Shown here one piece after another: positions 1-64,000 of a stretch of DNA of 64,000 nt; within the stretch, counting starts at the first letter, position 1, and each line of letters opens with the position of its first letter. The DNA comes from Acrasis kona. Taxonomy: Eukaryota; Heterolobosea; Eutetramitea; Acrasida; Acrasidae. The notes under the pieces were generated by a model, which did no database searches, had not been told where the DNA came from, and saw only the letters and a program-made list of their open reading frames with translations. Made by a program: the position numbers and the translations under genes. The DNA lies in NCBI GenBank assembly GCA_026419775.2, contig JAOPGA020000167.1, forward strand, positions 1-64,000, read 5' to 3'.

Positions 1-816
<816 letters not shown>

Positions 817-1346
817 TGAAGCTCTCGACAAGCTCTTTCATAATTTAACATAATATATCACTTTTNAATTATATAAGACATTAAATATAATGATTATAAC
901 ATGATTGTATCAAAATGTCGAAAATTATAAATAAATAAAGTGATCAAAATTTAAAATATGTAGTTGTGTAGATCTCAACAAGCTCTACACTTTTGATTTA
1001 ATAATATATGCCTTTGAATCAATTTCTATCGAGTTATATTCAAAAAACATGTATTTTGTACCGACTTTTAAATCAAGGCTTTTTTTATTGAATCCAAGGC
1101 TATATCTCAGTCAATAATGACCTATATCTTAATTAAACCATATTATCATGTTATATATGATGTAATCTTGTCAAAATATATATCACAAAAAAAACAATAT
1201 AACAACTACTATAGAGTCAACTAAGGTTCAAAGTCAAAAAATATTATATGATCATATGTCATAACTTTTGATGCTGATTCAGAATTTCACAATCAAAGTT
1301 GACCACGGTCAACCAGGACTCCAGGGGGGTTGCCCTTCCCCTTTGT
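817..1346. other. AT-rich subtelomeric stretch, no gene seen
   Basis: No open frame of useful length is present. The only structure I see is a perfect 7-bp inverted repeat, GTTGACC (1298-1304) and GGTCAAC (1307-1313), with a 2-base spacer. Confidence 0.6.
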
Positions 1347-1383
1347 CCAAACCCAAACCCAAACCCAGAAACCCAAACCAAAA
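1347..1383. repeat. Interstitial CCCAAA tract
   Basis: A second, slightly degenerate run of CCCAAA units (with CCCAGAAA and CCAAA variants) lies about 530 bp inside the terminal block. It abuts the first copy of the hammerhead-bearing repeat with no intervening sequence. This suggests that the repeat once joined a telomere directly. Confidence 0.85.
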
Positions 1384-1535
1384 CTCTGTAACGCGTCTGA
1401 TGATGCAGGTAGCCTGCCTGTTGAAACAGAGGTTGTTTTTATAAATTGAGTTGTTACTATACTGGCTCAGCACTTCGTGCTTCGCAAAAGAATATGAAAG
1501 AAGGTCGACAGTCGTTATGATTTATGAAACCCTGA
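1381..1535 (+). repeat. Hammerhead-bearing subtelomeric repeat, copy 1
   Basis: This 155-bp segment is nearly identical to 2609-2763 and clearly related to 2859-3014. It begins with the ribozyme core and continues through a conserved segment with a second hairpin, AGCAC (1469-1473) and GTGCT (1477-1481) around the loop TTC. It ends at the shared sequence TTTATGAAACCCT. Upstream it joins CCCAAA repeats rather than the 95-bp leader present before copies 2 and 3. Confidence 0.93.
1382..1433 (+). ncRNA. Hammerhead ribozyme, copy 1
   Basis: All conserved core positions are present in order: U16.1 at 1389, cleavage nucleotide A17 at 1390, CUGAUGA at 1397-1403, GAA at 1423-1425 and A15.1 at 1426. 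Stem III pairs CTCTGT (1384-1389) with ACAGAG (1426-1431). Stem II pairs CAGG (1406-1409) with CCTG (1417-1420) around loop TAGCCTG, extended by a G-U pair. Stem I is only the palindrome ACGCGT (1391-1396). The open ends lie in stem III, so by convention this is type III. The very small stem I suggests weak activity as a monomer, or activity as a dimer through the palindrome. Self-cleavage is predicted, not shown. Confidence 0.85.
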
Positions 1536-2515
1536 AACGTACTATTCAAGCAAGCCGATGCTGCCTCTTATATCGGCACTCATCCCTTTGAGGATTTCGA
1601 CGTGCACGTGGATACGGTATAACCCTCCGTTCGTTTATGTTAATGTTTAGCAACAACATGCCTCAAGAGTATTTTCCAGCACTTCGCAATACAGCCGACT
1701 ACTTTTTGGAGAAAGTGTGTATGCTCCGTACCTTTGATCGAAGATGACTACCCTCTGCTTCGGTGGACTTGTCGGCGTGATGCATTGGCCCATCGGTTGA
1801 TGGTATTGCACCCGGCTCTTGGTTCTATTGCTATAAACACTTGCGATAGGCCATCACTCAAGGTTTTCGACAGACGTCGAATGGTACACATACATTTTGG
1901 ATTAATACTCGGTATTAATGAAGGTGTGCTCTACTTGTAGGGATGATGCATCATTGCTTAGGAACCATTTGATGCGGACCGAACGTTACATTAGGTCTTA
2001 AGATCAGGTTTTACGTAAACTTGCTTTCGACTCTATGGTGGCACACGAAGTCTTAACTACTGCTTCTACTTTATTTTTGGCTACATTATCTACGGTAATG
2101 GGACATTTGGGACCTTCATTTGACTCGGTCCAATAGAATTTAATTCTTCGAGACCAGTACCTTCGAAAGTCATTTGATTGTGATGTCGCGTTCACAACGT
2201 CACCCCTCTTGTCATATAACTATTGCTGTCCGCGGACTATCATTTTCGCACTCACGGTGCAGAGTATGGAGATGAGAAAAAAGAATTGAAGAAGGTCTTG
2301 GAATAAATATTGGAAATCTTTATTGCCGGTCACCCGACTGGTACAGTATTGAGGAACGATTCATAGAAAGGTTAGATTTGGATGATTTACAGATTGGAAT
2401 GAAGCATTGCAGCCGGTCGGACATGAACTTGTCGCTTCCACTAAGTGAATACCGCTGACCAGTCGACACCATTAGGTTACTTTTTATGCATATGACAAGA
2501 GGGGACCCAAACCAG
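1536..2515. other. Subtelomeric spacer between repeat copies 1 and 2
   Basis: About 980 bp with short open stretches but no convincing gene. The longest (1734-1940 +, 68 codons) has no recognisable domain and is interrupted on both sides. If copies 1 and 2 are the ends of one element, this would be its degenerate internal region. I cannot identify a primer-binding site, reverse transcriptase or protease in it. Confidence 0.5.
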
Positions 2516-2610
2516 CCAGCCTCCTATTTACCCCCAACGGCGACTTACATTACAACCGAATCCTGAGTTGATAATAGTTGACCACATTTTGTAACAAATT
2601 TCACAATAAA

Positions 2611-2664
2611 AACTCTGTAACGCGTCTGACGAGACTAGTTGCCTGCTAGTTGAAACAGAGGTTG
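2611..2664 (+). ncRNA. Hammerhead ribozyme, copy 2 (covariant)
   Basis: The core is intact: U16.1 at 2618, A17 at 2619, CUGACGA at 2626-2632, GAA at 2652-2654 and A15.1 at 2655. The only core change from copy 1 is at N7, the one unconstrained base of CUGANGA. Stem II is rewritten to CTAG (2635-2638) with CTAG (2646-2649), plus A2634-T2650 and a closing G2633-T2651. Two base pairs are changed on both sides and one wobble becomes Watson-Crick, while the loop stays TTGCCTG against TAGCCTG. Stem III and the palindromic stem I ACGCGT are unchanged. This pattern is what selection on RNA structure leaves. Confidence 0.87.
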
Positions 2665-2860
2665 TTTTTATAAATTGAGTTGTTACTATACTGGCTCAGC
2701 ACTTCGTGCTTCGCAAAAGAATATGGAAGAAGGTCGACAGTCGTTATGATTTATGAAACCCTGCCAGACTCCTATTACCCAAATGGCAACTTACATTACA
2801 ACCGAATCATTCCTGAGTTGATGATAGTTGACCGAATTTTGTAACTTTTTCACAAATAAA

Positions 2861-2914
2861 AACTCTNTAACGCGTCTGATGATGCAGGTAGCCTGCCTGT
2901 TGAAACAGAGGTCA
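2861..2914 (+). ncRNA. Hammerhead ribozyme, copy 3
   Basis: Same core as copy 1: U16.1 at 2868, A17 at 2869, CUGAUGA at 2876-2882, stem II CAGG (2885-2888) with CCTG (2896-2899), then GAAA and stem III closing at 2910. One stem III base (2867) is an N in the assembly and would be G by analogy. Downstream its second hairpin reads AGCGC/GCGCT (2949-2953, 2957-2961) where copies 1 and 2 have AGCAC/GTGCT. That is a compensated A-T to G-C pair. Confidence 0.84.
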
Positions 2915-3014
2915 GTTTTTGTTAATTGATTTGTTACTTTACTGGCTCAGCGCTTCGCGCTTCGCAAAAGAACGTTTAATGAAGGATCGCAGTCGTTGTG
3001 ATTTATGAAACCCT

Positions 3015-3414
3015 TTTTCTAACCTTAAACGCTTTGTTGGGGGATGATGAGGTGTTTTGTGAGTGTTATGGCTGCCGTTTGCAGCGCTGCTGCTTGTATC
3101 GTGGTTTCTTTTCATTTAGAATGAGTGGATGCATGTTNGTGCTTGATTTTGTATGCTTATTTAATAGTCAACCAATATGTTCGAAGTCACACAGATGCTG
3201 GAAATATGTTATTTTATTATATCTTTGTGAGGGAGGCATCATTGAATGATTTGATTTCACAAGCGCATACATGATACAATCCCAATGGTCTTCAAGTAGA
3301 AATCTATTATTGGCATCCGAGATATTGGTTCGGTACTTTTGTTTGTAATCAACTCATATGTTTACAATGACTACATTTGACACTTTACAATAATAATTTA
3401 TTCATTTTTGGTAA
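3015..3414. other. Subtelomere-to-gene transition, no clear gene
   Basis: A frame open from 2998 to 3249 starts inside repeat copy 3, is cysteine-rich and contains an N; nothing marks it as a real gene. The last part before 3415 is AT-rich and probably holds the promoter of the ankyrin gene. Confidence 0.45.
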
Positions 3415-4515
3415 ATGAAGCGGGCTTTTTATGATTGGTTTGACGATGAACCTGTTTGCAGGAAAGTTGCGAAAACTTCTGAAAACTATGGATTGAATGA
3501 AGACGTGCTGTCCGTCGTGTTTTCGTACCTTACCACCAAAGAAGTGGCAATGCAAAGCCACGCGACAGTGAACAAAGCATTCTACGCTGGCATGCTACAT
3601 TGTTTTGCGGGAAGACACGACGCATTCGCAATGGCAATAAGAAACGGCAATAGCAGGCTGATTGAGAGATGCTTCGCGAACGACGCCATCGATTACGGCG
3701 CGAAAGGCAATTTGTTCTTAAAATTGGCGGCTTCGAAAGGGATGGTTTGGGTTGTGGAGAGGCTGCTCAAGAAGGATGGGGTGGACCCAACACACAAACA
3801 AAATGAATCATTGATAGCTGCGTCGGAGAATGGGCACGTCGAAGTCATAAAATTGCTTATATCGGACGGTAGGGTCAGGCCAACCGCTTGGAGCAATCTT
3901 GCCATCAGAAGCGCGTGCTTACGCGGACACATTGACGCGGTGGAGGTGTTTTTGACCTGCACTAGAGCCGATCCAACCGTTCTCGATAACTTACCCATCA
4001 ACTTGGCAGCTGAAAACGGACGCGTCGCATTGGTTGAACTTTTGATGAAACGACCTAACGTCGATCCTTCGGCTCGAAATAACGGAGCCATCATGGCAGC
4101 CTCCCTCCGCGGAAATGTCGAGTGCGCAAGATTGCTACTACGAGACGAACGCGTGGACGCCGATGCACGTACACGAGCGTTGGAATTGGCAATAAGTCAT
4201 AATCATTATCAACTAGTAGAATTGCTGTTGAAAGATGAGCTTGCCGATCCTACTTTCAACTCTAACAAAAATATAATCCTAGCATCGAGCCGAGGATACA
4301 ATGGGATAGTGCAGATGCTGCTGGAGGATGGACGATCAGATCCCTCCACCAACAACAATTTAGCCTTAATCCGTGCGTGCGAGAACAAACGAAGGCTGAC
4401 AGTAAAACTGTTGTTGAGCGACAGGCGAGTAGATTGTGGAGCGGTTAAGAATAACCATAACTTCATCAAGGAAAAAATACTCGAATCACCATTCAAAATA
4501 TATGGTTGGGTTTGA
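3415..4515 (+). CDS. F-box-like ankyrin repeat protein
   Basis: A 366-aa single-exon protein. An F-box-like segment lies near residues 27-45 (L-N-E-D-V-L-S-V-V-F-S-Y-L). It is followed by about nine ankyrin-type repeats of roughly 31 residues with the signature GHVEVIKLLISD or RVDPSARNN. The combination suggests a substrate receptor of an SCF-type ubiquitin ligase, with the ankyrin stack binding a client; the client is unknown. The D-P-x-x-N repeat style is shared with the larger ankyrin protein at 52299-54072 and is common in amoebae and their giant viruses. The ATG at 3415 is preceded by an AT-rich leader and fits the F-box position. Confidence 0.85.
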   Translation: MKRAFYDWFDDEPVCRKVAKTSENYGLNEDVLSVVFSYLTTKEVAMQSHATVNKAFYAGMLHCFAGRHDAFAMAIRNGNSRLIERCFANDAIDYGAKGNLFLKLAASKGMVWVVERLLKKDGVDPTHKQNESLIAASENGHVEVIKLLISDGRVRPTAWSNLAIRSACLRGHIDAVEVFLTCTRADPTVLDNLPINLAAENGRVALVELLMKRPNVDPSARNNGAIMAASLRGNVECARLLLRDERVDADARTRALELAISHNHYQLVELLLKDELADPTFNSNKNIILASSRGYNGIVQMLLEDGRSDPSTNNNLALIRACENKRRLTVKLLLSDRRVDCGAVKNNHNFIKEKILESPFKIYGWV

Positions 4516-4737
4516 GTTAACGCGATACTTGTAATTTCAATAAATAGGACGTTTTATCAATCGAGGGGAACGCTCACCAAAGCCTGGAATTGCATCCAAC
4601 GTCCGACACATCCTCGCCATTGCTGATGATTGTACGAAGAAAGACTGCACGGACGCCAAGATCTAAGAGTACCCATCAACAACAGACGACTACAGATAAA
4701 AGCCTTGTGAATCGCTAACCAAAGTTTAATTCCACCA

Positions 4738-5643
4738 TCAAACGTGATTTCTAACAACTTCGCTTACCAGCCCTCTATCTATGGTAGGATCAGCATACAA
4801 CGCCACACTCCCTTCCTTTGTCGGCAGACTTTTTCCGATCTTGTTGAACGCGAGGGATGTATCGACCAACGGCACCTGCCATCCCTGTTGATCGATGCCC
4901 ACTCCATACCATGATGATTCCGAATGATCGTAAGCATACACGATGGAACCATTGTGAGAAAGCATTGCCCTGGCAAGCACTATCATGTTGTGATCCAAGT
5001 TGCTTTTCGAACGCACAAACAAAATCATCCAGGAGCATAGGCGAGACACAACGTATCCAACCATCAATTGTGGAAGGAAGATACTTTTCGGGTTCAGAAA
5101 CGGCAGCATAGAACTGTCCTTACAGTCAAATCCCATCATGTTGCTGAAGTGCACCACGCCATCTCTAGCTGATCGGGTGTTGCCTACGTTAGCAAACGTT
5201 TTACCCGTGCTGTTGTTTTTGTTGATGAGCATGGTTCTCAGGGCAATTTGATGGCCATGTTTTTGAAGCACATCACAATCTCCAGGAGACAGGACGAAGT
5301 CGCGATCATACACAGGCAATAGCAAGGGTAAGTCGTCGAATGCATTGAATGCGACTATAAACCTACTCCGTTTGGTCCGAAAGTTGTCATCAGATGAGCA
5401 AGCCGCGAACGCGTTGCATGAGGTGTTTATCTTATTCCACTCTTCCTGCGACAACGTCGGGCCGCTCCATACGTTGCTGTACTCTTCTTGATCTTCCGCA
5501 AAATATACCATCAAGTCCTGCGTGGACAAGCATACCATCAAGTCCTGCGTGGATAGAGGGTTGGTTTCTCCGAACTGTTTGCCTGCCTAAATTTCCTGCG
5601 ACAGATCGTCGTCGATTAGTGTCCTGAACTTTAATTTCTTCAT
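4738..5643 (-). pseudogene. Unknown protein gene with an in-frame TAG
   Basis: From ATG 5643-5641 the frame reads 18 codons (M-K-K-L-K-F-R-T-L), meets TAG at 5589-5587, then stays open for 282 codons to the stop at 4738. The part after the stop is well-behaved coding sequence without a recognisable domain. Its first ATG (5538) lies within a 27-bp in-frame tandem duplication (copies starting at 5507 and 5534) that encodes S-T-Q-D-L-M-V twice. Either the gene is inactivated, or it uses an internal start, or the TAG is a sequencing error. It is convergent with the F-box/ankyrin gene. I do not recognise the family. Confidence 0.5.
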
Positions 5644-5659
5644 TTGCCGAGTCAAACAA

Positions 5660-7041
5660 AGTGACAACAAATTCAAAATCATCATTAATTGATTTTATAA
5701 TTGTTCACGTTCATTAGAACCTGCTAGAATAGCAAAAGCGATCTTCGGCTCACACTTGGAGATGAGGATTTTAAAAAGCAGTTCTGGTCGAATCAAATTA
5801 CAGAATAATTCTACCACAGAAGAAGTATTATGAACAGCAATGGATCAACTAGACTACATTTTCAACTTTGATGCAAGATCTCGTTCGTATGTAGGAGACA
5901 AATTACCAAGAGAGGAACGTAGTCACCACAAAGAAGGACAACCATCAGCTACCATATAGATCAGCTCTTCGACAAATGTTATGATCGACATATCCCAATA
6001 TTATCATAACACGTTTCATAATTACATGTATAATTTGGAGTTATGATCGTTAGCATATGATTCAGCAAAATCACATAACACGTGCCATTCGATTATTTGC
6101 CAACAATCCGATACGTTATAGGAATAGACTCGATAATACAAATGCATTCAAATCAATGCACATTATCAATCAAGTCGAAACAAATCTAAATTGTTGCTAA
6201 TGAGGAAGCTATTGATTTCATAATCATGTGATTGTAATTATGGATTGATGATCAACTTTGCAACGGAGGATAGGAATGCTCATATATTAGCTCACACAAA
6301 CAGAAACCACCAGAGCAGCAAAAGATTTGCACAAGTGATTTGGTTGATCACGCTCGACGAGGTTGAAACCTATATATACATTGAAAAGATTTGATTTTAG
6401 AGAATGGAGCCGAAGCAAATTGGAATACAATTCGTCACATTGAATCGCTCACCCAACAAATTAAACAGCAATCCGTTGTAGAATCATCCTGATGACATTC
6501 GATCAGTATTCGCAGTCGGACCAATATTCATAATCATTCACATGCGACAATAATCTACCAGAGCAGCAAAAGATTTGCACTTACAAGAGGAATTGTGACG
6601 AACCAACCACTCTGATCGGCTCACATTTGGAGATTGAGATTTTTCAAAAATCAGCTCTGATTCGTAATCACTTGTATGATTTGGAATTATGATTGTTAAT
6701 TGAAGATGAGGAACAGCCTCAAGCATGCGATCAGCAAAAATCTCCCCAACACGTGCCATTGACAAACGATATAATACGTTATATGAATAGACTCGATACG
6801 AAATGCATTCAAATCAATGTGGAGAAATGTTACATTGACAATCAACTAAATCGAAACATCATGATCAAATTCACAGGTCACCACCATTATGTGACGTGAT
6901 GTATGACTTGGAATTATGTATCAGCCGCATTACAATCGGAGAATCTAATCAAATTTGCACCAACACGTATCGAAGCACCACTAGTCAACAAATCGTTATA
7001 TATCGATTTATGATTGGATTTCGAATCAACGTAGAGGATGA
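5660..7041. repeat. Decayed dispersed direct repeats, non-coding
   Basis: No gene is evident, but segments recur in the same orientation with about 70-85% identity by eye. One is near 6016-6200 and again 6668-6860 (shared words ACACGTGCCATT and ATAGACTCGATA), with a third fragment near 6901-7030. Another is near 5739-5800 and 6612-6670 (CGGCTCACA and TTGGAGAT). The word ACCAGAGCAGCAAAAGATTT occurs at about 6308 and 6558. A 39-codon ATG frame at 5840-5959 is the only tidy small frame and has weak support. The region looks like an old tandem duplication or nested repeat decay. Confidence 0.6.
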
Positions 7042-7222
7042 ATGACATTAACGATTACCTTGATTAAATTTAAATCAACATTATCGAAGAAGAGGAAATC
7101 AAATGATGATGTGATTAGGAAATCATTGATTTATCTCAAGATTGTGATGTCCCTATTTGTTTACTCACGGTTACCTTTGATTGTTTACAATATAATGGTC
7201 CACAAATTCCATTTAGCCAACT

Positions 7223-8090
7223 GTGAGTAGCAACAACGTCATAACACCTCATCACATCTACAACTCATTCAACCAAACAATCATCGCAGGTATCTTTACT
7301 CAAATCAACAGCGACGTCACTCCCGCAACCTACCAAATCTCACCCAACAATCACCTACAAATCAACGCCGATTTCTCTCAATCAAATAAACAAGGATTGT
7401 GCTTTACTCCTAGTATATCAGCACCAGGTATTCAAATTTTAGTCTTGTTTAACTTTTCACCGACATTACCTTCTGGAGTAGTGAGTGAAATTTGGAGAAG
7501 GCATCGCAAATGAAAATAGTGTCAAATTATCTGCAACATGTATTGCGCACCACAGCAAACGTTTACAATATTAAACGCAACATGTGTTGTCGCCAGAAAG
7601 ATCAACGGACATCAAACTCCACATTATATCAACTTGCTCGTACATTGAAGGGAAAAGACAATCCGATTTTCACCAACTTATGCTTTGACTTTGAAAGTAA
7701 CCAACACATTCAACTCTTCCGGAAGGAATATAGCAAGAAAACAACATTCCAACGTGGTGCGAACGGTTAATTCCACTCATTCCATTCCGCCATCAAACCT
7801 CATTTAGCTAATGGAGTGTTGTAGAGTGTGGCAAAATGTATATATACCTTTTCCAACATGAATGGAACTATACAGGGCAAATCAAACCTACTGATTAATG
7901 CATCTTTGGCGTTGATCTTCAAGCGCGAATCAACATTGATGATGGTTTTAATGTAACGGTGGTTCAGTATGATAACAACTTGGAAATGAACAATTATAAT
8001 CATCTAATTAAACTTTTATTTTGGTTCCGTTCCCATATCACCTCTGGTGTAGAGCATCAACACGTGTTAATTCCCATCATTCAACGATAA
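7223..8090 (+). pseudogene. Broken gene of unknown function
   Basis: Coding-like sequence appears on the plus strand in consecutive pieces that change frame: 7223-7513, 7492-7770 in another frame, and an interrupted stretch near 7815-8090 with one stop. The predicted peptides are rich in alternating hydrophobic residues with N, T and S, as in secreted beta-sandwich domains. No family could be named. With several stops and shifts it is best read as a pseudogene. Confidence 0.35.
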
Positions 8091-8477
8091 CGCAGTTACG
8101 AGAACATTAAGCGACTGTTTCTTTTGCCCTCTCTTCTTTGGTGAACATTGGTTCCCAGTCTGGCTTATTTAACGTCGTCCTTTCTTTTTCAATAAATAGT
8201 GTGCATTGAATATTCAATGGAGTTTGTAATGATTTTTTTGATTTTTAATCAATAATTGTAAAGATGTGATGAAGGATGAAGTTGAACCTAAGGATGAGAT
8301 TTAACAGCATTTCTTGTTACTTTTATAAAATTTAATGTACGTGGAGGTCGCGGCTTTTATTTGTCGTCTATGCGCACACTGGATCTTTAAAAGGGTATGT
8401 GAACAAAAATGGAACAGAAGTTTGGTTTATTTAAAAAATTAAGTTGGTAACGAAGGAAATGAGATCTACTTGAGGAT
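8091..8477. other. Intergenic, nothing recognised
   Basis: AT-rich sequence with no open frame of note. It includes the 3' flank of the propeller gene on the minus strand. Confidence 0.5.
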
Positions 8478-10248
8478 TTAATATACAGAAGCAAGATACA
8501 CGAAAGTTAAAGCAAGGAGTACAACAAGTATGGCCGGCTCAACTGGGCTGGATGAAGACTTTTTTGGTGATATAGTAGTAACACCAACAGAATCGTCTTC
8601 TGGAGAATGTGTTACCGACGTACTTGTGGTACTTTGTATTGGTTGTCGAGTCGCACTTGATGGTGGTTTCTGAGTACTAGATTCACCAGTACTTACTGGG
8701 GTGGATGTTTGAAATGCATATAATTTGTTGCCTGTCACTCCTTTTCCCCATCTTGCATACCCACTACCACAGTAGACAATCCCGTCCACAATACTCGCAC
8801 CGCCACCAATAGATGCTCCTAATTCATATTTCCATTTGATATCGCCTGTGACGGCATCGAATGCATATAACCTACCTCTAGGGTCCAATGAACCTGCGAA
8901 TACTAACCCGTTAATTGCAGACACGGGACCTGCCGGGCGAGCATATTTTGTAATACTCTGGCCGTTATAAAGTGCGTTGTCACTACCAGCAGGATCACAA
9001 GTTGTCCATATAATTGATCCGGTAGCTACGTCTAAAGCTGACCAATATCCTGCTGCACAATTTTCTCCATTTGTCATAACTTGGTTTTTGTTGATTGTAT
9101 TTACACTTGCAACGTATACTCTAGTCCCGTCGGTAGCAGATCCCATAATTATTCCGCCACTGAGATGACCTGGCCCAACATCTGTGCTCCAAACTATCTC
9201 TCCTGTGTCTCGGCTGAGCGTCCAGAATATTCCACTTTTCTGTCCAGCCCCAATAACATCTATTCCATTAGAAGTAAATTGGATGGGAGCTTGACCAAAG
9301 TCGTAATCAGGAGATATTTTAATGTCGCACATTCCTGGCTTAAAGCAGTCTGTGGTCCACATATCAACACCTTGTAAATTTTTGTACCAATTTATGTTAC
9401 CATTATCCAAGTTGATGGACAAGATAGAATCTGCGTGATTATTTTGGTCTAAACAAGACTGCTTATCTTCATTTAGGCTTAAACAATTCTTTACTGACTC
9501 TGGTAGATTGAAGTTGTTTCCGGTAGCTATGTAAATACTGTTCCTACTCACATCAATAGACGGAGAGGAGCCCCAAATACTAACACCAGAATAGCGATTA
9601 GCTTGACCGTTGTTATTTGGCACCATCACTGTTTGCCATTTTATAGTGCCTGAAGTAGCTTCCACAGAATAAAATGTACCCATAAATGTACAACACTCAT
9701 ATGATGGATTGTCTATCATGTATACTTTCTTCATCCGATGCTACCCCAACATATATATGAGAATTATATACAGTTGGTGATTGCGTAATTTTAGATAGAG
9801 GATGGTTGTTCAACCGAACCTTCCACAATAAAGTACCTTTTATGGCATCTACAGCCACCAAATAGGAGGATGCTTGATCACCAAAGTAAATCATATTATT
9901 TGAATAAGCTATGGAGTTCCTAGTCCATGAGGACGTTATCCCTGTAAAGTCAGATTACTTTTTTCTTCCAAACTAACTTCATCGAGCCGTCTATTGCATA
10001 AATATAGCCACTCCAATCTGGAAAAAAAATGAATTTTCTATTTGAAACTGTGACAACTGTCGGTGTGTGGCTGATATATCATTTTCGGCTTGAAAAATCC
10101 AAAGTGTTTTTAATGTAGACACAGTATCGGTATTGATTGATACCTCATCGGCATTGAACCTATTATTATCTAAGTTTCCTCCTGACATCGACCACTCTGA
10201 GCATAATGCCACAGTGCACATCAACATGAGGAAAGCAAGTACCTTCAT
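8478..10248 (-). pseudogene. Secreted PQQ-type beta-propeller protein, three frameshifts
   Basis: Starting at ATG 10248 the product has a signal peptide (MKVLAFLMLMCTVALC). It then has at least seven PQQ/quinoprotein-like blades, each ending in motifs such as VDAIKGTLLWK, SRDTGEIVWS and FDAVTGDIKWK, and a Ser/Thr-rich linker with a C-terminal hydrophobic tail that looks like a GPI or membrane anchor. The family is that of polyvinyl-alcohol-dehydrogenase-like propellers. The frame breaks three times: at the GT run 10063-10068 (two bases extra), at the T run 9959-9964, and near 9720-9735. Conserved blade sequence resumes immediately in another frame each time. It is either a recent pseudogene or an intact gene with homopolymer errors. 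Confidence 0.75.
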
Positions 10249-10369
10249 CAAATCTTTACGGTTGACCTTAACAAATTTAAAACTCAACTACGTTATTTTT
10301 GTGGTGATTAAATTTTTTTATTACAAGAAGGGTTGGAGTAATAATGTTCAAGTGTAGCTTGACTTTTCA

Positions 10370-10480
10370 TGCCTAATCTCAAAATATTTTTAATACACAG
10401 TGTCTCTATTATCCTAATTGATACTCCGTTTGGGATCGGTAGCCAGCCATCGGCTTAGAATTATCTTCAGTCAAAACTGA
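10370..10480 (-). pseudogene. Relic copy of the propeller gene 5' region
   Basis: This non-coding stretch resembles the start of the neighbouring propeller gene. The words ATTTTTAAT..ACACAGT, ATTGATAC and CATCGGC appear in the same order here and at 10102-10150, with indels between them. It looks like a degraded partial tandem duplicate. The similarity is short, so confidence is modest. Confidence 0.4.
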
Positions 10481-10529
10481 ATGTAACGACCCTATTAGTT
10501 TGAATGTTTATATCTAAATAAAGTGTGGT

Positions 10530-11122
10530 ATGTCTCTTTCTACAATAATATTAACATCTTCACCGAAGAGTGTAGACGATCAGCTTTGCACACTGTCAAA
10601 GATGCGTTACTGGAGCAACAATCCTAATTATGACACTAAATGTCCTCGGNGTCATTCATCACATGAAGACCAGCAACATTTGCTACTTGACTGTCGCTAT
10701 AATAAAACTAAATTACATGATGCGATGGTCGGGATCAATAAGGTTATCCATTATAATCTGAAACCTAGCTTTGTTATTCGAGGCAATTTTGGGGAGCGCC
10801 ATATTATTTGACGCAACGTGGAATTGAAGGAAGTGAGGAGATGTCAGAGCTGCCAGAAGATTGGAAGAGGTCCATATATGCTAGTTTACTTGGATATGTT
10901 AGTATGGACACTTTCCGTAGATTCAATAAGCACTTCAGAGTTCTTAAGCCTCTTTCTGTTCTCCGTAAAATCTCAACAATACTTATGAAAACTTCCTATT
11001 CCATTGGACTGCTCGATGTGTTTACAAGGCCAATAGTGAACACGAGCAATCACCTCCGCAGTGATCTAATAAGCTTCGCTTTAACTAGCACCGAGTTATG
11101 CACGAAATTATACGGACATTGA
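10530..11122 (+). mobile_element. Non-LTR retrotransposon 3' fragment
   Basis: Two frames that overlap by four bases (10530-10811 and 10808-11122). The first contains a C-P-R-x-H-S-S-H-E-D-Q-Q-H-L-L-L-D-C block (an N falls in one codon, 10650). It matches the C-terminal Cys/His motif following the reverse transcriptase in many LINE ORF2 proteins and related elements. No RT or endonuclease core remains. The second frame is unrecognised and may be the remainder of the same ORF after a frameshift. Confidence 0.5.
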
Positions 11123-11516
11123 AAGAGAAAGTTGGCACTAAATTTGTAATACAATAAACTGTGCCAGTCATGCTGAGCGTTGCATATGTAATTACAGTCT
11201 TTTCTTTGAGATTATGCAACTATAATAATGTATATCAATCGTCTGTATACGATTGTTTGTTGACGTTTTAAATTTTATCATCCTTTAAATGTCTAACATT
11301 AGCAGACATGAGAACAATTTGTAGTTGCACATAATCAAAGTGTGTTTGAAATGGTTGTGACGTTGGGAATAGCGTATGAATGGATTGTTGGAAGAAGACA
11401 TTAAAAAGTAGCAATCAAGATTTCATTAAACTCATGATTTATGCATTTATTGATGCTTTTTTGTTTTGTGGTCACTTTTGTCCTCTTTGACTCACCTGAT
11501 GGTTTCTTGATGATTT
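11123..11516. other. Intergenic with an imperfect inverted repeat
   Basis: No gene seen. CTTTGAGATTATGCAACTA near 11205-11223 and its approximate reverse complement near 11320-11340 form an imperfect inverted repeat of about 20 bp separated by roughly 100 bp. It could be a decayed MITE, but no target-site duplication is visible. Confidence 0.3.
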
Positions 11517-11710
11517 TCAATTGTTATTGCTCAGTGTTGGCTTTAACGAGTGTTCTTTTCTTCGTGTCATCAGTGCGTTCTCATCCTTCGGGTTGGTATG
11601 TCTCCTCTGTCCTAACTCGATTTTGACAAACTGTAGGATCACATACAAGATTAGGTATTGTTCTTGGGTTGGTGTTAATTCCTCAATATCATGTTCCAAT
11701 TCCAACAATC

Positions 11711-12580
11711 CTACGAGATTAATTCTGAACAGCCTGCAACGGTGGGTATATAAAACAAAGCACTCCTCTCAACAAAATGTTTTTTACGATTGAAATACGT
11801 CCTCAATAAATTATCTTTCAGCTCCATGAGAAAAAGCTTTTGGCTTCTCTTGTTAAGCCTCATGTTCATGAAATCTGATATCGTCTGTAATGTAATCTCT
11901 TTGGTTATGCCAAAGTAATAATAAAGCAAACAGTTTGTGAGTTCTGTTAAAGTTCGTCCATTGTAGCCATCTGCGAACCCTTTGCTAAGGAGATAATAGA
12001 ACCTTAAAATCTTGTGCCTCTTGGTTGATGTTTTATCTCCGTTATAGAATTTCTCAACATTTGCGAGGTCGATTTGCGAGGAGCACACACCAGGTATTTT
12101 GAGTTGTCTGTTTTGGGCGTCCTCCACTGCATTATATTTATCGATTACAATTTCTGCTTTTGTGTCATAAAAAATTGAGTTACAGGTGAAGTCTAATTGG
12201 TATTGACTCTCCGCGCACACCGAATGCTCTGTGCCTATCCCCTCAAATTGAACGAAGCCTTGTCCTGATACTCCCATTAAAAGTAATGTTGGCGCGTCAG
12301 CATCAAAGGGGTTCAGGCTCAACTTTCTTGTCTGGAAAGCAACACCAAGCCTCTCACACACATCTTTCAATGCTGGTAAATCCTTCAAATCATAGGCAAT
12401 ATCAATATCTGGGCCTTTGAATTCTGCGCCAGAAACGAGTGTTCTTAAAAGCCCTCCTATAATATAGAAGCGCACATTGGCTAAGGAACATTCGTGTATA
12501 AATTGCAAGGCAGTTACAGAAGTACATCCCAATGTCTTTAAAGCAAGTGACTTGAGACTTTCTTGTATAGCATCTGCCAT
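11711..12580 (-). CDS. Pol-beta-fold nucleotidyltransferase-like protein
   Basis: A 289-aa protein. The N-terminal half carries I-I-G-G-L-L-R-T-L-V-S-G followed by G-P-D-I-D-I-A-Y. These are the GG and DxD motifs of the poly(A) polymerase/CCA-adding nucleotidyltransferase head domain. A later K-I-L-R-F-Y-Y-L-L-S-K-G-F stretch resembles the RNA-binding helix of that family. It may add nucleotides to RNA or be a related kinetoplastid/viral-type transferase; the substrate cannot be told. At the C-terminus a different frame stays open from about 11710 down to 11517 with leucine-rich helical sequence, so the protein may be about 60 residues longer if a one-base error or small intron lies near 11720. 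Confidence 0.7.
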   Translation of the reverse strand: MADAIQESLKSLALKTLGCTSVTALQFIHECSLANVRFYIIGGLLRTLVSGAEFKGPDIDIAYDLKDLPALKDVCERLGVAFQTRKLSLNPFDADAPTLLLMGVSGQGFVQFEGIGTEHSVCAESQYQLDFTCNSIFYDTKAEIVIDKYNAVEDAQNRQLKIPGVCSSQIDLANVEKFYNGDKTSTKRHKILRFYYLLSKGFADGYNGRTLTELTNCLLYYYFGITKEITLQTISDFMNMRLNKRSQKLFLMELKDNLLRTYFNRKKHFVERSALFYIPTVAGCSELIS

Positions 12581-12700
12581 TATTTTTTTAAGTTATTGGT
12601 TGACAGAACTCGTTGTAATATTATATAAAAGATCCATATTGTAACCCTACTGCCACCAACAGAGCCGAAACAAATATAGGGCTCCTATTGGAACAGTTAA

Positions 12701-14613
12701 GTGAAAAGAACAAAACATTATCCTCCGAAAAACAAAACCAAAAACAAAACCAAAACCAAAACCAAACAACAGTTGAGAATTGAAAGAAATGAAGGCAACA
12801 TCATCAAAGACGCCGAGCGCAAACAACTACTCGACCAAAAACAATCCATCATTGCCGAAAAGGAGGCCACCATCCAATCGCTCAAATCAAGCCAAGAACA
12901 ATTAGAGAACAGGTTATCCGAAGTACAATCCAAAATGGCCCCAATTGAGGCAACCATGGAAGAATACAATATACCAAAACCAAGCACAGCGACTAAAGGG
13001 AAGTTGGCAGAACTAATTTGGGCAGCGTGGCACCCAGATGAGGACTTCGTTGAGGATCTCCCCGTAGAAAGTTTACAACACGATGGGAAAGTTGCCAAAA
13101 ATCTTTTCTACACCCCAAATCAAAATGGAGTATCAGCCAACTCTTACAATGTAAGGTCGACACATGATGGTCAGGAGCCTTAGTCGAGAAGTGTTTTCGT
13201 CTATCTCAAGCCTGGACTAAAGGACGCTTTCGGAATTCAAGGCCACTCAGGAACAGCAACTTCAAGTCTACAGACAGGCACAAAACGATTCCATGAGAGG
13301 CAATGGTGTTACGCTCGTCGCACATACACGACGTGGGACTACAAACTCTATTTTTGCACGTACTGTCACATGTGGCAGTTCAGGAGTTGGAGATAAACAT
13401 GTCCAGCATTGTAAGAGCAGCATCTGGGTTAACAAAAGCTCTAATGGCGGTAAATAATACACTGAACTTGCTTTGTATTCTTGGAAATATAACGGTGTGA
13501 GTAGGGGAGTTGCCCAACAACAACCATTCGTTATGGGTAGAGGTCGTGGATTTCGCCCGAGGTGGAACAACAACTTTGGGAATCAAGGATTCAACAACTC
13601 ACAGATTTTTGGTGGGCACCAAAGGATTTAATACACCCCAAGATAACGGAATCTTCTCAAGCGGTAACGTGTCTACAGATGGGCAGGGTAATAACCCTAA
13701 TATATTCAACAACAGCGGGAGAAATTGACTATCTGAACGTATCATCATCATTAACATCAACGCCGGCACAAATTTTAGGCCATTCGGGAGAGAGCAAAGA
13801 AGAGGAATTGGTGCCAAGTATTCCCAGTGCGCCTTTACCACTACCGGATATGGAGGAAAATAAATCAGTTCTCTCATCCCAAAGCGTACTAGATTTTCTA
13901 TTGGCGGCCACAGGGTCAATTGTCAGACATGTTTCGGCGTGGATAGAGATTTAAGCGTCAGCACAGGTTTCGAATTGGTGTAGGGTATTATTATCCCAGT
14001 GGAGACAAGGAGACCGATTGGACGACAAGGAGGGGGTTTGAGGGATGCGTCAAAGTTAGCAAGGGTCACGGAGCTGTTCGGTACGCGGATGAAGGCTGGA
14101 GTTATCCAGCGTTGTTTGGATCCATGGGCAGTGCGCCAATTTTTGTGTACCAAAACCTGGCCCAAAGTTATATCGCTTGGTGGCAGATGTCCGGCCTTTA
14201 AATGCGTATATAGATATGAGCCAGTACAAATTCAAACTGGAGAGCATACCGTTCATGTTGGAGTTGGTAAGACTGGCCGGAAGGGGTTCGTTCATGTTCA
14301 GTTTGGATCTAAGCAATGGAGATTTTCATTTGAATATTCACGAGGAGTCACGGCGCCTGTTGGTATTTTTCTTCGACAACAAATGGTGGGAATATTGCGT
14401 ATGTTATCTGGTCAATGGCCTTGTCTACCATCGTTTGTTATAGAGCTGCCTGTTGCATGGTATTCGAGAAAAAAGTTTGCTAAATCTATGGTTCGTCAAT
14501 ATCCGATTTGTATAGAGGCTGTACTTAATTTACAGAAGAATTTTTCAGAACACGTAGCGGGGGGAACACCAGAGCTATTGTGTTCGCAATTTTACAACGA
14601 GCTTCGGCTTTAA
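12701..14613 (+). mobile_element. DIRS-like retrotransposon relic (gag-like and RT)
   Basis: The first part encodes a basic then coiled-coil gag-like protein (12701-13183). An RGRGFRP-type Arg/Gly-rich segment follows near 13510-13600. The reverse transcriptase core then appears at 14177-14443, with V-A-D-V-R-P-L-N-A-Y-I and M-F-S-L-D-L-S-N-G-D-F motifs matching RT blocks 2 and 3. Frames change repeatedly and stops interrupt, so the element is dead. The order of motifs and the RT type resemble DIRS/Ngaro-like elements more than Ty3. No terminal repeats or tyrosine recombinase were found. Confidence 0.6.
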
Positions 14614-14832
14614 ATTGGTACGACCTTTTTTCTGCATTTGTGACAGCGGCATGTAAGATAACTCCTGTGGGGTTCAGATTATCGCGGGACTTGGTAGAAA
14701 TTTGTCGATGATGGGTTTTTAAATGTTTGAATAAAGAGTCATTATTAATCTCTAAAGTACACCATATTTGAACAACTCCTGATTGTAGAACATGACATGA
14801 TTCCGATTTTGTAAACAACAAATACAAAAATA

Positions 14833-15589
14833 ATGTCGGGACACAACAATGAGAGAACACCGCATAGTTGCTTCAATGAGTCACTAGAGCACCAACATCA
14901 TGAGGGATGTGGGCATGACCACGATCACGACAATGAGGAGAGCGGATTTGAACAAACTCTATACTCATCAATAGACACTGGGAAAGTAACTTGGTATGCT
15001 CTCATCCAAACTAGTCTGTTTAATGTTACCTGATAGCCTTAATGAACACACAAAAGGAGCAGGTAGAAACGTAATAAAACCATGGAATGAGAGAAGAGAT
15101 CAGACGAAGGTTTGATAAATTCCTGATTACTTTTTTATTAAAAAATAGTACTTGGAATCCGGTGTCGACGAAGAGTTAATACTTTACATTCCATTTACGG
15201 TTGCAGTAAAGATCAAGAGTGTTTCAATTATAGGGGGAGACTCCGAAAGCTGCCCAAGCAAGATGAAATTGTACAAGAATAGAGATGACGTTGATTTAGA
15301 TAGTACTGATCAAATAAAATCAGAACAAGATTTTGATGTTGCTTATGACCGAGAAGGTACGCACGACTATTTAGTTAAAGCGTCGAAATTCAATAATGTT
15401 AACTCTTTGACAATCTTCTTCCCAAGTAATCACTCACAAGGAGAAGAACAAACAAGATTAATTTATGTGGGCATCAAGGGGGAGAGTACAACTTATAAGA
15501 GAGCTGTTGTGGAGACGGTATATGAGTCGAAGCCAAATTTATCTGACCACGAAGTGAGGGCCGATCAATTTGTTCCGAGAACGCTATAA
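14833..15589 (+). CDS. PITHD1: PITH domain protein (PITHD1-like), 3 exons
   Basis: Exons 14833-14993, 15037-15109 and 15149-15589; introns of 43 and 39 nt (GT-AG). The spliced frame is 675 nt, giving 224 aa. After a His-rich N-terminus (H-E-G-C-G-H-D-H-D-H-D) it contains the full PITH domain, including the signatures CLNE, IKPWNER and DEELILYIPF, and ends in VPRTL. The family occurs in the proteasome-interacting thioredoxin TXNL1 and in PITHD1, which associates with the proteasome. Reading through intron 1 would stop after 66 residues, and splicing restores the conserved CLNE block, which supports the boundaries. The stop is only 22 nt before the ATG of the Mpv17 gene. Confidence 0.93.
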
Positions 15590-15611
15590 ATAAATTCAAA
15601 CTTTTTACACA

Positions 15612-16240
15612 ATGAGACGTCTTCTAGCTTCATACAGTCGTGCATTAAATAATTCTCCCAACACAACAAAAGCGATCACCGCGGGAACTCTTGCAGCTAT
15701 CGGTGATGCATTTTCACAGGGACTTGAAGCTTACAGTGGAAAAAGAGATCACTACGATTATATGCGCACACTTAAATTCTCTTCGTACGGTTTTATTATT
15801 GTTGGACCAATGTTGCACCAATGGTATAAAGTACTAAACAGTCTAAAGGCTCCACTTAAATTAGAAACATTAAGCAGATACAATTTCTCAGAAGCAAGGA
15901 AAACACAAATAGTGGAAGGCACGAGAGTAGCAAAGCAGGTATTTATTGATCAGGCATTCTTCGCACCTGCCTCTCTTGTTTTATTTTTTGCTTACATTAA
16001 TGTTGTCGAGGGCTTGTCTGTTGACGACCTGAAAAAAAAGTTGGAGAAAGACATGTGGCCAACACTAGTTGCCAACTGGAAGTTATGGCCCGCTGTTCAA
16101 TTTGGTAAGTCTCTATACTTTACACATTTAACACTATAGTTAACTTTGCGTTGGTCCCGCTGGCCTATCGTGTTCTCGTTGTCAATTTTGTAAGTATTTT
16201 GTGGAATGCGTACCTCAGTTACGTTCAATACGGTAAATAA
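15612..16240 (+). CDS. Mpv17/PMP22 family membrane protein
   Basis: Exons 15612-16104 and 16140-16240; intron of 35 nt. The 197-aa product has the typical Mpv17/PMP22 layout: short N-terminal segment, G-T-L-A-A-I-G-D-A-F-S-Q first helix, G-P-M-L-H-Q-W-Y motif, D-Q-A-F-F-A-P helix and the signature W-P-T-L-V-A-N-W-K-L-W-P-A-V-Q-F. It ends with N-F-A-L-V-P-L-A-Y-R and a last helix containing F-W-N-A-Y-L-S-Y. These are small four-helix proteins of mitochondrial or peroxisomal membranes. The signature spans the intron, which confirms the splice. The stop lies 9 nt from the stop of the convergent neighbour. Confidence 0.93.
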
Positions 16241-16249
16241 ATTTGAATT

Positions 16250-17221
16250 CTACCAATTTGTATGTCTTGGTGTGCTCATAGAGCTTGCTCTCGGATGGAA
16301 CCTATGATTGAAATTAACAGCAGACAATGGTGTCAATGGATCCCCAATGTCGTCGTCATATTTTTGATAGTCATCTCCACTACTGTGTAGATCGTCCTCT
16401 AATGTTGAGGAATTAAAGTACTTCGCCGTTAGGTAAATCAACAATGATAACATATTCAAATAAATTCCAAATGTATAGGCTTCACTGGTATCCATCGCCC
16501 AATAAATATTGTTTATCAAAGATGTTACAAAACCAATGTTACGCTTCCAGTTAGACTCGTGGTTCATAAGCCAATAGCCGCTAAACACAAACAACGCACA
16601 GCGGAATAATTGAGGCCACAGGGTCCTGATTAAAAATGCATTAAATCGCTCATTAGACCTGATGCGGAACTGAGGGAGAGAATGTTTTTGGCGGAGTGTA
16701 ATTCGATTAAGAAACTTTCTTCGAATCTCAGCGGAACGCTGTATCTGTTGGGGTTTTTTATCTTGTGCAATACTGAATTTATTTAAAACCCTTTTAACTA
16801 CATCGTACTCAAGAAGTCCCTTCGGATTTATAAAGTATCGGAGAAGCCCTGCATAATTGTCGTTGATTATATCAATAGTTCTCCTACCAAGAAGGTATAT
16901 AGAAACAAGGGTATTTGATGCAAACACAACCCTACTCGAGTATTTAAGTTTCCATTCGTCAGTTCTAATGGCGACGTCTTTAAGTTCTCTTCTAAGCGAT
17001 TTGATTGTTCTTGTTAAGGATTCGTATTCCTCTAACGCCATCCTGTAGGCATCGAAAGCATTAACTGGAGTATCTACTTCAAAGTAATCAGAAAAGGATC
17101 TTGACAGTAATGCTGAAGATGGTGCAGACTGTGGTTCATTATCGTCTGTAAAACTGGTGTTGCTTGTACTTCGTCTAAATACATTTATCGGGTCTAGAAC
17201 GAAGCTTGATGATTGTCTCAT
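16250..17221 (-). CDS. Unknown membrane-associated protein
   Basis: 323 aa, not recognised. The N-terminus is Ser-rich and probably disordered. A helical region follows (residues about 60-90) and then a central part with moderately hydrophobic helices near G-R-R-T-I-D-I-I-N-D-N-Y. The C-terminal half has two or three probable membrane helices (F-R-C-A-L-F-V-F-S-G-Y-W-L-M; Y-L-N-M-L-S-L-L-I-Y-L-T) and an acidic, Ser-rich tail. The helix layout vaguely recalls PEX11-type peroxisomal proteins, but I saw no diagnostic motif. It is divergent from the coiled-coil gene, with starts about 75 bp apart. Confidence 0.75.
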   Translation of the reverse strand: MRQSSSFVLDPINVFRRSTSNTSFTDDNEPQSAPSSALLSRSFSDYFEVDTPVNAFDAYRMALEEYESLTRTIKSLRRELKDVAIRTDEWKLKYSSRVVFASNTLVSIYLLGRRTIDIINDNYAGLLRYFINPKGLLEYDVVKRVLNKFSIAQDKKPQQIQRSAEIRRKFLNRITLRQKHSLPQFRIRSNERFNAFLIRTLWPQLFRCALFVFSGYWLMNHESNWKRNIGFVTSLINNIYWAMDTSEAYTFGIYLNMLSLLIYLTAKYFNSSTLEDDLHSSGDDYQKYDDDIGDPLTPLSAVNFNHRFHPRASSMSTPRHTNW

Positions 17222-17296
17222 TGTATTGGTTTACCTAAGATTACAAGTATTGTGATGTTTTTCTTTGTTTAGTTGACCGTTAAATTCTTGCTCCGA

Positions 17297-19429
17297 ATGA
17301 ATGATTCTGGTTTGGATGCAATCAATCAAGATGAACTTTTGTTTGGATTTGACCATGATGATAAAGACAATATATCAACAAAAGAGTCCGTAAGATCCCC
17401 AGAACGTAAATTGAAGACGGAACGAGAATTGTTCATTAACAAGAGGTTTTCGATAGCAATTGGTAAAGAATTTAACGAATTTGGTAATGAAATCCATGAA
17501 ATTGACTTTGAAGAAGGCTCCATTGGAGAGCAAGAAGAAATGTCAGATTTTACCAGCTGGGTGGACAAAAATAAAAAAGCAAACGTAGCATCATCGTCAA
17601 TACGTCCATACCGCACAAAGAGCAGAATAACATCTCCTGGTCTACTGCGTTCGGTTGCATTTGAAAGAATGAATAGCAAATCAGTCTCTGTAGGGACAAA
17701 TAGAAAATCCAACAAACGTTCAAGCCAAAAGAAAGTAGAAAATGATGTTGGGGGATGGGACTCTAGATTTGTAGTGAACTCCGGAATACCCGAATACAAT
17801 GCCATAAAAGACAAGCATTGTCGTAGCTCCAAATCAAACAAGTTCAAGTCGTTATCAGCTCTTCCTCCACCAAGAAGAGAGCGTAGTGCCCCACCATCCA
17901 ATACATTTAGATCTATAAATACAGATAAATCATCAGAGGCGCCGTCTTCAAGAAATTTGAGGACTGCTGGCACTCTGGCAAAAATAACACCAGTGGACAG
18001 AACAATAGCAATTCAATCCGCGCCAGCTTCATCTCCATTAAAGCATGCTTGGAATAGAGGTTTAGAATCAAGCGACATTACATTACAGTTAGAGGAGAAA
18101 ATCAAAAAGCTAGAAAAACAAATTACCAAACAAAAAAACATTTTGGAGTCGAAAGATAAGAAAATGAAACAAGATGAAATTGACAAAGTGGACTTTGAAA
18201 ATAAATCCAAAAAATTACAAGACAGGTTGCACACCATACGGAAGGAAAAGCTCCAACAAGACGAAACCATTGCCAACTTGAAACGTGATTTACTATTAGC
18301 TAGCTTAGAGCGACAAGTACATACTACCCAAAAACACATTGTAGAAAAGACGCAACAGAATAGCCAACCAGTAACTCCAGCTACTCCGGTACATAGTGAA
18401 CCTGAACATATTGCTAGGCTACGAAAGAAGAATAGATCCCAACAAGAAAAAATAGAGGAACAGAACGAGAGAATTAATGAATTGATGAAGCTTCCGGATA
18501 GAGTTGAGAAGCTCAAACAATATTTAGAGAGGGAGCGGGACAATGGCAGAAAACTAGCCGAAAGATTAGCCAAAGCAGAAAAGACTTGTAATGAACTGGA
18601 ATACAAACTCAAAATATCCGAAAATGACAAACAAACTATCGAGGAACAAAAGAACATGATACACTCGCAAAATATAAGAGCACAGGACTCGTTACAGAAT
18701 GAACGCAAGAAGGTGAGATCGGAGATGGACCAAACGCAAGAACTCAACATTAAAGTGAGAGAACAGTTCAAAAAAATAATTGAACTAGAGACTATCAAAA
18801 CGGAACAAAACAAAATTATTGAAGAGGACAAACAAAACTTGAGGAGGGTTACCCATCGATTAAATACCCTTGAAAAAGAGAAGGTTGACCTTGAGGAGAA
18901 GCACACAACCAGCTTGGAGAACTCCAAGAACAGTCGTGGTCAGGTCGATATCTTGAAGCACGAGATTGAATCCAACAAATCGACTATTAAAATCCTTCAA
19001 AATCAAGCAACACAACTACAAAAAGAAAAGGATGAATTACTGCAAGAACAGACAAGGAGGAAGACTCAGAGCGCAAAAAGTATGGAGGGTTTAAGGTCAC
19101 AGACAGACCAAGTACAAAAAGAGAGAGATGATTTCGCCAATAAATTGAATGAGAGTAATAAATCCAACCAGTCCCAGCGAGCCAAGATTGAATCGTTGCT
19201 CAATCGTATAAATGAGCAAAGCGATGATATTGTGAAACAAAAAAGAGAAATTGAGAAGTTATCAAAACAAGATGAAGCCAAGCTGCCTCCAATAATATCA
19301 AAGTTAGAAGGTACAATAATGGACCTGACAAGGAGGTTGGTTGACTCAGAATCAAGATGTAGTATATTAAGCGAGAGCAATGGTCTGCTTCTCATGAGGA
19401 TCAAGAAGATTGAAGAACAAAGCAAATAG
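17297..19429 (+). CDS. Long coiled-coil protein
   Basis: The first ATG in frame is 17297, giving 710 aa; the frame is also open a few codons upstream without an ATG. Residues 1-250 are basic, Ser-rich and low in order. Residues from about 265 to the end are continuous heptad-rich coiled coil, dominated by E, K and Q, with a short non-coil break near residues 360-380 (P-V-T-P-A-T-P-V). The layout is that of centrosomal, ciliary or Golgi tether proteins, but no named domain (for example GRIP) is visible, so the role is unknown. It converges with the 7TM gene with 29 nt between stops. Confidence 0.85.
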   Translation: MNDSGLDAINQDELLFGFDHDDKDNISTKESVRSPERKLKTERELFINKRFSIAIGKEFNEFGNEIHEIDFEEGSIGEQEEMSDFTSWVDKNKKANVASSSIRPYRTKSRITSPGLLRSVAFERMNSKSVSVGTNRKSNKRSSQKKVENDVGGWDSRFVVNSGIPEYNAIKDKHCRSSKSNKFKSLSALPPPRRERSAPPSNTFRSINTDKSSEAPSSRNLRTAGTLAKITPVDRTIAIQSAPASSPLKHAWNRGLESSDITLQLEEKIKKLEKQITKQKNILESKDKKMKQDEIDKVDFENKSKKLQDRLHTIRKEKLQQDETIANLKRDLLLASLERQVHTTQKHIVEKTQQNSQPVTPATPVHSEPEHIARLRKKNRSQQEKIEEQNERINELMKLPDRVEKLKQYLERERDNGRKLAERLAKAEKTCNELEYKLKISENDKQTIEEQKNMIHSQNIRAQDSLQNERKKVRSEMDQTQELNIKVREQFKKIIELETIKTEQNKIIEEDKQNLRRVTHRLNTLEKEKVDLEEKHTTSLENSKNSRGQVDILKHEIESNKSTIKILQNQATQLQKEKDELLQEQTRRKTQSAKSMEGLRSQTDQVQKERDDFANKLNESNKSNQSQRAKIESLLNRINEQSDDIVKQKREIEKLSKQDEAKLPPIISKLEGTIMDLTRRLVDSESRCSILSESNGLLLMRIKKIEEQSK

Positions 19430-19458
19430 TTGTGAATAAATTTAATTAATTGTACATC

Positions 19459-20395
19459 CTAGTATCTTGTCGTTTCTTCATCCAAGTCCGGCATTTCAAG
19501 AAAAGTGTCTCTTGTAATGAGTGGTTTTTTAGGCCACATGAGTATAATAATAATCAATATCAATGGCAGCACCTCCGTACCTAGCATATACAATGCAAAC
19601 AAGGCATAATACGCATCATATCCAATGCCTCCCCTCGCAACTGCTGGATTTACAACTTGATCAAGAACAACAACGGATACAGCGTGCATTGTTAAAAATA
19701 CGAAATAAATTAAAGACATTAATTGAAATCTCCTCATTGCTGTCTGTATATGCGGGTAAACAAGTACCTTGTATTTACTTCTCTTTACGCGAACGTAAAT
19801 AATAATATAGTACAATGAAAACAGAGAGGTCGCAATCAAAGTTAAAACACATAAAATGATACCTTGAGTAGACTGAATTTTTGAATAATTGTAGTCAGTA
19901 AAAACAATAAGTAGAGACATGATGGAAATTAGCACGCAAAGTACAAGTCCACATGCAATCACAATTATTCCAGGTGCAGATATGCATTCGCAAGTGAAAA
20001 TGACACTTGGTTTCGGGTCACTTGCCGAATGAAAAAGCCAAATCCACTCAATTAGTAGTAGAGAATACGACATAATGTACAAAAACTCCGGCAACAGGTC
20101 AAGTACATTCATTATCGCATCAGAGCACTCAACCTCGCTCAATAGAACGTAAACATCCACAGGTAGTAAAAATAAAGTACAACGAACAAACTGATGCAGA
20201 AACGAGATGAAGAAAAAGCAACTTTCTGGTTGTCAATCTTAATCTATCTTTAATTCGAGGCTTTTGTGTATAATCCTGCTTGTTCTTCGAGACAATAATT
20301 TCTCTAATCCATAATACAAACGTCGCCAAAGTTGGTAATATGTACATACATCCTAAAACCAATTTGAGTATTCCCCATCCATCTAACGCCCTCAT
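19459..20395 (-). CDS. THH1/TOM1-type 7TM protein, one frameshift
   Basis: Two overlapping frames join to give a 7TM protein. The first (from ATG 20395) supplies TM1. The second supplies TM2-TM7 down to the stop at 19459. The switch fits a one-base indel at the A run 20213-20217: after it the reading R-K-L-L-F-F-F-I-S-F-L-H-Q-F-V-R becomes a normal TM2 with the F..NF/FVR pattern of THH1/TOM1 proteins. TM7 has L-G-T-E-V-L-P-L-I-L, matching the family's VEILP motif. In plants these proteins sit in the tonoplast and support tobamovirus replication; animals have the related TPRA1. The role in a protist is unknown. The shift may be an assembly error. Confidence 0.7.
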
Positions 20396-20478
20396 GTAAT
20401 ATTATCCTTATGTTGACAGGAACTCGGTTGACGATAAACAATCTTACAACACTACAATAAAAAAAATAAAACGTTTAT

Positions 20479-21676
20479 TTATACATTCCTAATTTTGTTC
20501 ATATAGGATACCGATGGAGAAGACCCGAAAGCAATAGGATCGCTCGTCCCCTTTGACTCACGAACATTTGCAACCAACCTCACATTGTTTACGTCTTGTT
20601 TAATCTTGGCATACTTTTCGAGTGGGATCTCTGCACCCATCACTTGTACAACCTCTGCGCCACTCAAGCTGCCCAAACGCGCACACTGTTCTAGGGTGTA
20701 GCCCTGTAGATAGCCGTAGAGAAAACCGCTGGCAAATAAATCACCGGCACCCGTCGTGTCTACTGGGTCCTGAATGGCTTTGGTTGGGCACCGATGCTTA
20801 TCGGCTCCAGATTTCACCCAACATCCCTTGCTTCCCATCATGACGATGGCCACCTTACAATAAGCTGCTAAAAATTCTACGCATTCTTCTGGCGTTCCGT
20901 TGATGAGCATGGCAGCTTCTTCTACATTACAGAAAACAATGTCCACATAATCTTGCAACAATTGTAAAATCTTTGTTTGGTAGCGTCTAACTACTTCGAA
21001 GGAGCCCATATCAAAGCTCACGAGGGCGCCATTTTGTTTGGCCATTCTCATGGCTCTCTCGGTGAGAAGGGGATTGTAGATGCAGTATCCTTCGAAATGT
21101 ACGAGCTTTACTCCTTTAAAATCCTGTTCCAATAATTCACTTTCGTTCAAATCATTTCCTTCTCCCAGGTAGGCTCTCATCGTGCGTTGGCCGTCAGGTG
21201 TGACCAAGCATATAACTTGGCCGGTTCTTCCAAAAGATTCGGTCATGAGAGGGATGACACCACGCTTAGACATTGTTTGTTTGTAGAATTGACCGGCTTG
21301 GTCGGCTCCAATTTTACCGATAAATCCACAACGCTCTCCAAACGATGATATACCCTTCACAGTGTTTGCACAGCTCCCTCCTGCTACTATAATGGGCTTT
21401 GTGTCCGAATCAGGAGCATCGTCCTCTCCATCGCTGTTTCTAACATAATCTGGGCTGTGCTCCTGTTGTTCAAGGAGAGCATTTTGAATTCTTTGTAACA
21501 TTTCCTGTAGCTCTGCTTCTGAATGTATTAAGCTTGAACCTCCTTTCTCATGTATACCAATCTTCTTTAAAGACTCTTCACTAACCCTGAAAACTGTGTT
21601 TTTGAACAATATCGTATCAAATAAATGCCATACTCTTATCAAGCAATGGTTGTCCGATTCCTAACACCTTGTACAT
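20479..21676 (-). CDS. PfkB family carbohydrate/nucleoside kinase
   Basis: Exon 1 is 21634-21676, the intron 21594-21633 (40 nt) and exon 2 20479-21593. Splicing gives 1158 nt and 385 aa starting M-Y-K-V-L-G-I-G-Q-P-L-L-D-K, the expected N-terminal strand of the fold. Motif 1 appears as G-G-S-C-A-N-T-V-K-G and motif 2 as D-P-V-D-T-T-G-A-G-D-L-F-A-S-G-F with the catalytic Asp. Adenosine kinase or ribokinase-like activity (ATP-dependent phosphorylation of a sugar or nucleoside) is likely, closest to the adenosine-kinase-like group by N-terminal pattern. An insertion near residues 40-75 (Q-E-H-S-P-D-Y to D-S-D-T-K-P) is not typical. Confidence 0.9.
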
Positions 21677-22401
21677 TATGACTTATGGTTTCTGTGGGTT
21701 GGTGTTAAAATTTTATTTGACTAGGCCAAATTTAGTCTGTGTGATCATTTGTAATGTAATTTCATTACAGCATTTTGATACGAACTTATTTATAGTTACA
21801 GTTAAGAGGCACTTTAACATGGAGGGTTATAATTCTTTGCTGTCCTTCGGTCGGAATTAAATTAGCGCAGCGGCACACCAAGTCTACATCTTAAACATTG
21901 TTTATAACACTAAGGCTTTCCAAGCACCCAACTCAAAATTGTGTTTTGGCGGCCGCATGCGTTCGGAGGAGAGCATTTAGATATTATTGTGCTACTTTTT
22001 ATTGGAAGGTGGCCACTACCGAAAACAGGATTTGTGGTGCTCATTAGAAGAATTTAGAATTTACGTTAGTGGCTAAGCTTATTTCGCGACAAGCATAGCG
22101 TGTTACAAAAGTAGGAGAATTGGGCAATCGGTAGAGTACTATAAGATGAGAACATTTTGAATGAATATGAGAGGAAACTGAAATGAAAATACTACTATAT
22201 ACATTATTGTTGATACCATATTACCCAATAAAAAGAAATATTTTTTCACATAGGCCTGTCCATCATAGATTGGTCTTGATATCTTCAAACAATATTTCCT
22301 TCTTTGCCTATTTCTCCAATTCGATAACACTTCCGCTCGTAAATCAAATTTGATCTAATTTGAAGCGCTCAACCCTAACATTGAACCAATAAAGGACGAA
22401 G
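21677..22401. other. Intergenic, no gene seen
   Basis: Divergent upstream region of the PfkB and histidine kinase genes. A few short frames exist (for example 22139-22330 minus), but none shows coding character or motifs. Confidence 0.5.
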
Positions 22402-25400
22402 ATGGCACCAGTGCTGCTTAGTACACTATATAGCGGCCCAAACTCAACTGTTTATCGCGCATATTCTGAAACACTGAAAAAGAATTGTATAGTTAAATTA
22501 CACAATGATGAATACTTGTCAATATCATCACGTAACAAATTAACAAGGGAATACAACGTCGGAAAAAGTCTACACAGTATAAACGAGGGCTGTATGCTCG
22601 AGTATTACGCGCTAGAGGCCGTTGATAAATCACTCAGAATTATCATGGAAGATTTTGAAGGAGAGTCGCTTGAACAAATTCTATCGAAAAGCACAAAAAA
22701 AAAGTTTGACGCGTTAGAGTTTATAACTTTGGCTGAGAAGATGTTGGACTGCATAATACATATACATCAAAACAAAACACTCCACGAAGCCTTATATCCT
22801 GGGCATTTTTTGTGGAATAGAGAAAAGGGAGTCGTTAAACTAATTGATTTTGGATCGAGCAGTCAAATAGAAGAGGAGCACAGGCCAGTCATGAACGTGA
22901 ATAACATTCGCCAAGGCCTTATAAACTACGTTTCCCCCGAACAAACAGGACGCATGAACAGGGGGATTGACTACAGATCAGACATTTATTCCTTGGGCGT
23001 AATATTCTACGAGCTTTGCACCGGAGATTTGCCATTTACGGACGCAGAAGATTCATTAGAGGTCGTTTATAAGTGTATAGCCAAAATCCCATCGCCGCCA
23101 CACATTGTTTGTCCCGAGGTACCCAAATGCATTTCTGACGTCATCATGCACATGTTGGTCAAGGTTAGCGTCACCATTACCAATCATTTAACATTATAGA
23201 ATTCAGACGAAAGGTATCAAAGTGCCCACGGAGTCAAGCAGGATTTAATCTCCTGCCAAAGATTTTTAAATCAACCGCAAACTTGTACAGAACAATTAGT
23301 GGTGGGATCTTCCGACGTTCGGTCCACATTTCACGTTAATCAAAAACTATACGGTCGCGACGAAGAGGTCCTCAAACTAATGAACAGCTTCGAACAAGTT
23401 GCGAACGGAACCACTTCCACCATGTTAATGTTGGTATCCGGATACAGTGGCGTAGGAAAGAGCAGATTAATCAACGAAGTACACAAACCATTAGTGCGCC
23501 AGAAAGGTTATTTTATTTGCGGAAAATTCGATCAATTCAAACGGTATGTGATTCGATGTGAGATTCAATCATGACCATTGTTAGCAACATTCCATACAGT
23601 GCCTTCATACAAGCGTTTCAGCAGCTCATGTTGAGCTTGTTAACGGAAAGCAACGATAAGATTCAATACTGGCAGAAGAATCTCATGAGCGCACTAGGAT
23701 CGAATGCAGCGGTCTTGTTGGAGGTAAGATTCATGTCGATGTGCATTGCTCACTTTGTAGTTTTTGCCCAGCCTTCAGCACATTATAGGACCTCAACCAC
23801 CGGTGGCGGAATTGAATCCAGCAGAGAACACCAATCGCTTCAAATCAGTGTTCCACTCCTTTTTAAACGTATTCGCACAAAGAGAACACCCGTTGGTGAT
23901 ATTCCTGGACGATTTACAGTGGGCCGACAGCGGAACGCTATCCATGATTGAATCCATCATCACCAGTCCGCTCAGTCAATACGTGTTGTTGTTTGGAGCG
24001 TATCGAGATAACGAAATCACGGACGTGCACCCGCTCACCAGCACCATTCAAGCCATATCAGACTGTCGCACCGGTGGATGCGTCGACTATATTCGATTGA
24101 AACCTCTTTTACTGGAACACGTGACCAATCTCACAGCCGATACGTTGCACCTAAACAACAACGTCCAAGTCAACGAACTGGCACAGCTCATACACGAAAA
24201 GACACACGGCAATCCATTCTTTGTGGTGGTGTTCTTGACTGGATTGGCGAGACAAGGGCTGGTGAGTTACGACTTTGGTTATGGTCATTGGAAATTTGAT
24301 TTGCCAAAAATCAAACAATTGGGCATAACGGACAACGTGGTAGAGATGATGAGCAAGAGGATACAAGGACTACCTGACAATACGCAGCGAGTGTTATCGC
24401 TGGCGGCAACCATTGGAAACAAGTTTAATTTTGATTTCTTATCCACCGTGTACAATAACAACAAACAAAATCAAATTTCCGTCAAGGAGTGCAGCGAAGC
24501 GTTGTGGCCTGCCATCAAGGATGGTCTCGTCATGCAGACGGATCAATCGCCGGGTGCCAGTCGATGGACGAGCGAACATGATTTGAACGACTCTTATCTT
24601 TGTTCCACTCAGGAACTACAATTTCTACACGATCGCGTCCAGCAAGCAGCCTACGAATTGGTGAGAGATCCAGACGAGAAGATCAAGATGCACTTGTTGA
24701 TTGGTTGGTTGAGTTATGCTCGTTATAATAGCGAACAAACACAAACGACAGACGACGACAGTTTATTCGACATTTTACATCACTTTAAAAAATCAAAAGT
24801 CCTTCTGGTCGAAGCATGCGAGCGCGAGTTGTTGGCCAAGTTGAGCTGTAGGGCAGGGAAGCGAGCGAAGGATAACACTGCCTATCAAACGGCAGCAGAG
24901 TTCTTGCTGTTTGGAATCGAACTCATGGCACCCTACGAACAAGAAGCATGGTTGGACGATCGATACAAGCTCATGATGGATTTGTACATTAAAAGGTGCG
25001 AGTGCGAGTACCTTCGAGGTCACTTTGATCTAGCGGAATCAATCTATCCCACGCTCATCAAACGAGCCAAGAACATATTCGATATGATCTTCATCTACAA
25101 CGTACAAGTGCGTCAATACGAAGTACAGAATCGATTCTCTGAGGTGGTCGTCATATTGAAGAATTGTTTGCAGTTGTTGGACATCCACATACCAACGGAC
25201 GACAATGACGCAATGGACAGGAGAATACAACAAGAGATGAACCAAGTACAAATCAATTTGGCAGGGCGCAGGATAGAAGATTTGATCAAGGAACCAGAGA
25301 TTCACTCGCAAAAGGACGTGGCAGTCATTTCCATCTTGGTGTCCATATGGGCACCTTGTTATGCTCTTGGATATTATCGATTATTGAGATTGTGCAGCGT

Positions 25401-28400
25401 GATGCTGGCCAACGTATCGCTGGTGACCGGCAATTGTGACGTGAGCGGTCCTGCCTATGTATATTATGCATTCATAGCAGGCGCGCTCAACGGCGATTAT
25501 AACCAAGCACATGAGTTTGCAAAGTTGGGATTGGCGCTGAGTCACAAATATGATAACCTGCCCATGCGTTGCAAATGCATGTTTGTATTTAGCATGTTGA
25601 TGGTGTGGGTGGAACCAGTCAAATTGGAGATAGAAATGTTGGAAAAGACTTTTCATTTGGCCATGGAAGTGGGCGATTTGGCATATGCAGCGTATTGCAC
25701 ACATTATTTCGTGACTGATGGGGTGTTCTTTGGAGAAGACTTGGTCACGTGTTTCAAGAAGCATCAAAAATACTTGACCTTTTTAAAAAACAACAATCCA
25801 TTCATTTATAATTATTGCATAAGCGCTAGTCAGCACATACGGTGGTTGTGGATGCCCGTGGCCACCAGCACCATCACCTGCGCCATGCTGGATCATCATG
25901 ACTTTGACGATGAAAAGTTTGTTCAGCTGTATGGCACTCAAAGTTATTTGATGGGTGGTTATAATTATGGAAGGGCCGTCAAGAGCTATTTGAGCAGGGA
26001 TTCGACTCGATGGATTCGTGATGCAGATCGTGCGTACGATACCGTACCAGAGGCACTGGTGGGTAGTTTTAAAATTATAGAAATACAATTCTGGTGTGCC
26101 ATGATTTACTTGGCACATGATTATGATGGCGATCATGTGCTACGAACGAGCTGCATGAACAAGGTGCACGAGGTGATCGAGCGCCTGCATCACTTTAATC
26201 AATTCTGTCCACACAACATTCATCACAAATTGTGCTTGTTGCAGGCAGAGTTGGAGAGGGTGAATGGAAATTTGGAACATGGTTTGGAATTGTTCGAACA
26301 AGCCATCGAATTGTGCATGCAGAATGGATTTCATCACTTTGAAGCTCTCGCTAACGAATTGCTGGGTAGGCTGTGGGTTCATAGCAAGAAGAGATTGAAA
26401 TATGCCAAGCCTCATTTACAAGAGAGCTTGTACCTGTATAATCAGTGGGGAGCTGTTGGTAAGGTGGAGCAATTGTTGAAGCAGTTTGATTTTCTACAAC
26501 GCCCAAAGGATCTCAAATATCCAATGGTGATTGCTGCTGGGGACGTTGACGCCATCATCAAACAAACAACCAATCATAATGGCGATTCGAACCACATTCA
26601 TTCCGACCAAATTGAATTGGATACCATGACCGTGTTGAAGGCCACCCAGATCGTAATCAATGACACCATGTCACTGGATCAGTTCCTGAACGATATGATG
26701 AACATTGTGATCAAGACCACTGCAGCTAGCAGAGGAGTGTACATACAATATGATATTGACGACGAGAAATACACCGTAATTGCAGAGGGTAATGCTGATG
26801 CGCTACAAATCAATTCTTTGTGTGCCATGCCTCTCACCAGTTACAATGACGTTCCCAAATCAGTTGTGCACTATGTAGCGAGGACAAAGGAACCTCTCAT
26901 GATCTCTGACTGTAACAATGCTCAAGAGATTACTTCGCTACGTTTAGAAAGCGATCCTTACCTCCAATCACATCCAGTCAAGAGTTTCTTTTGTTATCCG
27001 ATCATCAAGCACAATGATTTGAAGGGAATATTATACTTGGAGAATAATTTGACCACGGATGCCTTTTCGGAGAAGAGAACGCAAGTGATCAGCATGCTGA
27101 CCTCTCACATTACAATCACGTTGGAGAATGCTTCCTTTGCTCAAATATTAGAATCAGAAAAGAGATATAGAAAGTTGACTTCTGAATTGGAGGTGGTGAG
27201 GAAGGGATTGGAAGAGTTTATTGATGTATTGTGTCATGGTATGTGCATTCTAATCGTTGCTTACTGATTTACTATCGTAGAATTGAGAAATCCGCTCAAT
27301 GCAATCTATGGAAGCAATCAAGTGGTGAAGGAATTGCTACAATCACTAGGAGAGAAGGCGTCAGCAAAGGTCAAGGCAACCACCACGGTGCAAGATTTCC
27401 AAAAGATTGTCTTGTCGTATATTTCTGAATTTGATGAGGTACGTGTGAGATTTGTTTCCATGCTGATGATATAGGCCATTCATTCAATGACAATATCAAG
27501 CGATCACCTCAAAGATATCGTGGATACAGTCCTGACCGCCAGCATGCTGGAGAATGATGGAGTCAAGTTACAGAGCGTTCCTTACAACTTGATCGAATCA
27601 TTGGAGGAAATGATCATCATGTTTAAAGCACGTGCGCACGAAAAGAAGGTGAGATTGGAGAAGAAGATTATTAATGGAGATGATATTATGATCGTGATTG
27701 GAGACCCAGTTCGATTCAAGGAAATTATCATTAATTTATTATCCGTAATTCACTTCTACTTGTTGTTGTTGTTAACAAACTATACAGAATGCACTCAAAT
27801 TTACACAAGAAGAAGGCACCATTACCATTATATACGAACAATTGGAACGTGACGACACTCACGTCACCATTTGTGTGAGCGTAAGGGATACTGGTATAGG
27901 AATGACGCCAGAGGAAATCTCTAGGCTATTCCAACCCTTCTCACAAGCCAATGATTCCACTTATAATACATTTGGTGGGTCTGGATTGGGACTCAAAATC
28001 ACAAAAGAAATGGTGGAGCTGATGGGCGGTACCATTAGCGTGGATAGCACTCCTGGCAGTGGAAGTCAATTCAAATTTCAACTAACGCTTCGCACTTCGG
28101 ATGATAACAAATTGGTGGAATCCGCAATTCAATATAGAAGAGTGTCAAGTGAGCTCGGTAATACTTTGAATCAAGAATCTTATAATAGGTTGAGAAGGGT
28201 CAGAAAGCAGTCGGAGGATAAGTTGTTGCCCAATAGCTCGGAGACACGTAGAGGGAGCGTGGTGGACGTGCTCTTGTTGCAGCAATTACAATCGCCAACG
28301 ACCATGGTGGCTGCTAGGGACAATAGCACCTTTTGCGTGTTGATTGTTGAAGATAATTCCATCAACCAAAAATTATTGGTCAGAATTATTAAAAACGAAA

Positions 28401-28702
28401 TGTATCAGTATGATGTGGCGTGTAATGGAGAGGAAGCAGTGGACAAGTTTAAAGAGAAGAAGTTTGATATTATTTTGATGGATTTAGAGATGCCAGTCAT
28501 GAATGGAGTGGAGGCCACCATAGCGATTAGAAGACTAGAAGCAGAGAGTGGTGCGCTGGCGACGCCAATCGTGGGAGTGAGCGCGAATGCGAGATTGGAA
28601 CATTCTCAGGCGGCCATTGCGGCTGGTATGCAGGGCTATCTGACCAAACCTTATCAAAAGAAGGACATATTAAATACTGTAGATGCTTTTTTGAAAGAAT
28701 AG
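22402..28702 (+). CDS. Hybrid histidine kinase with N-terminal kinase and ATPase domains
   Basis: Exons 22402-23163, 23200-23543, 23585-23723, 23761-27238, 27281-27438, 27475-27744 and 27788-28702; introns 36-43 nt. The sum is 6066 nt, 2021 aa. Domains in order: protein-kinase-like (1-285) with D-F-G but lacking the catalytic HRD Asp (L-H-E-A-L-Y-P-G-H-F-L-W-N); AAA-type ATPase with P-loop G-Y-S-G-V-G-K-S (about 335-342) and Walker B I-F-L-D-D; a long TPR-like helical region; GAF (about 1370-1530); HisKA with C-H-E-L-R-N-P-L (His about 1574); HATPase with N-L-L-S-N-A-L-K-F, D-T-G-I-G-M and G-S-G-L-G-L; and a receiver with phospho-acceptor Asp about 1949 (I-L-M-D-L-E-M-P). Similar layouts occur in fungi and amoebae. 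It probably starts an intracellular phosphorelay. The H-box and the N-box each span an intron. Confidence 0.95.
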
Positions 28703-28741
28703 AAAAGATGTTATAAAAGTGTTATTTTTAACTGTTGTTAT

Positions 28742-29887
28742 TTATTGTTCAGATCCTTCTTTTTTAGCATTAGATATCACAGCCACTACTTTTAGTTGGT
28801 ACTCCTTCTTCTTGTTCAGTCCTAGCTTGTTAAGAATCTTTAGCGTTACATCAACAGGAAGGTCACAGGCCTGTTGTCCAAAATACTCCATAAAATTGTT
28901 GAAGAATCTGAAGATTCCCAATATATAGAAGCAGAAGAAGATCATACTTCCTGTGGTAGTTGGATAGAAGTCGCCGTTACCAATCACACTTATCACATTG
29001 AAGGCGAAGTAAACACCAGTGGCGTAGTCCCAACTATTTTGGTAGGCAAATATAGCTGATCCAATCAACCAATACCCCACCACAAACAACAGAAAGGCCA
29101 AACTCTTTACAAAGTTGTGATTGAGCGTCTTGAACACCTTCAGATCTAGTGGAGTCAACATAGACTGGTGAGGAAGTCTACTTGGAAGGCACAATACCTT
29201 CCTAAGCACTCTGTGAAGGATGGAAATAACAAGGATAATAATCTTATCAATGTTTAAAAGAGTAAAAGATGTCATATAACTAAGGGTTGCAAATGTAAAG
29301 CTAATTGTGAAGAATGAGTGGAATACATTATAAATTCTTCCACTTGATGTTTTTGGTACCACAACTCCAAGACCAGCTGTTGTGGCGTCGTTTATTGTTG
29401 AAAACACCCACTGACCATATGTTAGATTCTGTTCGCTTTCTAAACGCAAATATACTAAAGGCAATACGAATATACATACAAACCACCAAAAGAGACCCAC
29501 AAGAAACCGTATAAAGAGTGCAAAACCATTTCTGATGTCTGTTTGTCCGAGTAGTTGCTCCAAGGCCTTAAGTTCACTTTCTTCATCTTTTGGTTTTACA
29601 ATGTCCTTTAATTTGAACTTATGATCTAACATTTTGTGCCTATTCTCTATGAGCTTAAATGCTGCATTGCATACGAGGCGATCGTTACTCAACATATTGC
29701 GTTGATAATTTGTAAGTGTACTTGAAAAAATGTTCTCGTTCTGATTGTGAATGTAATGTCCCTCCGAGAAATAAGTTTCGACATGAGAGCAGAGGCACAC
29801 GGAACAATACTTTTGGCTTTGTAGATCTATGTTTGTGTCGGTCTTTGACTGTTGAGCTTCATGTTGGGTGTGCACTGTTGATGCCAT
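28742..29887 (-). CDS. Two-pore-domain potassium channel-like protein
   Basis: 381 aa. A hydrophilic N-terminal third precedes TM1 (F-V-G-L-F-W-W-F-V-C-I-F-V-L-P). Then come pore loop 1 (T-T-A-G-L-G-V), TM2, a basic linker, TM3, pore loop 2 (S-V-I-G-N-G-D-F-Y-P) and TM4. This is the 2TM-P-2TM-P plan of K2P/TPK channels. Both selectivity filters depart from T-x-G-Y/F-G: the first reads G-L-G and the second G-N-G. Selectivity for K+ is therefore uncertain. The gene converges on the histidine kinase gene, with 39 nt between stops. Confidence 0.8.
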   Translation of the reverse strand: MASTVHTQHEAQQSKTDTNIDLQSQKYCSVCLCSHVETYFSEGHYIHNQNENIFSSTLTNYQRNMLSNDRLVCNAAFKLIENRHKMLDHKFKLKDIVKPKDEESELKALEQLLGQTDIRNGFALFIRFLVGLFWWFVCIFVLPLVYLRLESEQNLTYGQWVFSTINDATTAGLGVVVPKTSSGRIYNVFHSFFTISFTFATLSYMTSFTLLNIDKIIILVISILHRVLRKVLCLPSRLPHQSMLTPLDLKVFKTLNHNFVKSLAFLLFVVGYWLIGSAIFAYQNSWDYATGVYFAFNVISVIGNGDFYPTTTGSMIFFCFYILGIFRFFNNFMEYFGQQACDLPVDVTLKILNKLGLNKKKEYQLKVVAVISNAKKEGSEQ

Positions 29888-30510
29888 TCATATTTTTGTG
29901 TTTGATCTATTTTTACCATTGTAAATTGCCGCCTTGGGAGCCTTGGGACATTTCAATGCTAAATATGTTCATGGCATAAAAATCGATTATAACAAGGACA
30001 ATAAATCTTATTTATTGCGCCGCAACCTTTCATGCTGATATAAATTTGTACAGTGATCTAATATGAATTCAAACACGTTTAACTTGCGAAGGAAAATCAA
30101 ACCTTAAGTTTCGAGTTTCATCCTTGCTGAACATTCGCCGGATGCACTTTGAATTTTCAAATGATAATTTATCCATATATGAAGCCTTCTTTCGCCAATG
30201 TTCACATAATAACAGAACAAGAGATGGATACTGTTGAGTTGCATGGAGTAAAGGGTGTCACAACAAAACTAAATAAAATACCATGAATTATAACTCAAAG
30301 AGGATCTAATTATTGGCAAATATGTCAGTGTACATAAACACTTTTGTGTGCTGTATTCCAAAAACTTTCACTAAAGCTTGAACATTGTAATGGTAAACGA
30401 AGTTGAGTCAATATAATGTCTTCCCAAGTTCTGTTCCATGAACTTCAGGAATACATTTCTCAAATCCGTACCATTAAAAAACTCGCCTCAATATTTGTTT
30501 TGAGAACAAA
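29888..30510. other. Divergent intergenic region, no gene seen
   Basis: AT-rich sequence between two divergently transcribed genes, with no open frame or repeat I could recognise. It likely contains both promoters. Confidence 0.5.
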
Positions 30511-32874
30511 ATGCTCAAAAACCTACCAAGAGAAGTCCTTATAAATATCTTACTCTTCATAGAGGAGGAAGATGTTCGGAATGCGTGTGTTTGCCCACAG
30601 ATAGCATCCATACTCAAAGATGCCGAAAGCGAGACCATCGACCAATTAAGACTGCACTATATAAGGCGTGAATTCACCACTAATCCATCAAAAAGAATAT
30701 TAGACTCAAGAGCCATCAACCTATACAAGAACAACGAACGAAAACTTCGAAAGTTCAAAAACAAGTTCGAGAAGAATTTTGAGAAGAATGAGGTCGTCAA
30801 ATCTGTCATCAATAAGTTATTCGAGTACAATCGCACACATAACAAGAAGAAATTTGTCGCAAATGGAGGAAGTGTTTTGCGTGCCGTACGACCATACAGT
30901 GTTGGTTCTGATCCCGACATTGACATTTTCGTAACCGAGTATGATGATAACTCCGACGACAATGAAAGGATACTTAAGGACATACTATTAGAACTAGACA
31001 AACAAAGTCACCAACGCAAACACATTTTAATCAGACATAACAATTTGATTGAAATTGTTTGTGAGAGACTTGATGAAGAGGGACAACAAGGCCAAGTTAC
31101 TCGAGTGCAAATCGTTCTCCGCAGAATGCACTCCATCGAAGAATTACTTGTCATGAGCGATCTAGACTGCTGCAGATTTGTATACGATGGCAGTGACGTG
31201 TATACAACAGTGGAGGGCATCCGAGCTCTCGCCACCAGATCCAACAACTTATCGAATAGATACATTAACAACACGCATCAGAAGAGGATATCCAAGTACC
31301 ACTCAAGAGGATACAGAACCATATACACAGATAATCAGCATCCACTAATACACACCAAAGAGTTTTTAAAGTATAACATTATAAACACGGAATACAACGA
31401 TGATGATAACAACAACAACGATGATGATGATGACGTCGATGATATTGATGAAGTGATCAATGATCATCCAGGTGCCTTCTATCCTGATACTTTGGTATCA
31501 AAATTGTCTTACGCAGATCTAAAGTACGTGTCTGAACATGGTATTGATGCCTTCAATGAACTCAGAAGGTCCACTTTACGTGGCTCTAGATCTGTTATTG
31601 AAAATATCACAGTACCAGAACACTTCATCATAGCATCTAGTTTTCAGGAATTATTTGATGCTGATCTATCCGAGCTATTCAGTACCTTCAACACTGGTCT
31701 TGTATTGGCTCGTAATTATACGATTTCACAATGTTACTTGTGTAGAGATTACTCCATTCAAGACTCTTACCAAAAGTGCATCAGTCATGAGGGCGCAATT
31801 TGTGAAAAGTGTATTCCTGGTGAGATGAGAAATCTTGGTCTCAAGAGAGATTTGACAGGCCATGTTGCGATTGTGACTGGCGCACGTATCAAGATTGGAT
31901 ATAGTGTTTGTTTGAGCTTGTTGAGGTCCAATTGTAAAGTGATCGCCACCACTAGATTTACTGCTGATGCGCTCAGGAGATTCAAGGCCGAACCAGATTA
32001 TGATGAGTGGGGATTCGATTTATTAGACTTGTACCCTCTGGATCTGACGAGCGCAGAGGCAGTCAATCATTTTTGTAAATACGTTAATAACAATTACGAC
32101 AGAGTCCACATTCTAGTCAATAATGCTGCGCAAACGATAAGAAGAGAAAAAGAATACTACGAAGCAGAGATCAGGTTGGAGTATAAGAGTTTATCTGCAC
32201 TGTGTCGCAGCAGCATCACGTATACAGAGGCTGCTTTGGATCGCTTTAAATCAAATAACAAAGCAATAAAGAGCGACTCCATCAAGGCGATCAAAGACAA
32301 GAAGAACAAGAAGAAGAAGGCTACTCTGACACTTGCTGATTTGGAAGATTTGGAAGAGCACGAACTCACCTACCCACGTGGTGAATTGGATAGATTTGGG
32401 TGCCAAGTTGATCTCAGGAAGAAGAATACTTGGAACTCGAAACTGATTGACACCGAAGATGCAGAGATTGTCGAAGTACAGGCCGTAAACAACATCTCTC
32501 CAACCTTTCTTGTTAATAAACTGTCAACCATCATGCAGCCCAAATCACATCATGCGATCAAAAGGTCATATATCATCAACGTGACGAGTCATGAGGGTCA
32601 GTTCCAGACGGCTGGGAAAACGGACTATCACATCCACACCAACATGAGTAAAGCAGCACTCAACATGTTGACAAGGAGTGCTGCTCGTCAATTTGCTCGT
32701 AAAGGGATTCTGATGAACTCTGTTGACACAGGTTGGGTCAGTAGCTATTTGGAAGTGTGGAGGGAGCCACCGTTGAAGCCGGAAAATGGTGCGGCAAGAA
32801 TTTTGCATCCCATATATTCAGAGGACAGTAGCTATGGTAACTTGTACAAGGATTATAAAGTGGCACCATGGTAG
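30511..32874 (+). CDS. F-box / nucleotidyltransferase-fold / SDR fusion
   Basis: A single exon of 787 aa. Residues 1-35 look like an F-box (L-P-R-E-V-L-I-N-I-L-L-F-I). Residues about 112-270 form a nucleotidyltransferase-fold module with N-G-G-S-V-L-R (118-124), D-P-D-I-D-I-F (134-140) and S-D-L-D-C-C-R (216-222), supplying the three acidic positions. An acidic low-complexity D/N tract follows near 295-320. From residue about 448 there is a short-chain dehydrogenase/reductase: H-V-A-I-V-T-G-A-R-I-K-I-G-Y, L-V-N-N-A-A-Q, N-V-T-S and H-T-N-M-S-K-A-A-L-N. It belongs to the SDR subgroup with a widened Tyr-to-Lys spacing. A Lys-rich insertion lies near 590-620. Similar nucleotidyltransferase-like plus SDR pairings are, as I recall, known from fungi. 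The function is unknown. Confidence 0.8.
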   Translation: MLKNLPREVLINILLFIEEEDVRNACVCPQIASILKDAESETIDQLRLHYIRREFTTNPSKRILDSRAINLYKNNERKLRKFKNKFEKNFEKNEVVKSVINKLFEYNRTHNKKKFVANGGSVLRAVRPYSVGSDPDIDIFVTEYDDNSDDNERILKDILLELDKQSHQRKHILIRHNNLIEIVCERLDEEGQQGQVTRVQIVLRRMHSIEELLVMSDLDCCRFVYDGSDVYTTVEGIRALATRSNNLSNRYINNTHQKRISKYHSRGYRTIYTDNQHPLIHTKEFLKYNIINTEYNDDDNNNNDDDDDVDDIDEVINDHPGAFYPDTLVSKLSYADLKYVSEHGIDAFNELRRSTLRGSRSVIENITVPEHFIIASSFQELFDADLSELFSTFNTGLVLARNYTISQCYLCRDYSIQDSYQKCISHEGAICEKCIPGEMRNLGLKRDLTGHVAIVTGARIKIGYSVCLSLLRSNCKVIATTRFTADALRRFKAEPDYDEWGFDLLDLYPLDLTSAEAVNHFCKYVNNNYDRVHILVNNAAQTIRREKEYYEAEIRLEYKSLSALCRSSITYTEAALDRFKSNNKAIKSDSIKAIKDKKNKKKKATLTLADLEDLEEHELTYPRGELDRFGCQVDLRKKNTWNSKLIDTEDAEIVEVQAVNNISPTFLVNKLSTIMQPKSHHAIKRSYIINVTSHEGQFQTAGKTDYHIHTNMSKAALNMLTRSAARQFARKGILMNSVDTGWVSSYLEVWREPPLKPENGAARILHPIYSEDSSYGNLYKDYKVAPW

Positions 32875-33022
32875 AGATTTATTAATAAATAGTATTTTTT
32901 TAATTCAACATGTTACACAAAAAACTTTTATTACAACCAAGCATTATCCGCTCCGAACCGGAGTAATAACCCCGTCGAGTTTGATTAAAAGGTGATTGAA
33001 ACAAACCGGATGACAAAACAAA

Positions 33023-34412
33023 ATGATTAACACATCCACACTTGTGATTTTATTACTGTGTTTATTAAATGTGGTGTTATCAAAACCACTGAGCATCGTG
33101 ATCCTTGGGGCATCCGGTGATCTCGCAAAAAGAAAGATTTACCCCTCGCTACTTCAGATGTACAAAACAAAGTAAGTGTACTTGTGTGAATTGAACTAAC
33201 AAGGCAAGGGTATTACCAGAAGAATTTAACGTTATTGGATACGCAAGAAGTGACCTCACTGATGAAGACATCAAGAAAAATATCGAACCCTTCATCTCCA
33301 AGGAGGACTTATCAAGCCCATTCTTCGATCATCTACACTATGTCAAGGGCTCTTACAACCAAGCACAGGATTTTATAAATTTGAGTGAAAAACTCACGTC
33401 TTACGAGGCTGGTGTCTCCACTGATCGCCTATTCTACTTTTCCCTGCCCTCAACAGTTTTCTTAGAAGTTGCACAAAACTTGAACAAGCACACCAGAACA
33501 TCATCAGGTTATAACCGCATTGTTGTTGAGAAGCCATTTGGAAAAAACACCGAAACATTTAAAGAGTTGTCGGAAGGATTAAACCAAAACTTCAAGCAAG
33601 AGGAAATTTACCGCATGGATCATTTCCTTGGTAGCAGTATTGTCAAAAACATTCTTCAAACCCGCTTTGATAGTAAGTACGAGAAGCTTTGGGACGCCAA
33701 ACACATCAAAGCCATCCAGGTCGTCTTCAAGGAGACACTAGATGTAGAAGGACGTGGTGGTTACTTTGACGAGTACGGTATCATCCGTGACATGGTTCAA
33801 AGCCATCTCATGCAAATCACAACACTACTAACCATGGACAAGCCAATTAATGCTTCTGACATTGTGAACAAGAAAATAGACGTGTTGAACTACATTCAAG
33901 ACTTAAGCCAACAAGATACCGTTTTAGGTCAATACAAGGGTTACCCAGAAGATAAGAGCGTCCACAACCCAAATACCACAACCGATACATTTGCCTCAAT
34001 GGTTCTTCACATCAACAGCAAGAGATGGGAGGGAGTTCCTGTTTTAATCAAGGTCGGAAAGGGCCTCAACAAGTTCTTGTTCGAATTGTCCGTCGAGTTC
34101 ATGGATGGAGAGGACGTTCGCATCAACGCCGGTGACGACTCTCTTCAATATGCGCTTTTGATCGCTAAAATCCTCAATGGAGACCAATCCAGCTTCGCTA
34201 CAGAGAAGGAAATTGCTTCTAGTTGGAGGATTCTTGAATCAGTCCTAAAACGCATCGACGCCCACACACATAAACCAATTGTATACCCTCTCGGAGGTGT
34301 AGGACCATCAGAATCAGACGACTTGGCAAGAAGGTACGGAACAAAGTGGATTGATCAAGAGACGAATCAGTCCAAGTTGGCTGGAAGTTTGTATTTGAGA
34401 AGTCAAAAATAA
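33023..34412 (+). CDS. Divergent, secreted glucose-6-phosphate dehydrogenase paralogue
   Basis: Exons 33023-33171 and 33209-34412; intron 37 nt; 450 aa. Residues 1-20 are a clear signal peptide (L-V-I-L-L-L-C-L-L-N-V-V-L-S). G6PD motifs follow: G-A-S-G-D-L-A-K-R-K-I-Y, V-V-E-K-P-F-G, Y-R-M-D-H-F-L-G and D-E-Y-G-I-I-R-D-M-V-Q-S-H. The Lys that normally follows RIDHYLG (substrate-binding, human K205) is Ser here (L-G-S-S). The protein is shorter than canonical G6PD (about 490-515 aa). It may be an ER-lumenal or secreted dehydrogenase comparable in location to H6PD, or have reduced activity. The closest upstream ATG (33010) opens only a six-codon frame. Confidence 0.88.
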
Positions 34413-34440
34413 AATATTTTGATGTCAATTTCACTGTCAC

Positions 34441-36271
34441 ATGTCTATCAAATCTAATATGAGCCCAGTGAACGCACCGTTAACCCTGCTCTTATTGATG
34501 TCGATGTTGACACTATCGTATTCACAGGGAGTACGCGGTACGAGTATGGTGCATACAGGATTCGATGACTACAAAGAGTATGGCATAGTGAAATGTACAA
34601 ATGCAACAGCGGGAGACGACACTTGCTACCAAAAATTGACAATGTTTACCCAAGCATGGACACCATACAGTTACGAACCAAACTATATTTTCACCGTGCT
34701 GCTTGACGCGAATCTTACTTTCAGAGATACTTGCAACAGTAAGTCGGTTTTATTCAACATTCTTTTATTGGTATCTAGATAAAATCATGGAAAACATGTT
34801 TGAGAATGGAGTTAATTGTATGAAGTACATGTGTCCAGGTGAAGATACGCCACAAAATCGTCAATATATTTTAGGAGCGCTTCAACTATATTACGACCAG
34901 AGCCCTGCTGCTAATGAGAGCTATCAAACTAGGAAGGATACATTCCACATTGCTGACAATAATTTGGTGCGGAACTTCTGTTTATATTGTAATCACAATA
35001 CGAGAGCACAATTCTTACAAACTCTGAGGACGAACTCTTCTCAATGCCCGTACTTTTGGAAGAGTCAAGAAGATTATTGCGGGAAAGGTCTGAACTATCC
35101 AGCAGTCTTACCACACGATACATACAACATGATGAAGAGGTCAGTTCTATACGCTAACTTTGCAGCAAGAACAGACCCGAAAATGGCTAATATAAGACTT
35201 AATGTCTTCGACGACGTACTCAATTTAACTGTTTGGAGGAGCAAAAGACCACAAGATCCAGAAGGCGAGGTTAGCCGCGGAGAATTCAATTACATGTGTC
35301 ATTGTATAGATATTCAACGGCTTGGTAGTCAATGTGACGGCTATACAGCATTCCTCATCCCATTTAAATACCTTGCACTTCCGTTTCTAACAATGTTCTT
35401 TCGTATAACGCTTATATGTATCATTGTCTGGTTAAATTATATTCCTTACATTTGCAGAGATTTTCCACTATTAAAGGATAAACAAATTAAAAAGTTTATA
35501 GTAGCACATTTAGGGGATTTAAAAGTACATGCAGTGCTTTACATGATTGTTGCTGTTTTTATTGGTTTGTTTGAGGAGCCTGCGTACTTGACTCTCCATC
35601 TCACAGACAGTCCTTACGCCCAGTTGTCTGGACTGTTCCGCAGTTTACAATATGCATTGACTGGTCTTTGTTTAGGATCCCTTCTTGTACTTTGGAGTCA
35701 GATTTATGATAACACAAAGAACATGACCAGTGGTGTTGGTCTCAACGTCAAAAATATAGTGTTCTTAGGAGCCTTTTATGTTGTTTTTATTCTAATTTTA
35801 TTAACTGCAATTGTTGGTATCAGTATAACATCATTTATTACTACACTGCCAAGATCAAGAGATATCTTGTTCGGTTGTTTGCTTGGAGTGGCCATTGCAT
35901 TCATGACACTGTTTGCACTTGGGTTCTTTGTTTATGGTATTCGTATGTTCTTCGTCATCAAGCAGATTGAAACAGGAGTCAAACTTTGGGATAAAAAGTT
36001 CATGAAGTTTATGATCGTTGCAGATGTCTTCTTCTTCAACTTTTGTTGCTGGTTGATTATCGTCACAATCGGAACCACAGATGCCAACATGATGGGAATA
36101 TTCATGTCATTGTTCGCTGTATACTTGATGGACATTAATCTATCTTTCTTATACGCAGTCGTTATATTCTTGCTTTACGATCCCGCATTCTACTGGAACG
36201 TGCCATTATACAAAGCGTTATGGTGCGGAAGATGGATCAAGTCAAGAGTCAAAGTTGAGTCATCTATTTAA
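34441..36271 (+). CDS. Signal-peptide 7TM receptor-like protein
   Basis: Exons 34441-34738 and 34779-36271; intron 40 nt; 596 aa. An N-terminal signal peptide is followed by a roughly 280-residue Cys-rich, N-glycosylation-rich ectodomain (repeated N-x-S/T, about 14 Cys). About seven membrane helices occupy residues 290-580, and the cytoplasmic tail is short and basic. The plan resembles heptahelical receptors with large ectodomains, but no named family motif was seen; transporter or receptor roles are both possible. The ATG lies only 28 nt after the stop of the G6PD gene on the same strand. Confidence 0.82.
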
Positions 36272-36302
36272 ACAAATTTTTGTAATCAATAAAAAGTTAT
36301 AT

Positions 36303-39300
36303 TTAATCTCTGAAGAACACTCTGCTTCCACTAAAACTAAAGAACAAGAGCTCAAATTCTCTCTTTGTGTTGGTAATTCTGGTCAAGGTAAGCCTCATGG
36401 TCTGCAACTCATCGTCAGGATTATGTCTCTTTGCAGCATTCCTCTCAGCGTTGGTCATCACTCCCTTATCGCTCATTGACTTTTTCAACTCTTGGAACTC
36501 CTCGTCGTACTTTCTGGCAACGCTTTCGAACCAATGCAAAGAATCGAATTTTTGATTTTGATTTAGAATTTTCAAAATGAAAGCCAACCCCAACGCAAAT
36601 CCATCGTCAGTAAAGTTACTTTCCTTTCCAGAGCGAATCATCTTGTCCTTTGCAATCATCATGTATTCCACAAAGCTCAACGTTAACGGAGGCACAATCA
36701 TGTAGAAGCTCCTCAAGTGTTGCAAATCATCATTCTACAATCGATTAAAAAAAACAACATGCGCACATTACCTGCATCTCCTTGGTGAAAACGCTTTCCA
36801 GGCTCTTAAAGTAATCGCTTCCCTCTGCAAACTTTTGCGATAAATTGTTCAAAGTGTCGAATAAATTCTTTGCTGATTCCTTGGAACAATTGCTCAACTT
36901 TTCGGCATCCACCAATTCGGTAAAGTTTTCGATCGTGTCCAAATCAGGAACGAACTTGATGGCATCTGAAATGTAACGAAGTCCACCGGCACGTACCATG
37001 CGAACGTATCCCAAAGCATTTCCAATCTCGGTGATTAATTGTCTGAACTGATCCAAGTAGCTCTGCGAATGGTTAAAAACGATAACATGAAATCAAACGT
37101 ACCAAACCACTCCTCGCGACGCCCAACTTTTTGATTCCCTTCACAAACTTCATGGCCCTCTTCAATGGATATTGATTATCCAACGACATGGCATGATCTT
37201 TAAAGTACCTCATGTCCCTCAACAATGGTGATTTGATGTGATCGTCGAAAAGGAATTGACTAAACAAGTAGAACTTCTTTCCCAAGAATTGATATACAAA
37301 GTTGACGGTGGTGTTCATGATGCCAGTGCCATGCGTGCGGATGGAATTGGCCACGTGCTTAATGTGAACGGTGTTCAAATTCTTTGAATCGGTGGTGGAG
37401 CACTTTTCAATGAACATTCCAATGTTTAAATTGTAAGAATAGTTGCTATCAACGTGTGAGCGATGGGTGCATATCGTGAGACATGATTACCTGACGAACA
37501 GGTGAATGTTTCTTGTAATTTGTAAAATGTCCAATCCTTGCTCTAATGTTTGACCGGGCAGGTAAACGTTGAGCAGTTCTAATCCGTACTTTTCGCTCGC
37601 AAGACTTCTCATCTCTTCGTATGTTTTCCAATTGTGCGGACCTACTGTTGTGAGCTCGTAGAAACAATCGTTCAAGTAGTGCGAAACGCGTTGTGAAATG
37701 TCAATGTACTTTCCAAGGAATCTATTCGTGGTTAGCAAACGAACGAAAATAATTCCAACCTGATGGGTCTAATCTTGAAGAAGCAGGTCACGTCCTTGAC
37801 AGAATTCTTCACAGTGTTCAAGTTTTGCGAATGTTGACCCAGGGTGACGCTTGAGTGAATGTTTAAACGTAGATCCGTTTCGACTTCTGTGCACAGTGGT
37901 TTGATGATGGCCTGTTGAAGCATTTCTGTGATTTCATCTCTGTAACGATCGCATAATTTGCTGGATTCTGGCAAGTGAGAGCATCTCTCCAGTATCAACT
38001 TTGGATCCTCTAATGCGTTGAAAATGTATTTTAGCTCCGCAGCACGCTCTGGACATTCATAAACGTGGTCAAAGAACGTTCTGATTAGAGTTTTGGACCA
38101 ATAGATCAACGAGCAGTCGGTTGCAAAGTTTAGACTTGATTCAAACTAGAAAAGTAAGTGTCGACTGAATGTGAGTGCTTACATCACTAACGACGTCCAA
38201 CCGTTTCAGCAGGCCTCTAATCTCGTCAAACTCGCTTTCTTTGAAGAGTCCCGTTGTTTTCTGCAACGTAATTTGTAGGGTCAACTTGATGAGCAACAAT
38301 CTTTTTCTGCTGGGCGATCCTCCTCCTAACAAGTGGAATGCTAAAAGTACACTGCTCAGTTGGTCCATGTCGGTATCATTTTGCTTCTTTTTGGTCTCCA
38401 ATCTATTCTTCANGGGCAACAATAACTTTTCAATCTTGAAGGATAAAAACTCCGTGAGTGTTGATATTAGTTTTGCAAATGTTGCGGTCTTGCGTCCATA
38501 AGTAATTTTGATGGTTTTGAGCATTTCGATGCACCTACACAATAAAACCACCTAAAATCATTAGAGTTGAAAGTTAGGTCAACTTACTTGAGGTATTGAA
38601 AGTGGCTTTGCTGCCAGAATGTGCAAGTACAACTGAGTTTTCAACAAGTTACTAATCCTAAATGCCAACTGTATTCCTTGAAGAATTAAGGTTCCCTGGA
38701 TACCCACTACATCTTTTCCATCGCTCTCGACAGCAAACATGCTCTCGATTCTACTGGTCCAAACGCACAATTGTAAATAGTGTGCTTGAACGGTGGCAGC
38801 CAAATTATCGTCACCAACCTTCAAGAGTCAAAAGATGCAACAAATCATAATTTACCTTCAGTGTTGACATTTTCACGTCGTCAATTTCCTTCTTGGGATA
38901 CTTGACGCCGATCAATCTCAACAGGTCTGGTGTCTTCGAGTTGAAGAATTCGCTGCACGACCAAACTGTATTTCCGTACAAGTGAATGATGGGCAACAGC
39001 TTGTGCATGTCCCAAACTAACATGGTTGAGAAAATCAATCAACATTTAAACTTACTTCTTCTGAAAAACTTTTTATCTGACGTATCCAAGAACAAGTTAT
39101 AGTAGAACAAGTAGGTCCCACAGAAGCCAACAAACTTGTACCTGTGATCGGTCTCCTTTGTTGTGTTGATGCATTCGCTCAAGTTTTGAAACATTGCTTT
39201 CAAGCTGTACTCGAATTCAGCCTTGAAGATTTTGTTGGACTGTACTGAAATACCAGGTTCATCAAACGACCTCTGTATGCATGATTTTAAAATGTTATCG

Positions 39301-40203
39301 TCCAGCACGTCGCCATCAATCTTATGAAGCAGATACTGCACCCTTCCTACTGCTTTCTTGGTTGTTCCGTAACGTTCGGGTTCTGCCATCACCTTCATGA
39401 TCATTCTGTTGTATAGGGTAAGGTGATTGTGGAAGGATCTATTTTGGGTGATTGTCTCGTCGAGGGTAATGATGACCCCTAGCAGGTCGCTCAACTCTTC
39501 AAACACTTCCAAAAAGTGAGCTTGTTGCAGTGCCTTGAGTGCGGGGTTTGCTTGAATGGCTGGTCCGTTTCCATACAAGCTGGCCAACTGGTAAGTAGTT
39601 AATAATTAACTAAACAATGTATTTTTACTTGTTGAATCACATTTTTAACCACAATGTTTATTCTTTCAACAAAATTCCAAAAATCCATCAGCAGTGGTAG
39701 AGTCCTACCAAACTGAAGTTGCTTCTCACCATCCTCTTGGGAATCGTCGACTGACTCCCCAAAAATACTAAGCGATGGGAAGAATTGTGTTACGGCTGTG
39801 TGTTTCAAAGATTGCATCTCGGTATTCTAAAGAATTTTTTAAAAGAGAAGCATGAAATACTCACCAGGTTAGCAAATACTAAAATAATCTTTTGCATCAG
39901 TTTGTTCTCGGTGACTATCATCTCATCAAACCTCAATACTTCGTGCGGTGTAAATTGAAATCTTGATTAGTTAGATCATTATACAAATTGTTATTGCTAC
40001 TTTATAGGGTCTTGAATAGGGTCCCACACTTCTGCAAACACAGTATTATCGTCTGTATTGATTTGGCTCTCTGTTTGGGCAACTTTAGAGCCATAATCAG
40101 ATATAAACCTTTTAAATTTTTCCAAGTGGAACTCTTGTGGTGATTTGTCCCCCTCCTCAATGAACACGTCATACAAGTAACTCCCCTGCGTTCCTTGTGA
40201 CAT
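36303..40203 (-). CDS. WASHC4: WASH complex subunit 4 (SWIP), 12 exons
   Basis: Exons in transcript order: 40203-40001, 39961-39865, 39826-39629, 39587-39056, 39016-38856, 38818-38588, 38551-38183, 38145-37760, 37721-37491, 37445-37103, 37062-36772 and 36734-36303. All 11 introns are GT-AG and 36-45 nt. The sum is 3474 nt, 1157 aa, against about 1173 in human SWIP. Long stretches match the family, for example F-G-E-S-V-D-D near the N-terminus, [26 protein letters not shown] and [14 protein letters not shown] is a scaffold of the WASH complex, which activates Arp2/3 on endosomes for cargo sorting. One N (38413) falls in exon 7. Confidence 0.97.
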
Positions 40204-40329
40204 GTTGGATCTATTGTATTGGTTGACTAAATATACTCAGGTTACAAGGACACGAACGAACAATGACGCAAACATAAAAGATGGTGTGTTATTATCATAA
40301 ACAATGAATGATCAAAATCTATTTTTTAA

Positions 40330-41439
40330 TTATAGGGATAAATCTGCAACAACGGGATAATGAGTGGATGGCCTTCTTCCATTCTCACATCGTACTTCGC
40401 TTAATACTTGTATATTTTTCGTTGACACATCGGGAGAACAGAGTATGTAGTCAACAAAGGTTCCATATTGCACGTCGACCGGTCCTCCACAACACTTCTC
40501 CTGCTCCGTATCATCAACCTTTCCAAATCCTGGATAAGTTGTTTGATTGTTCATTATACCGCTGGCGCAGTTGATTAATTGAATGTTCTCGTCCATATCT
40601 GAATCAGAAGAATCTCCAGAGTCTGTATTTAATTCGTCGCCTCCTGAAATGTCGCAAGCATTAGCGAAAATGTTATCAATTCCTTTTGTGAGCACTTTAA
40701 AACAATTAGCGTGGTGGTTACAATTAAAATCGCCCATAACAACGCAAGTTCCTTGAGTCATAACGTTTGTGCTATTATGGTACGAAACCGTGAATTGCTG
40801 TAAATATTCTCTTAGAAGGTACGATGAATTACGTCGGGTCTCAATGCCTTGGTCCCAATGTGTGTTGAAAACGTAGAAGTCTTCTTTTCGGCCTTCATTA
40901 CTTTTGCAACTGAATTTACACCAAGTACAAATGGTCGGCTGAACAGCATCCCACGATTTACTTCCTTTTTCAGATGGCTCAAGACTGTACCAGAATACAC
41001 CTTGATCTTGAAGGCTGACCTTGCTTGAATCATAAAAGATCGGGTTGTATTCACCAGAGTACTCCCCTGTGTTCTCGTTATAACAAGGACCAAGCCCAAA
41101 CCACAAGTATCGTCCTGGTGACATCTCATCCAAAAGAGAGAACAAATCCAGCACCTGGCGTTGGAGAGTACCCTGTATTCCAATAACATCAGCATTTTGT
41201 TCGTGAATAATTCTTGCCACATCACTGAAGGTCTTAGACACAACGAATGATAATTGTACTTACGATTTTCTGTTACACCAACGGTCTTGATGGTCTAAAA
41301 CACTATCTACTCGTACATTAAAGGTCAAAAAGCGTAGTTCTGAGGTTGGTCCTTGTAGCCTTCTTGACCTCCGTTTGGTTGGGCTTGGAACACTGCTGTC
41401 ACTTTCAGAATTGCCTTCACTGCGGCTAGCATTCCCCAT
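40330..41439 (-). CDS. Endonuclease/exonuclease/phosphatase-fold pseudoenzyme
   Basis: Exon 1 41264-41439, intron 41225-41263 (39 nt), exon 2 40330-41224; 356 aa from ATG 41439. The frame continues upstream to another ATG at 41520, so the start is a choice. EEP-fold landmarks are present: L-T-F-N-V-R, D-V-I-G-I-Q, F-N-T-H-W-D, V-V-M-G-D-F-N and a final Y-P-V-V-A-D-L. Two catalytic residues are altered. The metal-binding Glu after the L-Q motif is Gly (I-G-I-Q-G-T), and the Asp of the terminal S-D-H is Thr (S-T-H). An acidic insertion near residues 255-275 is unusual. Probably catalytically dead or strongly changed. Confidence 0.82.
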
Positions 41440-41643
41440 TTTATTACTATCGCTAGAGTAGAGGTCAAAATTTATTGTCTTGTTGATACGTACTTGTCTG
41501 ACATTAATAATCACGAACAATTATCTGGTATGACAATACACTTTTGTACTAACAAAATATCTACCTATGATGTTGACGACTGTTACGATGGTATAAGTTT
41601 ACAACAAGATTAGGATTATTGAATTCACCCAAAATGAAGAGTT

Positions 41644-42291
41644 TTATTTGAATCCGGAGAAGCCCATCCTTGACATAACATCCTCATCAGATGGGGTTGT
41701 TTTGGATTGTTTAGCCTTTGGATTTACCTCTTCATTGTCTTGGTGCTCTTCCTCCTTCTTTTTTTCTATCTTTTCGATTTGTTCATTTAGGATTCGTTGC
41801 TCCAGTTCGTCAACTTTCTTAGTAGATTTTTTTACTTTTGGTGGTGCCTTTGATAATTTATTCTTTACGTCCTCAACAGTGGCACGAACGGCCCTTGTAT
41901 TCATTCCTGACGCATTAACGTGCCCACGACTGTTGATGTGATCTAGGTAGCTTATTGAATCTTTGATAACACAATCGCATGTGTTACAGTAGAATCCACC
42001 ATTCTTATCTATAACAACTCCCTTTTGTCCACCTCGTCTCACAGCACTTTTTATACTTGTCTCACCAGTAATAATTCCCCTGCGTCCAACAATTGATTCA
42101 AGTTCTACTTTTTGCTCTCTAGCACGAAGTGGTTGTCGCTCTGACGCGGGGGCTATTCTTCTTCTTGTTTCTTGTTCCTCTGTCCTCCCCGTTTCTTCTC
42201 TGTTTGCTCTTTCCATAGCTTTCGCTTTGTATACTTCTTCATCCCACTGCTTGCGTCCAAACGTACCAACACTCTCCTCTTTTGACTTCAT
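41644..42291 (-). CDS. ZMAT2: Spliceosomal zinc-finger protein ZMAT2/Snu23
   Basis: 215 aa, about the usual length. It starts with a G-R-K-Q-W-D-E-E-V-Y region and a charged helix. The matrin-type U1-like zinc finger is Y-C-N-T-C-D-C-V-I-K-D-S with the following L-D-H-I-N-S-R-G-H, and the C-terminal tail ends in M-G-F-S-G-F. These match ZMAT2/Snu23, a component of the U4/U6.U5 tri-snRNP and precatalytic spliceosome near the 5' splice site. No intron is seen. Confidence 0.93.
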   Translation of the reverse strand: MKSKEESVGTFGRKQWDEEVYKAKAMERANREETGRTEEQETRRRIAPASERQPLRAREQKVELESIVGRRGIITGETSIKSAVRRGGQKGVVIDKNGGFYCNTCDCVIKDSISYLDHINSRGHVNASGMNTRAVRATVEDVKNKLSKAPPKVKKSTKKVDELEQRILNEQIEKIEKKKEEEHQDNEEVNPKAKQSKTTPSDEDVMSRMGFSGFK

Positions 42292-42858
42292 TTATACTAG
42301 ACACATTCATTGTTGTAATGTAGGATTCAATCAACAAAACACAGTTGAGAGAAAAGTATGAGACAGGACGTGTGGTGTTCGCAATTATACTACTACGATA
42401 TTAGAAACCATTTATAAGAAATAATGTCTCAATTTATTAAATGAAAATCAGCAGCAGATTCTTTTAACAGCAAGTACGTAATAGATGATATCCAAGCAAC
42501 ACTAAAAATTATTTCTCGCAATAGCAGAAATTATGAGCGGCTTGATGGACGTCAACAATTTATTCTTATTTTGTCTACAATCACATCCATCCAATAAATT
42601 CCAAAGTCAACAATTCTTACGTCGTAATCAAAACTTACACTCCACCATACAAGAAAAAATAACAAAATATCTACAATAGTATGCCATCACTAGCTTCTCT
42701 GATAATTGGAACAATACATCTGAAAATGCGTTAGGAACGGTTGGATAAAGTTGGTGAATCCTGCGCATAACAATCAGTTATTTCATAAAGTGTACGAAAT
42801 GAAACCATTCCTTCAACAAGGTATAATTTATATATATAATAAAAACAAAATTAATATT
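42292..42858. other. Intergenic AT-rich stretch
   Basis: Upstream region of ZMAT2, with no gene or repeat recognised. Confidence 0.5.
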
Positions 42859-43121
42859 AAATGAGTGTGTTACATGTAAAAGTACCGAAGTTAATGTATT
42901 TTTAGCTTTTTAGAAGGATTTTGACCAGGGTTCTTTAAAACAAGCTTTAGAAAAAACATAAAGGACCAACAAAAATACGTAGAATCCAATTTTCAAGTCA
43001 ATTCTTGATTTTATTAAGGATTGATTGTGTATTAGTTGATTTTAGTCTAGTTGCCCCATCCCGATCTAATATTAGGACCGGAGATAATAGTTCGGTACTT
43101 TTACATGTAACACACTCAAAT
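42859..43121. mobile_element. MITE with 27-bp perfect terminal inverted repeats
   Basis: GAGTGTGTTACATGTAAAAG... at 42863-42889 is repeated exactly as its reverse complement at 43091-43117. The 255-bp element is flanked on both sides by AAAT (42859-42862 and 43118-43121), a 4-bp target-site duplication. The interior is AT-rich and codes for nothing. The perfect TIRs suggest recent activity. The transposase family is unknown, and no other copy is visible in the window. Confidence 0.85.
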
Positions 43122-43713
43122 GAGCTTGCTGTGATGAGAATGTCTTGTACATTGTTAATCAAGTATCATAATTGGTACGGTGTCACCAAAAAAAAGCGTT
43201 CGATAGTTCTTGTTTATTGCTGATAATATAATTAAAATATTCATTTATGAAAGATAGTCGTTAGGTGATTGATATCTTTTTACAATCGATCAAATGGGAT
43301 CTTTCTAAAAAAAGATGACTCCCGTGGGAAATAAAAAATAATTACCGAAATAGTACATGAAGCTAAAGATTGATACTCCGTAGCTCCGTAGAAGAACGAC
43401 GTAGAGAACATATCCTAATCTGACTCTGTGTTACAGTATATCGAGTGTAATATCTGTTAGATTGTCAGGATAGCACGGCAGTTGTGCCTTTTTAGCATGT
43501 TAACGTTAATTTAGTACCGCTATAGCACTGATCCAAACGTTTAATGGCGCATCACAATGCTTAGTAATAATGTTAAAGGCATAAACCCGTTCGAAAAACG
43601 TTATTTTTACTGTGGCATGCCCGAATTTTGCTAAATTTATCTCTTCCGATTGTATCCGTGCTATTTTTGAAATCCATAAATTCAATCCCAATCAACAATA
43701 AAAAATAAACAAG
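43122..43713. other. Intergenic, no gene seen
   Basis: About 590 bp upstream of the next gene without a clear open frame. A 61-codon minus frame at 43506-43691 has no recognisable features. Confidence 0.45.
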
Positions 43714-45183
43714 ATGACATCAATACAAACACTCCAAGATTGCATCAACCCACAAGTAACAAGGAATCTATACAACAAGCTTATAAACTATGACAGTTTG
43801 GAAAAGGTTGAAAAGAGAGAGACCAAGCGCGACATAAGGCAGTTCCTAAGGCTCCTGATGGATGAAGTCGTTCCCTTCGAAGTTGCAAAGATGAACATCG
43901 GTGCCAGTATCAACCTAGAAGAGTTTTGCAAGCAGAACTACCAAAGAGTTACAACAAACTACCAAAAGACAGTGGACGAAGGTATCAACCCATACATAGG
44001 GAAGATTAACGAAAACCTCATCAAGCAGTCCCCATCCAAGCTCATTGATGGGTTCTGGTTGAGAAGAATAAAAAACCAAAGTTTTACAAGTCTACAAAAG
44101 ACCTATCCACATATACCTACCGAAGTCCTTAAGGAGGCGAAATCAACACTAGAGGTTGTATTTGATGAAGAGGATGGAGAGGGCGTGATGGACATGAATC
44201 ACGTTCACATTTTTGAAAACCTACTCAAGCAAGCACATATAGACCTACCCCACAACACCACAAAGGAATACGTTCAGGACGCAAGGATTCCTGACGAATC
44301 GTTCTTTTCTCCTTGCATCCAAATGGGAATTTCAGTTCTACAAAAGGAATTATTCCTGGAGATGTGTGGTTTCACTCTCAACTTTGAAGAAATACCCACC
44401 TCTGTGCTTCAGATGAGAGATGCGCTCAAGAAGGAGCGCCTAGATGACTATTATTACCTACTACACATCACCATAGATAACCCCGCTAGTGGTCATTGTT
44501 ACATGGCAAGAAAAGCACTCGAAACACTGTTGGCTCCATATCAAGTTTCAAGTGGAGAGTTCAGCACGGACAATGACATGTGGCGCAAGTTATTCAATGG
44601 TTATGTCCTCGCGACGTTCATGTCGCCAAGAGCTGTTCTAGAGAGGCTAAGTAGCGGCGCACCAGGTTCGAGTATTATTGCCAAATCAGTTTCGCTGTCT
44701 GCCCCATCAACAATCAAACACCAAGAAGAAACAAGAAAGATTTCCAAAGATTCGACCATCAGAGAACAGATGGAGGGAGTAATGGAAAAGTATGCGCCTT
44801 ATGCTGCTTGTCCACTACATCGCTCCGTTCGCATCAAAGGGCAACCAATGGACCTTGCCATGTCAGGCATCTCTTCAGCAGAGTTTTTGGATACTTTAGC
44901 CACATCAGGTTGGGTCAAGCCAGGATATCCAGAGGAGAGTGCACTAGTCAAGAGCTTAAGCTTTGGAAAAAAAATGTTCAAGGTGTTCGATGACAATGAC
45001 CAAGAGGTCATAAAGAAATGGATATCATCCCTTCCACCAAGAAAACAACAACGACCAACACAGGATAGTAACACAAACACAACACAATCATCCTTGTTGG
45101 CACCTCTAGCGCGGACGAGAAACTACATTTACCTATTGCTCAGTACTTTATGTGTATTGGTATTTATGAGCTTGTCCGTGTAA
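43714..45183 (+). CDS. Haem-oxygenase-like diiron protein with C-terminal TM anchor
   Basis: 489 aa, single exon. Residues about 190-275 contain E-L-F-L-E-M-C-G and L-L-H-I-T-I-D-N-P-A-S-G-H, resembling the E...H..D...H metal ligands of the HDO (haem-oxygenase-like, iron-containing redox enzyme) family. The C-terminal block C-P-L-H-R-S-V-R to W-V-K-P-G-Y-P and I-K-K-W-I-S-S-L resembles the tail of bacterial members. A single hydrophobic helix ends the protein (Y-I-Y-L-L-L-S-T-L-C-V-L-V-F-M), consistent with tail anchoring. Bacterial-type architecture suggests horizontal acquisition. The family call is from pattern recognition and is moderately sure. Confidence 0.6.
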   Translation: MTSIQTLQDCINPQVTRNLYNKLINYDSLEKVEKRETKRDIRQFLRLLMDEVVPFEVAKMNIGASINLEEFCKQNYQRVTTNYQKTVDEGINPYIGKINENLIKQSPSKLIDGFWLRRIKNQSFTSLQKTYPHIPTEVLKEAKSTLEVVFDEEDGEGVMDMNHVHIFENLLKQAHIDLPHNTTKEYVQDARIPDESFFSPCIQMGISVLQKELFLEMCGFTLNFEEIPTSVLQMRDALKKERLDDYYYLLHITIDNPASGHCYMARKALETLLAPYQVSSGEFSTDNDMWRKLFNGYVLATFMSPRAVLERLSSGAPGSSIIAKSVSLSAPSTIKHQEETRKISKDSTIREQMEGVMEKYAPYAACPLHRSVRIKGQPMDLAMSGISSAEFLDTLATSGWVKPGYPEESALVKSLSFGKKMFKVFDDNDQEVIKKWISSLPPRKQQRPTQDSNTNTTQSSLLAPLARTRNYIYLLLSTLCVLVFMSLSV

Positions 45184-45211
45184 ATAAAATTAATTTTGTA
45201 AAATGTTATTT

Positions 45212-46879
45212 TTATTCATCATCATCAGCTCTCCTCTTCTTTCTGTCCGGACCATCATCATTGTCGCTACCTTGATCTCCTTCGTCGTATTCTCTCTTGT
45301 GTAAATCCTTTAGCTTCGACTTCCACTTGTTTCCACTCTTGAGCTTATTCAAGTACTGCATTTCGTAAAAGACGTTTGCTTCCTCCCTCAATCCTCTTGT
45401 TAATCTCTGTCTATTTTTTGTATCCTCGAATGCATCCTGGAATCCTTGATCCAACATTTCCATTTTGGCTTGCACCCTCTTCTCGGCTACTTGATACAAG
45501 CGGTCTTCGGCCTTCTTCTCGTCAAGACCCGTCCATTTTTCCATCTTGACCCGAGTGTCAGCTTCTATTGATTTGATGCGACTGACATCATATTGGGAGA
45601 TTAACGATACGCTGAGACCGCTCCTTCCCGCACGTGCTGTTCTTCCCACTCGATGTACGTATCGATCCGTTGTATCCGGCAAATCATAATTGACGACCAT
45701 GTTGACGCTTGGAATGTCCAATCCTCTGTTTCCAACATCTGTCGCAAATAACACTTGGATGCTTCTGTTGCGGAATTTTTGTAAAACCCTGAAACGTTCC
45801 TTTTGAGGTTTGCTTGCATGTAAAGAGTCACAATTAATTCCCAAAAGTCTACATGTCCTCATGGCCAATTCACAATCCTTGATGGCACAAAAGAACACCA
45901 TGCACAATTCTTCTGGTTTCAAGTTTTCAAGTAATTCCAACAAGTAACAGTCACGAACTGATTGAGGCATGAATAGGTAATGTTGCTTTAGTTGATCTGC
46001 TGTCGAATATAAGCGACACGCATCAAAGATGAACAGCTTGTCTGGGTTGATCTTTTGCATTGCAATCTTTGCCAACTTCTTTACTTGACTGTTCATGGTG
46101 GCCGAAAATAGAATGGTTTGTCTGTTGGGATTGATGTGTTTTAAAATAATGTCCATGTCCAACGTATAGTCGCTGGTGCCTAACAAACGATCGGCCTCAT
46201 CGAAAACCAAGTATTTGATTTTTTTGAAATATCCATCGTTGCTGAACAACCTCATGGCTGCTTCGATGCGACCGGGTGTTCCTACGACTACGTGTGGTTT
46301 CTTATCGAGTATGTGTGCTTGTTTCAAATAGTCGAGACCTCCAGTTAACAGGGCCACCCTTAACGGGAGGTCGCCTGCAAGGGCTACGAAATGTGACCGG
46401 ATTTGTAGGGCGAGTTCACGTGTCGGTGTGATTATGAGAGCATATATCCCGAACATGTCCTTCGCTAGTGATTGTATGATGGGTAGGGCAAATGTGGCGG
46501 TTTTACCAGAACCAGTCTTTGACATTCCAATAATGTTCTTACCTTCTAGGGCTGGTGGAATGCATTTTTCTTGAATGATTGTGGGTAGACGAATGTCTAG
46601 TTTGGCCAAATGTGATTCAAGCCAGGGCTCTACCCCGATGTCACTAAATGTGACCTGCTCAACTTCTTCTGTTGTATTTTCTTCTGTTGTATTTTCGAGT
46701 TCTGACTCATCTGATTCATTGTCAGATTGTTGTTGTGAGTCTTGTTCGTCCTCGCTTTCTAGTTCGTCATTTTTTATTGGTACAGTCTGTTGTTGTACTT
46801 CCTCATTTGATTTTATTTGTGGTTGTACCTTTTTCGCTGCCTTCTTCTTCCTACTTGAGCCAAGTATGTTTATTGACAT
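45212..46879 (-). CDS. DDX49: DEAD-box RNA helicase DDX49/Dbp8
   Basis: 555 aa. An acidic N-terminus (residues about 20-75) precedes the Q motif and helicase core: A/G-x-x-G-x-G-K-T as M-S-K-T-G-S-G-K-T, P-T-R-E-L-A, D-E-A-D, S-A-T, A-T-D-V-G-N-R-G-L-D and H-R-V-G-R-T-A-R-A-G. The C-terminal part is a helical, basic extension ending in an acidic/basic low-complexity tail. The core and tail resemble DDX49/Dbp8, which acts in 18S rRNA processing in the nucleolus. It converges with the diiron protein gene, with 28 nt between stops. Confidence 0.9.
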   Translation of the reverse strand: MSINILGSSRKKKAAKKVQPQIKSNEEVQQQTVPIKNDELESEDEQDSQQQSDNESDESELENTTEENTTEEVEQVTFSDIGVEPWLESHLAKLDIRLPTIIQEKCIPPALEGKNIIGMSKTGSGKTATFALPIIQSLAKDMFGIYALIITPTRELALQIRSHFVALAGDLPLRVALLTGGLDYLKQAHILDKKPHVVVGTPGRIEAAMRLFSNDGYFKKIKYLVFDEADRLLGTSDYTLDMDIILKHINPNRQTILFSATMNSQVKKLAKIAMQKINPDKLFIFDACRLYSTADQLKQHYLFMPQSVRDCYLLELLENLKPEELCMVFFCAIKDCELAMRTCRLLGINCDSLHASKPQKERFRVLQKFRNRSIQVLFATDVGNRGLDIPSVNMVVNYDLPDTTDRYVHRVGRTARAGRSGLSVSLISQYDVSRIKSIEADTRVKMEKWTGLDEKKAEDRLYQVAEKRVQAKMEMLDQGFQDAFEDTKNRQRLTRGLREEANVFYEMQYLNKLKSGNKWKSKLKDLHKREYDEGDQGSDNDDGPDRKKRRADDDE

Positions 46880-47317
46880 GTTGTGTGTAAATGTTCAAAC
46901 TGTAAGGTTGACTGACAACAATGGAACATTATCAGTAATGTTGTTTGAAGACACATGAAGCGTCAAAGTATCACGCAAGTCCCTCCAACTTTATAAATCA
47001 AGCTCTGCAAAAGTTTTTATATATGACAGACTGCACGATAATCATCAATTAGAACTGATAAGATGAATAAATTGAAGAACAATTTTATTGAAAATACAAT
47101 TTTCATCCTTGTTTCTTTGGTTATTATCGAGATTGTTCATTAATGTACGTACTCCTCAGAAGTTCAATTCGACTCAGTCCATTATGATTAGTGTTCTAGG
47201 GGACTTTGTACTATCGATTTGAATCGTGATATGTATTATGCATTTTGATAAGCTTATTCATGACCGTACTTTCTAGCTGACTTCCTTCATGATCTCCATT
47301 CGATCGATAATTTGTAA
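46880..47317. other. Divergent intergenic region
   Basis: About 440 bp between two divergent genes; no gene or repeat recognised. Confidence 0.5.
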
Positions 47318-49540
47318 ATGATGGTTGACAGAACAAATAACATGAGGATCGTGGCCTATAGGCATGCTATATTCTTTGCTCTGCTTCTTGTTGCCTTTTT
47401 CATAAATGCTCAAGAGTTTTCAAAGCAAATTACCTCACAACAAATACAACTCCCAAACGACGTAAACATTCCAGACGAGTCCAAAGGAACTTTTAGGACT
47501 TCAATAACTGAGGATAAGAAAGTTTATGATTTCTTTGTAGCGATAAACAAGAACAACGAATCACTTGTTCTCACCCACATTGATGAAGATAGAAAAGAAG
47601 CAGATGGAACAACATTTGTATTAAACTTTCCCAAACAAGAAGGCGCAACACGCTTCTGCGACTTTGTTGGTCACACCTACACTACCGGTAAACTTGTTCT
47701 ATACGTATCCGCATCCAAAAGTGATGCAAAAGCATGCAATCTTTATAGCGTCGAAGTGAAGAAAGACCAAGAATTCAAATTACTAGAGCCAGAGTATACT
47801 GTTTTAGACTTTGTGAGGAGGTCACCACTTGGCGATCTACACAATGCTGTAGTAATTGCCTCAAGAAAAGCAAATGAACGCAAGAGCTATTTGTCTGTAT
47901 TCTCACAGGATAAGAGTCCCATCCACATTGCTTTGGATGGGTGCAACGAAGATTCTGAAGTATCACTTCCATTCTCTAGTGCTCACGAAGGTTAGAGGAC
48001 TCATAACGTCAATCAATTCTCAACTTGTTTAGATTCTGTTTTTGCAGTGTGTGACAGAGGCGAAAGTACCATACTATACAGATATGACCTCAAAGCTGAG
48101 CTAAGCGCTAAAGTGGAACTCATAGAAGGGGAGTGCAAGAAGAAGCAGGAACCAACAACACCTGCACCTACAACAACAACTGCCGCACCAACACCAGCAC
48201 CTACAACAACACCAGCACCTGCACCTACAACAACAACTGCCGCACCTACACCAGCACCTACGACAACACCAGCACCTGCACCTACAACAACAACTGCCGC
48301 ACCGACACCAGCACCTACAACAACAACACCTGCACCTACAACAACACCTACAACACCTTCCACGCCAACACCAACCCCACTCAAGAGATCTTTGAAAGAT
48401 GCAAAATTTCAAGGTCAATGCCTCATCTTCCACAATAACACAATCTTATCAGCTCACCACAATCAATGTGTCATTGTCCATGATCCATTCGAACTCGAAA
48501 ACTTTGATCAACACATTACGAGCGAAGCCGAATTAACCGACTCTGGTGATTTGTTCTTTGTTCTTAATCACACATTGTATAGATCGAGCGAAAAGCACGA
48601 GAATCCATATAGCTTAAAAACACAAGTATCAGAAATCTACAACAACAACCAAACCATCTATGTCAAGAAGCAAGATGGATCCATTTGGTATGTCGTACCG
48701 CCGCTAAAAAATGATCTTGGTGCCTTGACCACAGAATTACAAAAGGACAAGAGCATCAAGAGCGTCGATTTCCTGGTAGCATTAAACGATCGACACTTGT
48801 TGGTCCTTGAGGTGTGCTCCGATCAAAGCTGCAAAGTGGTGACTTTTGATCCATTCAACAAAACAGCCACGACACTTGTCGACGACGTACAAGACACTCA
48901 ATTATTGAGCTCTCACGTGACCGGAGGTAATGGCGACTCCATCCATTTGTTGGTTCTAAAGAATAAAGAAACAAAACTGTTCAAGTTGACTTTTACACCA
49001 AGCGGCCCTGATCAATGTAATAATAAAAATAAAGATGATCCATATGTCTGTACTGGACATGGTACTTGTATCGGCAACAATACTTGCGTTTGTAATAGAA
49101 ACTATCACGGACAGTGGTGCGAGTTTACTTATTGTTTTGGTGTTTCGCAGGAGGATCGAAGCGTGTGTAGCGGAAAAGGTAGTTGTACTGGTTTTAACCA
49201 ATGCAAGTGTGAAGAAGGAAGGTCGGGATACGATTGCCGTGTGGTGACGAGCGAGAGCGGAGGTTTCTATGTTGTCATTGTTATGGTTGTTTTCAGTTTG
49301 ATTAGTTTGATCTTGTTGTTGTGTGCCATTACAACCTTGTTCTATAAATCTCCTTCCACAAATCCAACAAAGGACGAAGATTCTCCAAGATTCGGTCAAC
49401 ATCGTCTTCACGATGAGGATGAGGATTATGAAGACAGGCCTCCAACGCCAGTACAAAGTAGACAGCCACAGAATGAGCCCAAACAATCAACATTCTCACT
49501 AAACGACGATAGTGACGAGGATTTGGATATGAAAATATAA
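47318..49540 (+). CDS. Type I membrane protein with Pro/Thr stalk and EGF-like repeats
   Basis: Exons 47318-47990 and 48033-49540; intron 42 nt; 726 aa. The signal peptide lies within residues 9-31 (Met9 at 47342 is an alternative start). An ectodomain of about 200 residues is interrupted by a mucin-like Pro/Thr/Ala stalk (48157-48372 in DNA). It is followed by more beta-rich ectodomain, two EGF-like modules (C-T-G-H-G-T-C and C-S-G-K-G-S-C with C-x-C-x-x-G ends) and one TM helix (V-V-I-V-M-V-V-F-S-L-I-S-L). The cytoplasmic tail is acidic. This suggests a cell-surface adhesion or recognition protein. The stalk DNA is made of imperfect tandem units and should vary in length between strains. 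Confidence 0.85.
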
Positions 49541-49568
49541 ACAACACGTTTTTTAAAATAATTTACAT

Positions 49569-50864
49569 TTAGAATGCTTTTAATATCCATTTCGACTCCA
49601 CATCATCTAACACTACTCTAGATCCAATCATGTCGCTTGACCTGACTAATTGAAGGGTTGGAATTATCGAACAATGGAATGTGTAGGATTTTTTGTCCGG
49701 ACACAAACGGGCTATCCATCGTTGATTGATCGTTTGATCTGTTGGATTTTTCTTGGCAAAGGTTATTGTTGTGCCTTTAACTAACTGGCTCGTTAGGACC
49801 ATTTCGGGATGTAGAGCGGACTCAATGTGGCCATTTTCGCGAACGATGAAGACTTGTTCGTTAAGTTTCTTCTTTGAAAATACGCCTCCAAGTAACTTTC
49901 TCTTCTTTTTTTCAATAACGACAGTGTTGTTGTCTGTTTTGTGCTCTGCATTGTTTTTCGCGGATGCGCATCTCAAGTACGTAGCTGCACCAAAAGAGAT
50001 TCCCTTATTGCTGAGGTGGTGCTCGGTGTTTGTGAGATCGGTGTCTTTTGTATACGCGATCATGCTTCTTGGCGTTTTTGTGAACCCTTCTACATCGGGT
50101 ATGACGGGCGTTGGAGTGGGTTCGTTGGATGTGTCAAGAACATTGTCCACGACCACTTTCACTACGGACTCGGTTTTAATTGTATCCAGGGGTAGTGACG
50201 AAACTCTTGCTACCGCATCTCGAGTTTCATCGTTTACCAAAGTAGCCTCGTCTGGGAGAGAATCAGCGTCAAATTCTGTAATTACTGACGCGGACGTGCT
50301 TAGAGAAGGTTTGTGGATGGTTTGACCTGTGCTCTCTAGTTTCTCTATACCAAGAAGGACTGGAGCGGTAATGTCATTCTCGTCGGAACTGGCAACATCA
50401 GCTTGGTCAATCTTGTCGACGTTCTGTTCGGCCTCTTCTGTTAGGATCAGACCTGTCGAGGTGAGTGGGAGATCTTCCTTTTGAAGATCTTTCTGCTGCG
50501 CGGAGATTATACTTTCAGAGTCCCACAACGGTTGGGAATTCACTCCAGTTAATATGTCTTTATCTAAATCCTTGTTTGCACTGGTATGTGGCTGCTGGGT
50601 CTGTATTGAGGATGAGAATAAGCTTTCCTCACCCTGATAGCCAATACTGATAGGTTCGACGCGAACATATTGATCGCTCAACAGCTCTTCCTGCTCTTTC
50701 AGCAGCTGTTTAATTTTCCTTCTAGTGGCAGCTCTGGACATAACCGTGATGTTTTCTATTTCCCAGGTTTTATTGTAATAGGTCTGTTCGTAATCAGAGG
50801 GTTCAAACGCTATATCTATAGGTAGATGTGTAGTGAATAGTACTTGCTTATCAAGTAACACCAT
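49569..50864 (-). CDS. Unknown protein with a possible C-terminal beta-trefoil
   Basis: 431 aa. Residues about 50-260 are acidic, Ser/Thr-rich and probably disordered. The C-terminal 150 residues are ordered. They contain I-S-F-G-A-A-T-Y-L-R, a basic stretch K-K-K-R-K-L-L, and H-P-E-M-V-L..I-N-Q-R-W-I-A, a Q-x-W-type pattern like ricin-B/beta-trefoil lectin folds. Fascin-like trefoils are an alternative. No function is proposed. The stop lies 28 nt from that of the EGF-type gene. Confidence 0.7.
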   Translation of the reverse strand: MVLLDKQVLFTTHLPIDIAFEPSDYEQTYYNKTWEIENITVMSRAATRRKIKQLLKEQEELLSDQYVRVEPISIGYQGEESLFSSSIQTQQPHTSANKDLDKDILTGVNSQPLWDSESIISAQQKDLQKEDLPLTSTGLILTEEAEQNVDKIDQADVASSDENDITAPVLLGIEKLESTGQTIHKPSLSTSASVITEFDADSLPDEATLVNDETRDAVARVSSLPLDTIKTESVVKVVVDNVLDTSNEPTPTPVIPDVEGFTKTPRSMIAYTKDTDLTNTEHHLSNKGISFGAATYLRCASAKNNAEHKTDNNTVVIEKKKRKLLGGVFSKKKLNEQVFIVRENGHIESALHPEMVLTSQLVKGTTITFAKKNPTDQTINQRWIARLCPDKKSYTFHCSIIPTLQLVRSSDMIGSRVVLDDVESKWILKAF

Positions 50865-51050
50865 GTGCCTTTCTGCGTGTTATATTAAAAAAATGATTCG
50901 TTTCCAACGAACTAATAAGAATAAAGTTTAAATATAGATCATTCTTTTATTAGATCGAATTGTAATAATCTCAAATCAATCTGCGATGAGACTTACACCA
51001 TGTGCCCGCAATCAACATCAAATAAAACGACAAAAATTCTCAAAATTTAT

Positions 51051-52033
51051 TCAAAATTTTTCTGCTTTTTTCACTTTTGCTACTGCTTTAATACCAGACA
51101 AGGCTGGACGTTTGGAGTCTGATCCTTTCTTAACTGGTCTTATAGTCTTGAATAATTTGACAGGTCTTTTGCTTATAGTTTTGATAGGCCTTCTTGTCTT
51201 GTAAACTTTAATTGCTCTCTTTTTATTGAACAACTTTTCAAATCCACTTTTTAAATTGGAAATTGCTTTCTTAACGGAGTTGATTTTTTTAGTTATTAGT
51301 TGTTTAGTATTGGGGCTCTTTGTAAGTTTCTTTATGCGATCAAAGAGGGATTTTATGACATTTGAACGTAACTTGATTGTCGTTTGTGGACGTAACTTGA
51401 TTAGTCTTTGTGGACGTAACTTGATTGGTCTTGCGGACGCAACTTGATTGGTCTTTGTGGACGTAACTTGATCGGTCTTTGTGGACGTAACTTGATCGGC
51501 CTTTGTGGACGCAACTTGATCGGTCTTTGTGGAAGCATCTTGGTTGGACTGCTTGGTCGTGATGTGCGTTTGGAACTTGGACCCTTGGTACGTTTTGTGC
51601 TTGGTTGTTGTGCACCTTGGGGCTTGGACACTCTGGTTTTTCTTGTCTCAGATTGTTGCCTGGGTTGTCTTTGCTCAGGTTGTTTTTGTTCAGGTTGCTT
51701 AGCTTCCACTTGTTGTTCGGGCTGTTCAGGTTGCTCTGCTTCCTCTGGCTCCGGCTCTTTTTCATTGGATTCAGGTTGTACGTTAGCTTCTTGTTGCTCT
51801 GGTTCTGGTTGCTCTTCGTTGTCTGTTGTTATATTTTCTTCTTCGTTTTGGACATCATGTAACTGGTTCTGAAGAAGGTCTTGTTGAACGAAAAAGGATC
51901 CACCAGAATTATTGTTTGGAACTTTTAACTTCCCTACCATTCTTTGGGAAAGTCCCCCATGATGGTTGCGCCTTGCTGTCGCAGCAGAGAGAGCGAAGGC
52001 TGTGATAAGAGTGAGTATCAGTAATACCTTCAT
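51051..52033 (-). CDS. Secreted acidic-then-basic repeat protein, one-base indel
   Basis: From ATG 52033 the product has a signal peptide (V-L-L-I-L-T-L-I-T-A-F-A-L-S). An E/Q/P-rich acidic region follows, then a run of 8-residue units P-Q-R-P-I-K-L-R encoded by 24-bp DNA repeats at about 51365-51535, and a very basic tail to the stop at 51051. One repeat unit (51421-51443) is 23 bp instead of 24, which shifts the frame and would end the protein early at 51401. If that base is restored, the basic frame continues for over 110 residues in good coding sequence. Slippage, either real or in sequencing, is the likely cause. The protein resembles a polyampholyte coat, granule or antimicrobial-type protein; the function is unknown. 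Confidence 0.65.
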
Positions 52034-52057
52034 TTTTGTGGGTTCTTTGATAAACAA

Positions 52058-52298
52058 TCAATCTAAACTTTAGCTGTAAATACGGAGTTACGGAGATATA
52101 TATTGTTTTGTTTTTGGAACCGCTATTTTTCAACCATTTTTTTCGGTTGATTTCACCATACCAAATATTCCTCTGATTAGATTAACAAGACCAGTCCGAG
52201 TTACAATTTTATAATGCCTCTGTTTTACAATACTGTATTGATTTCAGATGAGTAGCGGAGTTTTTTTGGCTGTGTGAAAAAGTTTCAATATTGCAAAC
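52058..52298. other. Divergent promoter region
   Basis: Short AT-rich intergenic region between the repeat protein and the ankyrin gene, with no further feature. Confidence 0.4.
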
Positions 52299-54072
52299 AT
52301 GTTAAATTCTAAGGATACCAGTGTTGTACAACTACCTGTTGAGATTTGGAAAATTATATCCGATTTTTACTTTTACACCGAACGTATTCCTTTAGAGTTT
52401 GGAACGAAAGATGAATGTAGAACTATAGTTGAAAACTTTGAACAACAATTACTTGTTCTTCTTTCAATTTGTAAAGAGAACGAAGACATAGTCGATATGA
52501 TTCTTAGTGAATGGTTTGAAAAGGATTTTGAACATTTAAACCAATTAATGCTTGGTGGTAACCTGCCACTTACCAGAATAATGTACAGCCTCAAGTCCCC
52601 ACAGCATCGATTCAATGTTCTTGTGGAGTACGGCTTGTCAAAAGAAAATGGGTATGATGAGGTTATGGAAGTACGACACGAAGAAGTAAAAATGCATCAA
52701 CATAATCAAAAACCTAATACAAGATGAGAGTGTCGACCCCAACCGTGGTGACCCCAATCCTATTGACTCTTGTTCTGGTAACTTCTATATAGGCCCTTTT
52801 CGTTCAGCTTGTTATAATGGTCACATAGATCTTGTTCGATTGTTTCTCAACGAAAAGCGAGTTGATCATGGAGAAGGTCACGAATGTATTTCATCAGCCG
52901 GCGAGGAAGGGCACATAGATGTAGTTAAACTGCTTTTAGATGACCCACGTGTTAACCCTGGTGCAGGTGATAATCATGCTATTAAAATAGCTAGCCAGAC
53001 GGGGCAAGCAAACGTAGTTAAACTGTTTTTAAAAGATCCACGTGTTAACCCTGCTGCAGGTGATAATATTTGTATTAGAGTAGCTAGCTTAAATGGACAT
53101 GTAGATGTAGTTGAGCTACTTTTAAATGATCCACGTGTTGATCCTAGTGCAGAGGATGATGTTTGTATTCGACGAGCTAGCATGAATGGGCACGCAGATG
53201 TAGTAAAACTACTTTTAAATGATTCACGTGTTGATCCTAGTGCAGAGGATAATTCTGCTATTAAAGACGCTAGCAAAGATGGACACGCAAACGTAGTTGA
53301 GCTACTTTTAAAGGATCCACGTGTTGATCCTAGTGCAGAGGATGATGTTTGTATTCTAGGAGCTAGCTTGAATGGGCATGCAGATGTAGTAAAACTACTT
53401 TTAAATGATTCAAGTGTTGATCCTAGTGCAGAGGATAATTCTGCTATTAAAGACGCTAGCACATATGGACAAGCAAACATAGTTGAGCTACTTTTAAAGG
53501 ATCCACGTGTTGATCCTAGTGTAGACAAGAATATTTGTATTCGACGAGCTGGCATGAATGGGCACGCAGATGTAGTAAAACTACTTTTAAATGATCCACG
53601 TGTTGATCCTAGTGTAGACTATAATGTCTGTATTCTAGGAGCTAGCTTGAATGGGCATGCAGATGTAGTAAAACTACTTTTAAATGATTCACGTGTTGAT
53701 CCTAGTGCAGAGGATAATTCTGCTATTAAAGACGCTAGCAAAGATGGACACGCAAACGTAGTTGAGCTACTTTTAAAGGATCCACGTGTTGATCCTAGTG
53801 CAGGCGATAACAGTTCTTTTAGGAGAGCTTGTAGGCGTAGACATGCAAATGTAGTTCGACTTCTTTTAGATGATCCTCGTGTTGATCCTTTTGTACGGGA
53901 CAATAAATCTATTAAAAGAGCCAGGATCGAAGAAGACACAGATATAATTCAAATTCTTATGAACGATGCACGTGTGAGAATGAAAGTGAACAAAGACTTA
54001 CAAATAATAAAATCATTCCTTATATCGAGAGTACTGGGTTTCCGAAATGCTTATGAAATGTTCCCGAAATAG
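52299..54072 (+). CDS. Large ankyrin repeat protein, one homopolymer frameshift
   Basis: The N-terminal part (from ATG 52299) has an F-box-like L-P-V-E-I-W-K-I-I-S-D-F. The frame is lost at an A5 run (52688-52692). With one A fewer the reading continues C-I-N-I-I-K-N-L-I-Q-D-E-S-V-D-P-N directly into the open ankyrin frame that runs to 54072. There are at least 11 ankyrin units of 31 residues (93 bp) with the consensus D-P-R-V-D-P-S-A-E-D-N plus G-H-A-D-V-V-K-L-L-L. From about 53130 to 53800 the units alternate in two types, giving a roughly 186-bp higher-order period with near-identical DNA, a sign of recent unequal crossing-over. It probably binds partner proteins, perhaps as an SCF adaptor like the gene at 3415. 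Confidence 0.8.
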
Positions 54073-54690
54073 TTTCAGAAAGTCAGCCACCAATTTCGGA
54101 TATTTTCTGGTTATTACGGAAGACAATAGCGCAGGAAGGACGCGTCAAACTTATTAGTGGGTTTTGTTTTGAAAGTGTCCTTCGCTCAAGGTTCCTTGTG
54201 AAATCAATTGCCTGTAGCTTATCGTTCTGCTGAAATCAAGACAAGGGAACTTATCATACTTTAGTGAACACGCTCGTTAAATTACTTTTCCATTCAATAT
54301 GCGAACAGGAGAAAGAGAACGAAAAAAGAGAATTTATTAATAACACAAGACAAGCAACATTCTCAAACACACATCCGATCACTGTCAGCAAATCAAAATT
54401 ACAGCAACATATTTTAGTCACGAGTGGTACAAAAGCATACTCACTATACTTCTTCTGCGAATTAGAAACTACGTCCACAATTTAATCTGATCAGAAACCA
54501 TTCTTTGAAATCTGAACAAAAATAACTTTGATCACAATTCAGTCCGAGCAGAACTTGAAAATGTTAATATCCAAATGTGAATCAATCATGAATGATTGTG
54601 ATAGAAATTCCGTATTCAATTTAATCTTTTCGTAATGAATGTCGAGTGTGACCAAAATGCAAATTGATTTTCTCGTTAACAAGTGTGACG
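54073..54690. other. Intergenic, no clear gene
   Basis: Contains short frames such as 54264-54485 without recognisable domains. Nothing else is visible. Confidence 0.4.
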
Positions 54691-54691
54691 G

Positions 54692-55800
54692 GTGAACATT
54701 GTAATTCACCGATCATTTGATTCGCTGATTATGAGAATCGTTCGAGAATGTACGTTTGGAATTGTTGCTCATTTTTCGACATGTAACCAGTTACAAATCA
54801 TATATCTTGTCATCTTAACGATTTATTTCCATTTGGTCCACTATGAGTTGCTTTCAAATGTAAACAATTATAATCCAATCCACTTCATTCTCCACATTGA
54901 ATACATTCCAAATAATCGAATTAGCTCGTTGGAGAACGACACAAGTTGTAGCGAATTTGATTTTGATTTGCTGATCGCTTGTTTCAGGCTGTTGCCTATT
55001 CTTATGCTTCTTCACGGTGACTACATGTTGCCTCTGATTTTACTCGTTTGTTGTTCTCTTAATAGCATCAATGTTGCAGAATCTCAACAGCTGTTTTAAT
55101 GTCTGCAACACTTTTGAGGTTGGCATCAACCACGTTGGTGTTGCATTGTTTTGGTGTTGTTGGTATTGTGGCGGTTGATGATGGGCATTTAATGTCATTG
55201 AGGTAGCCCCTAATTGATTTGTTCGTAGCAAGTAGCGTGTGGTAAATCTCTTCCGATAATGTCTGGCGCTAGTCTATGTCATCTTCTTTTAGTGCCGTCT
55301 TCATCTTGCTCTGACATTGTTACATGAAACCTGTATTGGAAGGAACATTTTGCGTTGGATTTGTTGTTTAGTACTTTCCTCTATTATCTTCACATGCGTT
55401 TCAACATTTCGTTCCCATTGTTCCAAACGTCTCATCAGTATAATGATCCACTGTGATGTCCAATTTCTCGATCTAATGACTTTGTCATGGTTTTTTGTTT
55501 ATACCGGCAGGGTGGTTTGTGTCGTGGAGAATTGTACTATCTGCACTCGCACTCGTGATTCTCGAGACTCTTTCGACAATTCGATTATCTATTACGTCGA
55601 AACTAGGTCTTCACGGTGACTACATGTTGTTGATGGTGTTGCTGGGGTTGTTACTGTTGCCGGGTCTTCTCTTAGGTGGATTACTTTGTGGAAGCGCTGC
55701 TGCTGATACCAGGGTGGTTGGTGTTGGTGTTATGGTTTACAACCTGTTGTGGTTTGTGGTTGGCATTGTAACGAAGAATGTTGCTGGTGGTTGAGGAGAG
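54692..55800. pseudogene. Degenerate coding-like region with internal duplication
   Basis: A 22-bp word beginning TCTTCACGGTGACTACATGT occurs at about 55013 and again at about 55603. On the plus strand it gives L-H-G-D-Y-M-L inside hydrophobic frames. On the minus strand it falls in Q/N/P-rich coding-like sequence (for example K-S-I-R-G-Y-L-N-D-I-K-C near 55190-55210 and R-R-L-E-Q-W-E-R-N-V near 55410-55440), broken by stops. I favour a dead minus-strand gene with duplicated exons, but neither strand is convincing. Confidence 0.3.
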
Positions 55801-55924
55801 TGTATATACACTACATTGTTTGTAAAGAGTTCGGTCTGAGTACTAAAGTAAGAAGTAAGTGACCAGAACGATCTTTTATTATTATTTGCATTGTGTTAAA
55901 AGTGAATTCCGAGTATTTATGTGA

Positions 55925-56071
55925 TTGATCCTCAAATATGTTGTTGAAGTAACTTTGAGCAACGGGGATTTAGAGTTACTTCACAAAATCAATGACGAGA
56001 GCGACCAACCCCATGAGCTCAAAATCAAAAGAGATCGCCCAAAGAAGAAACGCATTGTAGATCATTATTAA
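55925..56071 (+). CDS. Possible short C-terminal exon or peptide
   Basis: A 48-codon open stretch begins after a stop. It reads V-E-V-T-L-S-N-G-D-L-E-L-L-H-K and then a basic end (R-P-K-K-K-R-I-V-D-H-Y) before TAA. The composition is protein-like, but there is no ATG and no upstream exon could be identified. It may be the remnant 3' end of a gene. Confidence 0.25.
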   Translation: MILKYVVEVTLSNGDLELLHKINDESDQPHELKIKRDRPKKKRIVDHY

Positions 56072-56270
56072 ACAACCTATTTGTTTTCACGTTACTTATA
56101 ACACAATATAATTGAACAATTATGTACCTATAGCCTCATGCCATACAATTAGAGTATGCAATCTAATGCCGGTAAAATTTATTTTTTTCTGTATGATAAT
56201 ATTGTAAAGGGAAATGGAGTCAACCATACATCGTAGTGTACATGACGTCACACAGTAAGTTTTAAAGCTA

Positions 56271-56495
56271 CCGGCAGGGAACCGAACCTGACCGTCTAGT
56301 ATGGTAAGAACAAAGGCTACTGGGAACAGAACCAGTATGCTTAACCAGCAGGGAACAGAACCTGACTGAAGCTAGCGGGAACAGAACCGTCTAGAACATT
56401 TTTTCATTAACCGGCAGGGAACAGAACCTGACCGAAGATAGCGGGAACAGAACCGTCTATATATTTCTTATTTATGCTGGGAACAGAACCAACAT
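56271..56495 (+). repeat. Array of seven mini-hairpins with invariant loop GAACAGAA
   Basis: The loop octamer GAACAGAA (GAACCGAA in unit 1) occurs seven times at 56279, 56324, 56353, 56379, 56419, 56445 and 56481. Each time it is flanked by complementary arms: CAGG/CCTG in units 1, 3 and 5; CTGG/CCAG in unit 2; CGG/CCG in units 4 and 6; TGG/CCA in unit 7. Outer helices also covary: CGG/CCG against CAG/CTG across a bulged A in units 1, 5 and 3, and CTAG/CTAG against ATAG/CTAT across a bulged T in units 4 and 6. A further GCAAC/GTTGC hairpin is at 56533-56551. This looks like a structured RNA or protein-binding array. Read on the minus strand the units resemble tRNA T-arms (GGTTC), but with an 8-base loop. 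Confidence 0.75.
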
Positions 56496-56500
56496 TAATT

Positions 56501-56996
56501 TATAATAGATTAACATTTAAAATGGGCTCGTCGCAACACCGTAACCGTTGCTCCTTTCTTTCTAAAAGAAAAACATACTATAAAGATTACAAGTCAACAT
56601 TTTTTATTCTCTCAAGATTATTTTTTGGTACATCCTCATTTTAACACTATCATTTTGATTCGGTAAATTATGTAATACCTAATCTATAATTTATAAGTCA
56701 TTTAGGAATTCAATACTATTCGATATTATTGAATGAGTCCAGTCATAGAATACTGCTATTTTAAAGCATTGATTGAATCCAGACCTGTACATTCATAATA
56801 AAAATGCTCATTGATTTTACTTCACAACAATGAAGTAAAAACGGCCATCTGGTCAATACATTGTTCTTTTTTACAACTATCCGCACATCACACGCATCCA
56901 ATCAACAATACTTTACAGTAAACTTACACACCCTCATGCAGATCCCTCACTACTATAAATCTCCAGCATATAAAATATTATTTGAAAAAATACATA
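56501..56996. other. AT-rich flank of the hairpin array
   Basis: No gene seen apart from the extra hairpin at 56533-56551. The last 50 bases (TATAAATC, TATAAAAT) could be a promoter for the small frame that follows. Confidence 0.4.
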
Positions 56997-57245
56997 ATGT
57001 CAACACACACCACACCATACTACATGAATAAGAAAAGAAAGCACTCTAACGAAGTCATCTTCTCTTCATATGCAGACTCGGATATAAAGAAATTACTATC
57101 TACCCATAAAAGGTACAAATGGACAATCATGAACAAAACTGGAAAGCACTGGTTCTATCAAACTATGACCATAAAACAAGACCTACATTACGTCGTCCAT
57201 CGGGAACTAGAATATTGTATAATATTTTTGTATGAAGTTCCATAA
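56997..57245 (+). CDS. Small basic protein, unrecognised
   Basis: 82 aa from ATG 56997, with TATA-like sequence 30-45 bases upstream. Lys- and His-rich at the N-terminus (M-N-K-K-R-K-H-S-N-E-V), then an ordered-looking stretch with R-Y-K-W-T-I-M-N-K-T-G-K-H-W-F-Y. No family was identified. Its 3' end overlaps the end of the transposase relic on the other strand, so it may belong to that element or be chance. Confidence 0.35.
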   Translation: MSTHTTPYYMNKKRKHSNEVIFSSYADSDIKKLLSTHKRYKWTIMNKTGKHWFYQTMTIKQDLHYVVHRELEYCIIFLYEVP

Positions 57246-59412
57246 CGCATATATACTGTTTTAGCAAACATTATATCTTGTTTACTGAGATTAGAGTTGT
57301 ATAGTATGCGATAATATAAAAGATGATCCATGTAACATTGAAAGTGTACAGAGGGTAACATAGATTCAAATATCAATGGTGATAATCTAATAAAGTCTGA
57401 CCAGTCATCTCCATCCCAATTACCACGGTCGCTAAACAAACTCATTTTCAGCCCACTTTTTAATTTAAGTGCTTGCAGTTTCTTATCAACTGTAATCTCA
57501 TTTAGCATCTTTTCCTGTACCATTAATTCAATATGGTGCTTTGAGAAATTGCCAAGAACCTCAATGTGAAAAATTGTCTCCTGGGCTGCACTCATGTATA
57601 TCAAAATCATATGGGTACGGGGATATTCTCCCAAAAACTATTGAAGTCACAACGAATAGACACAGTTTTTGCTACTGCTTTATATACCTTGTTATTAGTG
57701 ATACTGTTAAGAATCTTGATTTGGGATGCAGTCTTAGTAACAGACCTCATGTCATCAACTAAATCAGTACGATGATATTCTGTCTTTTTTCTATAACACC
57801 GACAACAACCTGTTGTGGCCATATAACCCTGNACACCACAAGCCTCATCATGCTCAGGCTGATCAGCTATAACCAAATGTAAAATAGGACGGACAAGAAC
57901 ATGCTTCTTTAATAATGAATGCCAGACAACTATACCACTATAAAGGTCCTTTAAATCACGCACTGCTCCTAAAACAAATTCATGTAATGTAAGATCTTTG
58001 TCGCCAACACTATATAGAATCTTTGATTTCAATTTCCCTCTATATTTATAGCCAGCATTAAACAAGTCATAATATCCACCATAAGCCTTTCTTGATTTAC
58101 CAGCATTTCTTGATTTGTTAAAATGATCTGAAAACCAGTTAACAAGAAGTACAATGCCCCATCAGCACAATGTTTATCAACTAGTTCTTGATAATACTTT
58201 GTTTCGACAACATGACTGACTGTATTTGATTCATCTGGGATAAATCGCAGTTGCTTGACTTCCTGTTCATTGTTAAATATTCTAGCTATTTTTGGGCCTA
58301 ATGGGAGATGGTTGACTGTTTTTTCATTTGCTACGTATGTCTTGGTGTCAATTGAAGGAAACAAAGGGTTTGATTCTATTCCAGTGTAGTGTCGAATGTC
58401 TTGAACAAGATTAGAGGATTGTAGATGAGAGATTTGAAGTTCAGTACACTTGAGCTTTTCTTCAAGTACTTGCTTCAACTTGGTGTTCAAGTCTTATTTT
58501 ATCAGACAAGACTACGTTCTTGTCACATACTTTTAAAGACTTCTGCTTCATTTCTATCTCCCTTTGCAATTGGAATGCATCATTCTGAAGTGTAGAAACC
58601 TTTTTTTTAATCTTTGATTCCAACACTCCAGCAGCTTTCAAATATGATCTCAATTCTGCAACACCATCCTGCGACAGACCTCCTTCACGACAGTAGCGAT
58701 GACTCATTCCTTCTTGCACTGATTTATATGGTTGTATTCCATCAGACTGTGGTGCCTTGATTCTGGTATATACATTGAGGGATGCGGCCTCAACTGCCTT
58801 GTTGTAGATGTCGTGATTTAAATTGTCGTACTTGTCTATCGATGGTTTTGAAAGTATTGAATAAAGTTTGCTATACTCTGATTCACATACTTTAGAAGGA
58901 GATGCAATGTTTTGTGGTTCCTCAATAGGTTCTAGATTTTGATAATTTTTTACGCACTTGGTGTAGCGGATATGTCCAAGTAGCAGCGCTGCAAGAATTG
59001 CACTTGTTGTAAGACTCTCATCGTCAAGCAAAATAATATCCTTCTGCAGTTCAATGTTGATATTATTGTATAATCCTTGGTGTCTTGTGCCATCAATGTG
59101 CTTGTTGAGATTGTGTAGAGTATGGTGATGGAACGAGTGGCATTGCGGGCATACTCTAGTTTCCAATTTGCACTTTACACAAATGTATTGTTGCTGACCT
59201 TCAATCTTGACAATCAGACCAGCGCATTTTTCAGATTTTCTTATAACATCTCTTTTGCATTCCAATACATTAAAAGGAGACAGAAATCTATGCGTAGCGT
59301 CCCTCATCAAATCTTTTGCAAAAGCAAATCTGTCTTCTTCGTTTACATCCTCCCAATCTTTTTTGTCAATTAAAGTTGCTTTCTCATCCGACCACCTCTC
59401 AATATTCAACAA
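57188..59412 (-). mobile_element. Broken Tnp2-type (CACTA-like) transposase
   Basis: Four overlapping minus frames (59412-58462, 58490-58029, 58065-57607, 57634-57188) read as one transposase with three frameshifts. The N-terminal part has Cys/His zinc-binding motifs (C-V-K-C..C-P-Q-C-H) and a coiled-coil stretch. The middle has the Tnp2 signature region: L-H-E-F-V-L-G-A-V-R-D-L-K-D-L, then L-V-I-A-D-Q-P-E-H-D-E-A-C-G, then C-C-R-C. The C-terminal part has the G-N-W-D-G-D-D-W-S-D-F block. One N lies at 57832. No terminal inverted repeats were found, so the element boundaries are unknown. Confidence 0.7.
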
Positions 59413-59515
59413 TTTAATGTTTTCTTTTTCTTGGTCTTGTATGGATTTGGTTATGGAACTTGGAGATAATCTCTAAATTTTTTGTAATAAACAGAGACAG
59501 GTTCAGAACCACAAC

Positions 59516-61291
59516 ATGTTCAACTTTGTATGTTATGTAACCATCCATACATACTAACCATTGAAGGAAGAAAAAGCACTTGAAGAAAAAAATGCAATCA
59601 AGCAAAATGAAATCTCAGACGATAGAGAGGTATTGCCTATACAAGAAATTGAAACTGTAGAGGCGGAACCGATTTACCCTGTAGATATAAATTATGATTT
59701 CATAATAGAATGGCTTCTAGATAGACATTTTATACCAGAAGACTACTTTGCTCTTCTGAAAACAAATCACAAATCAATGGTACAAGCTTATAAAGACTTG
59801 GTTGAACAATGCAACAAAAATTTAGAGGGCGATCAACAAAAGAATGATATTATTATTAAATCACTTATCGAGCGGATTGAACAGAAATCCAAGAAAAACA
59901 AGAAACAGAATGAGCCAACTCTAAATTACAAGTGGGCATCAGAAATAACTAATTTATTGAACAAAGTTGATGCTGATCAGACCGGATACTTGTTTGGTCT
60001 TGTTGGAGGCTCAAAGAGACTGAAGAGCTGGAGACAAATTACTTCCACGTACGAAAAAAACAATCTCCACCTTGTAGAACTATCCCTCAAGATGACCGAC
60101 AATGTAAAATATGCAATGTAACACGATTTCACCTCGTAGGATTACTAACTAATATATAGCCCGGCCTTGTTTCGTACTTCGGGGAAATACAGGAAGCAAA
60201 TTGATGAACTTGACCAAAAGGAACAAGATTGGCACAAGACCGTTAGGGATCTTCGGAGGAAGTTTTTAGAGGAGTGTGAAATGTTTGGGATCCAAACAAG
60301 TTCAAAGTCTGATCTATACGAAACAACCAAAAGAGAACTGCCACACTGGTACAATAAAATATACGAAGCATGTAATGATGCAGAGTTTAAAAAGTCTATA
60401 AACTATTACATTTCTTTCGTGTCGTTTATGAGCGGTAAGGATGCCGTTGCTGACTTTAACACATTACCAGTCTTGCGATTCCTTAGTGGCGGCGGAAGAA
60501 CAACAAAGCAATGGGTGGCGCATCAAAACACGTCATCTCCCGATCAAGAAGAAAGCGTAGCACACAATGAACCATTTGAGGTCAAGGAACATTTAAACAA
60601 CGACATTGTACAAATTGATTTTGGAGACGACTTTAACTATGACGGCTTCGATGAAAACATTTCGGTGCAGGGAGGATTCGAAATTGATTTCGGAGAGGAT
60701 GAAAGCGAGGGATACATAACCAAACATGAGCTAATGACACCGTCGCTCGACACGGATCAATCCATACTCAACCAAACCGACTCTAGAAATTTATTTGTAA
60801 ATGACTTGACCGAACTTTATGCCTTCGTCACACAAAGGATCAGCGAAAAGCAAGACACATCAGCCGTATCCACCACAGTAGAAACACAAATATTCCAAAA
60901 TGCCGACGAAGAGATTAGAAACGAAAACATGGACCAACTCAACAGATTCAAGGACGCAATCACTCTGGTCAACAACATTTATAACGATCCCAAATTTAAA
61001 CAATTAATCATGATCCAAACATCAAAGAGTTTCGTAGAACGAGTGTGCAAGTCATTACAACAAAGACAGGAAGTGATGGGTCGCATCAATGAAAGTTTAT
61101 CTGGAGTGGCGGCAAAGAGAGAATCGCTCAAAGAAGCGATCGTGAAACTTGAACCTAGTATCAACCACATTATCAACAAGACCAGAAGAATGCAAAAAGA
61201 GTTACAAAGTCATATTTCAAAATTAGTGAAGGGAAGGCCTGTTAATATACTTGGTGATATTAATATCGTCTTGGGTAGCTCTGATGGGTAG
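59516..61291 (+). CDS. CDK5RAP3: C53/CDK5RAP3, UFMylation and ER-phagy factor
   Basis: Exons 59516-59527 (tentative start exon), 59567-60117 and 60160-61291; introns 39 and 42 nt; 1695 nt, 564 aa. The start exon is chosen because the main frame has no early ATG and the added GT-AG intron keeps phase. Family matches include I-I-E-W-L-L-D-R, W-R-Q-I-T-S-T-Y-E-K-N-N-L-H-L-V-E-L-S, the I-P-A-L junction across intron 2, L-P-V-L-R-F and the C-terminal R-P-V-N-I-L-G. A disordered segment carries two I-D-F-G motifs (residues about 340 and 363), variants of the I-D-W-G shuffled ATG8-interacting motif. C53 works with UFL1 and DDRGK1 at the ER. Confidence in the start is lower than in the identity. Confidence 0.93.
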
Positions 61292-61414
61292 AATGTACTA
61301 ATAAAAAATAATTTGTCGGAACAAATACAGTTAATCTTGATCTCATGGCTCTCCAAACCTTCAATGATCGTATTGTAAGACCGTTTTGCAAATGAAGTTC
61401 TAAAAAAAGAATCA

Positions 61415-61915
61415 ATGTTCAAGCCCATACGGTTGAGGATATTCAATAATGTTAGCGCTAGAAACTTTAATTGGTTTAAATTTCCATCAAGCAGTACCAG
61501 TAACCCATTATTTTATAAGCATTTAGATCTATACACCGATGGATTCAATAAAATTTGTCCATACAAAGAGTTCTCTCACCCTGGAATATATAAAATAACT
61601 AATCGCAAGAATGGAATGATGTACATTGGTATGAGCTTGGACATCAGAAAAAGGATCAAACAACACATAAGAGATGCATTTTTATATAGATATGACAAAT
61701 CAAGCAGACAGCACGATGATTCATCAGTTGTTAGTCAAGCAGTAGCGGAAAATGACTTTGACTTCGACTATGAGATCTTGGAAAAAATTCCATTAATAAA
61801 GGCAAGAACACTCACAACTGCACAGCTTAAAAAATTATTAAGGGAAAAGGAGAGGGAATGGATAATGAACTACAAGTCATATGAGAGAAATGTCGGGTAT
61901 AATCAAGTAAAATAG
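61415..61915 (+). CDS. Stand-alone GIY-YIG nuclease
   Basis: 166 aa. A basic N-terminal 50 residues could be a mitochondrial targeting segment (R-L-R-I-F-N-N-V-S-A-R-N-F). It is followed by a complete GIY-YIG domain: G-I-Y-K-I-T-N (57-63), M-Y-I-G-M-S (69-74), R-K-R-I-K-Q-H (78-84) and R-E-K-E-R-E-W-I with the catalytic Glu. Homing endonucleases and viral or bacterial single-domain nucleases have this form. No intron or intein host is adjacent. The role is unknown. Confidence 0.85.
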   Translation: MFKPIRLRIFNNVSARNFNWFKFPSSSTSNPLFYKHLDLYTDGFNKICPYKEFSHPGIYKITNRKNGMMYIGMSLDIRKRIKQHIRDAFLYRYDKSSRQHDDSSVVSQAVAENDFDFDYEILEKIPLIKARTLTTAQLKKLLREKEREWIMNYKSYERNVGYNQVK

Positions 61916-61985
61916 AAGAATTGAAGAAGGTTGTATTAGTAATAAATTTGTATTAGTAATAAGACTTTGATGCATTGTTGACTAT

Positions 61986-62542
61986 CTAAAAGAATAAGTA
62001 TTCCTCCTCTTGACGTGTGTCATCTACTTGATAGATTTCGTCTTCGTCACTTTAAAACAATAAGCCGAATGTAGAGAAACATCTTACTCAAAGCAAAGAG
62101 CACTTTGATCAATGGTAGTTGAGGATGAAGTATGGCTTGATAGTTGATCCCGATTGTCTTCTACTTCGTTGACGGGATGATCACGCGCTAATTCTGAACT
62201 ATTGACCATTGTTTGTTCTTTTGTTTTAAGAATGTTGTTTTCCTTACTAGGAGATTGAAGGACTTGGATTTTTCCTCGGCCCGAACTGTAATTTGGACTG
62301 TTGTTGTCCGTAAGTGAAACCAAATCTATAGAAAGTTTGTTTCTTTGTTTATAGTAGCTGGATGATGAAAGAAGTTCTGATTCATCCGAAGCTTTTATAT
62401 CCTTCCTTCTATTGCTATTGAAGAATTCCCTTTGTATGCTTTCTTTGGTCTCTTTTTTTGCTTTTGCTTTTTTCCGAACTCCTGCTTTTTATTAATAACA
62501 AAACATGAACGAGACGCATCACTCACAAGTCCACTTTTTCAT
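61986..62542 (-). CDS. Small unrecognised protein, 3 exons
   Basis: Reconstructed from exons 62542-62527 (16 nt with ATG), 62484-62088 and 62049-61986; introns 42 and 38 nt, GT-AG. The sum is 477 nt, 158 aa. The N-terminus is very basic (K-K-W-T-S-G-V-R-K-K-A-K-A-K-K). The middle is Ser- and Asn-rich and probably disordered. The C-terminus, gained only through the second splice, is acidic and ends in D-D-E-D-E-I-Y-Q and E-E-E-Y-L-F-F. Continuous phase across both junctions supports the model, but no family is recognised and the first exon is short. Confidence 0.55.
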
Positions 62543-62589
62543 TTGATTGTAAGATCGATCTTTTTTTAGTTTCTANTCNTTTAATCTTG

Positions 62590-62747
62590 GTGTCCTTGTT
62601 TTTTCTCAAAGTTTGATCAACATTGCATTCAACTATGCACTACAAATAAGCGACGTTAATCCTGAGGATTTTGTGCATACAGAGAAGGAATTTGGTCTTG
62701 ACTTTAGGGTCCTCAACTTAATTAACAAGTTGAAGAAAACAACCTAA
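62590..62747 (+). other. Short coding-like fragment
   Basis: About 50 open codons ending in TAA at 62745-62747, with protein-like composition (N-Y-A-L-Q-I-S-D-V-N-P-E-D-F-V-H). The stretch starts next to unresolved bases (62576, 62579), so an upstream exon or start may be hidden. It could be the last exon of a plus-strand gene or chance. Confidence 0.25.
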
Positions 62748-62794
62748 TCCTAGAGAAGTATAGAACATGAAAACCAATCTAGATAAAAAATAAT

Positions 62795-64000
62795 TTATTG
62801 AATAAATCTACGCCTTTTTCGGATCTGTTGGTTATGTGACGCTTGTAAATCTGTCATTTGATCTTGCTCCTCCTGCTTCTCTTCTTCGGTAGGCTCGAGA
62901 TACTCATATTGCACTGGTTGGGACGCGTTTTTGAGTCCCATTGAATTGTACATATCATTATCATTTACCATATCCTGTGTCGTTAGGATGCGTAAACATC
63001 TGTAGCCATTTGGTTTGTAGTGTCGACTTGGGACTAGATATTTTTCGGATGGGCTTACGTGGTTTCTTGATATGATCATTGATATCATACCAAGAAATGT
63101 ATTAGCATCACGTTGTTTTGCATCTCTGAATACCTGCTTGATATGGTCATTACTAAAACAATGGATCCCATCCTCCGTATCACTATCAAGTTGTTGCATA
63201 CGATGCAAAATATTCTCCTTCTCAATGTAACCGTTAACAGTTTGGATCGCGCTCAACCATACGTTTTGTAAATCATTCTCTTTTTTTTCGCCAACCGAAA
63301 CCTGACACATGACAAGCCTGTGCTGTGGGAGTTTGTTAAAATCTTCACATGCCCTAATACGTTTGTCTGCAATAGCATTCACATATTCTGCGCCACTCAT
63401 ACGACGAAGGAAAAACAAATAATCTCCACCGGAGCAGTAAGATGGAGGTTGAACAACAATGTGCGTCATCTTGTCTTCTAAGAAGGGCTTTAGAATTTCG
63501 TCAATTCCAAGCTTTGTTTTTAAACTAACGAAACGCGTAGCCTCGAAGACGTAGTAATCTACCATATCATCCTCCTCACAAGCCGAGAACGGGGCGGCAT
63601 GTGACAACGGTTGCTTGTTGTTCAGAAACCTTGATATCAACAGATACACAAAGTACTTTTCGAAAACATAACCAACACCTGACTTATCGCTTCGCACTCC
63701 TTTGAATCTGCTTTGAAAGTCATTGATTGCAATCTGCTTTCCAGGTCCGGAGAAGTAACGTACAAGGGCTAGATGCGCCATTGGCTCAACTTTGTTGATC
63801 CTCAGCTCACCTCCACCGTGAATGGTCTCACCAAGAGAAATGAAACCAGAATTAAGAACATCTGTTAGTTCGATAGGTTCTAATGATATATGCTCATCAG
63901 AGAACATACTGCAACACAATATTTTCCATACAACTTTTCGAAAAATTTCGTCATTGTTCGCTACTTGATGTCCATGACGTTCACATGCCAACTCAATGTA
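62795..64000 (-). CDS. Partial gene at right edge, possible nuclease-like domain
   Basis: The frame is open from the window edge (64000) to the stop at 62795, at least 401 codons; the N-terminus lies outside. Features include G-Y-V-F-E-K-Y-F-V-Y-L-L, then Q-P-P-S-Y-C-S-G-G-D-Y-L-F-F-L and C-Q-V-S-V-G-E-K-K, a spacing that recalls PD-(D/E)xK restriction-like modules of Crinkler/RHS-type effectors. The tail is Gln/Glu-rich and ends with a basic R-K-R-R-R-F. The family suggestion is weak because the second acidic position is not where it should be. Confidence 0.55.
   Translation of the reverse strand, partial: YIELACERHGHQVANNDEIFRKVVWKILCCSMFSDEHISLEPIELTDVLNSGFISLGETIHGGGELRINKVEPMAHLALVRYFSGPGKQIAINDFQSRFKGVRSDKSGVGYVFEKYFVYLLISRFLNNKQPLSHAAPFSACEEDDMVDYYVFEATRFVSLKTKLGIDEILKPFLEDKMTHIVVQPPSYCSGGDYLFFLRRMSGAEYVNAIADKRIRACEDFNKLPQHRLVMCQVSVGEKKENDLQNVWLSAIQTVNGYIEKENILHRMQQLDSDTEDGIHCFSNDHIKQVFRDAKQRDANTFLGMISMIISRNHVSPSEKYLVPSRHYKPNGYRCLRILTTQDMVNDNDMYNSMGLKNASQPVQYEYLEPTEEEKQEEQDQMTDLQASHNQQIRKRRRFIQ

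Follow-up and report, generated by a model that had tools for sequence, protein, structure and literature searches.

Hammerhead motifs near the end of a contig

One end of contig C88 of the Acrasis kona genome carries three similar short repeats that an earlier note on this DNA took to be hammerhead ribozymes, each transcribed and cleaving itself. We sought to determine whether these repeats are hammerheads at all, whether one copy could cut by itself, and to what kind of element they belong. The window analysed is the first 64 kb of C88, within an assembly of 37,352,617 bases on 1021 contigs.

In the window sequence, all three copies read CUCUGU-A-ACGCGU-CUGANGA, followed by stem II with its 7-nt loop and then GAA-ACAGAG, which is the layout of a type III hammerhead. 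As the earlier note had it, CUGANGA, GAA and the A15.1-U16.1 pair stand in the right order and at the right spacing in each repeat we inspected, and the cleavage-site residue H17 falls on the same adenosines, A1390, A2619 and A2869. Copy 1 (1384-1431, plus strand, allele A) is delineated by sequence, copy alignment and covariation, and comprises stem III (1384-1389/1426-1431), H17 at A1390, a palindromic hexamer (1391-1396), the core (1397-1403), stem II (1405-1409/1417-1421) closed by loop II (1410-1416), and GAA (1423-1425). Copy 2 (2613-2660, plus strand, allele B), drawn from the same three kinds of evidence, has stem III at 2613-2618/2655-2660, H17 at A2619, the hexamer at 2620-2625, the core at 2626-2632, stem II at 2634-2638/2646-2650, loop II at 2639-2645 and GAA at 2652-2654. 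Copy 3 (2863-2910, plus strand, allele A), placed by sequence and copy alignment, carries an N in stem III (position 2867), with H17 at A2869, the hexamer at 2870-2875, the core at 2876-2882, stem II at 2884-2888/2896-2900 and GAA at 2902-2904.

Copy 2 is unlike the other two at N7 (C for U), and its stem II is changed on both sides, from CAGG/CCTG to CTAG/CTAG together with a G-U to A-U replacement; both points had been read correctly before. Because copies 1 and 3 share the same stem II sequence, the window offers one compensatory comparison only, that of copy 2 with copies 1 and 3. Copy 2 differs further at 10.1 (G for U) and in loop II. The 10.1-11.1 pair is U.U or G.U, not Watson-Crick, and a U.U mismatch at the base of stem II is described for a natural hammerhead (excerpt of PMC7229834).

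The bare core pattern is common by chance, with 25 matches in the window against 19.9 expected and 18 of 100 shuffles reaching 25. A full type III descriptor, consisting of the core, stem II, GAA and a 6-bp stem III with A15.1-U16.1, recovers copies 1 and 2 and has no match on either strand when the window, taken from base 757 onward, is dinucleotide-shuffled 150 times. Copy 3 escapes this descriptor because of its N. A scan of 213,526 bases of loci from the same genome revealed no other hammerhead.

Copies elsewhere in the genome and conservation of the motif

A DNA search of the whole genome gave 33 matches that resolved, after their surroundings were checked and with up to 7 substitutions allowed, into 31 motif copies on 22 contigs. 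Further genomic copies with paired stems, on which the earlier note had partly staked its reading, are thus present, although two of the 31 are broken in stem III (the copy on C549 and the second copy on C382). A 20-place pattern with 3 mismatches matched the genome 32 times, and 30 of these matches are rows of the 31-copy alignment; the other two are a 3′-broken fragment on C402 and a probable chance match on C165. The C402 fragment, with CTCTGTAACGCATCTGACGAGACTAG, ends inside stem II and looks like an old 3′-broken copy. When a model trained on the 31 copies was run against 39 sequence sources at E ≤ 5, its 35 matches comprised all 31 rows used for training, three fragments and a single match at E 1.7. 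The 20-place pattern had 0 matches in IMG/VR, and a shorter pattern had 22 in GTDB genomes, none of which extended into a hammerhead on reading.

Stem II occurs as CAGG/CCTG in 17 copies, CTAG/CTAG in 10 (three of them with one further loop or stem change) and CCAG/CTGG in 4. Over the 15 distinct rows, 98.7% of stem II cells and 93.3% of stem III cells are paired; for all 11 pairs taken together the figure is 95.7% of 164 cells, compared with 24.4-53.0% after the columns are slid by 1-3. Changes on both sides are found at two pairs (A-U/U-A/C-G and A-U/G-C) and a third pair alternates between G-U and A-U; the both-sided changes are confined to stem II and absent from stem III. The covariation score of 0.281 exceeds that of shuffled alignments (0.137 ± 0.019) and is reached by none of 500 shuffles. 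Neither the count of both-sided pairs (2, against a mean of 1.8, with 389 of 500 shuffles reaching it) nor that of further pair types (5 against 5.9, with 498 of 500 reaching it) exceeds the shuffled values, which is no surprise for closely related copies that share just three main stem II alleles.

Conservation points in the same direction. Among the 22 copies with a complete 5′ part, none of the 28 fixed hammerhead positions varies in two or more copies, compared with 29 of 170 surrounding sites (Fisher P = 0.008), and 2 of the 28 vary in a single row. By contrast, 9 of the 20 sites in N7, stem II and loop II vary (P = 0.0065 for the excess). Across all 31 rows, the core, GAA and H17 = A are invariant, and A15.1 is kept in 30, the exception being C549. 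This is the trace expected of a functional hammerhead, and it is our main reason for taking the motif as real. Selection on RNA pairing, argued earlier from the window copies, is now backed by the third stem II allele elsewhere, by the covariation counts and by the invariant core.

Alleles A and B each combine with either flank type, GGTTGTTTTT or GGTCAGTTTTT, suggesting that templates were switched or recombination took place within the motif.

Anatomy of the element

The motif belongs to a non-coding unit some 250 nt long and lies about 100 nt upstream of the 3′ end of this unit. This end is fixed, as ...GATTTATGAAACCC with an AAACCC terminus, in 27 of 28 insertion blocks and in 30 of 31 alignment rows. 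In the window, where all parts of the element lie on the plus strand, a telomere-like (CCAAAC)n tract at 1347-1384 caps the 5′-truncated first copy. The 3′ region of that copy (1432-1532), defined by copy comparison and consensus fold, holds a hairpin and the 3′ end ATGAAACCC. It is followed by the 972-bp non-coding body (1533-2504, longest open reading frame 68 aa) of a long, 1228-bp form. After ACCCAAACC at 2505-2513 comes a short unit of subfamily A (2514-2761), running from AGCCAGCC to AAACCC, and head to tail with it a short unit of subfamily B (2762-3013), running from TGCCAGAC to AAACCC.

The order motif-body-motif, at a spacing of 1228-1229 nt, is found on C88, C419 and C1006, and motif pairs 151-253 nt apart are found on C88, C690, C261 and C382, so that tandem motifs within 1.3 kb occur on these 6 of the 22 contigs. 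Truncation at the 5′ end is frequent, and occurs directly after telomere-like repeats on C88 (the tract at 1347-1384), C261, C781 and C1020. The 5′ start lies within 20 nt upstream of H17 in 6 of the 23 blocks with a determinable 5′ end; a single block (the second copy on C382) begins where a cleaved RNA would, and the 5′ ends therefore do not demonstrate cleavage. In the 3′ region, the consensus fold contains a hairpin in which one pair is replaced on both sides, A-U becoming G-C, in 6 of 31 rows; folds of single sequences from this region are no better than those of shuffles. No target-site duplication was seen by eye in the flanks of the 28 blocks.

Position at chromosome ends

The repeat (AAACCC)4 is present on 15 contigs. 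Of 13 arrays checked, 12 are no more than 0.7 kb from a contig end, and in every one of the 13 the C-rich strand runs inward, as in telomeres. Element blocks also gather there: 21 of 29 are within 4 kb of a contig end, 17 of these with the 3′ end inward (P = 0.0036), and the same orientation holds for 15 of 17 blocks within 2 kb and 18 of 24 within 6 kb. Because contig ends arise at repeats too, and C88 and C837 are the only contigs on which the element shares an end with a telomeric array, we grade the term subtelomeric by contig: it is well supported for those two and likely for the family as a whole. The subtelomeric place proposed earlier for the repeats is accordingly supported by the terminal repeats at the window end, the (AAACCC)n arrays and the orientation of the blocks.

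The terminal simple repeats of the window, (AC)n, (ACCA)n and (AACCCA)n, occupy positions 1-816, with no strand assigned, at the contig end, and their order is repeated at other ends. Going inward, the fixed order is (AC)n, (CCAA)n, (CCCAAA)n. All three are found at the window end and on C488, and (CCAA)n then (CCCAAA)n at the ends of C609, C330, C186, C436 and C317; the ends of C229 and C628 additionally bear (AAAACCCC)n or (AAACCCC)n. These layered end repeats represent either an unusual layered telomere or an effect of assembly.

Missing stem I and a predicted double hammerhead

Self-cleavage by each repeat alone, as first proposed, is unlikely on the sequence. The gap from H17 to C3 is six bases in 31 of 31 rows and leaves no stem I in cis, since at most two pairs with a 2-nt loop could form inside one copy. 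The covariance scan with the Rfam hammerhead models that had been put forward as a check yielded no match at the gathering score in the window. It gave none at E ≤ 10 in positions 800-3100 and none at E ≤ 5 in five further loci; the best rows were unrelated and weak. We infer that the missing cis stem I explains the absence of Rfam hammerhead matches.

The six bases are ACGCGU in 29 of 31 rows, ACGCAU once and ACUCGU once. ACGCGU is its own reverse complement, so that each copy's enzyme strand matches the substrate strand of every other copy, stems I and III then having 6 bp each; stem I can be closed only between two copies. In such a pair, the enzyme strand ACGCGU-CUGANGA-stem II-GAA-ACAGAG would bind the partner's substrate CUCUGUA/ACGCGU (/ denotes the predicted cleavage position), forming a double hammerhead. 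Written out for a tandem transcript, this structure is fully nested as base pairs. Its strand order is that of trans-acting type III constructs without a helix I loop (described in part of PMC6155905).

Energy folding, as it stands, counts against the double hammerhead. The modelled structure has -24.5 to -28.7 kcal/mol, compared with -34.0 to -40.8 kcal/mol for the dimer minima, and is about equal to two separate monomers (-23.2 to -29.4 kcal/mol). Folding energies leave out the tertiary core of the hammerhead. For single copies with alleles A and C, a 5-bp hairpin across the core, GCGUC-UGAU-GAUGC, is the predicted preference; in the fold of copy 2, stems II and III are present in the centroid, not in the minimum. 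The element also has no loop I for the customary contact between loops I and II. We rejected the hairpin across the core as a conserved structure on account of how it behaves in allele B; two of its pairs are broken in 6 of 15 distinct rows, and it shows no both-sided change.

A neighbouring Penelope-like element

A second element, TRE-B, ends directly upstream of eight copies of the hammerhead-bearing element, in the same orientation and with the 3′ end GTAGGAAACCC; 12 of the 14 TRE-B 3′ ends found terminate in AAACCC. A full copy on C1020 (positions 1056-5267 of the extracted locus) has a basic ORF1 and an ORF2 of 957 aa, counted from the first ATG at 2115 of that locus. Neither ORF has a Pfam match at E ≤ 0.05, GIY-YIG included, and ORF2 alone has no PDB match. 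Relatives of ORF2 are more informative: of 30 found, 15 carry RVT_1 and 6 GIY-YIG in precomputed annotation, and the reverse transcriptase (RT) motifs DFTSLYT, GIPMGTNASPEIAN, FLDD and FLD of ORF2 align with theirs. A profile of this alignment has its strongest matches among group II intron and retron RTs (best E 3.8e-5), whereas its matches to telomerase RT are weak (0.29-0.35). The genome contains two GIY-YIG matches, neither of them on C1020. TRE-B fragments on C229 and C609 are capped by telomeric repeats.

With an RT, no GIY-YIG found and telomeric junctions, TRE-B is an endonuclease-less telomere-associated Penelope-like element. Such anatomy is described for endonuclease-less telomeric Penelope-like elements and Terminons (parts of PMC3846280 and PMC6431247), and Athena and Coprina likewise have a telomerase-like RT, no GIY-YIG found and telomeric repeats at the truncated 5′ end (PMC3846280, in excerpt). 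TRE-B differs from Athena and Coprina in that the loci scanned contain no hammerhead core. The earlier note had placed the repeats in a mobile-element setting of the Penelope or retrozyme sort, and the non-coding tandem units, the AAACCC ends and the adjoining TRE-B agree with this.

The link between TRE-B and the hammerhead-bearing element consists of their neighbourhood and the shared AAACCC. The genome holds 49 matches to TRE-B ORF2 and at least 150 RVT_1 matches of other kinds, and the mobilizer could thus be another RT.

The 3′ UTR of TRE-B (5104-5267 of the C1020 locus) opens with AATAAAGACTCTGTCAAC, near the AATAAAAACTCTGTAAC of the hammerhead-bearing element, and a later AAGAGT could pair with ACTCT; CUGANGA is absent. 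This UTR is possibly a lost hammerhead. One of the two genomic GIY-YIG matches is in the window, at 61580-61693 on the plus strand, without a tie to the element.

Proposed mechanism and alternatives

We consider the element to be, probably, retrozyme-like and carried as a passenger by a telomere-associated Penelope-like element; type III hammerheads dimerized through stem I would cut the tandem transcripts of this passenger to unit length. Read-through transcripts of head-to-tail copies would fold into double hammerheads via the hexamers; alternatively, two RNAs would pair through them. Both sites would be cut, and cleavage after A1390, A2619 and A2869 would release RNAs 1229 and 250 nt long. 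Either in linear form or circularized by ligation, the unit-length RNA would serve as template for the TRE-B RT, primed by a telomeric G-rich overhang annealed to the AAACCC of the template. For another Penelope-like element, the hammerhead is described as cutting only with its protein present, and insertion in vitro as having no need of cleavage (part of PMC11167929), which calls for caution in tying cleavage to mobilization.

More tentatively, and with somewhat less than even confidence, we propose that this is a natural obligate-pair hammerhead. The palindromic hexamer would act at once as the stem I arm of enzyme and of substrate, and only tandem copies or two RNAs would cut, freeing a unit RNA from telomeric arrays for chromosome-end-primed copying in trans by the Penelope-like enzyme. 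The ribozyme would then report the presence of the element in a telomeric array.

Other readings account for parts of these data. It is unlikely, though still worth weighing, that the motif derives from a hammerhead and is retained for another RNA task without cleavage, such as binding of the RT or setting the 5′ end of the cDNA. The absence of Rfam hammerhead matches, the 6 of 23 blocks that start just upstream of H17, as if an RT stopped there, and the in vitro insertion of a Penelope-like element without need of hammerhead cleavage (PMC11167929, in excerpt) would all fit such a role; that none of the 28 catalytic positions varies in two or more copies while the free N7 does vary fits catalysis better. 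We give less credence to cleavage of each copy on its own as a cis type III hammerhead with a stem I of 1-2 bp. The core and stems II and III are complete, and A1.1 could pair with U2.1 and C1.2 with G2.2; the remaining loop would have just 2 nt, however, making stem I sterically poor, and the strict conservation of the palindrome (29 of 31 rows) would go unexplained.

Least probable, and very unlikely, is a chance likeness to a hammerhead in a repeat that conserves some other hairpin. Two observations speak for it, namely the frequency of the bare core and the hairpin across the core, which is the energy minimum of copy 1 and of the C690 copy. Against it stand the full descriptor, absent from all 150 shuffles, the lack of any other hammerhead in the 213,526 bases scanned, and the alignment itself, in which the cross-core hairpin is broken and uncompensated while stem II is kept. 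Dimeric cleavage of tandem transcripts remains the reading we prefer.

Comparison with known ribozyme elements

The statement in the earlier note that hammerheads delimit mobile elements holds here for the setting, not for the delimiting: some 100 nt separate the motif from the 3′ end of the element downstream. For Penelope-like elements and Terminons, minimal hammerheads were reportedly described by Cervera and de la Pena in 2014 and by Arkhipova et al. and Lunse et al. in 2017.

Much of the present arrangement has precedents. Hammerheads in Penelope-like elements, Terminons and retrozymes, and dimeric action, are already known (parts of PMC6155905, PMC7761336 and PMC7229834). Penelope and Terminon hammerheads, like the one described here, are located near the 3′ end of a telomere retroelement and are followed by reverse-complement telomeric repeats; their elements also show 5′ truncation by telomeric repeats and head-to-tail arrays, and one helix is likewise too short, with dimeric action proposed (excerpts of PMC7761336 and PMC6431247). 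These hammerheads are, however, of type I with a reduced helix III (PMC7761336 and PMC6155905, in part), whereas the element's is of type III with a reduced helix I. In the excerpts of this literature, their motif sits in the RT-bearing element itself; here it sits in a non-coding partner.

Plant LTR retrozymes, with type III motifs, are non-autonomous and non-coding and carry tandem hammerheads at unit-length spacing, as the element does, and the same is true of metazoan non-LTR retrozymes, with type I motifs (parts of PMC7229834 and PMC7761336). The combination that marks a plant retrozyme, two direct repeats with type III hammerheads and a non-coding body, is found on C88, C419 and C1006. 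The element differs from retrozymes in its telomeric 3′ end and in a stem I reduced to the hexamer; no target-site duplication was visible by eye.

Avocado sunblotch viroid and newt satellite RNA carry hammerheads that are weak alone and active as tandem dimers, as proposed here, but these dimerize through helix III, whereas the element's predicted dimer forms through stem I (PMC6155905, in excerpt). Concatenated viroid dimers are described as merging through helix I, and so is an artificial hammerhead crystallized as a dimer (part of PMC4960562). No natural motif with a palindromic stem I strand was found in the literature searched, which consisted of partial texts and left out key Penelope-hammerhead papers. 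Dimerization through stem I would widen the ways in which natural hammerheads stay silent singly and active in tandem. What hammerheads do in Penelope-like and telomeric retroelements is described as unknown (part of PMC7761336); a single genome that combined three compensated alleles, a dimer that looks obligatory and an RT directed to telomeres would make this role testable with short RNAs.

Other features of the window

Beyond the repeats, the window contains two intron-less ankyrin-repeat-like ORFs, named by eye, at 3415-4515 and 53182-54072; the latter lies within an array of 93-bp tandem repeats.
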